A stretch of DNA of 59,759 nucleotides, taken from positions 1 to 59,759 of the forward strand of contig DATCTN010000011.1 in NCBI GenBank assembly GCA_036567965.1, given 5' to 3'. Under the pieces are notes generated by a model that was given only the letters and a program-made list of their open reading frames with translations, was not told where the DNA came from and made no database searches. Origin of the DNA: Candidatus Kryptoniota bacterium. Its GTDB lineage: Bacteria > Bacteroidota > Ignavibacteria > Kryptoniales > JAKASW01. Both the position numbers and the translations under genes were made by a program. This document shows positions 1 through 59,759 of the stretch, piece after piece (the stretch's first letter is position 1; each line of letters starts with the position of its first letter).

Positions 1-537
1 AGCCATTTCTCCACAGGCGGGCGGAAAGCAGCTAAAGGACTTAGACAGCAGGACAGTCTATCTTCGGTACCGATCGACAATCACCGTCACACCGACGGGG
101 GGTACGACGATCTGACGGATCATATTACTAATATGGATCTCGTACAGCTGACTCCGGAATCCAGGACGATTATTTCTGACGCGCTTCATAATTATGGTAC
201 TTCGTGGACGTCTGATGAATACGAAGCCGGGACCGACTTCACACTCGCCACCATCGAACACCACGAAAGCGGAGTGGTAGATACGGGATATGTAGCGTCA
301 ATGGACAACTCGCCCGTGGATTCGTTGTATTCAACCCATTGCAGCGGCTATGAAAAAGACAAGCCAATGATAGCTGCTACACCATCGAAAACACCGGCAT
401 TCTTCGGTGGGCTCGCTTGCGCAGTTTCCATCGAACCATCCTTTGTGCTTTCAGTCGCTGTTAGTGTTTCTGGTGTTGGAAGTGAGAATGGAAATTACTC
501 AACAAGAACGGCCCGTTGTTCTTTTGCGGAACGATAG
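1..537 (+). CDS. 3' end of an unrecognised reading frame, cut by the window edge
   Basis: The first forward frame is open from base 1 to a TGA at 535-537, giving about 178 codons with no start in view. An internal ATG lies at 133. The first 120 codons use ordinary codons and are rich in Asp, Thr, Ser and His, as in many secreted proteins, but no family motif is recognised. The last 43 bases overlap the end of the oxidoreductase gene on the opposite strand. A random open frame of this length at about 50 percent GC is unlikely, so real or recently real coding is plausible. The last 50 residues become Ala/Val/Ser rich and may be read-through past a lost stop. It may be the tail of an outer-surface protein or a decayed gene. 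Function unknown. Confidence 0.35.
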   Translation, partial: SHFSTGGRKAAKGLRQQDSLSSVPIDNHRHTDGGYDDLTDHITNMDLVQLTPESRTIISDALHNYGTSWTSDEYEAGTDFTLATIEHHESGVVDTGYVASMDNSPVDSLYSTHCSGYEKDKPMIAATPSKTPAFFGGLACAVSIEPSFVLSVAVSVSGVGSENGNYSTRTARCSFAER

Positions 538-1553
538 ATTGCTGATATAATCGCGACTGCCGCCCGGCCTTCGGCACCGTCGATACTCGGTGGACGGTTC
601 CTCCGGATGGCGGAAACAAAATCCGCAAACTGGCGTCGGTGCCCTTCACTGTTGATCGCGCCCGGGGATGAAGCACCACCGTCTGTAGCATCGCTCCGTT
701 TTCCAAAACGAAATCGAATACGTTTGTCGTCCGGCAAATCATGGCGAAATTGCCACGACTGAAAGATCTCGTCTTCCATTACAACGAATCCGTCAGTGCC
801 GGAGATTTCGATGCGCAACGTTGTTCCCGGCCAGGACCCTGTGCTGCCTTCAACGACACCTAAGGCGCCCGATTTAAAAAGAAGCGAGGCGACGGCCACA
901 TCTTCGACTTCAATACCGGTATGAGCCCTCGTAGCCGAAAACGCTGCTACTTTCTCTACTCCACCCATAAGCCATTGGAGAAGGTCGATGCCGTGGATTC
1001 CTTGATTCATCAAGGCGCCTCCGCCATCGTAACGATACGTACCTCGCCACCCACCTGGTACATAGTACTCCTGGGTACGATACCACTTGATATAAACGTC
1101 CGCGAGGACGATAGTTCCGAAGCGACCCGCGCTGATCGCGTTCTTCAGAGCTTGGCTTGATTCCGAGAATCTGCGGGGAAAAATTGCAGCGAGTTTGACT
1201 CCATTTTCCCGACAGACGGCAATAATCCGATCGATTCGGTCTGTGGTGACCTCAAGAGGTTTCTCGATGATGAGATGTTTTTTAGCCCTGGCAGCAGCAA
1301 TAGCCGCTTCCATGTGAAGCCCGGAAGGGGTGCAGACTGAAACTGCATCGATTTCGGGATTCTTCAGGAAGTCGTCGAGATCCGAATATGCTGTGCCCCC
1401 AAACTGAGAAACCCGCTTTTCCGCTGCGGCGAGCCTCCTGCCACAGAAGGCAGTGATCTCCGCTCCAGGCACCTTTGCAAGGGCATCGGCGTGAAATTCA
1501 CTGATCATTCCACAGCCCACGATTCCGAATTTGATTATTCGTTCCATTGTCAC
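495..1553 (-). CDS. Gfo/Idh/MocA family oxidoreductase (cytoplasmic type)
   Basis: Predicted NAD(P)-dependent sugar or inositol dehydrogenase of the glucose-fructose oxidoreductase / inositol dehydrogenase / MocA family, 352 residues, a normal length. The N-terminal Rossmann fold has the nucleotide motif GIVGCGMISE near residues 10-19. The family EKP motif is at 97-99, and the NQGIHGIDLLQW segment carries the usual catalytic Asp/His pair. No signal peptide is seen, unlike its Tat-signal paralogue two genes upstream. The annotated start is a GTG preceded by AAGGA six bases away. An ATG two codons later (1547) is the alternative but has poorer spacing. It is the last gene of the minus-strand operon, 75 bases after the esterase. 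The context suggests oxidation or re-reduction of a keto-sugar; the exact substrate cannot be read from sequence. Confidence 0.9.
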   Translation of the reverse strand: MTMERIIKFGIVGCGMISEFHADALAKVPGAEITAFCGRRLAAAEKRVSQFGGTAYSDLDDFLKNPEIDAVSVCTPSGLHMEAAIAAARAKKHLIIEKPLEVTTDRIDRIIAVCRENGVKLAAIFPRRFSESSQALKNAISAGRFGTIVLADVYIKWYRTQEYYVPGGWRGTYRYDGGGALMNQGIHGIDLLQWLMGGVEKVAAFSATRAHTGIEVEDVAVASLLFKSGALGVVEGSTGSWPGTTLRIEISGTDGFVVMEDEIFQSWQFRHDLPDDKRIRFRFGKRSDATDGGASSPGAINSEGHRRQFADFVSAIRRNRPPSIDGAEGRAAVAIISAIYRSAKEQRAVLVE

Positions 1554-1628
1554 GCACGATCCTTGAACAGACGACGGCCCATGCCTATAAGGTCCATCCG
1601 TATCGCTGAATAATAAGTTGAAGGAGAA

Positions 1629-2528
1629 TTAATCTAAGAGATTAAATTTTCGAAGAAAATTATCTGCAAGCTTAAGTATTTCATCATCAAAGTAGCGTGA
1701 ATATTTTGGGTTTCCCTCTCCAAGATAGTGTCTCATTCCTTTATAGGTGTGCAGTTCAAAATAATTGCCTTCCTTATTCATGGCGCTTTCAAAGGATTGT
1801 ACCGTCCAGATAGGAACCTGGTCATCATACTCGCCATGGAACTCGATCATCGGAGGCATTCCTCTCTTTATGTTATGGGCTGGAGAGATACTCCATATTT
1901 TATTCCGGCGGTCAGCCAGCAGATGGTCGCACCAGCCTTCCACTGCATTTACACATGCTGAAAACAGCAGAATTGCATCCGGGCGGCAGCTTATTCTAAG
2001 GTTATCTGATTTTTCATTGTAATCATCAATCATCGCCGTGCATAATGCCAGGTGACCTCCGGCAGACTGACCTGCAGCAACTATTTTGTTTTTGCCAATA
2101 TGGAAACTTCCGGCGTTTTCCCGAACCCACCTGATAGCCGATTTCGCATCCATTACAGATTCGATCGGGCTGATCAGTTTATTGGGTGTTACTCCATTTT
2201 CAATTGACAAGCGATACTCTACAGAAAACGTCACAATCCCCATTCTCGCATATCGTTCACAGGTTGTAAAGAATTCACTTGGGGTACCAAAGGCCCAACC
2301 ACCGCCATGAAAGAAAACAATCGCTGTATTATTCTCTCTTTCAAACGATTGATGTGTATAAAAAATATCAACCTTAAGTTTGAGGGTGTCGACTGTTTTG
2401 TAAACTTCCTGCGTGTGGATAACCTGGTCATTGTTTTCAACCTGATCAGTCAGGGTCCGCTCTCCTTTGATGACAGCAGGTGTAAAAAAAGATACGCAGA
2501 GGAAAATGATCATGAATAGATTTTTCAT
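1629..2528 (-). CDS. Secreted alpha/beta-hydrolase, esterase/lipase type
   Basis: Predicted serine esterase of the hormone-sensitive-lipase / BD-FAE type, about 299 residues. It shows the oxyanion-hole motif HGGG, the nucleophile motif GQSAGG, an acidic residue in YDDQVP and a His in GMRHY, so a full Ser-Asp-His triad is visible. I choose the ATG at 2528 because a clean Sec signal peptide (MKNLFMIIFLCVSFF) follows it. A longer frame from 2573 would overlap the upstream gene and place hydrophilic residues before the signal. The gene starts 26 bases after the oxidoreductase stop, which argues for co-transcription. Its likely role is removing acyl decorations (acetyl or similar) from a sugar substrate outside the cytoplasm. 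No lipoprotein cysteine is evident. Substrate unknown. Confidence 0.85.
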   Translation of the reverse strand: MKNLFMIIFLCVSFFTPAVIKGERTLTDQVENNDQVIHTQEVYKTVDTLKLKVDIFYTHQSFERENNTAIVFFHGGGWAFGTPSEFFTTCERYARMGIVTFSVEYRLSIENGVTPNKLISPIESVMDAKSAIRWVRENAGSFHIGKNKIVAAGQSAGGHLALCTAMIDDYNEKSDNLRISCRPDAILLFSACVNAVEGWCDHLLADRRNKIWSISPAHNIKRGMPPMIEFHGEYDDQVPIWTVQSFESAMNKEGNYFELHTYKGMRHYLGEGNPKYSRYFDDEILKLADNFLRKFNLLD

Positions 2529-2554
2529 GGCGATTGAGGTTTTATGTGTACAGG

Positions 2555-3871
2555 TCAAACACGTGGCTCCCATCCTTTTTCATACTCGCGCCCCCACATT
2601 TCCATTGCCTTAGTGTCATTTAGAATATGCCCCGTCTGCACGTCAAGGGTTAACGCCCGGTTCATTTTCCAAGCGATGTTCGAGAGCAGCAATGTCGTCA
2701 CACTGATGTTCGCCTCTTCAATGGGCGAATGCAATTGTTCTCCGGTTCGAATGCCGTTTATGAAATTCCGAAAATGAGCATCGGTCATGTCGTCCGCGCT
2801 TGTGAGATCCTGGGTCGTGCTCTTGTTCTCGATCTTGAATTCGTCAATCTTCTTGTCATCCAGACCGAAGACTTCGTATCCACTCCTGTCAATAATCACA
2901 GTACCTTCCGTTCCCTCAATGGCTGCTCCGCGATCCCTGCCATAGGACCGCTTCCCTTGACAACTGAGACCTTCCCACGTAATCAACTTTCCGTCATATT
3001 CAAAGCTGGTGACCAGCGTGTCGTAGAATTCCCAGTCATCGTTGAAGTGATACCGTCCTCCCGATGACGTCACCGTCTTCGGAAAGTTAACGCCAAGTGC
3101 CCATCGGCAGATGTCGACTTCGTGCGTACCATTGTTGAGAGTTTCACCTGTCCCCCAATTCCAGAACCAATGCCAGTTGTACGGATGGATATTGTCTTTG
3201 TACGACCTTCGGGGCGCCGGGCCCTGCCACAATTGCCAGTCCAGGTAATCCGGGATGGGAACGATTTTTCCAACACCGATGGACTTCCGCGTGTTCGAGT
3301 ACCATGCCTTTCCAAAATATGGTCGTCCGATAAGACCGTTCTTGATGTGGTCTATGATTTCAATGGTGTGCGGCGATGAACGCTGCTGATTTCCCATTTG
3401 CACAAGTCGCCCATACTTCTTCTGCGCCAGAACCAACAGCTCTCCTTCGTGCGGATTGTGACTGCTCGGCTTTTCGACGTAAACGTGTTTCCCCGCCTGC
3501 AAAGCCATAATCGCCATTGGTGTATGCCAGTGTTCCGGCGTCGCAATCGAGACCGCATCGACATCGTTGGAATCAAGGAGCTTTCTGAAATCTTTCACCC
3601 GGGTTGGGGCACGACCGGTTTTGTTCTCTACGGCAACGGAGAATTTGTCGAGCTCCCTGCTGTCGACATCGCAGACGTGGCTGATGGTTGCATTGTGGTT
3701 CGCTGTGACAGACTCAAGGTGCGCATACCCCCGGCCGTGTAAACCGATGATGGCAAAATTCACCCGCTCATTTGCACCTTTGATCCGAGAATAACTTTTC
3801 GCATTCAAGCCGGACGCCAATCCCACTGTGACAATGGCAGCGTCCCGAAGAAACTCGCGTCGCGTTCTCAT
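2555..3871 (-). CDS. Tat-exported Gfo/Idh/MocA family oxidoreductase
   Basis: Predicted periplasmic sugar oxidoreductase of 438 residues. The N-terminus MRTRREFLRDAAIVTVG is a twin-arginine signal, so the protein is expected to cross the membrane folded with its nicotinamide cofactor, as known for glucose-fructose oxidoreductase. The Rossmann motif is IIGLHGRGYAH (about 41-51), the EKP motif is at 133-135, and NGTHEVDICRWALG provides the usual catalytic Asp and His region. The ATG at 3871 has a strong AAGGAG site seven bases upstream. It lies between the TIM-barrel gene (25-base gap) and the esterase gene (26-base gap). In known 3-keto-glycoside pathways a member of this family oxidises the C3 hydroxyl of a glucoside. 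That role is inferred here from the neighbouring DUF1080 gene. Confidence 0.92.
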   Translation of the reverse strand: MRTRREFLRDAAIVTVGLASGLNAKSYSRIKGANERVNFAIIGLHGRGYAHLESVTANHNATISHVCDVDSRELDKFSVAVENKTGRAPTRVKDFRKLLDSNDVDAVSIATPEHWHTPMAIMALQAGKHVYVEKPSSHNPHEGELLVLAQKKYGRLVQMGNQQRSSPHTIEIIDHIKNGLIGRPYFGKAWYSNTRKSIGVGKIVPIPDYLDWQLWQGPAPRRSYKDNIHPYNWHWFWNWGTGETLNNGTHEVDICRWALGVNFPKTVTSSGGRYHFNDDWEFYDTLVTSFEYDGKLITWEGLSCQGKRSYGRDRGAAIEGTEGTVIIDRSGYEVFGLDDKKIDEFKIENKSTTQDLTSADDMTDAHFRNFINGIRTGEQLHSPIEEANISVTTLLLSNIAWKMNRALTLDVQTGHILNDTKAMEMWGREYEKGWEPRV

Positions 3872-3896
3872 CTATTCTCTCCTTCTTGAAGCTTGA

Positions 3897-4745
3897 TTAC
3901 ATCGTTGCGATGATACCACGCACGTAGCCGATGGACTCCGCAAGACCCGGGAGAGGATCTTTTTCGTCTTTCTCATACTCAAAGTGAATCGTGTTCGAAT
4001 ACTTGACTCTGGCAAGGGTATACACAAGTTTTGGGATGTCAATCACCCCCCGGCCAATTTCTACTGTTGTCCCGCCGGCATCTGCGGAACTGACATCTTT
4101 CATATGGACATCGAGGAGACGATCGAAGAACCTCTCGACTTCATGGGCTGGATCCAGTCCCAGTCGCCGCGTGTGCCCGACATCGATGCAGAGACCCATC
4201 CTCTTGTCCATTCCCTCGATAAGCCGGTACGCGCTCTCCGGGCTAGGATACCGATTGTCCGTCGGGCCGTGGTTATGGATAGCGAGGGCAATGCCAGTCT
4301 GCTTCACCATGCGCTCGGCGAGTTTCAAGAGAGGTTCGTCCGGGCATCCCACAAAGTACGAGAGCCCTGCGGCCTTTGCATATCGAAAGGCATTGTTGAC
4401 TTCGTCCTCGTTGGTCATGTAGACCACGCCGCACGATGAGAGCTCGATACCTTCCGCTTTCAACTTGTCGACTGTGGCCCGAATAACCTCGTCGCTGCTC
4501 TTCAAAGGCAAGTGCACATCCTTAAGAGCGAGCTTTTTGATCCCGAGCCTTTTTGTCATTGCGATAGCCTGGTCAAGCGGAAATGCGCGGAAGGAGTACG
4601 AAGCAATTCCGAGGGTGAATGCGACTGGAGAAGAATGGCTGTCTTCGACATTCTTCCCGCGAGGTATTGCTTCATCGTGGAGGAATCCGGCCAGTGCGCC
4701 GGCGCCGGCGAGCGCTAAGAACTCGCGTCGTGATTCTTTTGCCAT
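3897..4745 (-). CDS. Tat-exported sugar phosphate isomerase/epimerase-like TIM barrel
   Basis: 282-residue protein of the xylose-isomerase-like TIM-barrel family (AP endonuclease 2 superfamily). It has a Tat signal (SRREFLALAGAGALAG). Metal-binding residues typical of the fold are visible: His in AIHNHGP, Asp and His in LCIDVGHTRRLG, His/Asp in DVHMKDV and Glu in IHFEYEKD. Such proteins epimerise or isomerise free keto-sugars, or act as lyases on 3-keto-glycosides. The neighbouring oxidoreductase and DUF1080 hydrolase make a 3-keto-sugar the best guess for the substrate. Start ATG at 4745; upstream Shine-Dalgarno is weak (GAGAT). The gene begins 29 bases after the DUF1080 stop, consistent with a single operon. 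Confidence 0.88.
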   Translation of the reverse strand: MAKESRREFLALAGAGALAGFLHDEAIPRGKNVEDSHSSPVAFTLGIASYSFRAFPLDQAIAMTKRLGIKKLALKDVHLPLKSSDEVIRATVDKLKAEGIELSSCGVVYMTNEDEVNNAFRYAKAAGLSYFVGCPDEPLLKLAERMVKQTGIALAIHNHGPTDNRYPSPESAYRLIEGMDKRMGLCIDVGHTRRLGLDPAHEVERFFDRLLDVHMKDVSSADAGGTTVEIGRGVIDIPKLVYTLARVKYSNTIHFEYEKDEKDPLPGLAESIGYVRGIIATM

Positions 4746-4774
4746 GTCAGAATCTCAGATTATGAAGTACTGGT

Positions 4775-5536
4775 TTATTGCAGAATCCGGATCTTCACAT
4801 TGCGGAAGAATACCTGATACCCGTGATCTTGAAGCAGGATGTGTCCCTTTGCGGCGATGCCGAAATCCGGCATATCCTTGAATTTACTTTCTGCTTTATG
4901 AGCCAGGAATTCCTTTCCACCGCGCTCATATTCGAGAACCTTTATCCCATTGAGCCAGTGCTCCACACGCATTCCCTTGACCAGGATTCGTGCGGTGTTC
5001 CAGGCACCTATGGGGTTCGGATGTTTGTTGACCGCCGGAAAGAGGTCGTACAACGACGCGAGCGTCCGATTGCCGTTGAGACCGAGTTTTGCGTCCGGAT
5101 GCCTGGCATCATCGAGCAACTGGTATTCGAGGCCGATAGCGGAACCAGGGCTCTTTTTCTGTTTTTCGGTAACGAAGTACTTGATTCCGCTGTTGGCGCC
5201 TTCGGTGAGTTTGAAATCCACCATCAAATCAAAACTACTGTATTCATCCACAGTCACAATATCGCCGCCGTTCGCTGCCTCGCCTCCTCCTGAAGCCTCG
5301 ACGATGAGCATGCCGTCGCGCACCTCCCACCCTTTCTCAGGAAACGTATCGCGATATGCCCCACGCCAACCATTGGTGGTTTTTCCGTCAAACAGAAGCT
5401 TCCAGCCTTCTTTCAGTTCCTTTTCGGTGAGCGTGTTCGAAGCATTGACCTCGTGTGTCGCTTGTTGACCCAAAGAGAGAAATGTGAGGAAGAGGAACAG
5501 GACAGACACATTAACTAACGACCTGATGACAAGCAT
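4775..5536 (-). CDS. Secreted DUF1080 protein (3-keto-disaccharide hydrolase family)
   Basis: 253-residue protein with a Sec signal peptide at the N-terminus (hydrophobic stretch about residues 9-23), followed by the whole DUF1080 domain (about 38-251), a concanavalin-like fold. Hallmarks seen are LFDGKTTNGWRG near the start, NSGIKYFV in the middle, an EYQLLDD segment, and a C-terminal HILLQDHGYQVFFRNVKI strand typical of the family. Members of PF06439 are known to hydrolyse 3-keto-glucosides or 3-keto-disaccharides, acting after a Gfo/Idh/MocA dehydrogenase. The strong GAGGAG site eight bases before the ATG and its position make it the first intact gene of the minus operon. Upstream lie only broken genes, so the operon has probably lost its original first members. 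Confidence 0.9.
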   Translation of the reverse strand: MLVIRSLVNVSVLFLFLTFLSLGQQATHEVNASNTLTEKELKEGWKLLFDGKTTNGWRGAYRDTFPEKGWEVRDGMLIVEASGGGEAANGGDIVTVDEYSSFDLMVDFKLTEGANSGIKYFVTEKQKKSPGSAIGLEYQLLDDARHPDAKLGLNGNRTLASLYDLFPAVNKHPNPIGAWNTARILVKGMRVEHWLNGIKVLEYERGGKEFLAHKAESKFKDMPDFGIAAKGHILLQDHGYQVFFRNVKIRILQ

Positions 5537-5639
5537 CTGTGTGTCTCCTCAGACCGGTGGGTGGAATAGTGGGACGAATTGAGACAGGCAGCCTGCCAGC
5601 GGAGAGACCCCGCGAATCGTAAATTGCTTTTCCAATTCT

Positions 5640-5768
5640 ATTCTCCCTATCAATGTACAATTCAACGATGACTGGAGCAACTGAGCTGCAAATCCGGCAG
5701 CGGTCCAAATCAGAAAGACCGCCGAGTTTTATGAATTCACGGCGGGTAAGTTTTGAAATGTTGTTCAT
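5640..5768 (-). pseudogene. Stump of a Tat-signal gene
   Basis: An ATG at 5768 opens a frame reading MNNISKLTRREFIKLGG, a textbook twin-arginine signal start. The hydrophobic stretch that should follow is replaced by unrelated polar sequence, and the frame then drifts into the leader of the DUF1080 gene. I read this as the 5' end of a Tat-exported protein (the neighbours with such signals are oxidoreductases or isomerases) whose body has been deleted. It starts 18 bases after the stop of the mannosidase-like fragment upstream, so it was probably co-transcribed with it. Confidence 0.5.
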
Positions 5769-5786
5769 GTGTCCGTCAGTTCCTAG

Positions 5787-5960
5787 TTACCTACTATTAT
5801 CAATGACAACAGAAATTTCCGGGCCCCCTAAGTCCTGCTTTGCAAATCTTGCTTCTTTAGTTTTCTTTTCATCTGGAAACAACGTAATGAAATTATCTCC
5901 CCAGAATGTTGGGAGTACTTCTTCGTTATCACTCCTTTGAGACTCTTGCGGAGCTAATAG
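5787..5960 (-). pseudogene. C-terminal remnant of a GH2 mannosidase/glucosaminidase-like gene
   Basis: The frame ending at 5787 contains EEVLPTFWGDNFITLFPDE, then LGGPEISVV near its end. This resembles the terminal beta-sandwich of GH2 beta-mannosidases and exo-beta-glucosaminidases, where a motif of the type VLPxFWxDNYxxLLPGE is followed by a closing strand. About 55 residues are recognisable. Further upstream (5960-6230, minus) the sequence has stops in the relevant frames and no recognisable GH2 body, so the gene is truncated. It indicates that a further glycosidase once headed the 3-keto-glycoside operon. The assignment rests on motif memory only. Confidence 0.45.
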
Positions 5961-6314
5961 AGGTCGGGAAAGTTTTCCGCAGCCTTTCCAGGCAATCATT
6001 ACTAATGTTCAAATAGTCTCTAATTCTTCTCATTTCAAGCGTCAAGCCGCTTTTGCCGTGTGCCGTTCTGAATACAGCCACAGGTAATCGTAGAACGAGT
6101 TCACTGTCGCACATTGGCGTGTTCCGAGGAGCAAAGGGGTCAAATCTTCTAACTTCAATGGTGGCGACCGTTCAAGGACTCAGAGAAAAACGGTTCTTAG
6201 TTGGCTTCCATCCTAATCTACTCATAATCATCCCTTAATTTCTCATCTGTTTCCGTCCGGGGTGCTATGAAGGATAACACCGGCAAGTTCTAAATGATAG
6301 CACACAACTTTTTG

Positions 6315-6366
6315 AACGTTATCGATTCTTGTCGCGCACCCCTCTGTCCTTGAAACGTAATCGATT
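6315..6366 (+). promoter_or_regulatory. Candidate operator pair upstream of the GH31 gene
   Basis: Two near-identical 13-base words, AACGTTATCGATT (6315-6327) and AACGTAATCGATT (6354-6366), lie 39 bases apart in the same orientation, 50-100 bases before the GH31 start. The ATCGAT core is self-complementary, as in many LacI-family operators. No regulator gene is adjacent. Inferred site; could also be chance. Confidence 0.35.
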
Positions 6367-6414
6367 TGTTGAGAACTTGTTTTCCAGTTTAACTAACACC
6401 AATAGCAGAGTGAC

Positions 6415-9400
6415 ATGGAAAAAATAATCGTTCCTCTGTGCAGGATCATGCGGATCCTCCTCATTTTTGCCTTAACAGCGCAAGCTCGACCAAATCCGGG
6501 GGATACTAGGGATAAAAGCAATTCATTCCGTATCAAGAGCTACCAAAAAAAGACAGATGGTGTAATCTTTGAGTTGGTGCGGGGTAAACTGAAATTGCAA
6601 GTCTTATCCGATGACATCATAAGGGTCGTCTATACTCCGAGCGACAGTTTCTCAACACGCGAAAGTGTATCCGTGATAAAAAAAGAGTGGCTGCCGGTGC
6701 ATTACAAAGTCGGTGGTGATAAATCATTTGTAACTATGAATACAAGAGCAATAAAGGTGAAGGTCAATAAGACAACCGGCGCCATCGCGTTTTATGACAG
6801 GAAGGGAAAGCTTCTTCTTGAAGAACCGGCAAATGGCAAGAGTATGATTGCTGCAAATATCGCCGGCGAAGACACCTGGACAGCAGAACAGAAATTCATG
6901 TCTCCGGAAGATGAAGCGCTTTATGGATTGGGTCAGTTCCAGGATGGAATAATGAACTGGAGGAATGTATATGCGCGGCTCAAGCAAAGAAACACAACGA
7001 TCGCAATGCCTGTAGTTATTTCAAACAAAGGATACGGATTGTTTTGGGATAATACTTCCTACACCGAATTCAACCCCGACCTGACGAAGATTGATATGAA
7101 CTTCGATGGGAACAGTCTGTCGGCAATGCTCAAGACAAAGGAGAAAGGCACTTACATTTTCGATATTGAAAGAAACAATGTCAACGCCATCGAATTGAAA
7201 GTCGGAAACCAAACCATATACAGACACGACACAGGCGTTCATGTGTCGTCCAGTGTTGCTAAAGTTGACCTCGAAGCCAACAGGGAATATACTGTTGAAC
7301 TAATCTGCCATGACAAAAGACTGACACCTGCCATTCCCGATCGGTACCTAGCGCCCGGTGACGGCAGTCCAGGTGGACACGGTCTCAAAGGCGAATATTT
7401 CGCCAACAGAAATCTGGAGGGAACTCCATCATTTGTAAGAGTCGATCCGAAGGTTGACTTCGATTGGGGGAGCGGTTCACCAGCGATGGGATTCCCGACG
7501 GACAATTTCTCGGTTCGATGGACTGGGAAACTGAGCGCTCCGAAGACAATCGACAGTTGCACTCTGACAGTCACATCCGACGATGGCGCACGGCTTTATG
7601 TCGATGGACAAATGGTAACCAACGGCTGGGTTGAGCGTGGATCCACGACAGATGAGTATAAACTGAAACTCGTTGCCGGCAAGGAGTATGATATAAAGGT
7701 TGAATACTTCGAAGCATTCGGTGGTGCATCTGTAAAATTGGGATGGGACATCGGAACTTCAGGAAAAGAAGATGACGAACTATCGAAGGACGTTCACATT
7801 TATTATCGTCATCCGGCTCAGGCGGAAGAGACAGTCTGGAAATCTCTGGTCGCAGATGACATAGATTACTATTTACTATATGGTCCGGAGAGCGATCGGA
7901 TCGTAGGCGCGATGCGTGAATTGACCGGAAGGGCACCGCTTTATCCGAAGTGGGCTTACGGTTTGTTCCTGTCCCATATGGCGTGGAACGATCAGAAAGA
8001 AATCATTGATGTCGCGAAAGGCCATCGCGAAAGGAACATTCCTTTTGATTGCATCGTGCAGGACGGCACGTATTGGAAGCAATGGCCGGATAATGAATGG
8101 GGATCAAGCCGTTTCGATTCCGCCAGGTATCCCGATCCTGTCAGCATGATAACAGCTGTGCATGACATGAACAGTCATTTCATGATTTCTGTGTGGCCGC
8201 GTTTTAATAGCAAGACCGACACTTACAAAATGCTCGAACCAAAGGGATATATGTTAGGTTTGCAAAAGACATCTGCGGCGGGGAACGAAGGAGTTGCACT
8301 CGAAGATGTCACTACCAACGCGGTTTACGACGCCTTCAATCCAAGTGCGCGTAAAATGTACTGGCAGTTCATAAATGACAGGTTGTTCTCATTGGGAGTT
8401 GATGCATGGTGGCTCGATGCGACGGAGCCTGAATGGAACTATGATTTTTCCAGGGCTCGTACTTACCTGGGGACCGGCGAGCGTTACTTGAACTGCTATG
8501 CGCTCATGTCAATGACGGGCGTGTATGAGGGACAGCGCTCCACTGAATCAACGAAACGTCCTTTTATCTTAACGCGGTCTGCATTTCCGGGCCAACAGAG
8601 ATATGCAGTGACTTCATGGTCCGGCGATATTGGCTATGACTGGACAACGTACAGAATACAAATTGCGGCGGGGCTCAATTTCGCAATTACCGGTGTGCCT
8701 TACTGGACGACGGACATTGGCGGTTTTGTCCCCGGGGCCGACCTGAACAGCGCCGACTATCGCGAGCTGCTCACGAGATGGTTCCAGTATGGAGCGTTCT
8801 GTCCGATCTTCCGTGTGCACGGATGCAGGCAGACGGAGCTCTGGCGCGGCGGTGAGGACTCTGAGAAGCAATTAGTGAAAACGGATAATCTGAGATACAG
8901 GTTGATGCCTTACATTTATTCGCTCGGCGCGATGGTAACGTTTGATAATTACACTATCATGCGTCCGTTGATAATGGATTTCAGGACTGACAGAAACATT
9001 TTGAATATTGCCGACCAGTTCATGTTCGGGACTGCATTTCTCGTGAACTCGGTAACCGAACCGAAAGCAATGAGCCGCAAGGTTTACTTGCCTGAGGACA
9101 AAGGCGGATGGTACGATTTCTGGACAGGGAGTAAGAATGCCGGAGGAAGAACAATCGAGACTCCGGCTCCGATCGATATCATACCTTTATTTGTGAGGGC
9201 TGGGTCGATAATACCTATGGGCCCCTATGAGCAATATGCCTCTGAGAAAAACGATCCAATCGAATTGAGAATCTACTCCGGTGCGGACGGGATGTTCACT
9301 CTTTATGAAGACGAAAACGACAATTTCAATTATGAAAAAGGAAAAAAGGCAACCATCCGGTTCTCCTGGGACGAAAAGTCAAAGACTTTAACAATTGGCG

Positions 9401-9549
9401 AACGTAATGGTGAATTCGACGGCATGGTTCAGGAAAGGACTTTCAATGTTGTACTAGTGAAACAGAATCATGGTGCTGGAATCGACGCCGAGGCGAAGCC
9501 GGATAGAACGGTTTTGTACAAGGGCGATGAGACAAAAATAAAACTCTAG
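6415..9549 (+). CDS. GH31 alpha-glycosidase with inserted PA14 domain (alpha-xylosidase-like)
   Basis: 1044-residue secreted glycoside hydrolase. Order: short signal peptide, N-terminal beta-sandwich (about 40-320), a PA14 domain (about 323-445; from GLKGEYF to VKLGWDI) inserted before the catalytic barrel, the (beta/alpha)8 barrel, and C-terminal sandwich domains. The nucleophile motif WWLDATEPE places the catalytic Asp at 668, and SGDIG places the acid/base Asp at 738. A PA14 insertion at this point is known from GH31 alpha-xylosidases acting on xyloglucan oligosaccharides in Cellvibrio and Bacteroides, so alpha-xylosidase is the best call, with alpha-glucosidase as the alternative. The start at 6415 has a weak ribosome site; an in-frame ATG at 6448 would also leave a signal peptide. 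It appears to be transcribed on its own from the long upstream gap. Confidence 0.93.
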   Translation: MEKIIVPLCRIMRILLIFALTAQARPNPGDTRDKSNSFRIKSYQKKTDGVIFELVRGKLKLQVLSDDIIRVVYTPSDSFSTRESVSVIKKEWLPVHYKVGGDKSFVTMNTRAIKVKVNKTTGAIAFYDRKGKLLLEEPANGKSMIAANIAGEDTWTAEQKFMSPEDEALYGLGQFQDGIMNWRNVYARLKQRNTTIAMPVVISNKGYGLFWDNTSYTEFNPDLTKIDMNFDGNSLSAMLKTKEKGTYIFDIERNNVNAIELKVGNQTIYRHDTGVHVSSSVAKVDLEANREYTVELICHDKRLTPAIPDRYLAPGDGSPGGHGLKGEYFANRNLEGTPSFVRVDPKVDFDWGSGSPAMGFPTDNFSVRWTGKLSAPKTIDSCTLTVTSDDGARLYVDGQMVTNGWVERGSTTDEYKLKLVAGKEYDIKVEYFEAFGGASVKLGWDIGTSGKEDDELSKDVHIYYRHPAQAEETVWKSLVADDIDYYLLYGPESDRIVGAMRELTGRAPLYPKWAYGLFLSHMAWNDQKEIIDVAKGHRERNIPFDCIVQDGTYWKQWPDNEWGSSRFDSARYPDPVSMITAVHDMNSHFMISVWPRFNSKTDTYKMLEPKGYMLGLQKTSAAGNEGVALEDVTTNAVYDAFNPSARKMYWQFINDRLFSLGVDAWWLDATEPEWNYDFSRARTYLGTGERYLNCYALMSMTGVYEGQRSTESTKRPFILTRSAFPGQQRYAVTSWSGDIGYDWTTYRIQIAAGLNFAITGVPYWTTDIGGFVPGADLNSADYRELLTRWFQYGAFCPIFRVHGCRQTELWRGGEDSEKQLVKTDNLRYRLMPYIYSLGAMVTFDNYTIMRPLIMDFRTDRNILNIADQFMFGTAFLVNSVTEPKAMSRKVYLPEDKGGWYDFWTGSKNAGGRTIETPAPIDIIPLFVRAGSIIPMGPYEQYASEKNDPIELRIYSGADGMFTLYEDENDNFNYEKGKKATIRFSWDEKSKTLTIGERNGEFDGMVQERTFNVVLVKQNHGAGIDAEAKPDRTVLYKGDETKIKL

Positions 9550-9913
9550 CTGAGGAGGATACTTGGCCTCGAACAGGTTTCAGCATCAGGAGGCTGTTGA
9601 AATAATAAGATGTCTTTGTCAAATGCTTGGTGAGATAAAGTCAGATCTGATTTTCTCACCTATTCCCGTCCGGTAAACTTTGAAGGTTAAGAGTGTATGT
9701 CTTCAAATTCAAGTGGACAAGCCATTGGCTTTTCTAGGGAGAGTAAAGAATTCTGTTTAAATGTTAATGAAGAGGATTAACTAAATGCGGTTGATGGCCG
9801 CCTTGCGGGATGAATTCTAAATCAAACTTAACAAAAACCGGCTTGATTCATAAGGTGCACTGCAGTTGGCAGGTCGTTATGATCGCAAGCCTCCGGATTC
9901 TTTAAGGACCAGC
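9550..9913 (+). other. Non-coding gap between GH31 and GH130 genes
   Basis: About 360 bases without a convincing gene, clear hairpin terminator or repeat. The GH130 frame extends back to a TTG at 9866, but the better start is 9914. Confidence 0.5.
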
Positions 9914-11005
9914 TTGAGAAATTATTACTACGTTATTCTCCTCGGCTTTCTCATCTTGGGTCTAGCCAATGGGTCGGACAGATGGGTCATAGGTCCGTTT
10001 GTGAGACCTGCGGGCAATCCGGTGCTGAAGCCTGATTCCACGCTTGTTTTCGTCTCACCGGTGACTAGAGACACTATCAGATGGCAGGCGGCTGACGTCT
10101 TCAACCCGGCGGCAATCGTCAGGAACGGCGAGATCTATTTGCTGTACAGGTGTGAAGACAACCCGGGGGCCGGCATAGGGCGCCGGACGTCGACGATCGG
10201 AGTGGCGGTAAGCGAAGATGGGATACACTTCACGAAATACAAAGAACCCGTGCTTTACCCGGACAGTGGCGTTTTTTTCCACTACGATTATCCGGGCGGG
10301 TGTGAGGACCCGCGTGTCGTGCAGACGGAAGATGGCCTCTATATGATGACGTACACGAGCTGGAACTTGAAGGTAGCCAGGTTAAGCGTCGCCACGTCGC
10401 GCGATCTATATCAATGGAAGAAACGTGGGCCCGCGTTTGCGAGGGCCTATGGCGGACGGTTCCTTGACACGTGGTCCAAGTCGGGAGCGATAGTCACGAT
10501 GTTCAATGGGGACGTACAAGTTGCGACGAAGATAGACGGGAAATACTGGATGTACTGGGGTGATCACTTCATCCATATAGCCTATTCCAACAACCTGGTT
10601 CATTGGACGCCCATGCTTGACAGCGCCGGGAGGCTGATGAATGTCGTCTCTCCAAGGCCGAAGATGTACGACAGCCAGATAGCTGAATGCGGACCTCCCG
10701 CGGTGATAACAAAAGATGGGATCGTTCTGCTGTACAATGGCGAGAATGCATGGGGTGAAAACGCATCTCCATCGCTCGCAAAGGGAAGGTACTCGGTTGG
10801 CGAGCTGTTGTTTGATCGCGCCAGGCCCTGGAAAGTCATCGCGCGCACTTGTGGACCCATACTCAAGCCCACGCTCGTGGACGAGCTCACAGGCCAGTAC
10901 AAAGCGGGGACGACGTTCGTCGAAGGGCTGGTGCGATTCAAAGGGAGGTGGTATCTCTACTATGGCGCCGCCGATTCGCGAGTGAATGTCGCTATTGCGG
11001 AATAG
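9914..11005 (+). CDS. Secreted GH130-like beta-mannoside phosphorylase/hydrolase
   Basis: Five-bladed propeller glycosidase of about 363 residues, best matched to GH130 (phosphorylases and hydrolases of beta-mannosides). Motifs seen: FNPAAIV near the start of blade one, IGVAVSEDGIHF, the family's GGCEDPRVV segment carrying the catalytic Asp, ECGPPAV later, and a closing LYYGAADSRVNVAIAE. I place the start at TTG 9914, which has AAGGA five bases upstream and gives the membrane-like leader MRNYYYVILLGFLILGLANG. The longer TTG frame at 9866 would put 16 polar residues before the leader. A signal peptide suggests a hydrolase acting outside the cytoplasm, because phosphorolysis normally needs cytosolic phosphate. 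The specific linkage is not predictable. Confidence 0.82.
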   Translation: MRNYYYVILLGFLILGLANGSDRWVIGPFVRPAGNPVLKPDSTLVFVSPVTRDTIRWQAADVFNPAAIVRNGEIYLLYRCEDNPGAGIGRRTSTIGVAVSEDGIHFTKYKEPVLYPDSGVFFHYDYPGGCEDPRVVQTEDGLYMMTYTSWNLKVARLSVATSRDLYQWKKRGPAFARAYGGRFLDTWSKSGAIVTMFNGDVQVATKIDGKYWMYWGDHFIHIAYSNNLVHWTPMLDSAGRLMNVVSPRPKMYDSQIAECGPPAVITKDGIVLLYNGENAWGENASPSLAKGRYSVGELLFDRARPWKVIARTCGPILKPTLVDELTGQYKAGTTFVEGLVRFKGRWYLYYGAADSRVNVAIAE

Positions 11006-11095
11006 AACTTTTTCCGGCTTAGTGCTGCGCCATGTTCAGAAAAACCCTTCGTCTTGCCAATCCTGGCATAACAGCCCGGATTTTGAACGTCAGAA

Positions 11096-11126
11096 AGTTC
11101 GAGTCATCGTTCCGATCGAGGAGCAA
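11096..11126 (+). repeat. Dispersed repeat, copy A (GTTCGAGTCATCG family)
   Basis: The word AGTTCGAGTCATCGTTCCGA followed by TCGAGGAGCAA recurs near 32135 and 49623, and its first half at 13609, always in gaps between genes. Flanking bases to the left are also loosely similar. It contains a tRNA T-loop-like GTTCGAGTC but no tRNA around it. The rest of the gap 11006-11306 shows no gene. Confidence 0.6.
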
Positions 11127-11306
11127 TAGGGTCCGATTGACTTTGAAGACATACAGGCACTATTTAGAGCGTCAAGGCGGGGCAACCCTTTTGCGAAATG
11201 GGATATGCAAGATTTCTGAGCAGGGGTAGATTGCCATTAGCTGTCACCGGCGGACCTTAAACTAAGAGGAATATGTTGTATGAATTAAAGTGAGAGTAGA
11301 TCGGGC

Positions 11307-13121
11307 ATGAAAAAGCATATCAAAAAGGTCGCCGTGCTCTTCCCACTCATTGCGTTCGTGTTCCTGGTTGAACGATGCCAGGCTGCCAAGCCGATTATCC
11401 ATTACACGGTCACCATCGACTCCGCGAATCTGTCCGGCTTCCGCGTCGACATGAAAATTCATGACGCGCCCGACACATTATGGCTTGCCTTCGCTCAACA
11501 TCCTGAGTACAACGAATTCTTCTGGAAGAATCTAAGAGATCTGACGGTGGAATGTGATGGAGAGATCGTTCCCATCGTGCGTGAAGACAGCGCTCTTTGG
11601 AGGGCGGTCGTGCGAAAACCCGACGTTGTTGTCCATTACCGATTTGAAATGACGAAAGAAACTAGCCCAAGGCGCGGAAGCTGGCGCTTGTTCCTTCGTG
11701 AAACAGGGGGACTCATCGGTGGAGTGCAGACATTTCTGTACATCGTTGGATGCGAAGATGCCCGCTCCACTGTAACATTGGTGATTCCTGCGAGTTGGCG
11801 GGCAGCTACCGGTCTCTCATCGGAAGGCAGTTTGAATGCGTATTCCGCATCCAATGTGGATCAGCTTGTCGACTCTCCGATCCTTTTAGGAAAATTTCAT
11901 GAATGGACCTTTTTCGTCGATGACATTCCTCATCACGCAGTGTATTTGCCTTTGCATGGGACTGTACCATTCGACACAAGTGTATTCGTGGACGACATTG
12001 AAAAGATCGTGCGGGCAGCAATGGCGATATTCAAACGTGCTCCATACCGGGAATATTGGTTTCTTATTCAAGATGGCGCTGACGATGCTCTCGAGCACCT
12101 TAATTCTCTGTCTCTTGGTGCGGAGAGTTCGCAGCTGGCGAACAACCCGCACGCCTTTGACGAAGAAATTGCGCACGAGTTCTTCCACACCTGGAATCTC
12201 GTTAGCATTCGTCCAAAAGAACAGACCAAGATCACCTACAAGGAGACAACTCCTACGCCGGTCTTGTGGTGGTCTGAAGGAGTCACGATCTACTACGCGA
12301 ACAAGATATTGCGGCAGACGGGAATCCTTGACACTGCGGAATACGTCCGGAGCTTTGAGAACAATATTGCGTCGTACTACCAGAGCGCGGGCAATTCCCG
12401 GATGTCCCCGGAACATGCAAGCCTGACCGTCAATCATCCTGACCCGGCAGACAGCGGCTACACTGCAAGCTATTACACGCAGGGCATGCTTTTCGGACAA
12501 TTGCTGGACATTGCCCTTCGTGATTCGTCCCATATGCGCAGAGGACTGGATGACGTGATGAAGGCGATGTTTGAGAAGTATACCAGGTCGGTAGGGTTCA
12601 CAAATAAGGATCTCGAGGAGACTTCGAGTCAAGTTTGCGGTTGCGACTTGCATCAGTTTTTTCAGGACCATATATGGGGCATACATCCGCTGAACCTTGA
12701 ACCATACCTGAACAGCATCGGGTTGCGCGCTGTTATAAACCGCGTGGTAGCGAAAGACTCAGCAGGGAAACCTCAACCGGATCTTCGAGTTTATGCGTTC
12801 ACGCAGTTGCATGATGGTCATGTGCGAATCTATATCTACGGTGTTCCGACGGCCTGGTGGCGCGCCGGCCTCCGGACCGGCGATGATATTTTGGCGGTCG
12901 ACGGTCAACAAATTGGAAGTGCAGACCAGTTTCGTGAAATCATTGCGGGCAAAACGCTGGGAGACAGTCTCGTCATTCAGTATCTCCGTGATGCTAAGCC
13001 GGAGCAGACCACGGTTCATCTCACTTCATATGAACTGGTAAAGGTGGACTTGGATGAAATTCCGAACCCTACTCTCCGTCAGCAGGAAATGCTGAAGCTC
13101 TGGATTGCAGGAACGCTGTAG
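11307..13121 (+). CDS. M61 family glycyl aminopeptidase-like metallopeptidase with PDZ domain
   Basis: 604-residue secreted zinc peptidase. After a signal peptide (about 1-26) comes the M61 N-terminal beta domain (30-200), then the catalytic domain with HEFFH (His290, Glu291, His294) and a downstream Glu324 in WWSEG as the expected third zinc ligand. A C-terminal PDZ domain (about 505-585) is marked by RAGLRTGDDILAVDGQQI. Known M61 enzymes remove N-terminal Gly or Ala and share this M61-PDZ layout. The length is typical. The start has only a weak Shine-Dalgarno. Neighbours give no functional hint, since the gene sits between a glycosidase and a decayed region. The protein probably acts in the periplasm on peptides. 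Confidence 0.9.
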   Translation: MKKHIKKVAVLFPLIAFVFLVERCQAAKPIIHYTVTIDSANLSGFRVDMKIHDAPDTLWLAFAQHPEYNEFFWKNLRDLTVECDGEIVPIVREDSALWRAVVRKPDVVVHYRFEMTKETSPRRGSWRLFLRETGGLIGGVQTFLYIVGCEDARSTVTLVIPASWRAATGLSSEGSLNAYSASNVDQLVDSPILLGKFHEWTFFVDDIPHHAVYLPLHGTVPFDTSVFVDDIEKIVRAAMAIFKRAPYREYWFLIQDGADDALEHLNSLSLGAESSQLANNPHAFDEEIAHEFFHTWNLVSIRPKEQTKITYKETTPTPVLWWSEGVTIYYANKILRQTGILDTAEYVRSFENNIASYYQSAGNSRMSPEHASLTVNHPDPADSGYTASYYTQGMLFGQLLDIALRDSSHMRRGLDDVMKAMFEKYTRSVGFTNKDLEETSSQVCGCDLHQFFQDHIWGIHPLNLEPYLNSIGLRAVINRVVAKDSAGKPQPDLRVYAFTQLHDGHVRIYIYGVPTAWWRAGLRTGDDILAVDGQQIGSADQFREIIAGKTLGDSLVIQYLRDAKPEQTTVHLTSYELVKVDLDEIPNPTLRQQEMLKLWIAGTL

Positions 13122-13188
13122 GGAACAAAAATCGCGGACACCATGCTCCTCCTTGACTTTCCACTTTATGGATTGATAAATGCACACT

Positions 13189-13354
13189 ATGGTCTGTATA
13201 GCCACAAGCTTTGAAGGCTTCATTGCGAGAAAGGTTGGTTAACTTCCACTGGCTGACAGAGTTCGAGAGCCCGGAAGGCTTCTCCGACCGCGGAAAATTT
13301 ATAAACAAAATTGACGCATTCGTTATTGGGAGGGGCACTTTTGAAAGAATTTAA
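13189..13354 (+). pseudogene. Broken dihydrofolate-reductase-like gene (RibD C-terminal type)
   Basis: Starting at ATG 13189, one frame reads MVCIATSFEGFIARKVG and stops. The next frame continues as FHWLTEFESPEGFSD, then KFINKIDAFVIGRGTFE, and stops at 13354. Together these align with the start of small dihydrofolate-reductase-like proteins, whose usual pattern is SLDGFIARxDGSxDWL, then a segment ending in IDxVVMGRxTYE. So it is the first 55-60 residues of such a gene with one frameshift and the remaining two thirds missing. It lies directly beside the insertion-sequence fragment, which may have caused the damage. Confidence 0.6.
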
Positions 13355-13608
13355 TTTGGATCACTTTTCAGCGGGAGGTCAATGTCATTTAGTTTCATCC
13401 ACCATGCTTTAGGTCTCCTGCGGGGCGGGATACTAGCTGCGCTACCAAGTTCTGACCGCGTGCTTTGGGAGGATGGGTTGGGAGTACTGCCGATCAAAAA
13501 CTGATCCGCCCCTCTGTTGTGTTTCAAGGTGAAGTCAGGACACCGCCCAAAGAAACTGTGTTCCTTTAAGCATTCTTCTAAGAAGAATCCTCAAACTGAC
13601 GTTTAATA

Positions 13609-13903
13609 AGTTCGAGTCATCGACCGTATTCTCTTCTCCATTTGTGGCGAAGCCATCACTTCGTGATAGTACGTCGTATCGCTGATACCGAGTTGCTGGA
13701 CAACTTCTGCCAGCGTCTGACCTTTTGCCATTTGGACTTCTGCCTCTCGCAGCATTGCCACGATCGATTCCACCGTGTGCCGCTTCTTTCCCATGATATC
13801 TCCTCTACGAGGTTCTACGAACTCGTAGAGTCGTAGACCTTTGGTCCTTATGTTACTCGTTTTACTAATATAACATTGGACCGGTTCTTGGGGGACACGT
13901 CAT
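13609..13903 (-). mobile_element. 5' end of an IS3-family element with truncated orfA
   Basis: On the minus strand the element begins with a terminal-repeat-like TGACGTGTCCCCCAAGAACC (13903 downwards), followed by a leader and an AGAGGAG ribosome site five bases before ATG 13794. The frame starts KKRHTVESIVAMLREAEVQ and continues QLGISDTTYY, the typical N-terminus of IS3-family OrfA (helix-turn-helix). Similarity stops after about 46 residues (near 13660). The frame then runs through unrelated bases and ends in MTRTY at 13603, where the dispersed repeat word AGTTCGAGTCATCG (13609-13622) lies. The rest of orfA, all of orfB and the right end are missing, so the element is dead. Confidence 0.75.
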
Positions 13904-13949
13904 CGCTTCATCGGGAAAACGCGTTCCCGTGAGGGTCCGGCGATCGAAC

Positions 13950-16118
13950 TCATCTAAGGAAAATAAATCCCACGATGCAGGCGAAAGCACTGATGACACA
14001 AGTCGTGAGTATCCCGAATGACGGCACCAGAACCAGGCTCGCTGCGATTGAACCGAGACATCCGCCGACCAAATCGGCCGAGTACAACCACGTTGAAATC
14101 CGTTCTAGGTCAGTGGCAGCTTTGAAACTTGCCAATGCGAAAATACCGGAGACAAAAAACCCGTCCAGCAGAAGAGCCAGCGAAGCTGACAAGAGCGTCC
14201 CAACCAATCCGGAGCTGATGCCGCAATACACAATTAAGCTCAAAGCTATCAGTCCGAGGAGGATAGCACCTCCAATCAATTTCCTCGCTCCCACATCCCA
14301 CCGTATGAACAGACGATTACCTGCCCACGACCCAATCGCGAGTCCACCCATGAACGTTGTGAGCAGATACCCGATGTCTTGATAAAGTGCCCCACTCTTG
14401 TTCTGGTAGTTGAGGATGAGGACGGTCTCCAGTAGCATTCCGGTGAATCCTGCGGTGACAGTTAAGAGGAACAATCTTGTTGCGACGAATCTCTTCTTGA
14501 AAACTATAACCAGTGCCACAATCATCGTGAGCCAAAAAAAGGGGGACTTGATGGCAGAATCTGTGAGACTCGTCGTATCGGAGTTCAGATCGATTCCACC
14601 TACGAACTTGGACAACCAAATTGAAAGTGTGTAGCCGTAGCAGGCGGGCTTCAGGTCTGAATTCGGATCGACGCTCACTGATGAAAGTAGATTTTCTACG
14701 GTCTTGAATCGATCGTTAGTGTAGACATAGTTGATGTATTCCGGTGAAACCAGCCTGGTATTCAGATGCCTGTTGCGGAATCTGCCGCATAAGATCGACG
14801 TGTCCGCAGTCAGCGGTGAATCCGAAGCGATAAAGACATTTGCTACACCAGGTAACACGACCGTATTTGCGAAGACCGCACGGAGAGCACGGTATATGCT
14901 TCCGTTTCTTTTCACCAGCTGATTGGTCCATAAGTTTTCTGCGGACGGAATCATGAATGCAACTATCCCTTCACGGGTCAGTTCGCGCGAGCAGTGCTCA
15001 AAAAACTCCTGAGTATAGAATCGATTGTTCTGCGCGGACATAGGTTCGGGCATAGCGACGAGTATCACGTCATATGACTGTCCAGTGAATCGACGTGGGT
15101 CCTGATTGATGATGCGGACCCTGCCGTCATAAATTGCATCGCGAAAGCCGGCAGGGAGGTGATTCAAGACTGCCTCTATCATGTTTCTATTCATCTCGAT
15201 ATAGTCGATCGTATCGACAGGCAATTTCAGAAGCTCGAAGATGATTCCCTCCAAGCCGCCGCCCAAAACTAGAATCTTCTTTGGACTTGCCGATTGGAGT
15301 GTAGAGAGTTGTACAAATTCCTCCGCCGCCGTTGTCTCCGTTTCATATGAGAGGGCATCATTTTCGAAGACACAGACTTGTTCCTCCTGTGCAGTTACGC
15401 TTATCCGTCCGTAAGGCGTGTCAAAGGTCCCGACGAGATCCGGATGATTCCAGGAGGTCATCCATCTGCCAATTGATCCTGAGAGACAGATCAACACAAT
15501 CAAGGCGACAAGCCCGATCGTTGACAGATATTTCTCTGCAGGACGATACGACGAATACATTAAAACGACCCCTGCAGAGATTGCCGAACAGAAGAAAGCA
15601 CCAGTAAGGTTTTGGATGCCGAGCATCAGCAAGAACGTTGAAAGAAGTCCGCCGACCACACCACCAGCGCTTTCGATTGCATATGCGTTCGCTAAAGTTC
15701 CGCCTTCCGACATGAATCTATTCGCTGAAAACTGAAAGAGTACACCTGTTAGAAGACTGATCGGGAGCAAAGCCGCGGCGAGCGCCGCAACCTGTAGCTC
15801 GAATGGCAGGTATCCGCCCGGGACGGCTCCAAAAATCACCCTTGTCCCTCGAATGAAGGCGATGTCGATCAACAACACAAGTGATGTCAGCAGGAAAAGC
15901 AAATGGACACGTGCTTCGGCCGGTGGGCCGGAACGCCGTCCGAGTGCGGCTCCAAGCGCGGTGCCGAAAAGCCAGAATCCAAGAGAGAGGACATAAATCA
16001 GTTCTATCCCGTAGAAGGCGACGTTCAGCTCGCGCAGGATGATCACCTGACCGAGGATCGAGACGAGACCGACGGCGATCAGGTAGGCAACGCTGGAAGT
16101 AATTTCTTTAATGCGCAA
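13950..16118 (-). CDS. Polytopic membrane protein with embedded spermidine-synthase-like domain
   Basis: 722-residue protein. About seven hydrophobic segments (1-220) precede a soluble Rossmann-like domain (about 225-470), and several more membrane segments form the C-terminal third (510-722). The soluble domain has the polyamine-synthase nucleotide motif VLGGGLEG (about 280), an acidic IEMN strand end, a DPRRF segment and FYTQEFFEHCSRELTREG, as in spermidine synthase. The usual substrate-binding Asp motif after the fold (DxTDP) is replaced by AMPEP, so the reaction may differ. It starts with TTG 16118 directly after an in-frame stop, with AGG seven bases upstream. It follows the MEMO/AMMECR1 gene by 132 bases on the same strand and is probably co-transcribed. 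It might transfer an aminopropyl-like group at the membrane, but this is inference. Confidence 0.85.
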   Translation of the reverse strand: MRIKEITSSVAYLIAVGLVSILGQVIILRELNVAFYGIELIYVLSLGFWLFGTALGAALGRRSGPPAEARVHLLFLLTSLVLLIDIAFIRGTRVIFGAVPGGYLPFELQVAALAAALLPISLLTGVLFQFSANRFMSEGGTLANAYAIESAGGVVGGLLSTFLLMLGIQNLTGAFFCSAISAGVVLMYSSYRPAEKYLSTIGLVALIVLICLSGSIGRWMTSWNHPDLVGTFDTPYGRISVTAQEEQVCVFENDALSYETETTAAEEFVQLSTLQSASPKKILVLGGGLEGIIFELLKLPVDTIDYIEMNRNMIEAVLNHLPAGFRDAIYDGRVRIINQDPRRFTGQSYDVILVAMPEPMSAQNNRFYTQEFFEHCSRELTREGIVAFMIPSAENLWTNQLVKRNGSIYRALRAVFANTVVLPGVANVFIASDSPLTADTSILCGRFRNRHLNTRLVSPEYINYVYTNDRFKTVENLLSSVSVDPNSDLKPACYGYTLSIWLSKFVGGIDLNSDTTSLTDSAIKSPFFWLTMIVALVIVFKKRFVATRLFLLTVTAGFTGMLLETVLILNYQNKSGALYQDIGYLLTTFMGGLAIGSWAGNRLFIRWDVGARKLIGGAILLGLIALSLIVYCGISSGLVGTLLSASLALLLDGFFVSGIFALASFKAATDLERISTWLYSADLVGGCLGSIAASLVLVPSFGILTTCVISAFACIVGFIFLR

Positions 16119-16250
16119 TCAACGACCTGCGAAATAACAGCCCGAAGTTGCCGGTCAAAAGACTTGATTGAATAATGTCATAAAGAGTGCATGGATGCTG
16201 CGGAAGGCTGTGCAATCAGTAACTTCCTTGCGCAAATCTATTCTGCTCAG

Positions 16251-17765
16251 CTAATGATTCTTCGGCTCACTGAAGACGTCGGCCTGAAAAGTGAAAAGCT
16301 CAGCATTTTTCCAATCGCCCGATTCCAGTCCGGCCTTGTGGCAGAGCTGGTCAAGGAAAACATCCTTGGTCCATCCCGTCTCCGTGGCCACTTGCGGCAG
16401 GAATACGCCTTGTTTGTCTCCCTTTTTTATGACCACTCCATCGCGGCCGAGGACAATGTCATCCGCGCTTTTCACTCTTGTGAACGGAGTCAGGACGGAG
16501 ATTTCAATTTCTGCTTTCGACAATTCGTCTTCTCTGAGAGGCTGGAATCGCGGATCGTTGAAGGCGGCTTGCATCGCCATCGCGCCGACGACAGCTCCGA
16601 GCGGTCTGTCTTCCATCATGTATCCGATGCAGCCGCGCAGCTCGCCGTTCTCATTCAACGTCACGAATGCGCCTCGCTTCATTTTCTGAAGATGTCCAAT
16701 CCTTCGCAGAAGCGGAACCGTTTCAGTTGAAAAATATCTCACAAGGGTTGCGCGTGCATATTTCAAGAGCGCGCTCTTGTCGGCTGAATTGAGGACATAT
16801 GATTCACCGATGGCCGATGTGTCGGATTCTTTGGTGGAAGTCATTTTCCCCCTCCCAATTACAACAGAGCCGTATCCCACAACCCGATCAGCGCTCCCAA
16901 GAGGAGTGTAGCCGGAGTTTGTGTAGCTTACAACGGAAGCGGATGTCGCGCCGAGTTCCTTTGCCGTTGCAATTGCCGCGATTATCGGTGCTTCTCCACA
17001 AGCGCATGTTACCAGCCCCGGCGTACCACGATCAAGCTGGGACTCCATCACCGATCTAATGCTATTTAAATCCAGCGTCGCTATCGTGTTGAGTGTTTTA
17101 TCGTCAACATTAATCGCGTCATCGAATCGTGGGTAATGTGAAAGATCGGAGCTCGCGATTATCAGCACTTTCTTCCCGACAAGAATTCCCGCGACTGCAT
17201 CACCGAATCTCTGGCACATCTCTATGTCAGGCGCTCCAACTATCATTGGCAATATCTTCGTCTTTGGAAAGAGATATTTCACGAACGGCAACTGGACCTC
17301 GATTGAATGCTCTTGCGCGTGAACGGCGAGATTTGCGATCACATCGGGATCTTTCTTCATTAGTTCATCCGCCAGGTCTCCCGCCACTTCAACATCGCCG
17401 ATCGGTGTCCCGAACGCACCGTGCGGATAGATCGCGATCTTGTCAAAACCTGCAGTAGTGTGGTTGGTGCCGAGCACTACGATGATGTCGTATTCTTTTC
17501 CTTTCACCTGGTTGTACGCATCCGCGATTATTTGGCCTGCGAATACGTAGCCCGCGTGTGGCGCAATGATCGCGATCGGTTCATCCAGTGTTGAGGGCTT
17601 CGCCTCGTCGAGAAAGGCTTTTATCGCATTTGTTAACTTTGTCGGATCACCCGGATAGAATTGACCGGCAAATACCGGTTGCCTGACAGGATCAGATGCT
17701 GATTTTTGCCCCTGGCAGGAACTGGCAAGAAGCAAAAAAGCCACGAACCATAAAACCCTTTTCAT
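16251..17765 (-). CDS. Lipoprotein fusion of MEMO-like and AMMECR1 domains (AmmeMemoRadiSam B+A)
   Basis: 504-residue protein starting at ATG 17765 with GAGGTG upstream. The longer frame from 17813 lacks a signal. The leader MKRVLWFVAFLLLASSC ends in a lipobox, with Cys17 as the lipidated residue. The MEMO domain (about 28-305) keeps the metal triad known from human MEMO1: His70 in PHAGY, His102 in GTNHTT and Cys256 in CACGEAP. The AMMECR1 domain (about 325-500) keeps its signature LRGCIG at 376-381. In most genomes these are two separate genes beside a radical SAM gene. Here they are fused and exported as a lipoprotein. Function of the AmmeMemoRadiSam system is not established; an oxidative or copper/iron-dependent modification is often suggested. 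Confidence 0.9.
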   Translation of the reverse strand: MKRVLWFVAFLLLASSCQGQKSASDPVRQPVFAGQFYPGDPTKLTNAIKAFLDEAKPSTLDEPIAIIAPHAGYVFAGQIIADAYNQVKGKEYDIIVVLGTNHTTAGFDKIAIYPHGAFGTPIGDVEVAGDLADELMKKDPDVIANLAVHAQEHSIEVQLPFVKYLFPKTKILPMIVGAPDIEMCQRFGDAVAGILVGKKVLIIASSDLSHYPRFDDAINVDDKTLNTIATLDLNSIRSVMESQLDRGTPGLVTCACGEAPIIAAIATAKELGATSASVVSYTNSGYTPLGSADRVVGYGSVVIGRGKMTSTKESDTSAIGESYVLNSADKSALLKYARATLVRYFSTETVPLLRRIGHLQKMKRGAFVTLNENGELRGCIGYMMEDRPLGAVVGAMAMQAAFNDPRFQPLREDELSKAEIEISVLTPFTRVKSADDIVLGRDGVVIKKGDKQGVFLPQVATETGWTKDVFLDQLCHKAGLESGDWKNAELFTFQADVFSEPKNH

Positions 17766-17837
17766 GAGCCACCTCATACTAGTTGTTGGCCAGATGCTAA
17801 AATGGTTTGGCACGAAGAAGCGAATAGACCACGAAAA

Positions 17838-19079
17838 TCATTTCCAAACACCCGCAATAGGATGGCCGCAGTATTCACAGCAGCCATTGTTAATATGCAT
17901 CTCGACAACGAAGAAGCCCGATCTCTTTATGACGATTTTATTGCAGGAGGGACAGTACGTAGAGTTGCCGGGGTGACCGGGCACATTTCCCACAAACGCA
18001 TAATGGATTCCTTTGGACATGGCAAGGTCTCTCGCGCGTTCAAGGGTCGAAATCGGAGTCGGAGGAAGATTCAACAGTCTATAATCCGGATGAAACCTGG
18101 TAAAGTGTATCGGCACATCAGGACCAATCTCGCCCACGATCCAGCTTGTGAGATCGTTGAGCATCTTGTCAGAATCATTGAGTGTCGGAACCACGAGGTT
18201 AACGATCTCGAGGTGAGTTTTGGTCTTCGAAACCTGTTTTATACTTCGGATGACAGGCTTGAGCTCTGCGTTGCACACCTTCTGGTAGAAATCTTCGCTG
18301 AATCCTTTGAGATCTATCTTTATTGCGTCGAGGACTTCGCACATTTCTTTGAGCGGATCGGCATTCATGAAGCCGCAGCTTACGAGGACGCTTCTGATCT
18401 TTTGCTCTCTTGCTTTGCGCGCGATGTCGGTCAAATATTCCACGAAGACGGTCGGCTCATTGTAAGTAAATGCAATGATCGGCGTCCTTTCCGATTCGGT
18501 GTTGCTCACGATTTCTTCCGGAGAAGTGAAACCGACCTGGTAGTCCTCAGGTTTCGCCTGCGAGATTTCCCAGTTCTGGCAAAATTGGCACGAGAGCGGA
18601 CACCCTGCAGTCGCCAGCGAGTATGCCTGGCTGCCCGGCAGAAAATGAAAGAAAGGTTTCTTCTCAATCGGGTCGGTGTGAATCGCAATTGGCCTGCCGT
18701 ACACGAGACTTCTGAGTTTTCCGTCCGTGTTCATTCGCGCCCTGCATCTTCCGTGTTCACCCGGTTTGATTACGCAACCCTGGGCGCAGAGGAGACATTT
18801 TACAATCGTTCCTTCGTGATCAAATCGGTTAGCACTCTTGATCTCGTCGGATGTATGGCAGCTCATGCAGTCGACATTTTTAGTATCTGTCGAAAGCCAG
18901 AACCGCGCGACCGGTGATTGTTCGGCAAGCTGTTTGAGATAATCTTCTTCAAATCTCTTTGCGGTTCGCGCGAAGAGATCCTTTAGGAAGGGCGGGGAAG
19001 ATAATGCGACGCACGTACCGCCCGCGATAAACGCAGACTCTGTTATGAATTCGCGTCTGGAAAGTGATCGCCCGTTCAT
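17838..19079 (-). CDS. AmmeMemoRadiSam radical SAM protein with Tat signal and extra CxxCH motif
   Basis: 413-residue protein related to pyruvate-formate-lyase-activating enzymes. The radical SAM cluster motif CPLSCQFC gives Cys160, Cys164 and Cys167. Before it is the family's Cys-rich block CLLCAQGC (95-102) with RCRAR (111-115). The C-terminus has two CxxC pairs (YCPSC, CCEYC) that may form a zinc or rubredoxin-like site. Unusual features: the N-terminus carries a twin-arginine motif (SLSRREFITESAFIAGG), and residues 71-75 read CMSCH, the c-type haem attachment motif. The start ATG 19079 has AAAGGG nine bases upstream. It is the first gene of a three-gene minus-strand operon with the MEMO/AMMECR1 fusion (72-base gap) and the membrane spermidine-synthase-like gene. 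Confidence 0.9.
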   Translation of the reverse strand: MNGRSLSRREFITESAFIAGGTCVALSSPPFLKDLFARTAKRFEEDYLKQLAEQSPVARFWLSTDTKNVDCMSCHTSDEIKSANRFDHEGTIVKCLLCAQGCVIKPGEHGRCRARMNTDGKLRSLVYGRPIAIHTDPIEKKPFFHFLPGSQAYSLATAGCPLSCQFCQNWEISQAKPEDYQVGFTSPEEIVSNTESERTPIIAFTYNEPTVFVEYLTDIARKAREQKIRSVLVSCGFMNADPLKEMCEVLDAIKIDLKGFSEDFYQKVCNAELKPVIRSIKQVSKTKTHLEIVNLVVPTLNDSDKMLNDLTSWIVGEIGPDVPIHFTRFHPDYRLLNLPPTPISTLERARDLAMSKGIHYAFVGNVPGHPGNSTYCPSCNKIVIKRSGFFVVEMHINNGCCEYCGHPIAGVWK

Positions 19080-19736
19080 TCTCGCAGCCCTTTAATAGAA
19101 TGTACGACTGTCAATCAGATCAAGACCGGAAGTCTGGGAGGTCAATCCATCCGATGACTTCGCCTCGTTGCTGCCGACAGCAAATTTCATTTCTATTTGC
19201 CAGTCGGATAATCGGATCTCGATGTAAATCTAGTTTCTTGAGGGTGGATATTCAAGTTGATGAACTTACTCTGAGAAGCCTGATCGGTTATCGGCAATGT
19301 CTGTGATCCCTGCCGAGTTCTTACACGAGAGTGAAGTTCCTCGTTAGACTTCAGAGCTTGCCGGACAGAGAACAAAAAGTCCCAATTTCTTATGGCGGCT
19401 AAAAAGTCACTACCCGGGCTAGAACTGTTTGCGTTTAACCCGTGGTCCGGGCAACTTTCTCCGAGTCAGATGGCTAAACCTAGTGCTGATGCATCGAGCC
19501 CATTCAAGCCGGGAGTTACGGCCGCGTGTCTTTTCAGGTGGCACGCGTGATCACGCCTTTATTCTTTCGAACCATGGTCTTCTGGCTCAACAACTTCGTG
19601 ATCTGGGTTGGTTCGGGAATGGTTGACAGGATCACTGTCCTCAATTTCATATTGCTACAAGAAATGGGGCAGGTCAATGCCGCGCCGATCAGGTCATTCT
19701 CGTTGATCGTAACAGCTGGGCAATCATCAAACGCTA
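19080..19736. other. Non-coding gap between the radical SAM and GH78 genes
   Basis: About 650 bases. Short open frames on both strands at 19526-19753 overlap each other and match no family I recognise. Presumed to hold the promoter of the AmmeMemoRadiSam operon. No hairpin terminator was evident. Confidence 0.4.
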
Positions 19737-22514
19737 TCATTTGTGAATTATAGAAACAAAATGATAACTCCCCGACCCTATTTCGTAAATAGCTCTTCCG
19801 TTCTCGAAGCTAAGGAATTTTACGCCCGAAGCGACGGATGCATTTCTTCCACTCTCCGTCACGGCACTTTCGCTGTGAGACGGAATGTAAATAGTTGCCG
19901 TTGTGTTCGCGGGAATGTCGATGTCCCAACTAAACTTGTCTTCCTCTCTCCTCCAGTAGCTCTTGATCAGACCGTACATCGAGAGATAAGAAGCCTTCAC
20001 AAACCTCAAATCACCTGCCGGGTGTGGATCCATGAAGATGTGTTTGAAGGCCGGACTGTCGATATCGGCTTTGATCCCGGCAAGATCTTCGTAGTACCAT
20101 ACAAGGAGATCGCCCAGGAGCATAACATGATTGCCTGAATTCATGTCGGGAGCGGCAGTATTTCCGTTCCACAGTTCCCAAATGGTCGTTGCACCGTTTT
20201 CAATCATGTATCCCCAGCTTGGATAGTCTTTGTTTTCTGCGAGACGGACCGCAACTTCCGTTCTGCCATAATCGGTCAGTCCGCGCATCATCCACTGTCC
20301 GCCGACCAGACCCGTGCTTACGTGTGTCTTGTTCTCGTGGACCGTCTTGTAAAGGAGATGTTCGAAAACATTTTTCGCCAGGTCGTCCGGCGATAAGTGG
20401 AAAGACAACGCGAGCAAATTGGCCGTCACGGTATTGTTCGAATAGCAAAGACTGTCCCTGTTCAGATAGGTTATGTCTATCGCGTGGCGTACTTTCTCTG
20501 CCAGTGAAGCGTATTCAACTGAGTCCTGAACTTTGTTCAGAAGGTGCGAGTAACCTTCCATTACTGTTAAACAATAATAGAAGTAAGCGGAGCCGATAAA
20601 ATCTCCTGGAGTTATCCGGTTTGGATCTTCGGAATGTATTAGTTCCGGTTTCTCGGGCGGCATGCACCAATCACCGTATGTATCCCTGGGAAGAAGATAA
20701 TTCTTCATGTAATTATCGCGCATATAGAAGAGCCATTTCTTCATGCGGTCATAATTTCTTGCGATGACACTGATGTTCGCGAATTGTCTGTAAAGAGTTC
20801 CGGGAATGATTATAAATGATGACGGCCAGGTCATGTTGTCAGTGTATATCGGCCAGTAGGCGGGTGCCACGTTCGGAATGCTGCCGCCGGGTTTTTGTGC
20901 GTCCGCGATGTCTGTAACCCATTTTGCGTAGAGTGCATTGTTATCGAAAAGGAAAGTCTCTCCGTAAGAATTTGTTGAACGATCTCCAAGCCATCCCTGA
21001 CGCTCGTCGCGCTGAGGACAGTCGGTCGGGATGCTTCGATAATTCCCGCGAATCCCCCAATACGCCGCGTGATAGATCCTGTTCATGATGTCGCTGGAAC
21101 AGCTGAAGCTTCCGACAGTTCTTACATCATCGTAAACTACCCTTCCCCGGATTGTACCCAAGTCGGCATTACCCGGGTATCCTGTCAGCTCGACGTATCT
21201 GAATCCGTGATAGGTGAGTATAGGCTCCCATCGTTCAAGTCCTTTGCCTCCTGTGATGTAAGTGTCCGTTTGTTCGGCAGAGCGTAGATTTGCGGTGTAT
21301 AGATTTCCGTCCGGACGCAAGGTCTCGGCAAAGCGCATTTTGATCTTAGTGGAATTACTCGTCCTGACTTTAAGTGAGACCCAACCCACCATGTTTTGTC
21401 CCATATCATATACATACACGCCCGGCTTGACCTGTCTCATCGATTTGGGAACGAGATTCTGCATCACCTTAATCGGATTTATCATCTGCGCGCTGAGCTC
21501 ATCGGAAGGACTCGCTACTCTCTTGGCGTTCTTCCAATTAGAATCATCGAAGTCTGTCTTGTCCCAGCCGGACATTTCCTTCCTGGCATCGTAGGCTTCA
21601 CCGTCGTATTCGTTATTGGACGTAATCGGTCCGTCGGTGGTTATTTTCCATGTTGTGTCGCTCACGATGTATTGTGTCGAGTTGTCTTCGTTTTCGATAA
21701 CCAACTGGGAAATCATTTTCGGAAAGCCGTAGTTGATCGTTTTCGTCGGCACCATATGGCGGGGCGCGAAAAAGCGTCCGTTGCCGAGGATCACGCCGAT
21801 TTCATTCTTGCCCCCCACGATATACTTCGTGACATCAAATGTTATGCAATAGGATCTCTTCGGGTATTCTGAAAGCGCAGGTGCAAGGACCTGATCACCG
21901 ATCTTATGACCGTTGATGTGCAATTCAAATAATCCCAAACCGCAAACGTAAATCGTAGCTCTTTTAGTTTTGTTCGATGCGTCAAATTGTTTACTGAGGT
22001 AACGTGCAGACAATCTCGTGTGCTCACTGTCCGGATTATCGGTTCCGATGGCGCTATCGAGTCCCACCCAATATCCTTTCCAGTCTGTACTTTTCAACAG
22101 GCCCATGCTCCACTTTGCCGGTTCGCTCCATCCCGATTCGGTGCCGTGGTTGTGCCAGACCTTCACTTTCCAAAAGCACTCCTCGCCCGAAAGAAGCTCC
22201 TTCCCAGCGTAAATCACGTTTATGCTTTCGTCAGATGTGATCTTCTTCGAATCCCAGAGGTCACCATCGTCCGCGTTCAATTTCCTGAGAGAGCTTGCAA
22301 CCAATATTCTATAGGATGTCTGCTTCTCGTTTCTTCGATCCGAGACACTGTACCATGATAGACGCGGGGTGACCACGTCAATCCCGAGAGGATTGACAAG
22401 ATACTCGCACCGCAAATATGATGGATGCAGAATATCTTTCTGATTCCCTTTGGATATGCCTGCACAAAATGCTACGATAAGGAGCGGCAGGAAAATTATT
22501 GGATGTGCTCTCAT
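19737..22514 (-). CDS. Secreted GH78 alpha-L-rhamnosidase
   Basis: 925-residue protein with a signal peptide (about 1-23). The usual bacterial alpha-L-rhamnosidase layout follows: N-terminal fibronectin-like domain starting at LRCEYLVNPLGIDVVTPRLSW, beta-sandwich lectin-like domains, the (alpha/alpha)6 barrel and a C-terminal beta domain. The catalytic region CPQRDERQGWLGD puts the general acid at Glu504 beside Asp503. GATTIWELWNG holds the expected general base Glu780. It cleaves terminal rhamnose from plant glycosides or pectin-derived chains. It is a single minus-strand gene lying back to back with the sugar ABC operon, so the 765-base gap between them probably holds divergent promoters. 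Length and motifs are fully typical. Confidence 0.95.
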   Translation of the reverse strand: MRAHPIIFLPLLIVAFCAGISKGNQKDILHPSYLRCEYLVNPLGIDVVTPRLSWYSVSDRRNEKQTSYRILVASSLRKLNADDGDLWDSKKITSDESINVIYAGKELLSGEECFWKVKVWHNHGTESGWSEPAKWSMGLLKSTDWKGYWVGLDSAIGTDNPDSEHTRLSARYLSKQFDASNKTKRATIYVCGLGLFELHINGHKIGDQVLAPALSEYPKRSYCITFDVTKYIVGGKNEIGVILGNGRFFAPRHMVPTKTINYGFPKMISQLVIENEDNSTQYIVSDTTWKITTDGPITSNNEYDGEAYDARKEMSGWDKTDFDDSNWKNAKRVASPSDELSAQMINPIKVMQNLVPKSMRQVKPGVYVYDMGQNMVGWVSLKVRTSNSTKIKMRFAETLRPDGNLYTANLRSAEQTDTYITGGKGLERWEPILTYHGFRYVELTGYPGNADLGTIRGRVVYDDVRTVGSFSCSSDIMNRIYHAAYWGIRGNYRSIPTDCPQRDERQGWLGDRSTNSYGETFLFDNNALYAKWVTDIADAQKPGGSIPNVAPAYWPIYTDNMTWPSSFIIIPGTLYRQFANISVIARNYDRMKKWLFYMRDNYMKNYLLPRDTYGDWCMPPEKPELIHSEDPNRITPGDFIGSAYFYYCLTVMEGYSHLLNKVQDSVEYASLAEKVRHAIDITYLNRDSLCYSNNTVTANLLALSFHLSPDDLAKNVFEHLLYKTVHENKTHVSTGLVGGQWMMRGLTDYGRTEVAVRLAENKDYPSWGYMIENGATTIWELWNGNTAAPDMNSGNHVMLLGDLLVWYYEDLAGIKADIDSPAFKHIFMDPHPAGDLRFVKASYLSMYGLIKSYWRREEDKFSWDIDIPANTTATIYIPSHSESAVTESGRNASVASGVKFLSFENGRAIYEIGSGSYHFVSIIHK

Positions 22515-22648
22515 TGTAACTCGCTTTTCTTGAACGTTTGATCGAGTGGAACACTTTGCCGGAGATCCTGATGGGGGGTGAGTTCCTATTTTCGATTTTA
22601 TTTGCCAATGGCAAGTTAGGGATCGGATAAAGGATTGGCAAATTTGGG

Positions 22649-22770
22649 TGACGTGACCGCAAAAGTGATCCAGTGTTAAATTCGTAAGTGGAGGTAACAG
22701 TGGATCTCAGTCGGTTGAAAGGGGCAAGAAGCGGCACACGGTAGAATGGATCGTGGCGATGCGGAAGGAC
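22649..22770 (+). mobile_element. Decayed second copy of the IS3-family 5' end
   Basis: Bases 22649-22770 align with the minus-strand element at 13903-13750. Both begin TGACGTG, share a TGTTA-ATT-GTAA leader pattern and reach an OrfA start reading GKKRHTVEWIVAM here (22723 onward; GKKRHTVESIVAM in the other copy). The initiating ATG is gone (GAAAGGGGC in its place) and similarity ends near 22770. The remnant lies in the gap between the GH78 gene and the sugar ABC operon. Confidence 0.6.
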
Positions 22771-23279
22771 CCTTGTCGAGTCACCAAATCATTACCAAGG
22801 CGTATGCCACCCTCGGCCACATATACCTGATTAACCAAAACGTTACCACTGCTTGTACAAGATGTGGAAAGACTTGTCATGAAGATAAAAGAAAGCTGCT
22901 CATTGCGAATAGAAATTGAGCACTTTGTCATTCAAGATTTCAGTTCTTAGGATTTTGAGTCCAGTGCGTCTACCAGTTCCGCCATCACGCCTTGCGTGAA
23001 AATATGACCGACTCGGCATCTTGGTCAAACATGTGGTCTTGCCGGAGACTCACCTCTCGTTTATACGTACCAACTCCTCACCTGTGCTGACCCCAATCGA
23101 GAACCCTCGCTCTTTCTTTCATCGCACAAACACGAATTCTAGCGTAGAACTCACTTGTTCGATCGAGCATCCCTTCGTGCTGGAAAGCGCATGGGCCTGG
23201 AACCTGTTTGATATACCGGCGTAGACTGTTTAAAATATCAAAAGCTGGTTTATCTCACTCTTACTTGAGAGGTGTAAAT
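22771..23279 (+). other. Promoter-side gap before the sugar ABC operon
   Basis: About 500 bases with no gene seen on either strand. It should contain the promoter of the transporter operon. No clear operator repeat was found. Confidence 0.4.
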
Positions 23280-24224
23280 ATGTCAAAGATCAAAAGCATT
23301 CTTATACTTCTCTTTGTTCCTGCTATTTTGGTCGTATCGTGCGGGAAGAGCAAGTCTGGTTCGGGCAATCCAAAGTTCATGATCGGTTTCTCACAGTGCA
23401 ATAGCTCTGAGCCGTGGCGGGAAGCCATGAATAAAGAAATCGAATCAGAAGTTGCCAAGCACCCGGAAATAGAACTTCTTATATCCGACGCACAACAAGA
23501 GAACGAGCGACAGATAGCAGATGTGGAGAATTTCATTGTCCGTGGCGTTGATCTGATTATGATTTCGCCCAACGAAGCACAGCCGCTGACTGCGGTTGTC
23601 GGTAAAGCGTATGACAAGGGGATTTCCGTAATTGTCATAGACAGGAAAATACTGTCCGATAAATACACTTGCTTCATCGGAGCAGACAACAGGCTTATCG
23701 GGAAGGAAGCCGGTGAATGCGCGGCGAAGCTCTTGCATGGAATAGGAAGCGTTGTTGAGATATGGGGGCTCAAGGGATCTACTCCTGCGATCGAAAGGCA
23801 TGAGGGCTTCCTCGAAGGCATAAGTCCTTATCCACAGATCAAAATCATTTACTCGCAGGATGGTGCATGGCTGCGGGAAAAGGGGAGATCGATAATGGAA
23901 AACGCCCTGCAGAGGTTCGACAGGATTGATCTGGTTTACGGCCATAACGATCCTATGGCGATGGGGGCATATCTTGCAGCGAGTTACCTGGGGCGGGCCG
24001 AGAGTATGTACTTTATTGGAATTGACGGGCTGCCCGGACCGGAAGGCGGCATCCAGGCAGTCGCTGATCGAGAGCTTAGCGCTACCTTCGTGTATCCGAC
24101 AGGCGGCGGAGTTGCCGTTCAGACCGCTCTGAAGATCTTAAAGGGAGAAACGGTGGAAAAAATAATCACACTGCAGTCGATGGAGATTGACACTACGAAC
24201 GCAAAAAACTATTTGAGCAGATGA
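23280..24224 (+). CDS. Sugar ABC transporter substrate-binding lipoprotein (RbsB-like)
   Basis: 314-residue periplasmic binding protein of the ribose/galactose type (LacI-like fold, PF13407). The ATG at 23280 has GAGAGGTG upstream and gives the lipoprotein leader KSILILLFVPAILVVSC, so the lipidated Cys is near residue 22. A frame open back to 23208 lacks a signal. Family features include IGFSQCNSSEPWR at the mature start, the SPNEAQPLT hinge region, VIDRKILSDKYTCFIGADN and a VYGHNDPMAMGAYLA segment. It would capture a monosaccharide released by the local glycosidases. First gene of a three-gene operon; 19 bases separate it from the ATPase start. Confidence 0.93.
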   Translation: MSKIKSILILLFVPAILVVSCGKSKSGSGNPKFMIGFSQCNSSEPWREAMNKEIESEVAKHPEIELLISDAQQENERQIADVENFIVRGVDLIMISPNEAQPLTAVVGKAYDKGISVIVIDRKILSDKYTCFIGADNRLIGKEAGECAAKLLHGIGSVVEIWGLKGSTPAIERHEGFLEGISPYPQIKIIYSQDGAWLREKGRSIMENALQRFDRIDLVYGHNDPMAMGAYLAASYLGRAESMYFIGIDGLPGPEGGIQAVADRELSATFVYPTGGGVAVQTALKILKGETVEKIITLQSMEIDTTNAKNYLSR

Positions 24225-24243
24225 CCGTGCGGTCTATTTGAAC

Positions 24244-25749
24244 ATGTTGAAACTCTCAAACATCAGTAAGTCTTTCTTCGGAGTGGAAGTTCTGCATGAC
24301 ATAAGTCTTGTTTTTGAGCCGGGCTGCGTTACATCAGTCGTGGGTGAAAACGGAGCGGGTAAATCCACCCTTATGAAAATCATTGGCGGAATCTATAATG
24401 ATTATGATGGCGAGATTTCATTCGGAGGACAGCCTTTGGTCTTCAGGAATCCGCGTGACGCGGACAAGTGGGGAATCTCGATCATCCATCAAGAGTTGAA
24501 TTGCATTTCAGACCTCACCGCTGCTGAAAATATTTTTCTCGGCAGAGAACCTGTCAACAATCTGCGGTTCATCGATTTCGATGCCCTAAATAGAAATGCG
24601 AGAACCCTTCTTGAGCAATTTGATTTCCCCTATCCGCCGAATGTAAAAATGCGGAGTATTAGTATCGGGTGGCAGCAAATTGTGGAGATCGTGCGCGCGT
24701 TATCTACGGATGCCCGGGTGATAATATTAGACGAGCCAACTTCCGCACTGACCAGGAATGAAACAGATATTCTATTCGACAAGATACGTCTCCTGAAGGA
24801 GAAACGTAAAATAATCATCTTCGTTTCTCACCGGCTCGAGGAGATCTACGAAATAGCGGATCAAATCGCAATCCTTCGCGACGGTAAGTTGATCGGCAAA
24901 TATGCTTCCCAGGAAATTCCAAGATCTGCGCTGATCAATAAAATGGTGGGGAAGAATGTGTCCGAAGAAGCTATCGGCAGACAGCCGAACAACAACGGGA
25001 CCATGCTGCGCGTTTCGGGACTGACGGTGTTTAAAGAGCACGAGAGACGTCTCACCGGAATTGATTTTGAATTGAGGAAGGGTGAAGTCCTGGGGATCGC
25101 GGGACTAATGGATTCTGGAAAGTCAGAGCTGCTAAAATTTTTGTTCGGATCAGTCAACGCCGCGCACGATGGTCAGATTCTCCTCAGGAATAAGGTTTTT
25201 CGTCCAAAGTCCCCGACGGATTCCATCAATGAAGGAGTGTTTTATTTGCCGGGTGACAGAAAGGCTGAAGCAATTCTTCATGGACTTGACCTGATCCAAA
25301 ATACCAGCATATCCGTACTCTCGCAGTTTTCGAGATTTGGATTCCTTAATGGCAAGATGGAATCAGATGTGGTGGGGGCGCAGGCACATAGCATGAACGT
25401 GAGAATGCGCTCGCTCCACCAACCGATTGAAAGTTTGAGTGGAGGGAATCAGCAGAAGATAATTTTTGCTAGGGGGTTATTGAGCAAATCAGAACTGTTC
25501 CTGCTGGACGAACCCACGAGAGGGATCGACGTGGGAGCGAAAGAAGAGATCTATAAATTGATACAGCGCCTTGCCGGGGAAGGCATATCATTCATGATCA
25601 GTAGCTCTGATATCATGGAACTACTCAGGATCGCCGATAGAATTCTCGTGCTCTTTCGCGGCAAACCGACAGCTTTGCTGGATACAAACAAAGCGAATGC
25701 AAGCGACATATTGCATTATGTCTTCAATGAAAACGCTGCTCATGAATAA
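24244..25749 (+). CDS. Sugar ABC transporter ATP-binding protein, double ATPase (RbsA/MglA-like)
   Basis: About 501 residues with two ATPase halves. The first has Walker A GENGAGKST, a divergent signature SISIGWQQ and Walker B VIILDEPTSAL. The second has the degenerate Walker A-like GLMDSGKSE normal for this family, the signature LSGGNQQK and Walker B LFLLDEPTRGID. ATG 24244 is preferred to an upstream TTG (24238); no strong ribosome site is seen. It overlaps the permease start by eight bases, which indicates translational coupling. It powers import of a pentose or hexose across the inner membrane. Confidence 0.94.
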   Translation: MLKLSNISKSFFGVEVLHDISLVFEPGCVTSVVGENGAGKSTLMKIIGGIYNDYDGEISFGGQPLVFRNPRDADKWGISIIHQELNCISDLTAAENIFLGREPVNNLRFIDFDALNRNARTLLEQFDFPYPPNVKMRSISIGWQQIVEIVRALSTDARVIILDEPTSALTRNETDILFDKIRLLKEKRKIIIFVSHRLEEIYEIADQIAILRDGKLIGKYASQEIPRSALINKMVGKNVSEEAIGRQPNNNGTMLRVSGLTVFKEHERRLTGIDFELRKGEVLGIAGLMDSGKSELLKFLFGSVNAAHDGQILLRNKVFRPKSPTDSINEGVFYLPGDRKAEAILHGLDLIQNTSISVLSQFSRFGFLNGKMESDVVGAQAHSMNVRMRSLHQPIESLSGGNQQKIIFARGLLSKSELFLLDEPTRGIDVGAKEEIYKLIQRLAGEGISFMISSSDIMELLRIADRILVLFRGKPTALLDTNKANASDILHYVFNENAAHE

Positions 25750-26770
25750 ATTGAGACTCTCTGATCGCGATTGGATAAAGCCCTCGCTCGGTGTCTTGTT
25801 GATATTTGTGATGTGCGTAATCTTCTCTCCGCTCGGGAGCGATGGATCGTTGATTTTCCTCAAGGTGGAAAATCTGACCAACATCCTGAGACAGGTATCG
25901 GAGAATGGGATAATCTCAGTCGGGATGACATTTGTCATCATCGGTGGAGGAATTGACCTTTCTGTCGGATCGGTCCTGGCACTTAGTGCGACCATCACAG
26001 CTTTCGGGTTGATGGATTGGCAGCTAGGATTTGTGCCGACAGTCGTTGTCGCACTTGCGGTAAGCAGTGCGGCAGGCCTGATAAATGGTATCTTAACCTC
26101 CTGGGGGAGGATTCAATCCTTTATTGTCACGCTCGCCATGATGACAGCGGCGAGAGGCTTCGCCCTCTTTATTGCGAACAACAACTCACGGAATATCGGA
26201 TTCGGACAACACGCCGCGCCGGAAATTTTTCAGGTCTTTACACAAAGCTACTTCGGTATTCCGTTCCCTGTATTCATCTTCCTGGCAATCGGCGTACTGT
26301 TTCTGGTCATGCTAAAAAAGACTAGATTCGGACGGCACGTCTTCGCCGTCGGGAGCAATCAGGAGGCGGCAGTTCTTGCCGGCCTAAAAGTGAATTGGGT
26401 TAGAACAACTACGTTCATAATCGCGGCACTACTGTCGGGCCTCGCCGGAATCATCCACACCGGACAACTACTTCAGGGAAATCCCAACGATGGGGTCGGG
26501 TTCGAGCTGGATGCGATCGCTGCGGTTGTGATAGGCGGAACGAGTCTCATGGGCGGAAAGGGAAGCGTTGAGGGAACACTTGCGGGCGTACTGATAATCG
26601 GACTTCTCAGCAATATCCTGGGCCTTCACGGAATCCAAAAGGACTTTCAACTCATGCTCAAAGGAGGAATTATTCTTGCAGCTGTGTTCGTTCAAGAAGC
26701 GGGATATAAGACCAATTTTCAAAAATTACTCAGCCTCCTCAGAAGGAATTCAGATAGTTCATCCGTGTAG
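25742..26770 (+). CDS. Sugar ABC transporter permease (RbsC-like)
   Basis: About 342 residues with eight to ten membrane segments, of the BPD_transp_2 family. Diagnostic segments are ENGIISVGMTFVIIGGGIDL (trimmed core VIIGGGIDLSVGSVLAL), GLINGILTSWGRIQSFIVTL and AVVIGGTSLMGGKGSVEGT near the C-terminus. ATG 25742 overlaps the ATPase stop codon by eight bases. An earlier in-frame ATG at 25697 would add 15 residues within the ATPase gene and is less likely. It forms the channel of the importer, presumably as a homodimer. Confidence 0.94.
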   Translation: MNKLRLSDRDWIKPSLGVLLIFVMCVIFSPLGSDGSLIFLKVENLTNILRQVSENGIISVGMTFVIIGGGIDLSVGSVLALSATITAFGLMDWQLGFVPTVVVALAVSSAAGLINGILTSWGRIQSFIVTLAMMTAARGFALFIANNNSRNIGFGQHAAPEIFQVFTQSYFGIPFPVFIFLAIGVLFLVMLKKTRFGRHVFAVGSNQEAAVLAGLKVNWVRTTTFIIAALLSGLAGIIHTGQLLQGNPNDGVGFELDAIAAVVIGGTSLMGGKGSVEGTLAGVLIIGLLSNILGLHGIQKDFQLMLKGGIILAAVFVQEAGYKTNFQKLLSLLRRNSDSSSV

Positions 26771-27010
26771 AAGAAGACCATGATTGTTTCGAGAAAAGGT
26801 GAATTTGTCGGATTGTATTGATCTTGCATTCTATCGTGTCATGAAATTTCAGAGGTGATCCTTGCGCAGGCGGTTGTCGATTCAGATGCAGAACCATAAA
26901 TTTCCAATGGCATGTTACACATGGGGAAATCAAAATGCCGGATAGTGGCGGAGGCGCACCTGCCAATCCCGTAAACGCCATAGACTGTTGACATAATTGA
27001 AGGAGATTCC

Positions 27011-29557
27011 ATGAATCGACGTCAATTTGTAAAACTATCCGCGGTCGCAACAGCCGCGCTGCCCATCATCAACAAGGTTGGCGAAAGAGAAAACGAGCCT
27101 TCAGCTGGCATGCATCGAGTTGACAACGAAGAGCGCAAGCGTCCCGATGCGCCGTATGAAGGATCACACTTAAACCGGCTGTCTTTCCCGATGGGAGGGA
27201 TCGGGGCAGGAACAATCTGTCTTGATGGCACAGGATCGCTTTCCCATTTTTCTCTCAAGAACCACCCGGATATTTTCAATGAGCCCGGAATATTTGCAGC
27301 AATATCGGTTAAAGAACCTGAGAAGATTGCGCGGGTTCTGGAGGGACAATCCCCATGCTGGAAGATCTTCGGACAGCCTGGGAGTGCGAGCGGTGGGGCG
27401 AAACCCGGTTTGGGTCTACCCAGGTTTGCGGGAACAGCGTTCAAGGCGCAGTTTCCATTTGGAAAGGTAACCTTGTCCGACGATGAGGTACCTCTTGCAG
27501 TCGAGATTACAGGCTGGAGTCCGTTTGAACCAGGCGACGCGGACAATGCCAGTCTCCCCGTCGCGGCATTGGAATACCAGTTCGTTAATCATGGCTCGCA
27601 CGCCGTCAAGGCGGTCTTTTCGTTTAACGCACAGAATTTCATGGCGAACGATCATGCGTCCAACGGGGTCCTCTCTTCACAGGGTGGATTCATTCTGCAC
27701 GGAGGGGCGCCGCCTGACAGGCCCTGGGACGATTCAAAGTTTGCCATTCATGTTGACGATCCGAATGTGAAGATAAACCATTTATGGTTCCGCGGCGGTT
27801 GGTGGGACTGGCTGGGAATGGTTTGGCGAGACGTGGAGGAAGGCAACTGCTATGAACATCCTCCGGTCAGTGAAGGTCTGGCATCACCCGGTGCTTCGGC
27901 ATTTGTGCCTTTCGAGCTTCAGCCGGGCGAAACAAAGATCATAGTGGTGCGCCTGGCTTGGTATGCTGGAGAAACAAGCCTGCGGGTTGGGAAAGATCTT
28001 CCCGGCAACGACAGAGAGGCCAAGACAGCCTATCGCCCATGGTACGCCGGACATTTCAGTAACATTGAGGAGCTGGCCGAGTACTGGCGGGCAAAGTACG
28101 TCGTTCTTAGAGCGAGTACGAAGCGGTTCACTGAATGCTTCTACAGCTCGACGCTGCCATCTGAAGTAATTGAAGCTGTCGGAGCAAATCTTGCCATACT
28201 CAAATCACCGACGATCCTCAGGCAGGATGACGGGCGATTGTGGGGATGGGAAGGCTGCGGCGACGACTCTGGTCAGGGAGCTCTGTGCACTCACGTATGG
28301 AATTACGCTCAGGCAATCCCACACTTGTTCCCTGCACTCGAACGCACTCTCAGAGATACCGAGCTCGGTCCTTCGCAGAACGATAGCGGTGAGCAGACTT
28401 TTCGAAGCGGGCTTCCGATAAGGCCGATTGTGCACGAGGAGTACGACGCTGCCGACGGACAATTGGGAGGCATCATGAAGGTCTACCGCGAATGGAGAAT
28501 CAGCGGAGACAAGGAATGGTTAAAAAAGGTTTGGCCCAAAGTCAGGATTGGCCTCGATTACTGCATCAAGACATGGGACCCGAGACATACGGGTTGTTTG
28601 GAAGAGCCCCAGCATAACACATACGACATCGAATTTTGGGGAAGGAATGGGATGTGTACCAGCATCTATCTTGGAGCCCTGGAGGCCGCGGTGCTGATCG
28701 GGAAGGCCTTAGGCGACAACATAGAAACGTACGCTTCCCTGCTGCAGAAGGGTACCGCCCAGGCAAACGATACACTTTTTGACGGTGAGTACTTCATCCA
28801 GAAAACCGAGTGGCGGAACTTGCGAGCGAAGCTCCCTGAAAAACCAATGGTCTGGAATGAAGAGAATTATTCTTCGGAGGCATCGGAACTGATCGCAAAG
28901 GAAGGCCCCAATTACCAGTACGGCAGCGGCTGTTTGTCAGATGGCGTAATAGGATCATGGTTCGCACAGGTCTGTGGAATAGGGCAGATACTGGATTCGG
29001 CTAAGGTGAAGAGTCATCTGAAGTCTGTCCATCGTAATAATTTCAAGCGCGATCTTTCTGCTCACGCTAATGTGGACCGCCCTACTTACGCGGTTGGATC
29101 GGAGGGAGGACTGCTGCTTTGCAGCTGGCCAAAAGGCGGTCGGCCATCTCTCCCTTTTGTGTATTCCGACGAGGTATGGACAGGAATTGAATATGAGGTG
29201 GCCTCGCACTTGATGATGATGGGTTTAGTTGCCGAAGGCTTGGAAATCGTCCAAGCATGCCGCGCACGTTATGATGGACGAGTACGTAATCCGTTCGACG
29301 AATACGAGTGGGGACACTGGTACGCGCGTGCGATGGCATCTTATGCCCTTCTGCAGGGGATGAGCGGAGCGAGGTATGACGCTGTTGAAAAGGTAATTTA
29401 TTTGAAGCCATCTATCCCGGGGGACTTCCGATGCTTTCTATCTACAGCGTTTGGTTATGGCGTGGTCGGTGTGAAAGATGGGAAGCCGTTTTGGGAATCT
29501 GCTCACGGGAGCACTGAAGTCTCTGAGATTCGTTACACTCCACAGGGTGCCCCTTGA
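27011..29557 (+). CDS. Tat-exported GH116 family glycosidase (GBA2-like)
   Basis: 848-residue protein. The short N-terminus MNRRQFVKLSAVATAALP is a Tat signal. The N-terminal beta-sandwich domain begins with NRLSFPMGGIGAGTICLDG (about 56-75), a segment typical of the bile-acid-glucosidase / GBA2 family. The (alpha/alpha)6 catalytic domain covers the second half. EEPQHNTYDIEFWG (531-544) matches the region of the catalytic Glu in human GBA2, so Glu531 or Glu532 is the likely nucleophile. SDGVIGSWFA (Asp644) matches the acid/base position. Known members act on beta-glucosides, beta-xylosides or beta-N-acetylglucosaminides. Strong AAGGAG site five bases before ATG. It follows the ABC permease by 240 bases on the same strand. 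Confidence 0.88.
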   Translation: MNRRQFVKLSAVATAALPIINKVGERENEPSAGMHRVDNEERKRPDAPYEGSHLNRLSFPMGGIGAGTICLDGTGSLSHFSLKNHPDIFNEPGIFAAISVKEPEKIARVLEGQSPCWKIFGQPGSASGGAKPGLGLPRFAGTAFKAQFPFGKVTLSDDEVPLAVEITGWSPFEPGDADNASLPVAALEYQFVNHGSHAVKAVFSFNAQNFMANDHASNGVLSSQGGFILHGGAPPDRPWDDSKFAIHVDDPNVKINHLWFRGGWWDWLGMVWRDVEEGNCYEHPPVSEGLASPGASAFVPFELQPGETKIIVVRLAWYAGETSLRVGKDLPGNDREAKTAYRPWYAGHFSNIEELAEYWRAKYVVLRASTKRFTECFYSSTLPSEVIEAVGANLAILKSPTILRQDDGRLWGWEGCGDDSGQGALCTHVWNYAQAIPHLFPALERTLRDTELGPSQNDSGEQTFRSGLPIRPIVHEEYDAADGQLGGIMKVYREWRISGDKEWLKKVWPKVRIGLDYCIKTWDPRHTGCLEEPQHNTYDIEFWGRNGMCTSIYLGALEAAVLIGKALGDNIETYASLLQKGTAQANDTLFDGEYFIQKTEWRNLRAKLPEKPMVWNEENYSSEASELIAKEGPNYQYGSGCLSDGVIGSWFAQVCGIGQILDSAKVKSHLKSVHRNNFKRDLSAHANVDRPTYAVGSEGGLLLCSWPKGGRPSLPFVYSDEVWTGIEYEVASHLMMMGLVAEGLEIVQACRARYDGRVRNPFDEYEWGHWYARAMASYALLQGMSGARYDAVEKVIYLKPSIPGDFRCFLSTAFGYGVVGVKDGKPFWESAHGSTEVSEIRYTPQGAP

Positions 29558-29743
29558 GATTATTGTGTCTGCGCTAACTGCGTGTTCGGTGATTGAGTGT
29601 CAATACCTTTAGCTTTGTCAGGAGATCGACGAGTCTGAAAATTTATTTCATTCAACATTCTTATCGTCAATTGTACAAGTGACAATCTGTCAATCGCCGG
29701 AATCTTGCGACGTTTATCAAAAGCCGGAAAGTGAGGATTCTAA

Positions 29744-31903
29744 ATGAGAACATCATTTTTTATTGCATGCTCGTTCGGGCTTCTCCTTGCATCCGCATCC
29801 GCCCTTGCAGCCCCGGATTCCACGCTCATTTATCTTAACAACAGCTCATATTTCTGTGGAAGGGAGTATTATGTTCTGCGCAGCGGCAGAGTACAAATGT
29901 TCGTGCAGTCGGACAAAGCCAACCTTGGCTCGGCGTTCACGTACCTCCTGTTTGACGCGCAGAACGCAAGCCAAAGCGCTCGTAAGGAGAATGCCGGTAA
30001 CTATTCTCCGCTTTCCGGATTTCAGACGAGTGCATTGGAAGTATCGATGGGAAATTTCCCCTTCACTGCCCTGGGCCAGAACACAGTTTCAAGGTGGATT
30101 TACGAAAATGGGATCCCCAAAGTTGAAGCAGTGTGGTGGGCCGGCGGGATCAAAGTGACGGAAAAGATATCTGCCATTGTTGGCCAGAATACATTCGTAA
30201 GGTCAATAACTCTTTTTGGAGCACAGATCGTAGATACTGAGAGGGTCAAGTTGCGACTTGGCGTACCGGATGGCGAGGTTCAAAGTTACCCGGGAATGAT
30301 TGTCAGTACGGGTCAAAGGGAAACGATAGCGGTCGCGGTAGGGCAGGAAGGCTTGAACACTGATGAGGATAAGAATTATCTGGAGATCAATGCTGAGGTG
30401 CCTCCGGGAAGTGCCAAAACTTACGAGACTTTCGTAGCGATGCAGCTGACATCGGGTGATACCACATCGGCGCTGGACAGAATTCGGAATTTAAAATCGG
30501 GTGGCGCACTCCTTGAACAAACCCGCGCAGCATGGAAACTGGAGAGTACAGTTAAAACGCCGGACGCCGTCTTGCAGGAGCTATATGACAACGTCCGATT
30601 CACTTTACCGGGTTATGTCTCTGACGTCGGCATCATGGACGCGGGAGTGTTTGAGTACGGCGGTCAGTGGATAAGGGACGCTTCAAACACCACGCTCGGA
30701 CTCCTTCAGATCGGCCAGTTTGAATTGGCACGCGGGCTCCTTTCTCACATGATGGACAGCATGATTACAAATGACGGGGCGACGATGATCTCCAGCAATT
30801 ACGAAAAGCCGGAGAATGAGGAGTTCGATCAGATGGGCGAGTTATGGGATGCTATGAAGAATTACTACTATTGGTCGGGAGACTCATCCCTTCTTAAGAA
30901 GAATGCATTGAAGCTTATCGCAATGACCAATCGTCCTCTTCGTCCCGAATTCTGTGATTCTACCGGGATGGTTCACAATAAGAGGGAGTACTGGGAGAGA
31001 TTTGCGACGGAAGGTTATGAACTCGCGTACCAGATCTACGTCATTGAGGGTCTGCGGGATGCGATAGAGCTTGCGCGAATCATAGGTGCGCAGGATTATG
31101 TCGCAACATGGAAAGCGGCCTCAAGCAAGATGTTGCGGGCTATGCTCCATGACCCGAAACTGGCCCTGGTGCACAACGGTGCGCTAATCAAGCGCCGCTC
31201 GCCCGACGGTCATATAGTCGACACGGTAAAGTACGCAGGTTACATAATCGACTCTCCTGCGTTGACCGAATCGCTCCAGCGTCTCCTTCCTGATGCTGAG
31301 ATGGCTCTCCCAATTGCCTTGGGAATAGTTGATCCTAAGTCTGCACTCGCGAAGAAGACTCTAGACGAGCTTATGGGGCTATGGAATAGTCGATGGTCGT
31401 TCGGCGGATTTGACCGCTACAACACGAGCTCGCAGCCCGACCAACCCGGTCCCTGGCCTTTTGCAACGTGCTTCATCCTTCGAGCGCAGCATGAAGCGGG
31501 AATGTATGCCCGAAGCAGGGAAACTCTGGAATGGCTGCACAACGTGCAGGGTGGACACAGCGGCGCTTACTTTGAGGAAATACCAATCACAAGGAATCAA
31601 TCATTCACCGCAGGAATTCTGCCTTGGCCTGCGGCTGAAGTGGCGCTCTTTGTAGTGAGACACTGGTTGGGTGTGAGTTTCAAGGACGGGCACGTGGTCC
31701 TAAAGCCGAACCTGTATCCGGGCACCGGAAGAGTCGAAGCCAGCCTGAGATACAACGGAAGCAGAATAGATCTTGTGGTCGAAGATGCGGGCCGCGTGAA
31801 GAGCGCAACCGTCAATGGAAAGCCGGTTAAGCCGCAGAAGGACGGTTCCGTCGTTTTGCCATCCGGATTTAAAGGAGGTAAGGTCATCCTGAAAGTCAGA
31901 TAG
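29744..31903 (+). CDS. Secreted six-hairpin ((alpha/alpha)6) glycosidase, family uncertain
   Basis: 719 residues with a clear Sec signal peptide (about 1-22, ending SALAAP). An N-terminal beta-sandwich (25-265) precedes an (alpha/alpha)6 barrel (about 275-640) and a small C-terminal beta domain (650-719). In the barrel, YGGQWIRDASNTTLGLL resembles the GH15/GH63/GH78 clan pattern WIRDA, EFDQMGELWDAMKNYYYW may carry the general acid, and FTAGILPWPAAEVALFV resembles the usual last-helix motif. I cannot assign a GH family; amylase-like, trehalase-like or rhamnosidase-like activities are all possible. GAGGA lies seven bases before the ATG. It is 186 bases downstream of the GH116 gene and probably in the same regulatory unit. 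Confidence 0.75.
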   Translation: MRTSFFIACSFGLLLASASALAAPDSTLIYLNNSSYFCGREYYVLRSGRVQMFVQSDKANLGSAFTYLLFDAQNASQSARKENAGNYSPLSGFQTSALEVSMGNFPFTALGQNTVSRWIYENGIPKVEAVWWAGGIKVTEKISAIVGQNTFVRSITLFGAQIVDTERVKLRLGVPDGEVQSYPGMIVSTGQRETIAVAVGQEGLNTDEDKNYLEINAEVPPGSAKTYETFVAMQLTSGDTTSALDRIRNLKSGGALLEQTRAAWKLESTVKTPDAVLQELYDNVRFTLPGYVSDVGIMDAGVFEYGGQWIRDASNTTLGLLQIGQFELARGLLSHMMDSMITNDGATMISSNYEKPENEEFDQMGELWDAMKNYYYWSGDSSLLKKNALKLIAMTNRPLRPEFCDSTGMVHNKREYWERFATEGYELAYQIYVIEGLRDAIELARIIGAQDYVATWKAASSKMLRAMLHDPKLALVHNGALIKRRSPDGHIVDTVKYAGYIIDSPALTESLQRLLPDAEMALPIALGIVDPKSALAKKTLDELMGLWNSRWSFGGFDRYNTSSQPDQPGPWPFATCFILRAQHEAGMYARSRETLEWLHNVQGGHSGAYFEEIPITRNQSFTAGILPWPAAEVALFVVRHWLGVSFKDGHVVLKPNLYPGTGRVEASLRYNGSRIDLVVEDAGRVKSATVNGKPVKPQKDGSVVLPSGFKGGKVILKVR

Positions 31904-32717
31904 GAGCTCATCATAAGTGAGAATGACTCCGTTTCTGTAGAGCTTCACTGTTGGCACCGTGTCGACGGACTCCTTAAGCTCCTCAGACAGATCATGACAT
32001 CTTTTTGGTTCAGGGCGTGACTGTATTGACCTGCCCCCAAATTAGCAATCCAGTCTTGAGTTAGCTGTCTTGCTTAGTGAACGCTATTCCTGGAGCTGAT
32101 TTTCGGGCGATAAACGTGATTTCGACTTTCAAGGAGTTCGAGTCATCGTTCCGATCGGGGAGCAAACGCCTGCTGCTTATTCGACCTTTCCTCTTGATCT
32201 CACATGGCTTCGCCATATGCCCAGTTACTCCAATTGTGCCTTCAGTTCACAAACGAGGTTCTCTTTATTCTCTGAAAAGTTACGATAAGAGGAGATCAGT
32301 CGACGACGAATTCCGCTGTGGACCATTGGACCCTACTTAATGATCAAGTTCACATCTTAGGGTAGTATTGGGTTTGTGCGGATAGCGTTGTTCGGGAACC
32401 CGCTTCCCCAAATAATGTTAATGTACGTAATAGGAATAGTTTGAGATACCGCCAGGATTTTCAAATAGATTGATTTAGTAATTCAGTCATGGGCGTGCGT
32501 CCAATCCTCATTCTATATCCTATTGAATATCGCGTTGCGTCTTGACGAAGTAGAAACGAACGCTTCGTTACGAAACCGAACTTGCAGTCAGCAAGAATCA
32601 GAAGAATGGAATGTAAAGACCGTCTCACCACGGAACAGATACGTCGAAAGCCGATCGTATCCACATTTTATTCGGTGCAGATGTACTTTTACAAAGAGGA
32701 AAAAAGGTGGAGGGAAA
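31904..32717 (+). other. Long gap before the first GLUG protein
   Basis: About 810 bases with no convincing gene. It holds copy B of the dispersed repeat (32135-32166). A frame open from 32523 into the GLUG gene is an upstream extension without a signal, not a separate gene. Confidence 0.4.
32135..32166 (+). repeat. Dispersed repeat, copy B
   Basis: AGTTCGAGTCATCGTTCCGA followed by TCGGGGAGCAAA, differing from copy A (11096) by one base in the core. The 40 bases to the left also resemble those left of copies A and C. Confidence 0.6.
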
Positions 32718-34445
32718 ATGAATCGGAAGATATACACATTGGTTGCAGCCCCATTGTTTTTTCTGTTTAGCGCTGCAGATGCGTTTTCACAAACGGCAAC
32801 ACCACCATCAGGGAGCGGCACACTCGGCGACCCGTACCTCATAGCCACCCTTGATAATCTTTATTGGATAACACAGAATTCGGGCTCTTGGGGTTTATAC
32901 TTTAAACAGACTGCAGACATAGACGCTTCTTCAAGCTCCGGATGGGACTCGGGAAATGGGTTCTCACCAATAGGGGGTACTGGATTGGACTTTACCGGCA
33001 CGTATGACGGAAACGGACATACCATAACCGGTTTGTTCATTTCCCGCAGTGGCACCAATTACGTAGGGCTGTTTGGGGATTGTTCTGCCGCTACGGTAAA
33101 GAACATCGGACTGCTCAACGTGAATGTTACTGGGTACAGTTACGTCGGAGGACTTATGGGCTCTAATTATCATGGCTCATCAGTAAACAACAGCTATTGC
33201 ACCGGAAGTGTGACTGGGGCCGCGGGGTATCTAGGCGGACTCGTTGGTCAGAATGACAGCGCCACCATAAGCAGCAGCTACAGTACCGCCGTCGTCAGCA
33301 CAACCACAGGTTATGGAAATTATATCGGCGGATTTGTAGGCGAAAATTATTCCAGTTCCACGGTAAGTACAAGCTACTGCACCGGAAGCGTCAGTTGTGC
33401 CCACGCAGATTACGTCGGCGGATTTGTCGGCTACAATTATTCCGGTTCAACGGTAAGCAACTGCTATTCCACCGGAAACGTAAGCAGCTATAATGAGGTA
33501 GGAGGATTTGTAGGATTTAATTATTCTAATTCGAAAATCGAGAACTGCTACAGCACCGGGAGTGTTAGCAGTGACTATGGCGCTGACGACAATTATATCG
33601 GCGGTTTTGTGAGCTACAATCTTAGTGGTTCCTCAGTAGACAGTTGTTTCTGGGATACACAGACTTCAGGTTTCTTAAGCAGCGCGGGCGGTACGGGAGA
33701 AACCACGGCTGAAATGAAGACAGTGTCGACATTCACTGATGCTCTCTGGGATTTCACAATCGTTTGGGGGATAAGCAGTGGAATCAACAACGGGTATCCT
33801 TACTTGATAGGCGTGACAGATCATCCGCTTCCCGTTCAGGCGACAAACTTCCTTGCGACAGCCAAACTCGGTGCGGCTACACTTTCATGGAAGACCCAAT
33901 CCGAAGTTGACAACGCCGGGTTCAATATACTCCGCAAAGACCTCCCGCAAGCGGGACAGGCCGGCACGACTTCGTTCAACTTGATCGCAAGCTACGCAAG
34001 CAACAGCAGTCTGAAAGGGATGGGCACGAGTGCCACTGGCAGAGCTTACAACTTCACAGACGAGAACGTAACTTCGGGAGCAACGTACCAATACAAGATC
34101 CAAAGCGTCTCGACAAACGGAATGACAAAGGACTTATCAACACTTTCAGTTACCGTCGATGTTCCGAAAGCGTATGCGCTCTACCAGAATTATCCCAATC
34201 CTTTCAATCCAAGTACGACAATACGGTTCGACCTGAAGGAGGAATCGACAGTTACTCTAGATATCTACAATGTTCTCGGACAGAGAATGCTTGAAGAGAA
34301 TTACGGAACGATGAAGGCTGGAAGATACAACGAGAATATAAACATGGAAAGGTTTGCGAGCGGTGTGTATTTGTACCGGATTAGTGCGATAGGAAACGAC
34401 GGACAGAGATTCGAGTCGATCAAGAAGTTTATGTTAATGAAATAG
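32718..34445 (+). CDS. T9SS-sorted surface protein with GLUG repeats
   Basis: 575 residues from ATG 32718, which has GGTGGAGGG just upstream. A signal peptide (1-25, ending DAFSQ) is followed by five to six GLUG-type repeats (about 60-350) of the pattern VGGFVGxNYSGSTVSNCYSTGSV, which fold as a beta-solenoid. A fibronectin-like domain (about 370-480, beginning LPVQATNFLATAKLG) and a T9SS type A sorting domain (485-575, with YALYQNYPNPFNPSTTIRFD and ending FMLMK) follow. Such proteins cross the outer membrane through the Por system and have their tail removed. Role probably adhesion or glycan binding; no enzyme motif seen. A strong terminator follows directly. Confidence 0.92.
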   Translation: MNRKIYTLVAAPLFFLFSAADAFSQTATPPSGSGTLGDPYLIATLDNLYWITQNSGSWGLYFKQTADIDASSSSGWDSGNGFSPIGGTGLDFTGTYDGNGHTITGLFISRSGTNYVGLFGDCSAATVKNIGLLNVNVTGYSYVGGLMGSNYHGSSVNNSYCTGSVTGAAGYLGGLVGQNDSATISSSYSTAVVSTTTGYGNYIGGFVGENYSSSTVSTSYCTGSVSCAHADYVGGFVGYNYSGSTVSNCYSTGNVSSYNEVGGFVGFNYSNSKIENCYSTGSVSSDYGADDNYIGGFVSYNLSGSSVDSCFWDTQTSGFLSSAGGTGETTAEMKTVSTFTDALWDFTIVWGISSGINNGYPYLIGVTDHPLPVQATNFLATAKLGAATLSWKTQSEVDNAGFNILRKDLPQAGQAGTTSFNLIASYASNSSLKGMGTSATGRAYNFTDENVTSGATYQYKIQSVSTNGMTKDLSTLSVTVDVPKAYALYQNYPNPFNPSTTIRFDLKEESTVTLDIYNVLGQRMLEENYGTMKAGRYNENINMERFASGVYLYRISAIGNDGQRFESIKKFMLMK

Positions 34446-34472
34446 AAGCAGAGTCCTATCTGGAAATGGAGA

Positions 34473-34503
34473 GTCCCGTCGTGAGAGATCGTGACGGGAC
34501 TTT
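34473..34503 (+). terminator. Rho-independent terminator of the first GLUG gene
   Basis: GTCCCGTC (34473-34480) pairs with GACGGGAC (34493-34500), followed by a short T run. A near-identical copy with a longer T run is at 39282-39315. Confidence 0.75.
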
Positions 34504-35384
34504 CAATCTTGCGGTCGGGCCGTTCCAGCGCCGCCGACAATGAAGATCCAGACGAATCTCTATATTCGAATTGTGTGTTCATTCTCCTTATCCTCCCCCT
34601 ATCTCCTGTGCGATAATTTCCATTCTCGGTTTTCCTCGCACTTTTTTTGCCATGCTTCTCTTCGGCAAGCAGCGGATCAGAGTTGACAGCTCCGATCTGA
34701 CTCGTTTGTATACTCTTGCCGATGGATAGGCCAGCTCAAGAATTGCCTAAATCAGAAGGCGTCGGCGGATCTTCACCGTGAATTTTTGGGAACCGCTATC
34801 GAAGAGGCGGCGTTACCAAAATACACATGGTCACAATAAGAAGGCGCTGGTACCCTCTATATGGTGGAAATTGTCCTGTAATCAGGGTCGTCAGCGATTC
34901 TCATTTCAACGTTGTAAGTGAGAGAGCCTGGTTCCTTGACGGATCGAGCGAATTCCAACCGGTCGACAAGTTTGATCTGGGATTGACATCGGTGACATCG
35001 TTTCTCACTCGCCGCTCTGCAGGAAATTGGCCCCGCATTTGTCAGCTTCAACTTTTCTCGCAATGATCCCGGAACCTCTCATCTGGTATTGCCCGGAATT
35101 GAGCGGTGGAGGGAACGTAGATAAAGTCATTTACGGTTTTGCCGCGCCAGCGGTTCTCGCTTTCTCACTTCGCACTATTGTGTTTTTTCCAATCGCGGTA
35201 CACGCTTCAGGCGGTGGCTCATCGCCGATTGGATTTCCGAACACAAGGTACCACGAAAGATAAATGAAACCGATGTTGACAAACTCAGAGGTGATCAAAC
35301 TTTGTTCGGTGCACCATTCTCGTATAGAAGTCTGTCCAAAACGCGATCACTTCGAGATATGAAAACCAGAAGAACGGAGGAGAG
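34504..35384 (+). other. Gap between the two GLUG genes
   Basis: About 880 bases. Short open frames (34827-35066, 35027-35263) match no family I know and overlap frames on the other strand. Nothing else is supported. Confidence 0.4.
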
Positions 35385-38300
35385 ATGAAAGAGAGGACGT
35401 ACACATTGATAGCACCCGCGTTGCTATTCATAATCACCGTGGGGAGCCTGTTTCTCTCGACGGCACATGCACAGACAGAAACGGCGCCATCAGGGAGCGG
35501 GACTTCCGCGAGTCCGCACATTATCGCGAATCTTAACAACCTCGCCTGGTTACAGGATGTGCACAACGATTCCGCGTGGGGGGATTACTATTTGCAGACC
35601 GCAGACATAGACGCATCTTCCGACACGAGCTGGAATTCGGGGGCCGGTTTCACACCGATAGGTGGATCCGGTAATAGTTTTGCCGGCACATACGACGGAG
35701 GCGGCCACACAATTTCCGGTCTCTTTATTTCCTTGAGCAACTCCCCGTGGAGTGTCGGAATGTTTGCATCTCTGTATGGCGGCGCCACAGTGAAAAACCT
35801 CGGGCTTGTAAACGTTAACATAACCGGCGCGACTGCGGTTGGCGGACTCGCCGGAATTGTCAACTTTTCAACCGTGCAAAACTGTTACGTGTCAGGCACA
35901 GTTCACGGCTCCGGTACACAGCTCGGCGGCCTCGTCGGTGAAGCGAGCGGCACGACAAACCCATCAACTATTTACGCAGTCATAACCAACAGTCATAGTT
36001 CCGCTGCTGTCACCGGTGACTCGGACGATGTCGGTGGACTTATAGGTTCGCTCGGAACTCTCGCCACTGTTACCGGCAGTTACAGCACAGGCAACGTTGA
36101 AAGCACGAACCCGGCAAACCAATATACCGGTGGACTCATTGGCTACGCGAGCCTTGTCACCAGCATTCGAACATCGTACAGTACGGGAAATGTCACGGGC
36201 AAGAATTACGTCGGGGGATTAGTTGGGATTGATAATGGGGTCAACACCACTTCTTCTGTCATCGATAGTAGTTACGCCACGGGAACAGTGAGCGGGGCGA
36301 CTTACGTCGGTGGATTTATTGGTGAAAGTATTGAAACAGGGATCACGAACAGCCACAGTTCAGGAAGAGTACTGGCGACCGGGAATTATTCAGGCGGATT
36401 TGTAGGCGACAATATAAGCGCTTCGACTGTGAGTGATTGCTACTGCACCGGCAGCGATAGCGGAGCAAGTGATGCCGGCGGGTTCCTTGGCGCAGGCGGA
36501 TCATTCGCCAGCGTCACCGCGAGCTACAGCACAGGGAAATGCCAGGGCGGATCCAATGTCGGCGGCTTTGCAGGCTATATCTACAACCATGGAATCAGTA
36601 ACTGCTACAGCATGGACACTGTAATAGCCACCGGGAGCGGTGTTGGCGGTTTCGTCGGAGAAGATCAGGGCGCCGGCGTGGATAAATGCTACAGCACGGG
36701 GAGTGTCACCGGCGGCTCATTGGTCGGCGGACTCATTGGGGATAACATCGGAGGTTCAACTAACTCCTTGTGGGACACGCAGACTTCAGGACAGTCAAGC
36801 AGCAGCTATGGCGACATCGCAGCGACGACCTCACAAATGCAGACACAATCGACTTACACAACTTACAGCTGGGACTTCACATCCACTTGGGCAATCGATC
36901 CGGGCATCAACGGCGGCTTTCCGGGATTCGCTTGGCAATCTCAATACGCTCCCGCTGCACCGAGCGCAGCAACCGGCGCAGGCACGGGTATCACCTGGTC
37001 GTCTGTCACCCTAAACGGAAATGTCAGCCCGCATAAAGACACTACCACCGTGAAGTTTGTCTACGGGACTTCCTCCGGGGTGTACCCCGATACGGTAGCG
37101 GCCACTCAGAGTCCAATCTACGGGTACGGACCGATCTCAGTTTCAAAGGCTATCTCGAGTCTCACTGCGAGCACGACATACTACTACCGCGTGATCGCGT
37201 CTAACTTATTGGGTCCGGCGGTGGGAAGCGAACTGAGCTTCACGACAACGGCGGCACCTTCTGCTCCAACTGCGATGACCGATTCTGTGTCGTCCATAGC
37301 GTCAACGACTGCGATATCCTACGGCACCGTAAATCCAAACGGAGATACAACCACAGTGAGATTTCTGTACGGAACTGTCTCAGGAACCTACCACGACAGC
37401 GTCGTTGCCACTCAGAGTCCTCTTACAGGATACAGTTCCACTCATGTCACGGCGAATTTATCAGGATTGACGCCAGGGCAAACATACTACCTGCGTGTCT
37501 CGGCATCGAGTATTCTCAGCTACGAGCGTGGAAGCGAAATCAGCTTCACAACAGTCGCCTCCACAGAAACGGCGCCTTCGGGTAGTGGGACCTCAAGTGA
37601 TCCACATATCATCGCAGGTCTAGACAACCTGAAGTGGTTACAGGATGCGAGCAACGATACAGCGTGGGGTGACTACTACAAACAAACCGCGAATATCAAC
37701 GCGTCTCCAACGTCAACATGGAATTCAGGGACAGGACTCTCGCCGATAGGAAATTCCTCAACACCTTTTTCGGGTTCCTATGACGGTCAGGGTCACACCA
37801 TTGACAGCTTACACATCTCACGGACCGGCAGTAATTATCAGGGATTATTCGGAACTCTTGGCTCGTCCGCTGTTGTCGAGAGCTTGGGAGTGACAAACGC
37901 CAGCGTGTCAGGAAATGATTTTGTCGGAGCGTTGGCAGGATGGGTTGAGTCGGGCGCCAGTGTTACCAGTTGTTATACCAGCGGCTCTGTCTACGCGGGG
38001 CACGGCGATTGCGGCGGACTTATCGGAGAAAGTGACGGCACCGTAGCGACAAGCTTCAGCAATTGTAATATAACTGGCGGTTCCGTCTACAGCATGGGCG
38101 GGTTTATCGGATATACGGATGGAGGTTCGATCACAAATTGCTACAGTACTGGCAGAGTAAATGTCTCATGTGCTGGTGCAGGCGGCTTGGTTGGGAACCA
38201 CACTAGTGCTGCCATCGACGATTGCTACAGCGTAAGCAAGGTCAGTGCGCCTAACACTTACGGTGGTTTGATCGGAGGTAACTATGGGGGAAGCGTAACC

Positions 38301-39077
38301 GGCTCATTCTATAACACCGACAGCACCGGCAGCAGTGCCGCTGGTACCGGAGAGACATCTGCTGATATGAAAACAGAATCGACATACACCGGTGCCTCGT
38401 GGGATTTTATATCGACATGGGCCATAAACGGCTCGATCAACAGCGGCTACCCGTATCTTCCCGCGGTTGACCATTCTCTTCCCGTTCAGGCTACAAACTT
38501 TGTTGCAACTGCAGATGTAGGATCGGTTACACTATCATGGAAGACGCAATCTGAATTGGCGAATGCCGGCTTCAACATCCTCCGCGAAGATCCCGGTACC
38601 TCCACATTCAAACTCATTTCAAGTTATACGAGCAATGATAGCTTGAAGGGCCTCGGCACAAGCTCAGCAGGAAGGATCTACAATTTCACCGATTCGAAAG
38701 TAATTTCGGGTGACACTTACAGATACAAGATACAAAGCGTATCCACAGGAGGAACGACGAAAGATTTATCTACACTTTCTGTAACTGTAGATGTTCCGAA
38801 GACCTATGCTCTCTACCAGAACTATCCGAACCCATTCAACCCGAGTACGACAATACGGTTTGATCTGAAACAAGCTTCTAATGTGACGTTAGAGATATAC
38901 AACACATTAGGACAAAGGGTGGAGAAATGGAGTAATGGAGTAATGGGGGCAGGCAGATACAACGAAGTGGTGAACATGTCACGATACGCGAGTGGAATCT
39001 ACTTCTACAGGATCACCGCCATCGGGATTAATGGAGAGAGATTCATCGAGACAAAGAAAATGCTCGAGTTGAAATGA
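35385..39077 (+). CDS. Large T9SS-sorted surface protein with two GLUG blocks
   Basis: 1230 residues. ATG 35385 has GGAGGAGAG directly upstream, and a signal peptide covers about 1-28. GLUG block one (about 30-515) begins TETAPSGSGTSASPHIIANL. Two fibronectin/Ig-like domains (about 523-725) share an RFLYGT / KFVYGT strand. GLUG block two (726-1025) begins with nearly the same words, TETAPSGSGTSSDPHIIAGL, so the protein arose by internal duplication. The fibronectin-like domain (1029-1135) and T9SS sorting domain (1141-1230) close it. The sorting domain is not that of the sister GLUG gene but nearly identical in DNA to the tail of the gene cut by the right window edge. A severed alternative tail follows its stop. 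Confidence 0.92.
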   Translation: MKERTYTLIAPALLFIITVGSLFLSTAHAQTETAPSGSGTSASPHIIANLNNLAWLQDVHNDSAWGDYYLQTADIDASSDTSWNSGAGFTPIGGSGNSFAGTYDGGGHTISGLFISLSNSPWSVGMFASLYGGATVKNLGLVNVNITGATAVGGLAGIVNFSTVQNCYVSGTVHGSGTQLGGLVGEASGTTNPSTIYAVITNSHSSAAVTGDSDDVGGLIGSLGTLATVTGSYSTGNVESTNPANQYTGGLIGYASLVTSIRTSYSTGNVTGKNYVGGLVGIDNGVNTTSSVIDSSYATGTVSGATYVGGFIGESIETGITNSHSSGRVLATGNYSGGFVGDNISASTVSDCYCTGSDSGASDAGGFLGAGGSFASVTASYSTGKCQGGSNVGGFAGYIYNHGISNCYSMDTVIATGSGVGGFVGEDQGAGVDKCYSTGSVTGGSLVGGLIGDNIGGSTNSLWDTQTSGQSSSSYGDIAATTSQMQTQSTYTTYSWDFTSTWAIDPGINGGFPGFAWQSQYAPAAPSAATGAGTGITWSSVTLNGNVSPHKDTTTVKFVYGTSSGVYPDTVAATQSPIYGYGPISVSKAISSLTASTTYYYRVIASNLLGPAVGSELSFTTTAAPSAPTAMTDSVSSIASTTAISYGTVNPNGDTTTVRFLYGTVSGTYHDSVVATQSPLTGYSSTHVTANLSGLTPGQTYYLRVSASSILSYERGSEISFTTVASTETAPSGSGTSSDPHIIAGLDNLKWLQDASNDTAWGDYYKQTANINASPTSTWNSGTGLSPIGNSSTPFSGSYDGQGHTIDSLHISRTGSNYQGLFGTLGSSAVVESLGVTNASVSGNDFVGALAGWVESGASVTSCYTSGSVYAGHGDCGGLIGESDGTVATSFSNCNITGGSVYSMGGFIGYTDGGSITNCYSTGRVNVSCAGAGGLVGNHTSAAIDDCYSVSKVSAPNTYGGLIGGNYGGSVTGSFYNTDSTGSSAAGTGETSADMKTESTYTGASWDFISTWAINGSINSGYPYLPAVDHSLPVQATNFVATADVGSVTLSWKTQSELANAGFNILREDPGTSTFKLISSYTSNDSLKGLGTSSAGRIYNFTDSKVISGDTYRYKIQSVSTGGTTKDLSTLSVTVDVPKTYALYQNYPNPFNPSTTIRFDLKQASNVTLEIYNTLGQRVEKWSNGVMGAGRYNEVVNMSRYASGIYFYRITAIGINGERFIETKKMLELK

Positions 39078-39096
39078 CATTGTCAATTCGACGAGA

Positions 39097-39113
39097 GTCC
39101 GCCCCTGGCGGAC
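39097..39113 (+). repeat. Small perfect palindrome at the tail junction
   Basis: GTCCGCC, a three-base loop, then GGCGGAC. It lies between the stop of the 1230-residue gene and the orphan sorting-domain tail. No T run, so it is not an obvious terminator. Confidence 0.6.
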
Positions 39114-39128
39114 GCGGGCAGAAGCGCA

Positions 39129-39254
39129 GGCAGATTCAACGAGAATATAAACATGAGTAGGTTCGCGAGCGGTGTGTATTTGTACCGGATTAGTGCGATA
39201 GGAAACGACGGACAGAGATTCGAGTCGATTAAGAAGTTTATGCTCATGAAATAG
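39129..39254 (+). pseudogene. Orphan tail of a T9SS sorting domain
   Basis: This open stretch encodes the last 41 residues of a sorting domain (GRFNENINMSRFASGVYLYR onward, ending KKFMLMK) with no start of its own. Its DNA, and the terminator after it, are nearly identical to the 3' end of the first GLUG gene (34320-34502). It therefore looks like the original tail of the preceding gene, cut off when a different tail was recombined in ahead of it. Confidence 0.8.
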
Positions 39255-39281
39255 AAGCAGAGTCCTATCTGGAAATGGAGA

Positions 39282-39315
39282 GTCCCGTCGTGAGAGATTG
39301 TGACGGGACTTTTTT
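39282..39315 (+). terminator. Rho-independent terminator after the orphan tail
   Basis: GTCCCGTC (39282-39289) pairs with GACGGGAC (39302-39309), followed by TTTTTT. Duplicate of the hairpin at 34473. Confidence 0.85.
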
Positions 39316-39365
39316 GTTTTTTGATTATCAGTTCGTCGAGCCCCTCTCGATGCGGAGGAACGCGA

Positions 39366-39887
39366 TTAGCTTTTGCCTTTCTCTACTACCTTCATCACTT
39401 TACTGACCCAAGCTCGACTCTTGCCGAGATAGATAGCCAACTCAGATTGGTTTCTGATAATTTCACTGTCGATGAGCGATTTATACTCCAGAGCTCTCTT
39501 CAGTGGATCTGTTTTCATAACAGATGGTTCCTTTGCATCAAGACGAATCCTATTGTCGCAAAGAGCGGTTGACAGACTTTCAATACCGACGTTCTGAAGA
39601 TTGAAGTATTGAGCCAGTTTCGCTGAATCGAGATTGAAAACATTCTCGCCTCTCTCGATTTTCTTGCAGATTATTGGAAGCTGAAGATTAAAAAGTTGGT
39701 AGATTTGGGTGGGCCGGGGGCAAAGCACACAGATCTGCCGACTCCAATTCACACTCCTGACGAGTTGCAGAGTACTCCGGAATCCATGCCGACACGACAA
39801 AAAAATTCTCGACATCGTCTCATGTATCCTTTCTCCGTTTGATTCCTGAACGTTTAGTTCACTTACAGTTGGTAAGTCAATTCTCAA
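39366..39887 (-). CDS. ParB/HTH-like protein, copy 1
   Basis: 173-residue frame. The C-terminal part DPLKRALEYKSLIDSEIIRN then QSELAIYLGKSRAWVSKVMK is a helix-turn-helix like that of ParB/KorB proteins and recombinase-associated regulators. The middle (PTQIYQLFNLQLPIICKK, then RGENVF) is shared with the frame at 46176 but the N-termini differ, so the true start is probably inside the frame. Its upstream half lies over the 90-base repeat at 39633-39724. No ParA partner is near. It may be a DNA-binding regulator or a piece of a mobile cassette; the ParB call rests on the helix-turn-helix only. Confidence 0.55.
   Translation of the reverse strand: MRIDLPTVSELNVQESNGERIHETMSRIFLSCRHGFRSTLQLVRSVNWSRQICVLCPRPTQIYQLFNLQLPIICKKIERGENVFNLDSAKLAQYFNLQNVGIESLSTALCDNRIRLDAKEPSVMKTDPLKRALEYKSLIDSEIIRNQSELAIYLGKSRAWVSKVMKVVEKGKS
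39633..39724 (-). repeat. 90-base block, copy G, inside ParB/HTH-like frame 1
   Basis: The stretch reading forward as TTGGTAGATTTGGGTGGGCC and its left flank match 46472-46563 and 55780-55870. This copy has the most changes at the GAGGAGCAAA end (GGGGGCAAA here). Confidence 0.65.
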
Positions 39888-39950
39888 GGGGACGCCAAAT
39901 GTTCAACCCTGTTACAGGTATCTCTCCGGCGGTGCGTTCGTCTGAGAAGA

Positions 39951-40844
39951 TTAATTCAGAAGATGACTTTTGAACTCCCTCGGACTCATGCCAACTTCCT
40001 TTTTGAATAAGCGGGAAAAGTATGGTGGGTTCTGGAAACCGAGATGGTAAGCGATTTCAGAAATACTTTGATCACCGGCAATAAGCATGTTCTTGGCTTC
40101 TGAGATCACATAGAGATGAATCAGTTCTAAAGCAGTCTTGCCTGTTTCCTCCTTCAATAGGTCGCTTAAGTACTTTGGCGACAGATGAAGTTGGGAAGCG
40201 ATGTAGTTCACAGATGGCAATCCCTTTTCTCCTGCCTCACCTTTTCCGAAATACGCGTCCAGGCTCTCGTTGACCTTCGTAATCGCTTTGCCCAGTATTG
40301 GCTTTCGGTCAACAAATTGTCTTTTGTAAAACCGTTGGGCATACTTCAACATTGAATCCAAATGCGAAAGGATTATGGACTTGCTGAACTCATCCGGATT
40401 GTCGTGGTACTCCGTTCCCATCTTGTGAAACAACGACCACATAATTTCTTTTTCTCTTGGAGATAGGTGAAGCGCTTCATGAATCTCATAATCGAAGAAA
40501 TTGTATTTCTTGATTTCCATGAAGAGAGGATGTCCCATCAAAAAATCTTCATGAAGATGAATAGCGAATCCTTTTTCTGCCAATTCAAGTCCACGAGCAG
40601 TGATAATTTGTCGCGGTCCTGTAAAAAACATGAGACCTCTGTCGTGGTCGTATTTCGTTTTGCCATACCATAGCTCGCCTGCTTTGACTTTTTTAAAGCA
40701 GATGATATAGCAATCACACGTGAACTCCGCGTTCTTTCTAAAGGCAGACGGGCCCTCAAGAAGGTTCAAGCTGAACAGCGGATGTTCAGGAGGTGGAAAA
40801 CCCTCTGCCTGGTCTAGCTCACTGATTGTTTTAAAGTGACTCAT
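39951..40844 (-). CDS. AraC family transcriptional regulator
   Basis: 297 residues. The C-terminal third holds the double helix-turn-helix of AraC/XylS proteins: NYIASQLHLSPKYLSDLLKE is the first and ISEIAYHLGFQNPPYFSRLF the second, followed by KEVGMSPREFK. The N-terminal half is cupin-like and carries no recognised ligand motif. It lies at the downstream end of the minus-strand redox gene run and probably controls it, as is common for small AraC-linked oxidoreductase clusters. ATG 40844; ribosome site weak. Confidence 0.93.
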   Translation of the reverse strand: MSHFKTISELDQAEGFPPPEHPLFSLNLLEGPSAFRKNAEFTCDCYIICFKKVKAGELWYGKTKYDHDRGLMFFTGPRQIITARGLELAEKGFAIHLHEDFLMGHPLFMEIKKYNFFDYEIHEALHLSPREKEIMWSLFHKMGTEYHDNPDEFSKSIILSHLDSMLKYAQRFYKRQFVDRKPILGKAITKVNESLDAYFGKGEAGEKGLPSVNYIASQLHLSPKYLSDLLKEETGKTALELIHLYVISEAKNMLIAGDQSISEIAYHLGFQNPPYFSRLFKKEVGMSPREFKSHLLN

Positions 40845-40895
40845 GCTTTCGCCACAAATTAAACAAGATCATAACCAGCCACAACTTTCGAACTA

Positions 40896-41429
40896 TCACC
40901 GGCTGCCTCCGGTCTGCTGTTGTTTTCCGGCAAACACATGATACGTGGCGGCATCCCAGGCATTGTGAATGCCGGTGAACAGCAGCAGCAGCGCCCCGGC
41001 TCCAACAAGAAAAAGGGCAGGCCGCGCATTGGGACGAACAATCAAAGCCGACAGAGCCAGCACCACGTACGCGGTTAAAGGAAGCAGGGCATGAAACAGC
41101 CAATCCTCAAACACGGGCTCGTAATCGGTTTGCATTCGCATGCGTCGAGCCACAATGATCGTGTACACTATCCCGCAGAGTCCCAGTAAGCCCCAAAGAA
41201 TCGCGACCGTTTCAATACCATCCCATGGAGCGCTTACAACTGATGAAAGCAACAGCACTACCCCAAAATGGACCACGCTTGGAGTCGCGAATGCGGCCCC
41301 AGTCTGCCACGTCCGTACCGCTCGCCTTTCGGCAATGAGCGCAATGACAACGAACTGCAATCCGATCAGAGCACCGGCAGACGAGCCGACAATTATATAA
41401 AAGTTTTCCCACCCGTTGAGAGCCGTCAT
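40896..41429 (-). CDS. Small multi-pass membrane protein, unknown function
   Basis: 177 residues with four to five hydrophobic segments (about 10-30, 48-66, 75-93, 112-130 and 136-155). The first is rich in small residues (IIVGSSAGALIGLQFVVIAL), and an Arg-rich loop RRMRMQTDYEP precedes the fourth. I do not recognise a named family. It lies in the run of redox genes and upstream of the AraC regulator on the same strand, so it may share their regulation. No catalytic motif seen. Confidence 0.75.
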   Translation of the reverse strand: MTALNGWENFYIIVGSSAGALIGLQFVVIALIAERRAVRTWQTGAAFATPSVVHFGVVLLLSSVVSAPWDGIETVAILWGLLGLCGIVYTIIVARRMRMQTDYEPVFEDWLFHALLPLTAYVVLALSALIVRPNARPALFLVGAGALLLLFTGIHNAWDAATYHVFAGKQQQTGGSR

Positions 41430-41470
41430 GTCCTTACCTCTTCTTCATCTTTTGTGTATTCTATTTGATT

Positions 41471-42331
<861 letters not shown>

Positions 42332-42393
42332 TCAAATATTTTCAAGGTTTCCTGACTGAACAGACTTCTGATTTCTTGAGGAGTCATTACTTA

Positions 42394-42972
42394 TTACGAA
42401 TTGGGTTTGTTTATACCAAGGTTTTCGCGAATGTATTTTTCGGGAGTTTCAATAACTCCCGCAATAAATGTTGCAAGACTCTTCTGTGAAATAACTGATC
42501 CTTTTTCTGGTTCGCCTTTCTTTGTTATTTCATAATCGACTTCATCAACGTCTGTGAACCAGGTCGGCCGTAAGATTGTGTATTCAAGTTTCGATGCTTC
42601 GATAACATCGGCGGCTTTCCGATATGGTATTAAGACCGGCTTCAAGGGTTGATTGTAAATCCCAATAGAGCTGATAAAGATAAGCCTCTTCACGCCCATA
42701 TCGTTCATCGCCTCGACAATATTGCCTGCCATTTTCGCCAAATCACCCGCGAGGTTTGCGTACACAATATCGATTCCAGCCATGGCTTTTTTCACATCGT
42801 CGAGATTTAGGACGTCTCCCTCTATGATGCGGCAATTAGCAACATCATGATTCCTCAATCGGCGGGCATTCCGCACAAATAAGGTCAAGCGATAATTTCC
42901 ATCGTGTACCAGCATATCGACCACTTTACTTGCGATGTTTCCGCTGGCGCCCAAAATCAGTACGTTTTTCAT
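42394..42972 (-). CDS. NAD(P)-binding atypical SDR (NmrA/YwnB-like)
   Basis: 192 residues from ATG 42972; an upstream TTG (42984) would add four residues. The Rossmann motif is ILGASGNIASKVV, typical of atypical short-chain dehydrogenases of the NAD(P)-binding PF13460 type. Other markers are VEAMNDMGVKRLIFISSIGI and YTILRPTWFTD. Such proteins act as NADPH-dependent reductases or redox sensors; activity cannot be fixed from sequence. Part of the minus-strand redox run, 71 bases before the aldo/keto reductase. Confidence 0.9.
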   Translation of the reverse strand: MKNVLILGASGNIASKVVDMLVHDGNYRLTLFVRNARRLRNHDVANCRIIEGDVLNLDDVKKAMAGIDIVYANLAGDLAKMAGNIVEAMNDMGVKRLIFISSIGIYNQPLKPVLIPYRKAADVIEASKLEYTILRPTWFTDVDEVDYEITKKGEPEKGSVISQKSLATFIAGVIETPEKYIRENLGINKPNS

Positions 42973-43098
42973 GTCGTTAACCAAGATTTGTCAGGAACAA
43001 ATGATTGATTCACAGTGGCTCATTGACACATTTTTCCGATCAGTTCGGTATTCCCTCTGACAACACTGAAGGACAATTCTAAGATATTCTTGTTCATT

Positions 43099-43506
43099 TC
43101 ACTCGTTCACTTTTTTGTTGTATTGTGCATCGCTGACCTTTTCCAACCAGTCGGCGGTTTTACCGCCGAGATGTTCTTGGATAGCAAGATGTGTCATACC
43201 CACTGTGGCCGTGGCCCCATGCCAATGTTTTTCACCCGGCGGAATCCATACTACGTCACCCGGATGAATTTTCTCGATCGACCCTCCCCAACGTTGTACC
43301 AAACCGCTACCTGCAGTCACGACAAGCGTTTGCCCGAGAGGGTGGGTGTGCCATGCTGTCCGAGCGCCCGGCGCCAATGTGACACTCGCGCCCCAGACAC
43401 GTGCCGGATCGGGCGCTTCAAATAGTGGATCGATACGCACATTGCCTGTGAAATATTCAGCCGATCCCTTATCGGAAGGCCGAGTGCCAGTTCTTTTTAT
43501 GTTCAT
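43099..43506 (-). CDS. Cupin-domain protein (mandelonitrile-lyase-like / YhhW-like)
   Basis: 135 residues forming a single cupin. The metal motif is seen as [19 protein letters not shown] (His-x-His plus Gln) and the second half as [17 protein letters not shown]. Close relatives are annotated as cupins beside carboxymuconolactone decarboxylases or as R-mandelonitrile-lyase-like proteins. The N-terminus [20 protein letters not shown] is typical of this group. AAGGAA lies seven bases before the ATG. Probably a cytoplasmic metal-dependent enzyme of the redox/detoxification run. Confidence 0.9.
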
Positions 43507-43566
43507 ATTTTATTTCCTTTCACGCTACTCCTACTTATAGAATTTAGATTCTTACGATTACTAAGT

Positions 43567-43938
43567 TTAGCGAGGAGAGATCTTGATGGTTGCCGAACGG
43601 GCGCGCTGACCGATCATTGAGCTCAGATATTTGCTGCGCCCATACTTCTCGCGGTAAGCCTCGTCGATCCGATCGTTGATGGCGCTTTTGACCGGCTGAA
43701 AGGATACTTCCTTCGTGATTCCAGCGGCAGTGATCCGTCCCGCCCTCTGGCGGATTGCAGCCTGGTACCAACTGGACTTCTGCCCGTTGTATGCTCGCAC
43801 ATAAAGGCCGTCTCCGACCACAACAGACCAGATCCACGTCGGCGTTCCGTAAGTCTTGCTGTCCTCGCGGAAGGGTGAGATATGCAGATCATTGGCCCTG
43901 GCGATCTTGCTCAATTCATCTTTCAACCATTTTGCCAT
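43567..43938 (-). CDS. DUF2255 family protein
   Basis: 123 residues over the full domain length. Characteristic elements are FREDSKTYGTPTWIWSVVV, then LYVRAYNGQKSSWYQAAIRQ, a pattern like that of flavin-binding pyridoxamine-oxidase-like proteins. GGAGGT lies five bases before the ATG. Function unknown. It follows the zinc alcohol dehydrogenase by 36 bases and is surely co-transcribed with it. Confidence 0.88.
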   Translation of the reverse strand: MAKWLKDELSKIARANDLHISPFREDSKTYGTPTWIWSVVVGDGLYVRAYNGQKSSWYQAAIRQRAGRITAAGITKEVSFQPVKSAINDRIDEAYREKYGRSKYLSSMIGQRARSATIKISPR

Positions 43939-43974
43939 TCTTGAACCTCCTTCAACCTCTTTCAGGTTGCGAAC

Positions 43975-44991
43975 TCAAGGGAGCAGCAGCGCTTTGATCG
44001 CACGCCGCTCGTCCATGGCACGGTAACCTTCCGCCACCCTGTCAAGTGGCAGAGTCAGATCGAAGACCTTGCCGGGGTTGATTTTCCGGTTCCACACAAG
44101 ATTGATCAACTCAGGCAGGTAACGTCGCACCGGGGCGGGCCCGCCATGAAGATGGATGTGAGTGTGGAAAAGTTCCTCTCCACGAAGCTCGACTCCGTGC
44201 GGAACGCCGACGTAGCTGACGAAACCGCCCGGACGAGTCGAACGGATTGCCTGCATCATCGATTCCTGAGTGCCAACGCACTCCAATACTGAGTCGGCGC
44301 CGATTCCGTTTGTCAAATCCTTAATATGTTGAACACCGTTGTCGCCGCGCTCGGTCACGATGTCGGTCGCACCGAACTCGCGGGCGAGCTTTTGCCGCGA
44401 TTCGTGACGGCTCATCGCGATGATTCGCTTGGCACCCATCTGCTTCGCGGAAAGCACGCCGAGTAGTCCGACTGCACCGTCACCAACTACTACGGCCGTC
44501 GAGGCCGGCTTCACGTTCGCTGCATCGGCAGCGAACCAGCCGGTGCCCATCACATCTGAGAGCGTCAGCAAACTTGGAATTAAGTCCTCTGACGGAATAC
44601 CTGGCGTTGGAACAAGAGTACCGTCTGCGAGCGGAATGCGAAGAAATGGCGCCTGCGCTCCTGCAACCAATTCTTTCTGTTCACAGGACGACTGGTAGCC
44701 GGCTCGGCAGTGCGGACAGGTATTATCGGAAGCGAAGAATGAACCGATGACGAATTGACCGGCTTTGATGGACTTGACAGCGCTTCCGACTTCCTCGACG
44801 ATCCCGCAGTATTCATGACCAAATGGGGTTGGCTGAGTAATGAGATTGATGCCGCGGTAAGTCCAAAGGTCAGAGCCGCACACGCAGGTCGCCGAAATCC
44901 TGATGATGGCGTCTGTTGGTTTGATGATCTTCGGGTCCTCACGCTCCTCGAACCGCACGTCGCGCGGACCGTATAATACTGTTGCTTTCAA
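43975..44991 (-). CDS. Zinc-dependent alcohol dehydrogenase family protein
   Basis: 338 residues of the medium-chain dehydrogenase/reductase superfamily. The catalytic zinc site is CGSDLWTYRG with GHEYCGIVEEVG. A reduced structural zinc lobe has Cys residues in NTCPHCRAGYQSSC. The cofactor motif is VVGDGAVGLLGVLSA. It starts with TTG 44991 (AAGGT nine bases upstream); no ATG is near. Substrate unknown; likely an aldehyde or alcohol in a detoxification or sugar-redox pathway. Middle of the minus-strand redox run. Confidence 0.92.
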   Translation of the reverse strand: MKATVLYGPRDVRFEEREDPKIIKPTDAIIRISATCVCGSDLWTYRGINLITQPTPFGHEYCGIVEEVGSAVKSIKAGQFVIGSFFASDNTCPHCRAGYQSSCEQKELVAGAQAPFLRIPLADGTLVPTPGIPSEDLIPSLLTLSDVMGTGWFAADAANVKPASTAVVVGDGAVGLLGVLSAKQMGAKRIIAMSRHESRQKLAREFGATDIVTERGDNGVQHIKDLTNGIGADSVLECVGTQESMMQAIRSTRPGGFVSYVGVPHGVELRGEELFHTHIHLHGGPAPVRRYLPELINLVWNRKINPGKVFDLTLPLDRVAEGYRAMDERRAIKALLLP

Positions 44992-45057
44992 GTTGGGGTT
45001 ACCTTTCTTTCTTTATCATTAGTGAAATCTTTTTTCTAAATCTGCAGCGAGATGCAC

Positions 45058-46164
<1,107 letters not shown>

Positions 46165-46175
46165 TTACGTCAACT

Positions 46176-46652
46176 TTATTTCTTGTCATGAACGCTTTGC
46201 AGCCGAAATTTTGAAGATTTTAGAATCTTCATCACCTTACTTATCCACATCCGACTTGTCCCAAGATATGCCGCGAGCTCAGACTGGTTCTTTACAATAC
46301 CAGTATGAATGAGCGACCTGTATTCGAGGGCTCGCTTCAATGGATCGACTCTCTGAGTGGGAAGTTTATACCTGTCGACCTGGATTGAGGTATCGCGAAG
46401 AGTAGTTGACAAGGATTCAATATTAACGTTCTTAAAGTTGAGATACTGACCGAGTCTGGTCGAATCGAGATAGAAAACGTTCTCTCCTCTTCCGATTTTC
46501 CGGCAGATTATTGGAAACTGAAGATTAAAAAGTTGGTGGAATTGGGTGGACCGAGGAGCAAAGCTAGTCAACGACTGGCTTTTTTGTTTACCACATTTGC
46601 CACCACTGATCCGAATAAAAAGATTCCGAATTTTGAGTTGTGAATCCGTCAT
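46176..46652 (-). CDS. ParB/HTH-like protein, copy 2
   Basis: About 158 residues if started at ATG 46652. The open frame reaches 46733 but would overlap the end of the receptor gene. C-terminal ParB/KorB-like helix-turn-helix: DPLKRALEYRSLIHTGIVKN then QSELAAYLGTSRMWISKVMK. Identity with copy 1 (39366) begins at APRSTQFHQLFNLQFPIIC and continues RGENVFYLDSTRLGQYLNFK. N-terminal residues before this are not shared. It stands directly upstream of the redox run and downstream of the receptor, so the two copies bracket the redox run. Confidence 0.55.
   Translation of the reverse strand: MTDSQLKIRNLFIRISGGKCGKQKSQSLTSFAPRSTQFHQLFNLQFPIICRKIGRGENVFYLDSTRLGQYLNFKNVNIESLSTTLRDTSIQVDRYKLPTQRVDPLKRALEYRSLIHTGIVKNQSELAAYLGTSRMWISKVMKILKSSKFRLQSVHDKK
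46472..46563 (-). repeat. 90-base block, copy E, inside ParB/HTH-like frame 2
   Basis: Forward reading AATTGGGTGGACCGAGGAGC closes the block. It matches 39633-39724 and 55780-55870 over about 90 bases. A hairpin with T run follows immediately on the plus strand. Confidence 0.7.
46564..46586 (+). terminator. Hairpin with T run next to 90-base block E
   Basis: GCTAGTC, loop AAC, GACTGGC, then six T. It would end plus-strand transcription, yet no plus-strand gene precedes it. The same arrangement occurs beside copy F at 55875. Confidence 0.6.
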
Positions 46653-46707
46653 TCCACGCTTTCGATTTCCCTTGTCTCTCTTGTGACTGAAAGCCGCCTT
46701 GTCCTTC

Positions 46708-49080
46708 CTATATATCGAGTCGTACTCCAACATTGAAGTATCTTGCCGAAAGAAGATTCGGCACCCTGATAGGTTGTTGAAACTCTTGGTTTACGTTGTA
46801 CCAGGAGTAGGAGATGATGTTGTTCTTGTTGAAGACATTGAGAACTTCGGCCGTCAACGTCACTTTTCTTTGGCGATCGAAGACGAACATGTATGTCAAT
46901 CCCATATCAACTCTAAAGTAAGAAGGATACTCATCCACCTCGTTATAGTCGGGTACCATCTGAGAAGAACTTGTCTGGTTCGCTGCGGGAACGTTGACCA
47001 ATGGATGATAAAGGTACCCTGTGCCGAACAGCAACCGGACATGCGCTTGAGAATTGGTCAACCCCGGCATCGCGTCCTGCAGGAAAATTCGGATAGTGTG
47101 TGTCTGATCGAGCAAACTCCTTTGGTAAGGTCCGCCGGCTTTTCTTTCTTGGGCGCTCAGGTAGTCGTAGCCAATCCACGTGTCCAACCCTTCAGAGAGC
47201 TCGCCCTGGTATTGCAAATCCAGGCCGTAGGCGTATCCTTCATGGTCATTGGTATCGCCGTAAGTGAGTTCGAGCTGGTTCGTGTAGTAGTACGGCAGTA
47301 GCCTACTCAAGCTCTTGTAATAAACTTCCGCAACGAAGTCGCCGTCCTTTCTGAACTTGTTTTCATATCTCAGGACGTAATGAATGGCTCGCTGCGACAG
47401 CAGAGTCCGGGCCGTGTCCCAGCCCTTATCACGAGTTTCATAAAAGTACGGTGGCTGGTAATAGTACCCCCATCCGAAATTTATGGACTCGATCGAATCA
47501 GGCTCGAATGAGACAGACGCGCGAGGAGATATAAGGAACTCGCTGTTGAAATAATACTTCAACCCCCGCAACCCTAAATCAACGCTCAATTTAGAATTTA
47601 GGCTTATGTTCTCGCCTAGATAACCAGAGATGGAATTGAATCTGAAATTCTGTTTCGAATAGGCGAGATAGGACGTTCCCGGAGGCGGAACAGTATAGCT
47701 CGACTCATCCAACGAGTTGTTCATAAGAGAAGACCTTAACGCGATTCCCGCTTTGGTTTCACGTGTTCCATAATTTGAATCGAAATCGGTTTTGAATTCA
47801 AAACGGTTCATCTTCAGAGAATTGTCGGCGTACTCGTAGCCGGTGCCGATTTGGGTTCGGTCAGCCTGCGGATCATTACCGTCCTGTGAGTAATAGATAT
47901 CATATGACAGGTTTTCATTATAAGATTCTCTATCAAAGTATGAAGCGAGCGATGCCGAGAGGCTCGAATTAGCTCCAAGAGGCGCTGTCAACTTCACTCC
48001 CCACAAATTGGAATCGTATCTATAATTGTCGATTCCGGCGAATTTCAGCGCGACCTGGCTGAAGTTGTTCCATTGGCCTACCGCGAAATTGCCTGTCCAG
48101 CTCTGCGGCGTCAGATCGAAAATGTCCCTCGCAGTGATGAACAATAGTTCGATCTTGACATCGTCGGAAAGAGCGTACGAACCGAGGAACTGGAAGTCTG
48201 TGTACCTCGGCACGTAAGTCCCCTTTGTCTGAAGAACATTCGTGAACGTCGAAGGGTAGTCATACCTGAAACCGGCAATCCAGTTCAGACCGCCAATCCT
48301 GTCGTGCAGAGTGGCTCCGACATTGAAGAGGTCGGCATTCACCTCCCCGCCGAGAACAGCATCCTGAGTTTTCTTATAATCAACGACGAGGGCGGACGAC
48401 ATCTTGTCGCCATATTCGACAGGGAATGCTCCGTCATAAAATCCCAGACCCTCAACCATATTATCGTTGATTGCGGATTGATTTTCCTCTATTCCCTGCT
48501 GCACGAGGAAGGGTCGATAGATTTCATATCCATCCACGTAAATAAGGTTAGCGTCGAAGTTCTGGCCGCGGACATTGTAAGCGCTTGTCAGTTCGTTGTT
48601 GGAGGTCACGCCCGGCAATATCGTCAAGCTCCTCACGACGTCCGAGTAAAGATTGGGAATATACTGAAGATCATTTTCCTTGACTGTATGGAGACTTGGG
48701 GAGGCGAGATATCGATTGGCGTTCACGGTCACCTCACCTGTAACATACGCGGTCTGTTTCATTGAGACATTTGGATAGAAGACACTCGTGTCTGGGACGG
48801 CGTCCAGTTCTCTTGATTCCGGCTCGTACCCGGCGTAACTGAACCGAATCCGGTACTTTCCCGGTTTAACCCTCAAGGAAAAGTTGCCAAGGCTATCGGT
48901 TATCGTACCTTCGGGGGTCTGCAAGATGACGACATTAACTCCTGTAAGCGGAGAACCATTCTTCGCGTCGCAAACATGCCCTTTGACGAAGGCGGGGTTA
49001 TCCTGCGCAAGAGCCTGAAATGAAATGAAGGATGCGATTAAGATTTTGAACCCGAGCCGGCTCCCGATGAAAGCGCCCAC
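46708..49080 (-). CDS. TonB-dependent receptor with carboxypeptidase-regulatory-like N-terminal domain
   Basis: 790 residues. GTG start 49080 is backed by AAGGAG six bases upstream. A signal peptide (about 1-26, ending ALAQ) precedes a carboxypeptidase-D-like beta-sandwich (30-115; VKGHVCDAKNGSPLTGVNVV), a plug domain (about 120-225; LTILPGVTSNNELTSAYNVRG) and a 22-strand barrel. The barrel closes with NLLSARYFNVGVRLDI, where the last aromatic/hydrophobic strand is as expected for outer-membrane assembly. No SusD partner is adjacent, so the ligand may be a metal chelate, peptide or oligosaccharide. Single gene; the promoter should lie in the long gap beyond 49080. Confidence 0.92.
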   Translation of the reverse strand: MGAFIGSRLGFKILIASFISFQALAQDNPAFVKGHVCDAKNGSPLTGVNVVILQTPEGTITDSLGNFSLRVKPGKYRIRFSYAGYEPESRELDAVPDTSVFYPNVSMKQTAYVTGEVTVNANRYLASPSLHTVKENDLQYIPNLYSDVVRSLTILPGVTSNNELTSAYNVRGQNFDANLIYVDGYEIYRPFLVQQGIEENQSAINDNMVEGLGFYDGAFPVEYGDKMSSALVVDYKKTQDAVLGGEVNADLFNVGATLHDRIGGLNWIAGFRYDYPSTFTNVLQTKGTYVPRYTDFQFLGSYALSDDVKIELLFITARDIFDLTPQSWTGNFAVGQWNNFSQVALKFAGIDNYRYDSNLWGVKLTAPLGANSSLSASLASYFDRESYNENLSYDIYYSQDGNDPQADRTQIGTGYEYADNSLKMNRFEFKTDFDSNYGTRETKAGIALRSSLMNNSLDESSYTVPPPGTSYLAYSKQNFRFNSISGYLGENISLNSKLSVDLGLRGLKYYFNSEFLISPRASVSFEPDSIESINFGWGYYYQPPYFYETRDKGWDTARTLLSQRAIHYVLRYENKFRKDGDFVAEVYYKSLSRLLPYYYTNQLELTYGDTNDHEGYAYGLDLQYQGELSEGLDTWIGYDYLSAQERKAGGPYQRSLLDQTHTIRIFLQDAMPGLTNSQAHVRLLFGTGYLYHPLVNVPAANQTSSSQMVPDYNEVDEYPSYFRVDMGLTYMFVFDRQRKVTLTAEVLNVFNKNNIISYSWYNVNQEFQQPIRVPNLLSARYFNVGVRLDI

Positions 49081-50286
49081 GACAATCTCCTTGTCTTTGC
49101 TATTGTAAGATTCTCGTCTAATTCCTGATCACATAGTGATCAGTTGTAACAAGGAGATCTATTTTCCTCTTAGTCGGTATCGATTTTCCTATTCGAGAAC
49201 CGGAACCACAGCACGATTGCAACGTGGATATTGGCGACTCACATTAAAGAAGGGGACAGCAAAAATCAAGTGCGTAGGTGAAGGGCCCCGCCTATATCAG
49301 TCAAAACAGAGAGAAACTAGACAAGGGAGAAATGGAGACTGTTGTAGTTCCCTCGTCCTTCAGTTGCGTATGACGGACTATCTTTTTCTAGTTGGATCCT
49401 TCGCCCTAACGGATCTGCCAATTCCATTTTCTAACGAGTGCAAGAGGGAAAGCACGGTACGAGTCAGCGTGGCGTGGCCCTTTTATTGTTAGCCCTCAGT
49501 ACCTGGATATCAAAAGACAAAACCATAGAGACCCTCTAATCAAGTTTGATCTTGGTCCATGCTCAGGAATACTCTTCCTCGGTCCAATTTTCGAATGACA
49601 ACGACGATATTGATTTTCAGAGAGTTCGAGTCATCGTTCGGATCCAGGAGCAAAGCCCGGCGGTTTGCTCAAGGGGGTTGAAGCACCTTCCATTGCGCTT
49701 CACCCGCTTATTCTCGGATGCCAATGCTCGACAGGGTCACTAACTTCATAGTGGTACAGCGGATGGGAGCAGGCCACAACGATCTCGCCTTTATAGGCGG
49801 GCGGGCGTATCTCAAAACCGAGTTGAAATTCCTAAGGACGCATCTAAGTTGCGGAGGAAGGGAATGACGTCTGGCAGCAAGCAGTTTACGGGTACAGTTG
49901 GAATTGCGGTTCTTGGTTAAGTCTGTTACTCCTACAGGGGAGACCACCTATGATCTTCGACCGGTCGGGGTCGTCGTTATGATCACGGACCTGAGCCCGC
50001 CAGATCTGTGAGGACATGTTCAGAACTTCATTCCTTGCTCAATTTTCCGAAAATTGTGATCGCTGAGTAACCATGTCTGGGAACTTGTTACATACCGTTT
50101 AGGTTGTCCATCAAAGGACATGGAACAGCCAGGGTTCTGACCATCTTGAGCCGAAGCAGCCGTTCTTCACCCTCATTCCGGACCACAGCTTGTGCAGGGT
50201 GTAATTGGTCCTTTGCCCCCGTCAGGAATAAACTCACATGACATACTCAGTCTTCCTGCCAGACACCACATCACAAAGGAGAGCAA
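49081..50286 (+). other. 1.2-kb gap with dispersed repeat, otherwise unassigned
   Basis: No convincing intact gene. It contains copy C of the dispersed repeat. On the minus strand near 49700-49840 a 43-codon frame reads YKGEIVVACSHPLYHYE, protein-like but unrecognised and closed by stops on both sides, so at most a gene fragment. Confidence 0.4.
49623..49654 (+). repeat. Dispersed repeat, copy C
   Basis: AGTTCGAGTCATCGTTCGGA followed by TCCAGGAGCAAA, with two changes from copies A and B. The left flank (TTGATTTTCAGAG) resembles that of copy B (TTCGACTTTCAAGG). Confidence 0.6.
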
Positions 50287-53232
50287 ATGAAAACTTTTTT
50301 CAGACATCCCGGATCTTCAGCAATGATATTGACGACAGTTCTCGTTTTAACATTCGGATCGTCGAAACTTTCTTTCGCCGGGAAAGACGGACCGGCCTCG
50401 AGTCGAGTCAAACCAGTCGTTGGGGTGACCGCGTCTCAACAGACACACAAAAGCTTCAATGAAATAAAAGCGCTCCAATTGAAAATGGTCCGGGAAAGGA
50501 AGGCAAAGTACCGGCAAAATGAAAAAATCAAATCTAATGCGTCGAAGAATGATCGGGCGCGTCACGGCGTCGGCGCGCGCGTGAACAAGGGAAAAGCATC
50601 CGGCATCATCAAGGTCAAAAATGGTGTGTCTTTAAATAAACCCGGGCACACACTTTCTGTAAATTCTCTGACCGTGACGGACATGACTGACGCCCCCGCG
50701 CATGACGCGACCCAGTCAGACACGACGGATGGCGGCACAGTCACGCTCCGCTCAGCAATACAATACCTGAACGACGGATCTGCTAATGTGGATTCGATTT
50801 TTGTTCCTGCTGGCACTTATTATCTCACGGTCACAGGCGTAGACGAAAGCGACGCGGCAACAGGCGACCTTGACATAAACGAACCCGTGGTCATCCTAGG
50901 GCGCGGCACTGACAGTACCATCATAGACGGGAATGCTTCAGACAGAGTATTTGAAATAAACCCGAAAATGATCGTGGACAGCATATCTGTGAGCTTCTCC
51001 GGGCTTTCAATAAGGAACGGCGCTACGTATGGCGGCAGCGGAGAAGATGGCGGAGGCATCGAGATACACGACGCACTTGTAACTCTGGACACGGTCGATG
51101 TCGATTACAACTCGGCCGACCACGACGGCGGCGGCATCGATATCTCTACCGACGGCGGGGTCTTGTGGATGAACGGCGGCACACTCGATTCGAATGCGGT
51201 GACCACTACGGGAGGAGGAGGCGACGATGCCGGACCGGGAAACGGCGGAGGCGCCAATTTCTACGACGGTACCGTTACAATGAATAACGTGTCGATTGAG
51301 CTCAACTTCGCCGAGTCGACAGGCGGAGGAATCCAAAATAACGAATCTGGAGGTGGCGCGGAAATAACGCTTAACAACTGCACTGTGGTGGGCAATTTAG
51401 CCAATAGCCATTATGGCGGAGGACTGGACAATGACAATGGCGAGCTTATTATAAATGGAGGTTTGATCCAGGCCAATTCGGCCACTGCCGGCGGCGGTTA
51501 CGGCGGAGGCATCGACGAGGATTTTGGCTCTGTGAAAGTTTCTAATGCGGTTGTGGAATACAACAGCAGCCAGTACGGTGGAGGCATCGACTCTTACAAT
51601 GGCACCCTTTCTATTTACAGAAGCACGATTAGGAACAACTCGACCGTGAATTCAGGAGAGGGGGCCGGAATTTATGCGTATGACGGTCAACTTAACGTCA
51701 TGCATTCTTACGTCGACAGCAATGCTGCCGATTCCGTCGGCGGGGGAATTTTCGTCGACAACGGTATTACTCAAACGGATACATTGTCAGGCGATTGGAT
51801 CATGAGTAATACCGCCGCGGGTATTAACGGTCCCATAGGAGGAGGAGTTTTCAACAACGGTCAAAATCTGACGATCGACTCCTGCGAATTCATAAACGAT
51901 AGCACGACGGGGTATGGAAGTGCAGGCGGAGCATTCGAGAACTACGAGGGAAGTTTCACGATCGATCATAGCAGGTTCGCTCACAATTATTCAGAGGACT
52001 ATGGCGCTGCCATCGACAAGGAAGACACAGCGGCGTTTGACGCGATATCCAATTCGGTCATCGATAGCAATACTGTCGCGGACCAATACGGGTACAGCGC
52101 AGGAATTTTTGCTTACGGGAAAGACCTCAGCATGACTAATGTTACGGTCGGATGGAATGTTGTTCAGGGAACCAACGGAGAGGAAGCAGGAATTTGGGTC
52201 GAAACCAACGAAGGTCTGTTTACGATGAAGGGCGGCGCAATAATTTATAACTCCAGCGCATTTAACGGTGGAATATATCTTGCTTCAGCTCCTGATTCGC
52301 TTATTGACGTATCAATCTATGGCAACTCCGATCTGAACGATGGAGCAGGCGTTTATAACGGGGCAAGTCCTGTTTATTTCTCGAACGTGCACGTTGACAG
52401 CAACAACTCAGGAGGGGATGGCGGCGGCGTTTATGATGTTAGCGGAGGCCTGATCTGGAACGGCGGCTCGCTATCTGATAATACTGCGAACAACGAGGGG
52501 GGTGGATTCTATTTCCAGTCTTCGAACAGCGCCAACGACTCGCTGTATAATGTCACCGTGTCGGGAAATGATCCCGACGACATCTATACGGCAACGGGTG
52601 GAACTTCCCAGGTTGTCATTGAAGATATCTCGCTTCCCGTTGAAGCGACATCCTTCCTAGCAATCACAAACGCAAACTCGGTCACGATCAGCTGGAAGAC
52701 TCAGACCGAAACGAACAACGCCGGTTTCATTGTCATGAGACAGGAGTTAGGTGTCAGCGGTTGGCAGTTAGCAGGAAGTTATGTGAACGACAAGGCACTT
52801 CAAGGCCTCGGCACAAGCAGTTCAGGTAGAAGTTATTCATTTACTGACAACAAAGTCATATCGGGACAAACTTATAACTACAAGATCCAGAGCGTGTCGA
52901 CAGGCGGTATTACAAAAGACTTATCAACATTAACCGTTACTGTAGATGTACCGAAGAATTATGCATTGTATCAGAATTATCCGAACCCGTTCAACCCGAC
53001 TACTACGATACGGTTCGATCTCAAACAGTCATCGACGGTGACGCTGGAGATTTACAATGTGCTTGGGCAGAAAGTAGATGAACGGATTTATGGAATAATG
53101 GATGCTGGAAGATACAATGAAGTGGTGGACATGAGCAGGTTTGCAAGCGGAGTGTATTACTACAGGATCAATGCTATAGGGAATGATGGAGAAAAATTTA
53201 TTTCAGTAAAAAAGCTTCTATTGATGAAATAG
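50287..53232 (+). CDS. T9SS-sorted beta-helix surface protein (PMP-like repeats)
   Basis: 981 residues. ATG 50287 follows AAAGGAGAG. A signal peptide (about 1-31) is followed by a basic linker and a CSLREA-like opening (TVTLRSAIQYLNDGSANVDS, then GDLDINEPVVILGRGTDSTI). A right-handed beta-helix (about 240-770) with many GGGI/GGGF turns resembles chlamydial polymorphic membrane proteins. The fibronectin-like domain (from about 780) and T9SS sorting domain (895-981; YALYQNYPNPFNPTTTIRFD) finish it. It should be surface-exposed or released and involved in adhesion or glycan contact. Its tail shares nearly identical DNA with the two following T9SS genes. Confidence 0.92.
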   Translation: MKTFFRHPGSSAMILTTVLVLTFGSSKLSFAGKDGPASSRVKPVVGVTASQQTHKSFNEIKALQLKMVRERKAKYRQNEKIKSNASKNDRARHGVGARVNKGKASGIIKVKNGVSLNKPGHTLSVNSLTVTDMTDAPAHDATQSDTTDGGTVTLRSAIQYLNDGSANVDSIFVPAGTYYLTVTGVDESDAATGDLDINEPVVILGRGTDSTIIDGNASDRVFEINPKMIVDSISVSFSGLSIRNGATYGGSGEDGGGIEIHDALVTLDTVDVDYNSADHDGGGIDISTDGGVLWMNGGTLDSNAVTTTGGGGDDAGPGNGGGANFYDGTVTMNNVSIELNFAESTGGGIQNNESGGGAEITLNNCTVVGNLANSHYGGGLDNDNGELIINGGLIQANSATAGGGYGGGIDEDFGSVKVSNAVVEYNSSQYGGGIDSYNGTLSIYRSTIRNNSTVNSGEGAGIYAYDGQLNVMHSYVDSNAADSVGGGIFVDNGITQTDTLSGDWIMSNTAAGINGPIGGGVFNNGQNLTIDSCEFINDSTTGYGSAGGAFENYEGSFTIDHSRFAHNYSEDYGAAIDKEDTAAFDAISNSVIDSNTVADQYGYSAGIFAYGKDLSMTNVTVGWNVVQGTNGEEAGIWVETNEGLFTMKGGAIIYNSSAFNGGIYLASAPDSLIDVSIYGNSDLNDGAGVYNGASPVYFSNVHVDSNNSGGDGGGVYDVSGGLIWNGGSLSDNTANNEGGGFYFQSSNSANDSLYNVTVSGNDPDDIYTATGGTSQVVIEDISLPVEATSFLAITNANSVTISWKTQTETNNAGFIVMRQELGVSGWQLAGSYVNDKALQGLGTSSSGRSYSFTDNKVISGQTYNYKIQSVSTGGITKDLSTLTVTVDVPKNYALYQNYPNPFNPTTTIRFDLKQSSTVTLEIYNVLGQKVDERIYGIMDAGRYNEVVDMSRFASGVYYYRINAIGNDGEKFISVKKLLLMK

Positions 53233-53250
53233 GTAAGCAGTGAAGTTGAG

Positions 53251-53287
53251 TCCCGCTAGTGGCGGGATGAAATCCCGCATTGCGGGA
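53251..53287 (+). repeat. Tandem small palindromes after the beta-helix gene
   Basis: TCCCGC-TAGT-GGCGGGA is followed by TCCCGC-ATT-GCGGGA. REP-like hairpins without a T run, 20-55 bases after the stop codon. Confidence 0.65.
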
Positions 53288-53314
53288 AAGCTGGTGTTGA
53301 TGACGCAAGAGATT

Positions 53315-53372
53315 GACTCACTCCCCGATCCCCTCTCTATATAAATAGAGAGGGGTAGAAAAGGGGTGAGTC
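53315..53372 (+). repeat. Nested long inverted repeat
   Basis: An outer stem GACTCACTCCCC / GGGGTGAGTC (53315-53326 and 53363-53372) encloses an inner perfect stem CCCCTCTCTAT / ATAGAGAGGGG (53330-53340 and 53345-53355) with a four-base loop. Could be a MITE-like element or RNA hairpin. The rest of the gap to 53881 has no gene I can support. Confidence 0.75.
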
Positions 53373-53881
53373 ATAACGCCGAAGAAACTGGCACTGATGA
53401 AGTGAGTCTATCGATGGTCCTGCGAAGGTGGCACGCCATGGCTGCCTTCGCAATGCTTACCGGAGAACTTCGAATCGCTGCTGGGCTGAAAGACAATTCG
53501 ATGTACCCTCTTGCTTCTTTGATGGCTTCTAATTAAAATTTTCATTGATGAAATGCGCGTACGTTTTAACTAGATTTCCCATTATCTGCGTTCCCCCACA
53601 CTGATCATCGTTTGACCTCCCCGATCCCACGTAGAGTGTGATCGCCCAAAGGAGTCTCATATAGATTCCTGACATAGCCCGAGAAAGTACCTCAAGCAGA
53701 ACGGTCGTTCTGAGCAGGTCCATTCCCCGAAGTTTGGGAAGATGAACCAATTCAAGACATCAACTGTGTCAGAAAGCAGTTCTCTGGCGGAGGCCGTTGC
53801 ACCTGCGCAACATAGGCGGCTATATCGATTTTGATTTGTTATCGCATGTTTTGATCACACAATTGTCAGGAGGGGAACAAG

Positions 53882-55666
53882 ATGAAGAAATTCTACTTAT
53901 TAGCTGCAATACTCGTATTTGCGGCCGCTATGTCAGCACAAACGACAAGAAAGACTCCAACCGGCAATAGGAGTAGATTTGAGACGGCGACCTTGCCCGG
54001 AGCAGGAACGGCGCTGGATTTCGACGGCTCTGATGACTACGTCTCCGTTCCCGACAACGACGCACTCGATCTCACCAGCAACTATACCATTGAAGCATGG
54101 ATCAGGCCCGCATGGTTTCCGATTTTAGCCGGGATAGTCTCAAAATACCAGACCGGCAGTGGCGCCGGCTATTTGCTAAGGCTGCCTATTGGCGGTGAGC
54201 ATCGGGGAATTGACTTTGACGGGGAGCAGACCTTCGACTATATTCTCGACGCAAATCAATGGTACCATATTGCTGCTGTGAACGATAATGGAACCAGGCG
54301 TTTGTACGTGAATGGCGTCGAGTATACACTTTCTACATCTCCGATAACGGTCGAGGCAAACAGCGATTTCCTGGGCATCGGGGTGGATTTCAGCAGCAGG
54401 TATTTCGCCGGCGAAATCGATGAAGTGCGTGTATGGAGTGCCGCGCGCACAGCGCAGCAGATTCGCGAAGACATGTACAGGTCACTCGATGGTGCCTCGA
54501 ACCTTGTGGGTTACTGGCAGATGAACGACGGCAGCGGCTCAGGTACTTTGAGCGATGCATCAGGCAACCATCTGAACGGGACACTGACCAACATGGATAT
54601 TAACACGGCGTGGGTAAGTTCCACTGTTCCGGTTGGCGAAGGCAGCAGCAAGAGCGAGAACTCCTTCCAATCGGGCACAGCAGATCTTGGCAGTGTACAA
54701 CTTACAACGACGGATGACTTCGACAACCAGGTGAATCTGGTCTGCACGAGGATTGACAACTCGCCGAACGTTGAGCCTTCGACTTCGGGGGTGAATCTGA
54801 ACGACCGCTATTGGGTCGTGACGGCATATGATGGCCCTCCGGGATCTTTCTCGGTGAACCTGACATTCACTGTTCCATCGCCTTACACGAATGACGGAAA
54901 AGAAGATAAGAGCGTATACACATTGTTCGGAAGGAACGACAACTCTGATGGAGATTGGACGACTGTAATTTCCGGTGCTGCCAGCGTGATGAACACAGCG
55001 ATCGAGTTTGACGGGATTACTTCGCTTAGCCAGTTCATGATAGGGTCGTCGGCGAATGACATTTCACTTTCGGTTCAGGCCACCCATTTCCAAGTGAAAT
55101 CCAACATCGGCTCGGTTACGCTTTCCTGGAATACACAGTCGGAGGTGGATAATGCCGGTTTCAACATCCTGCGGCAAGATCAAGGAATGACATTATTCAG
55201 TGTCATCTCAAGCTATTCTTGCAATGACGCGCTCAAGGGTTTGGGCACAAGTTCCACAGGAAGGAGCTACGACTTCACTGATACTAAAGCGAGACCGGGT
55301 GCCACCTACAATTACAAGATCCAGAGCGTGTCGACAGGCGGTATTACAAAAGACTTATCAACATTAACCGTTACTGTAGATGTACCGAAGAATTATGCAT
55401 TGTATCAGAACTATCCGAATCCGTTCAACCCGACAACTACTGTTCGATTTGACCTGAAGGAGCAATCGAATGTGACGCTTGATATTTACAATGTTCTTGG
55501 ACAGAGAATGCTCGAAGAGAATTATGGTACAATGAACGCCGGCAGATTCGATGAAGTCGTGAACATGGACAGGTTTGCCAGCGGAGTGTATTTATATAGG
55601 ATTAACGCGATCGGGATCGACGGACAAAAGTTCACTTCTGTAAAGAAGCTGATGCTCGTGAAGTAA
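53882..55666 (+). CDS. T9SS-sorted LamG/concanavalin-like lectin protein
   Basis: 594 residues. ATG 53882 has AGGAGGGG upstream. The signal peptide ends near residue 19 (AMSAQ). A LamG-like domain (about 38-215) starts ALDFDGSDDYVSVPDNDALD and ends GYWQMNDGSGSGTLSDASG, with the EIDEVRVWSAARTAQQI strand typical of these glycan-binding folds. A beta-rich middle region (230-390) is unassigned. The fibronectin-like domain (395-500) and T9SS sorting domain (505-594) follow. Probably binds polysaccharide at the cell surface. DNA 55312-55444 is almost identical to 52878-53010 of the preceding gene. Confidence 0.92.
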   Translation: MKKFYLLAAILVFAAAMSAQTTRKTPTGNRSRFETATLPGAGTALDFDGSDDYVSVPDNDALDLTSNYTIEAWIRPAWFPILAGIVSKYQTGSGAGYLLRLPIGGEHRGIDFDGEQTFDYILDANQWYHIAAVNDNGTRRLYVNGVEYTLSTSPITVEANSDFLGIGVDFSSRYFAGEIDEVRVWSAARTAQQIREDMYRSLDGASNLVGYWQMNDGSGSGTLSDASGNHLNGTLTNMDINTAWVSSTVPVGEGSSKSENSFQSGTADLGSVQLTTTDDFDNQVNLVCTRIDNSPNVEPSTSGVNLNDRYWVVTAYDGPPGSFSVNLTFTVPSPYTNDGKEDKSVYTLFGRNDNSDGDWTTVISGAASVMNTAIEFDGITSLSQFMIGSSANDISLSVQATHFQVKSNIGSVTLSWNTQSEVDNAGFNILRQDQGMTLFSVISSYSCNDALKGLGTSSTGRSYDFTDTKARPGATYNYKIQSVSTGGITKDLSTLTVTVDVPKNYALYQNYPNPFNPTTTVRFDLKEQSNVTLDIYNVLGQRMLEENYGTMNAGRFDEVVNMDRFASGVYLYRINAIGIDGQKFTSVKKLMLVK

Positions 55667-55692
55667 AACCGAAAAGAGGAAGCTTCCCAAAA

Positions 55693-55728
55693 AAGTCCCA
55701 CCATGAGCGATCAAGGCGGGACTTTTTT
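55693..55728 (+). terminator. Rho-independent terminator of the LamG gene
   Basis: AAGTCCC (55693-55699) pairs with GGGACTT (55718-55724), followed by TTTT. Confidence 0.8.
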
Positions 55729-55779
55729 GTTATCGCAGTTTTACATGTCCAATCAATTAAATGAGCTAATCAACCGTAA

Positions 55780-55870
55780 GAATATTTTCACCTCTCCCGA
55801 TTTTCCTGAGGATTATCGGAAATCTTAGGATCAAGAAGTTGGTAGAATTGGGTGGACCGAGGAGCAAATG
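55780..55870 (-). repeat. 90-base block, copy F, without the HTH frame
   Basis: Matches 46472-46563 along its length, including AATTGGGTGGACCGAGGAGC at its right end. Beyond its left end the rest of the ParB/HTH-like frame is absent, so this is an orphan copy. Confidence 0.7.
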
Positions 55871-55874
55871 AGAT

Positions 55875-55900
55875 GCCCGGCAATGAAGTCGGGCTTTTTT
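55875..55900 (+). terminator. Hairpin with T run next to 90-base block F
   Basis: GCCCGGC (55875-55881), loop, GTCGGGC (55888-55894), then six T. Same position relative to the 90-base block as the hairpin at 46564, though the stem sequence differs. Confidence 0.7.
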
Positions 55901-56039
55901 ATTGTGGGACGTTGGGCGCTCCTTTTTCTCAACTTCCGCCTGTGAAATTGATCTCGTAAGCTCCTGCTTACTGGAAGCAGAGATTCAAAGATCTCTTCCC
56001 AGGCGGGAGCCTGGGAAAGAGGTAAAGTGCAAGATCAAA

Positions 56040-56320
56040 GATCGGAATCGTATTAAGATCATAAGCCTTGAGTGTCCTGTAAACGCTCGATTCGAATATA
56101 AAATAGCCCTTCTTGTCCGTGATGAGGCACAATAGCTCTCTCGGTGATTTCTCCGGATGATCAAGTGCGATCGATACGATTTACTCCTTCTCAACTTCCG
56201 GGATCTTGTTCCAGAACCTCCGTGCACAGGGCTTTCTTTGCGCCAGGCCGTCGTAACCGTAGTGGTGGCAGTACCTGCGCGGTACCACTCGTAGAAGCTG
56301 CTCCTGTTCACGTCGAGCTT
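56040..56320 (-). mobile_element. Decayed IS3-family orfB (transposase) fragment
   Basis: On the minus strand a frame near 56311 begins NRSSFYEWYRA. Another reads RRFWNKIPEVEKE, meets one stop, then continues IVSIALDHPEKSPRELLCLI, TDKKGYFIFESSVYRTLKAY and DL. This is the N-terminal region of IS3-family OrfB transposases just before the integrase core (usual pattern SPRELAxxITDxxGYFVSESSVYRILK). The integrase core with its DDE residues is missing. Frameshifts and a stop show it is dead. Outside it, the 55901-56039 and 56321-56686 stretches show no gene. Confidence 0.7.
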
Positions 56321-56686
56321 CAGACTCGCTCGGATTACAGAGAGGGATACAAGTTGCGGGCAAAGGAAATAGCACTACCTCTTTTGTATTCACAAGATTT
56401 CGCTCATAATTCACATTAAACGGTGCGCACTCAAGTGGTGGAATCGTTATACTCATTTATTAGCTGATAGTTGAACTAGTTGGAACCATATGCTTCAGGC
56501 AGGCGTTCCTCAAACGGAGAATAAGGAGGAGGAATGGAGAAATTCTACGGAGATTGCTATCTAATTTAGTCACGGCGTAACCACTTCTCTGCAACCTCTG
56601 AATAGAGCTCAGCCGAATGCTGTGCCCCTTCCTCAGCCTGAATTTCACGAGGTTTAGTTCAACGTCGATCGAAATAGGAGAAGGAA

Positions 56687-59600
56687 ATGCGTCCAGCCCA
56701 CCGTCCCACACTGTTCGTCATCGCGATCTCAATTGTTACTCTTCTCTCTGGCTTGCCATACCTGCCAATTCGAACCGCGTCTGCAAACGCTGCAGCACTC
56801 CAGCGTAAGCATGCTCCAGTATCCGGATCCAGGAAAATCACCGTGTCGAAGAGCAGGAAACTATTACAATTGCGCCCGACCAACCCCGGTCCGCATACCA
56901 GGGCAGCCGAATTGAAAGATAAACATCTGCATTCTCACCCGATGATCGCAGAGAGAAGGATTTCATATTTGACAGGCAGTAAAAATCAGTCCTCCATGAG
57001 GCGCGGCTATCTACCTTATTCGATGGGAGAGATCACAGTCAACACAACGACGGACGATAGTGCCTATGATTACACTACCGCCGACACAACCTCGACAGGG
57101 ACTGTGAGTCTCCGATCGGCGATACAATATACAAACTACATCGCCGGACAGGACACAATTGTCGTTCCCGACGGTAGTTACTATCTGACTTTGACAGGTG
57201 CCGATGAAGACAGCGGTGCAACTGGCGATCTCGATATAAATGACAGTCTTGTTATCTTAGGATCCAGCGAGACCGGGACCGAGATCTTTGGTGATGGGGA
57301 CAGGGTCTTCGACGTAGGGCCGCTCGACTCCAGTATAGCCGTCACATTTAAGCACCTCACAGTTACACAAGGGAACGCCCCGGGAAGTGAATCGGGCGGA
57401 GGGATCCTGGTCCACGGCCAGTCCGTGGAGCTTGACACAGTGGGAGTCGTCTTCAATTCCGCGGGGGGTTACGGAGGAGGATTGGAGATACATGACGGCA
57501 CTACATTTTCAATGGCGGGCGGCAGCCTGAGTTATAACACGGCCGACGCGAACACTGGAGGCGGACACGGAGGCGGTGCGGACATTCTTGGAGGGACCGC
57601 TTCATTCACCGGAGTCTTGATCAGCCATGACGTTGCCGACAACGGGGGCGGGATACAGAATGAAGGCAATAATCCGGTCACATCGTTTAGTTATTGCACT
57701 TTTGTTGGCGACAGCGCTTTGAAAGCATATAACTACGGCGGGGGATTGGACAACGATGACGGCGATTTCACTGCCGATCACTGCACCTTCAAACAAAACT
57801 ATGGTAATGGCGATGGAGGCGCGTTCGACATCGACGCAGGAAACAACGTAATTTCAAATTGTGTAATAGACAGCAATTATTCGCCGAACAACGACGGCGC
57901 AATCTACGCGGGAGGCAAAACAATCAGGATGATCAATGATACCGTTCGATGGAATTCTGCACCCGCCTTCGATGGAGCCATCGGCGCCTATCCAGACAGT
58001 TCTTTCTTTATGGAAGGTGGAGTGGTGGCGTATAATTCATGTACCAACGGCAGTGGTGGCGGCATTCTTATCAGTACTCAGCATGATACCCTGGTTGATG
58101 TCTCGATCTTTGGAAACAGCGCGCATGGCAACGGCGGCGGCATATTTAACTCTGTTGGCACTTCATTTTTCAAGAACGTCATTATGCATGACAATGTGGC
58201 CGGATCAAATGGTGGTGGAATAGACGACAGTTCCGGAGGCACCATATGGTCCGGCGGCTCACTCACTTATAATTCGGCTGCAGGTGAAGGGGGCGGCATT
58301 TATCTCGAGTCTGCTGTGGCGTCGAGCGACACTTTGGTCAATGTCACTCTTGCTGGCAATACGCCTGATGCCTACTACACAAACAGCGGATCTTATCAGG
58401 TCGTGATTCTCGATTATGTGATCATAAATGCGACGTCGATTGTAGATTCGATCCACGTTCGCCTTAATGCGACAGTCTATCCTTATGGTTCGGATTTCAC
58501 CGTGAGGTTCCTGTATGGGACTACTTCCGGCCACTACACGGACAGTGTGTACGCAACGCCGTCCACGGCGACCGGCAGTTCCGGTGTTCCGGATTCAACA
58601 GTAATTGCCGTCAATCCGGGCGCCGAATACTACTACGCGGTTTCTCTTACCGGTTCCGACAACTACTACTTTCAGACTTCCGAGCTTCATTTCACTGCGC
58701 CGGTCAATATCACCATTGTCAAAGAAGGTGCAGACTTTGAGGACGACGTCTTTCCGCCCACGGGATGGACGGTTTCAGCCAACAGTTCGGGCAGCCCATA
58801 CTATTGGTCGCAGGATACCGCAAGCGGCTACGGTGTCGGACACTACTCCGCCTACTTCGATTGTTATGACGACACTGCCCAGGGCGAATTCGATTCGCTG
58901 CTCACGCCGGTTATTACAAATCTGGACTCAACCGATTTTGTCACATTCGACTATGCTTACTCGGGCTATCCTGGTTACAGTGACAGTCTGATAGTTGCCG
59001 TCTCAACCGACGGCGGAGCGACCTTCAGCAGAGTCTGGTATGATGGTGCACCCCGATTGGAAACGACGCCCGAAGACAACAACGCATTCATCCCCGGCTC
59101 TTCGCAGTGGTCAAGTGCGTATATTCATTTGCCATCCGGGGTTGAAGGCAGCAACGTCGTCGTCGCATTCATCTGCGAGAACGACTTTGGAAACGCTCTT
59201 TACATCGACAACATCAAGATCGGTTCTGCACCATCCGACCTATCGCTGGCTGTACAAGCAACTGATTTCGGCGCAGAATCGGACGCAGGTGCGGTCACTC
59301 TCTCCTGGAAGACACAATCTGAAGTCGATAATGCAGGATTCAATGTGATGAGACAGGAGTTAGGTGTCAGCGGTTGGCAGTTAGCAGGAAGTTATGTGAG
59401 TGACAAGACACTTCAAGGTCTCGGCACTAGCAGTTCAGGTAGAAGTTATTCATTTACCGACAACAAAGTCATATCGGGACAAACTTATAACTACAAGATA
59501 CAGAGTGTATCTACCTACGGTACTACAAAAGACTTGTCAACTCTCACCGTTACTGTAAATGTACCGAAGAATTATGCATTGTATCAGAACTATCCGAACC

Positions 59601-59759
59601 CGTTCAACCCGAGTACGACAATACGGTTTGATCTGAAACAAGCTTCTAATGTGACGTTAGAGATATACAACACATTAGGACAAAGGGTGGAGAAATGGAG
59701 TAATGGAGTAATGGGTGCAGGCAGATACAATGAAGTGGTGAACATGTCACGATACGCGA
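56687..59759 (+). CDS. T9SS-sorted beta-helix protein with choice-of-anchor J domain, 3' end cut by the window
   Basis: The frame opens at ATG 56687 (AGGAGAAGGAA upstream) and has no stop before the right edge, giving 1024 codons with perhaps 35 residues missing. Order: signal-like leader (about 1-37), CSLREA-like opening (TVSLRSAIQYTNY, GDLDINDSLVIL), right-handed beta-helix with GGGI turns (to about 585), fibronectin-like domain (588-675; VRFLYGTTSGHYTDSV), a cleaved-adhesin / choice-of-anchor J domain (about 677-845; DFEDDVFPPTGWTVSANSSG), the shared fibronectin-like domain (from 852; LAVQATDFGAESDAGAVTLS) and the start of a T9SS sorting domain (961 on). Its visible tail DNA is almost identical to that of the 1230-residue GLUG gene. 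Probable surface adhesin. Confidence 0.88.
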   Translation, partial: MRPAHRPTLFVIAISIVTLLSGLPYLPIRTASANAAALQRKHAPVSGSRKITVSKSRKLLQLRPTNPGPHTRAAELKDKHLHSHPMIAERRISYLTGSKNQSSMRRGYLPYSMGEITVNTTTDDSAYDYTTADTTSTGTVSLRSAIQYTNYIAGQDTIVVPDGSYYLTLTGADEDSGATGDLDINDSLVILGSSETGTEIFGDGDRVFDVGPLDSSIAVTFKHLTVTQGNAPGSESGGGILVHGQSVELDTVGVVFNSAGGYGGGLEIHDGTTFSMAGGSLSYNTADANTGGGHGGGADILGGTASFTGVLISHDVADNGGGIQNEGNNPVTSFSYCTFVGDSALKAYNYGGGLDNDDGDFTADHCTFKQNYGNGDGGAFDIDAGNNVISNCVIDSNYSPNNDGAIYAGGKTIRMINDTVRWNSAPAFDGAIGAYPDSSFFMEGGVVAYNSCTNGSGGGILISTQHDTLVDVSIFGNSAHGNGGGIFNSVGTSFFKNVIMHDNVAGSNGGGIDDSSGGTIWSGGSLTYNSAAGEGGGIYLESAVASSDTLVNVTLAGNTPDAYYTNSGSYQVVILDYVIINATSIVDSIHVRLNATVYPYGSDFTVRFLYGTTSGHYTDSVYATPSTATGSSGVPDSTVIAVNPGAEYYYAVSLTGSDNYYFQTSELHFTAPVNITIVKEGADFEDDVFPPTGWTVSANSSGSPYYWSQDTASGYGVGHYSAYFDCYDDTAQGEFDSLLTPVITNLDSTDFVTFDYAYSGYPGYSDSLIVAVSTDGGATFSRVWYDGAPRLETTPEDNNAFIPGSSQWSSAYIHLPSGVEGSNVVVAFICENDFGNALYIDNIKIGSAPSDLSLAVQATDFGAESDAGAVTLSWKTQSEVDNAGFNVMRQELGVSGWQLAGSYVSDKTLQGLGTSSSGRSYSFTDNKVISGQTYNYKIQSVSTYGTTKDLSTLTVTVNVPKNYALYQNYPNPFNPSTTIRFDLKQASNVTLEIYNTLGQRVEKWSNGVMGAGRYNEVVNMSRYA

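Follow-up and report, generated by a model that had tools for sequence, protein, structure and literature searches.

A conserved AmmeMemoRadiSam gene trio with export signals and a spermidine-synthase-like membrane protein: a candidate envelope-located radical SAM system

The radical SAM, MEMO and AMMECR1 components of the AmmeMemoRadiSam system (TIGR04337, TIGR04336 and TIGR04335, respectively), like spermidine-synthase-like proteins, are usually located in the cell interior, and we know of no radical SAM enzyme that works outside the cytoplasm. Memo-AMMECR1 systems were reportedly described before, likely in a 2019 JBC paper on the Memo/dioxygenase superfamily. A radical SAM protein related to those of 'Memo-Ammecr1 systems' is mentioned, with a citation of Burroughs et al. 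2019, in PMC7159879. In the literature found on radical SAM proteins with Tat signals, of which the text of PMC10924467 was searched, no description of an exported radical SAM enzyme was seen. Among membrane proteins, fungal NHMT, an N-terminal histidine methyltransferase, joins seven TM helices to a spermidine-synthase-like domain; it is SAM-dependent, methylates secreted LPMOs and has lost the D/E of the GxG(D/E)G motif, the residue that binds decarboxylated SAM (PMC10349129).

We analysed a 59,759-nucleotide stretch of a Candidatus Kryptoniota genome (contig DATCTN010000011.1, GCA_036567965.1), called the window below, in which all three AmmeMemoRadiSam components adjoin one another and score above their family cut-offs. 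An earlier note on this DNA had proposed three consecutive minus-strand genes, all of which we recovered with the boundaries listed in Table 1. The first encodes the radical SAM protein (rS), which reaches 371.8 bits against the NCBIfam profile TIGR04337 (cut-off 220), retains the CxxxCxxC motif in the alignment and has the pyruvate formate-lyase activase fold (best match 3c8f, E 5e-13). It resembles the pyruvate formate-lyase activating enzymes in HMM similarity too (TIGR02493, 9.5e-17), but differs from them in its predicted export and in additional Cys motifs at either terminus; no glycyl radical enzyme was seen adjoining it. Its N-terminus, MNGRSLSRREFITESAFIAGG..., combines a twin-arginine motif with a hydrophobic stretch, and with TatC encoded in the genome the protein is, by sequence, a probable Tat substrate. 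The Tat signal that had been noticed on this protein is borne out, both arginines being invariant across the 16 aligned homologues, and an artefact of start choice is thereby ruled out as the source of the leaders. The second gene fuses MEMO (TIGR04336, 240.8 bits, cut-off 26) to AMMECR1 (TIGR04335, 170.9 bits, cut-off 99), and its likelier start is the ATG at 17765, giving MKRVLWFVAFLLLASSC followed by QG, not the GTG. Both halves keep their hallmark residues: the human MEMO metal ligands H49, H81 and C244 (PMC11081632) align with intact H71, H103 and C257, and the RGCIG of AMMECR1 is intact. Its proposed lipoprotein nature holds for the window, whereas in some homologues (e.g. L018 and L020) the signal is of the Sec type and lacks a lipobox.

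Table 1. Features of the trio; positions are those of the window.
Feature	Position	Strand	Evidence or remark
rS: AmmeMemoRadiSam radical SAM enzyme, 413 aa, Tat-targeted (predicted)	17838..19079	-	TIGR04337
Twin-arginine signal MNGRSLSRREFITESAFIAGGTCVALSSPPFL, RR = residues 8-9	18984..19079	-	R8, R9 and F11 invariant in 16/16 homologues
CMSCH (CXXCH), residues 71-75, c-type-heme-like	18855..18869	-	Alignment; extra conserved His88 at 18816-18818
Radical SAM cluster motif CPLSCQFC (C160, C164, C167)	18579..18602	-	Cys invariant in alignment A1; PF04055
MEMO-AMMECR1 fusion lipoprotein	16251..17813 (GTG-start ORF; likely start 17765)	-	PF01875 198.8 bits, PF01871 175.5 bits
Lipobox Cys (LLASSC followed by QG)	17715..17717	-	Lipobox-type signal also in L010, L011, L016, L017, L021
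MEMO domain; H71, H103, C257 (alignment A3 numbering)	16860..17678	-	Match human metal ligands
AMMECR1 domain with LRGCIG motif	16272..16766	-	Aligned to PH0010 (1vaj), 1.8e-40
SPD: 14-TM MFS-like protein with inserted spermidine-synthase-like domain, 722 aa	13950..16118	-	
Spermidine-synthase-like domain, residues about 225-500, between TM7 and TM8, predicted periplasmic	14619..15446	-	
L289, replacing the decarboxylated-SAM-binding Asp/Glu of GxG(D/E)G	15252..15254	-	Motif alignment
A355, at the catalytic-Asp position (D-x-x-D-P motif)	15054-15056	-	Motif alignment

Compared with the AmmeMemoRadiSam system as known, the window has a Tat-targeted rS with a CXXCH insert, a fused MEMO/AMMECR1 predicted to be exported, and an added MFS-spermidine-synthase-like protein (SPD). 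The same genome carries elsewhere a second rS-AMMECR1-MEMO set, as standalone genes without signals, and the trio is thus its exported counterpart. The earlier note mentions neither this second set nor the CXXCH insert, the predicted location of the SPD domain on the periplasmic side or the flavin/Fe-S partners.

The trio is a conserved system and not a peculiarity of one genome. It recurs in Bacteroidota/Ignavibacteria, Desulfobacterota, Acidobacteriota and Planctomycetota, and in the rS-recruited loci L010-L013, L016-L022 and L026, as well as in further loci, the three genes share a strand and follow one another as rS, MEMO-AMMECR1, SPD. The named isolate Dethiosulfatarculus sandiegensis (L027) likewise holds rS, MEMO-AMMECR1 and SPD within a single region. 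Among 156 rS sequences, those that carry export signals fall into a single clade of 66, with a local support of 95. On inspection of its complete N-termini, about 62 in number, 54 have a Tat signal in cis, 6 have one in trans, one has a TM/Sec-type start and one has none; the signals of L010, L018, L026 and L037, missed by the automatic Tat test, were seen on reading the N-termini. SPD lies within 6 kb of rS in 14 of 26 clade members as against 1 of 50 others (Fisher test, p = 1.7e-7), a count restricted to loci recruited by rS alone because SPD-recruited loci give biased linkage counts. Across 247 Bacteroidota genomes, all five full-length SPD genes, one of them at a contig end, adjoin an exported rS. 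By the automatic test, a Tat-bearing rS is present in 16 of 40 Desulfobacterota SPD regions and absent from the other 24, so SPD is not exclusive to this system. These two surveys and the Fisher test together rule out chance linkage. The co-occurrence of such genes with spermidine-synthase membrane fusions, to which the earlier note had pointed, is thus apparent, and its idea of an exported system withstands comparison with related genomes: across phyla the genes are linked and signal-bearing, and TatC is present in 20 of 20 carrier genomes.

Planctomycetota-type loci appear to supply the signal in a different way. Wherever the rS is signal-less and the junction readable, a tiny Tat gene overlaps or abuts it (8 of 8), and rS would probably be exported with this partner encoded alongside. 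These ORFs matched no Pfam or NCBIfam family above curated cut-offs.

In its AlphaFold2 model (pLDDT 86.4, pTM 0.87), the TM part of SPD has the MFS fold, with matches, spanning the whole chain, to SV2A (VIA Z 27.6, 340 aligned, rmsd 4.0) and FLVCR1 (VIA Z 26.6, 348 aligned, rmsd 4.0). PF01564 (Spermine_synth) covers residues 267-400, flanked by two TM blocks, and the domain has the Rossmann-like fold of that family, matching 1uir at 4.1e-34 by profile and 1.3e-12 by Foldseek. A positive-inside bias in 20 of 20 homologues predicts the N-terminus inside and the domain outside; the same signal comes from control membrane spermidine synthases whose catalytic residues are intact, so that topology alone does not set SPD apart. 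SPD shares the N-terminal TM block and PF01564 fold with membrane spermidine synthases of the PRK03612 type, but has seven more C-terminal TM helices and differs at the active site. Of 99 SPD proteins, none has the D/E of GxG(D/E)G and 16 have the catalytic Asp, whereas each of these residues is present in 10 of 10 controls; the SAM-site acidic residue E308 is kept in the window and in 81 of 99, and D340 in 98 of 99. Accordingly, of the embedded polyamine-synthase-like domain that had been read from the sequence, the PF01564 region between TM blocks stands, whereas by its motifs it is not a polyamine synthase; the second, decarboxylated-SAM chemistry suggested for the operon is not supported, and polyamine synthesis by SPD is rejected on the motif evidence. 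This also corrects annotation, in that polyamine synthesis is an improbable role for many of the proteins called 'spermidine synthase' in these genomes.

The predicted ligand of the SPD domain is SAM and not its decarboxylated form, so the domain could be a methyltransferase. On one account, which we consider unlikely though worth weighing, SPD is a plain SAM-dependent methyltransferase of the envelope, analogous to NHMT of fungi, with an exported protein (MEMO-AMMECR1, for example) as its target and an MFS part that serves as scaffold or substrate channel and does not export SAM. NHMT shows the same D/E loss (PMC10349129), which extends to all 99 SPD, and by sequence the two appear alike in joining a TM bundle to a spermidine-synthase-like domain that lacks D/E, with the SAM-site acidic residue kept in SPD; the place of NHMT in the secretory pathway adds to the likeness. 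Also consistent with this are R29, E39 and W49 of TM1/TM2, conserved in 98-99 of 99 SPD and located at the end of the membrane where the domain is predicted to lie. However, such an enzyme would still need a source of periplasmic SAM, and the link to exported rS and FMN/Fe-S modules would go unexplained. Moreover, SPD, whose activity is putative, differs from NHMT in that its 14 TM helices make up a complete MFS-like unit, which the domain interrupts between TM7 and TM8, and in adjoining rS and MEMO-AMMECR1. We prefer the reading in which SPD handles SAM at the outer face, where its periplasmic domain would bind it, and in which the MFS part could carry SAM across the membrane.

Low-potential electrons might reach exported rS by two routes. 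First, FMN_bind and Fer4_5 modules akin to the NosR-like extracytosolic flavin/Fe-S proteins occur in Planctomycetota-type loci, either fused to SPD (L029, L238, L240, L243, L247, L251) or near rS as NosR-like (L038, L258, L233) or Fer4_5 genes (L030, L034). The window has no such module; among the loci examined none was found beside CXXCH-type rS, and most exported rS loci of the non-CXXCH type lack one within the stretch fetched. The main text of a survey of flavinylated systems (eLife 66878) names neither radical SAM, MEMO, AMMECR1 nor spermidine. Multiheme cytochromes were rejected as general partners, only one such neighbour occurring among the clade loci (L178).

Second, a c-type heme on rS itself might serve in the CXXCH type. 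C71, C74, H75 and H88 are kept in 15 of 16 rows of the rS alignment, and in the window's subclade 20 of 23 rS have CXXCH and the extra His in the stretch that links the Tat signal to the core; in the gene lists read for these loci no conserved partner besides the trio was noticed. In sequence, rS has the marks expected of a c-type cytochrome, since its CXXCH lies in an exported segment and every tested carrier genome has genes for cytochrome c assembly (PF01578). There is nonetheless a sizeable possibility, though one we rate below even, that the segment holds Zn, Fe or an extra Fe-S cluster. It resembles cytochrome models no better than expected by chance, other conserved Cys pairs lie at both ends of the rS family, and three close relatives (L022, L169, L171) have lost CXXCH while keeping the remainder of rS. 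Heme c is, besides, normally joined to unfolded chains, whereas Tat moves folded proteins, which counts against heme c on rS. Against a non-heme ligand stand the exact CXXCH spacing with a further conserved His in the exported segment and the unbroken co-occurrence with the assembly genes.

Taken together, we lean, by a modest degree, towards an envelope-located AmmeMemoRadiSam variant with SAM handling and an electron supply of its own. Here, rS would fold and take up its Fe-S clusters in the cytoplasm, be exported by Tat through its own signal or with the tiny partner, and meet the exported MEMO-AMMECR1 on the periplasmic side of the inner membrane; the substrate, at a guess, is MEMO-AMMECR1 itself or a ligand thereof. 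Against this reading it counts that no radical SAM enzyme is known to us to work extracytoplasmically and that periplasmic SAM is not established for these bacteria. Alternatively, rS might do its work in the cytoplasm, either ahead of Tat export or in its course, for instance as a one-time modifier or chaperone, with no catalysis outside and with leaders that just bring the complex to the membrane. Tat carries folded, cofactor-holding proteins, SAM and low-potential reductant are cytoplasmic, and L036 lies inside the exported clade yet has no export signal, all of which favours this alternative. We nevertheless judge it improbable: FMN/4Fe-4S modules recur with the exported clade in several gene arrangements, CXXCH is located in the exported extension, and MEMO-AMMECR1 has Sec/lipoprotein signals and thus would meet the folded rS outside only.

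Finally, the CXXCH insert, SPD as an MFS-like protein whose predicted periplasmic-side domain lacks the decarboxylated-SAM Asp/Glu, the FMN/4Fe-4S modules and the tiny Tat genes are new here. MEMO and AMMECR1 are conserved into humans; since the enzyme's required supplies, in the form of SAM-handling and electron-transfer partners, are encoded alongside, the exported copy offers direct handles on the chemistry of AmmeMemoRadiSam. The system points to the possibility that radical SAM chemistry, so far regarded as exclusively cytoplasmic, extends to the periplasm. We tentatively envisage, with rather less than even confidence, a class of extracytoplasmic radical SAM enzymes which use Tat in cis or in trans (via a tiny overlapping peptide), receive SAM via an MFS protein with a periplasmic SAM-binding domain and electrons via their own heme c or a NosR-like flavin/Fe-S chain, and act on exported MEMO-AMMECR1. 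If such periplasmic activity is true, the usual premise that restricts radical SAM enzymes and SAM itself to the cytoplasm would no longer hold, and the system would provide a bacterial counterpart of the eukaryotic problem of getting SAM into the secretory pathway.

The earlier note had described three consecutive minus-strand genes encoding a radical SAM protein, a MEMO-AMMECR1 lipoprotein and a polytopic membrane protein with an embedded polyamine-synthase-like domain; their coordinates were confirmed on the sequence and their identities were borne out by family profile matches. The first is an AmmeMemoRadiSam radical SAM enzyme (TIGR04337; hereinafter rS) and the third an MFS-like membrane protein with a spermidine-synthase-like domain (hereinafter SPD). 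The gap between the first two genes is 24-72 nt, depending on the start, and that between the second and third is 132 nt, while in relatives, such as loci L017 and L018, genes of the trio overlap. The families, linkage, clade, signals, motif losses, folds and partners presented here were all established by computation. A literature search recovered AmmeMemoRadiSam in few papers, each naming it once, and found no exported radical SAM enzyme; given the earlier comparative literature, part of the findings on the trio may be known already.

Coordinates of the trio genes in the window and of tiny Tat ORFs in two homologous loci
Feature	Position	Strand or placement
rS, AmmeMemoRadiSam radical SAM enzyme	17838-19079	minus
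MEMO-AMMECR1 fusion with lipoprotein signal	16251-17813	minus
SPD, polytopic with PF01564 domain	13950-16118	minus
Tiny Tat ORF, L029	about 8963-9110	just after rS
Tiny Tat ORF, L038	about 9014-9170	just after rS

Upstream of the trio, a gene-free stretch of ~650 bases separates it from a same-strand alpha-L-rhamnosidase with five Pfam domains (19737-22514). Directly downstream lies a short minus-strand ORF (13620-13794; MGKKRHTVESIVAMLREAEVQMAKGQTLAEVVQQLGISDTTYYHE...), which by eye looks like a remnant of an IS3-family OrfA, and an M61 glycyl aminopeptidase with a PDZ domain (11307-13121) points toward the trio from the plus strand. The genome also holds an additional set in which rS, AMMECR1 and MEMO are encoded separately and lack signals (C7:99275-101680; L005, L134); the window trio is thus its putative exported counterpart rather than the sole copy. 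Another contig (C17:22781-23584; L003) bears a third MEMO homologue, which is divergent (80 bits) and distant from any strong rS match.

Scanning species genomes with the window rS as query yielded 80 loci. Those nearest the window, from Bacteroidota/Ignavibacteria, Candidatus Electryonea and Hatepunaea, Desulfobacterota and Acidobacteria, display a Tat-signalled rS, a signal-bearing, exported-type MEMO-AMMECR1 protein, if one is present, and SPD next to these where the contig is long enough, with L014 and L023 among the exceptions. A phylogeny of 156 rS core sequences places the exported-type enzymes in a single clade with 66 members (local support 95); among the remaining sequences, a membrane-type N-terminus occurs only in L042 and L258. 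When only rS-recruited loci are counted, SPD lies within 6 kb of rS in 14/26 members of this clade versus 1/50 of the others (Fisher p = 1.7e-7). Full-length SPD is present in only 5/247 Bacteroidota genomes, and all five copies adjoin an exported-type rS, one of them across a contig end. Desulfobacterota have it in ~76/198 genomes; rS occurs in 22 of 40 SPD regions there, 16 of the 22 being Tat-signalled by an automatic test, and in 18 of 40 regions from Planctomycetota, many of them on short contigs. In certain Desulfobacterota loci (L174-L177, L183), SPD and a signal-less rS are encoded on opposite strands ~1.5 kb apart, an arrangement unlike the exported trio.

The structure model of rS (pLDDT 76) has the fold of the pyruvate formate-lyase activating enzyme. 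Its Tat signal is followed, ahead of the core, by an insert with a CXXCH motif plus an additional His, found in 15 of the 16 rows of the rS alignment and in 20/23 over the whole window subclade sampled, with the motif lost in L022, L169 and L171. The natural reading of these residues would be one c-type heme ligated by two His, and cytochrome c assembly genes and TatC are present in every CXXCH carrier tested; the insert matches cytochrome models weakly, and it possibly binds a metal instead of heme. Past its hydrophobic stretch the window enzyme shows no obvious signal-peptidase site, and hence may remain membrane-anchored.

A different configuration is seen in eight loci with a signal-less rS (L029, L038, L238, L243, L247, L257, L275, L287), which comprise every locus of this type with a readable rS junction. 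Here, a tiny Tat ORF (~50-65 aa) either overlaps the stop codon of rS or comes immediately after it; its signal is RR-type (RK-type in L038), its C-terminus is mostly [WL]AG or WLG, and in L029 it is broken by masked bases. Searches of these ORFs against Pfam and NCBIfam returned no family over cut-off. Export of one partner on the Tat signal of the other is described as an established mode in PMC10924467, and the tiny peptides could be substrates instead of such export partners.

FMN_bind and Fer4_5 are fused to SPD in six Planctomycetota proteins, and NosR-like genes (L038, L258, L233) or Fer4_5 proteins (L030, L034) occur near rS. None of the FMN_bind, Fer4_5 or NosR-like genes was found beside CXXCH-type rS in the clade loci, and many non-CXXCH rS loci have no electron module within the sequenced stretch examined. 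This complementarity of CXXCH and flavin/Fe-S modules, albeit in small counts, agrees with an exported radical SAM enzyme receiving its electrons by alternative routes.

In the MEMO-AMMECR1 protein, H71, H103 and C257 align with the iron/copper ligands H49, H81 and C244 of human MEMO1 (PMC11081632), and the RGCIG motif of the AMMECR1 domain is intact; thus, both domains look functional. The confident AlphaFold2 model of SPD (pLDDT 86) resembles MFS transporters in its membrane part, the match spanning the whole chain, and spermidine synthases in its inserted domain. The positive-inside rule predicts an N-in topology with this domain at the outer face in 20/20 homologues, a result to be taken with caution as catalytically intact membrane spermidine synthases yield an identical charge signal. 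Such intact PRK03612-type proteins (L209-L218) likewise look N-in by charge, and several have seven TM helices, a combination that would leave a catalytically active spermidine synthase domain on the non-cytoplasmic side of the membrane. R29, E39 and W49, on the predicted outer side of TM1/TM2 of SPD, are conserved in 98-99 of 99 proteins and missing from ten PRK03612-type controls.

The Asp/Glu of GxG(D/E)G, needed for binding decarboxylated SAM (PMC10349129), is retained in 0/99 SPD proteins (six have a gap at the position) as against 10/10 controls. The catalytic Asp is kept in 16/99, and acidic residues 308 and 340 in 81/99 and 98/99, respectively. SPD shares the loss of this Asp/Glu with a 7-TM protein that is a SAM-dependent protein methyltransferase (PMC10349129). 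Based on this precedent, along with the Asp/Glu loss and the kept acidic residues, SPD may be read as a protein that handles SAM on the outer side of the inner membrane and would act as methyltransferase, as SAM carrier, or in both roles.
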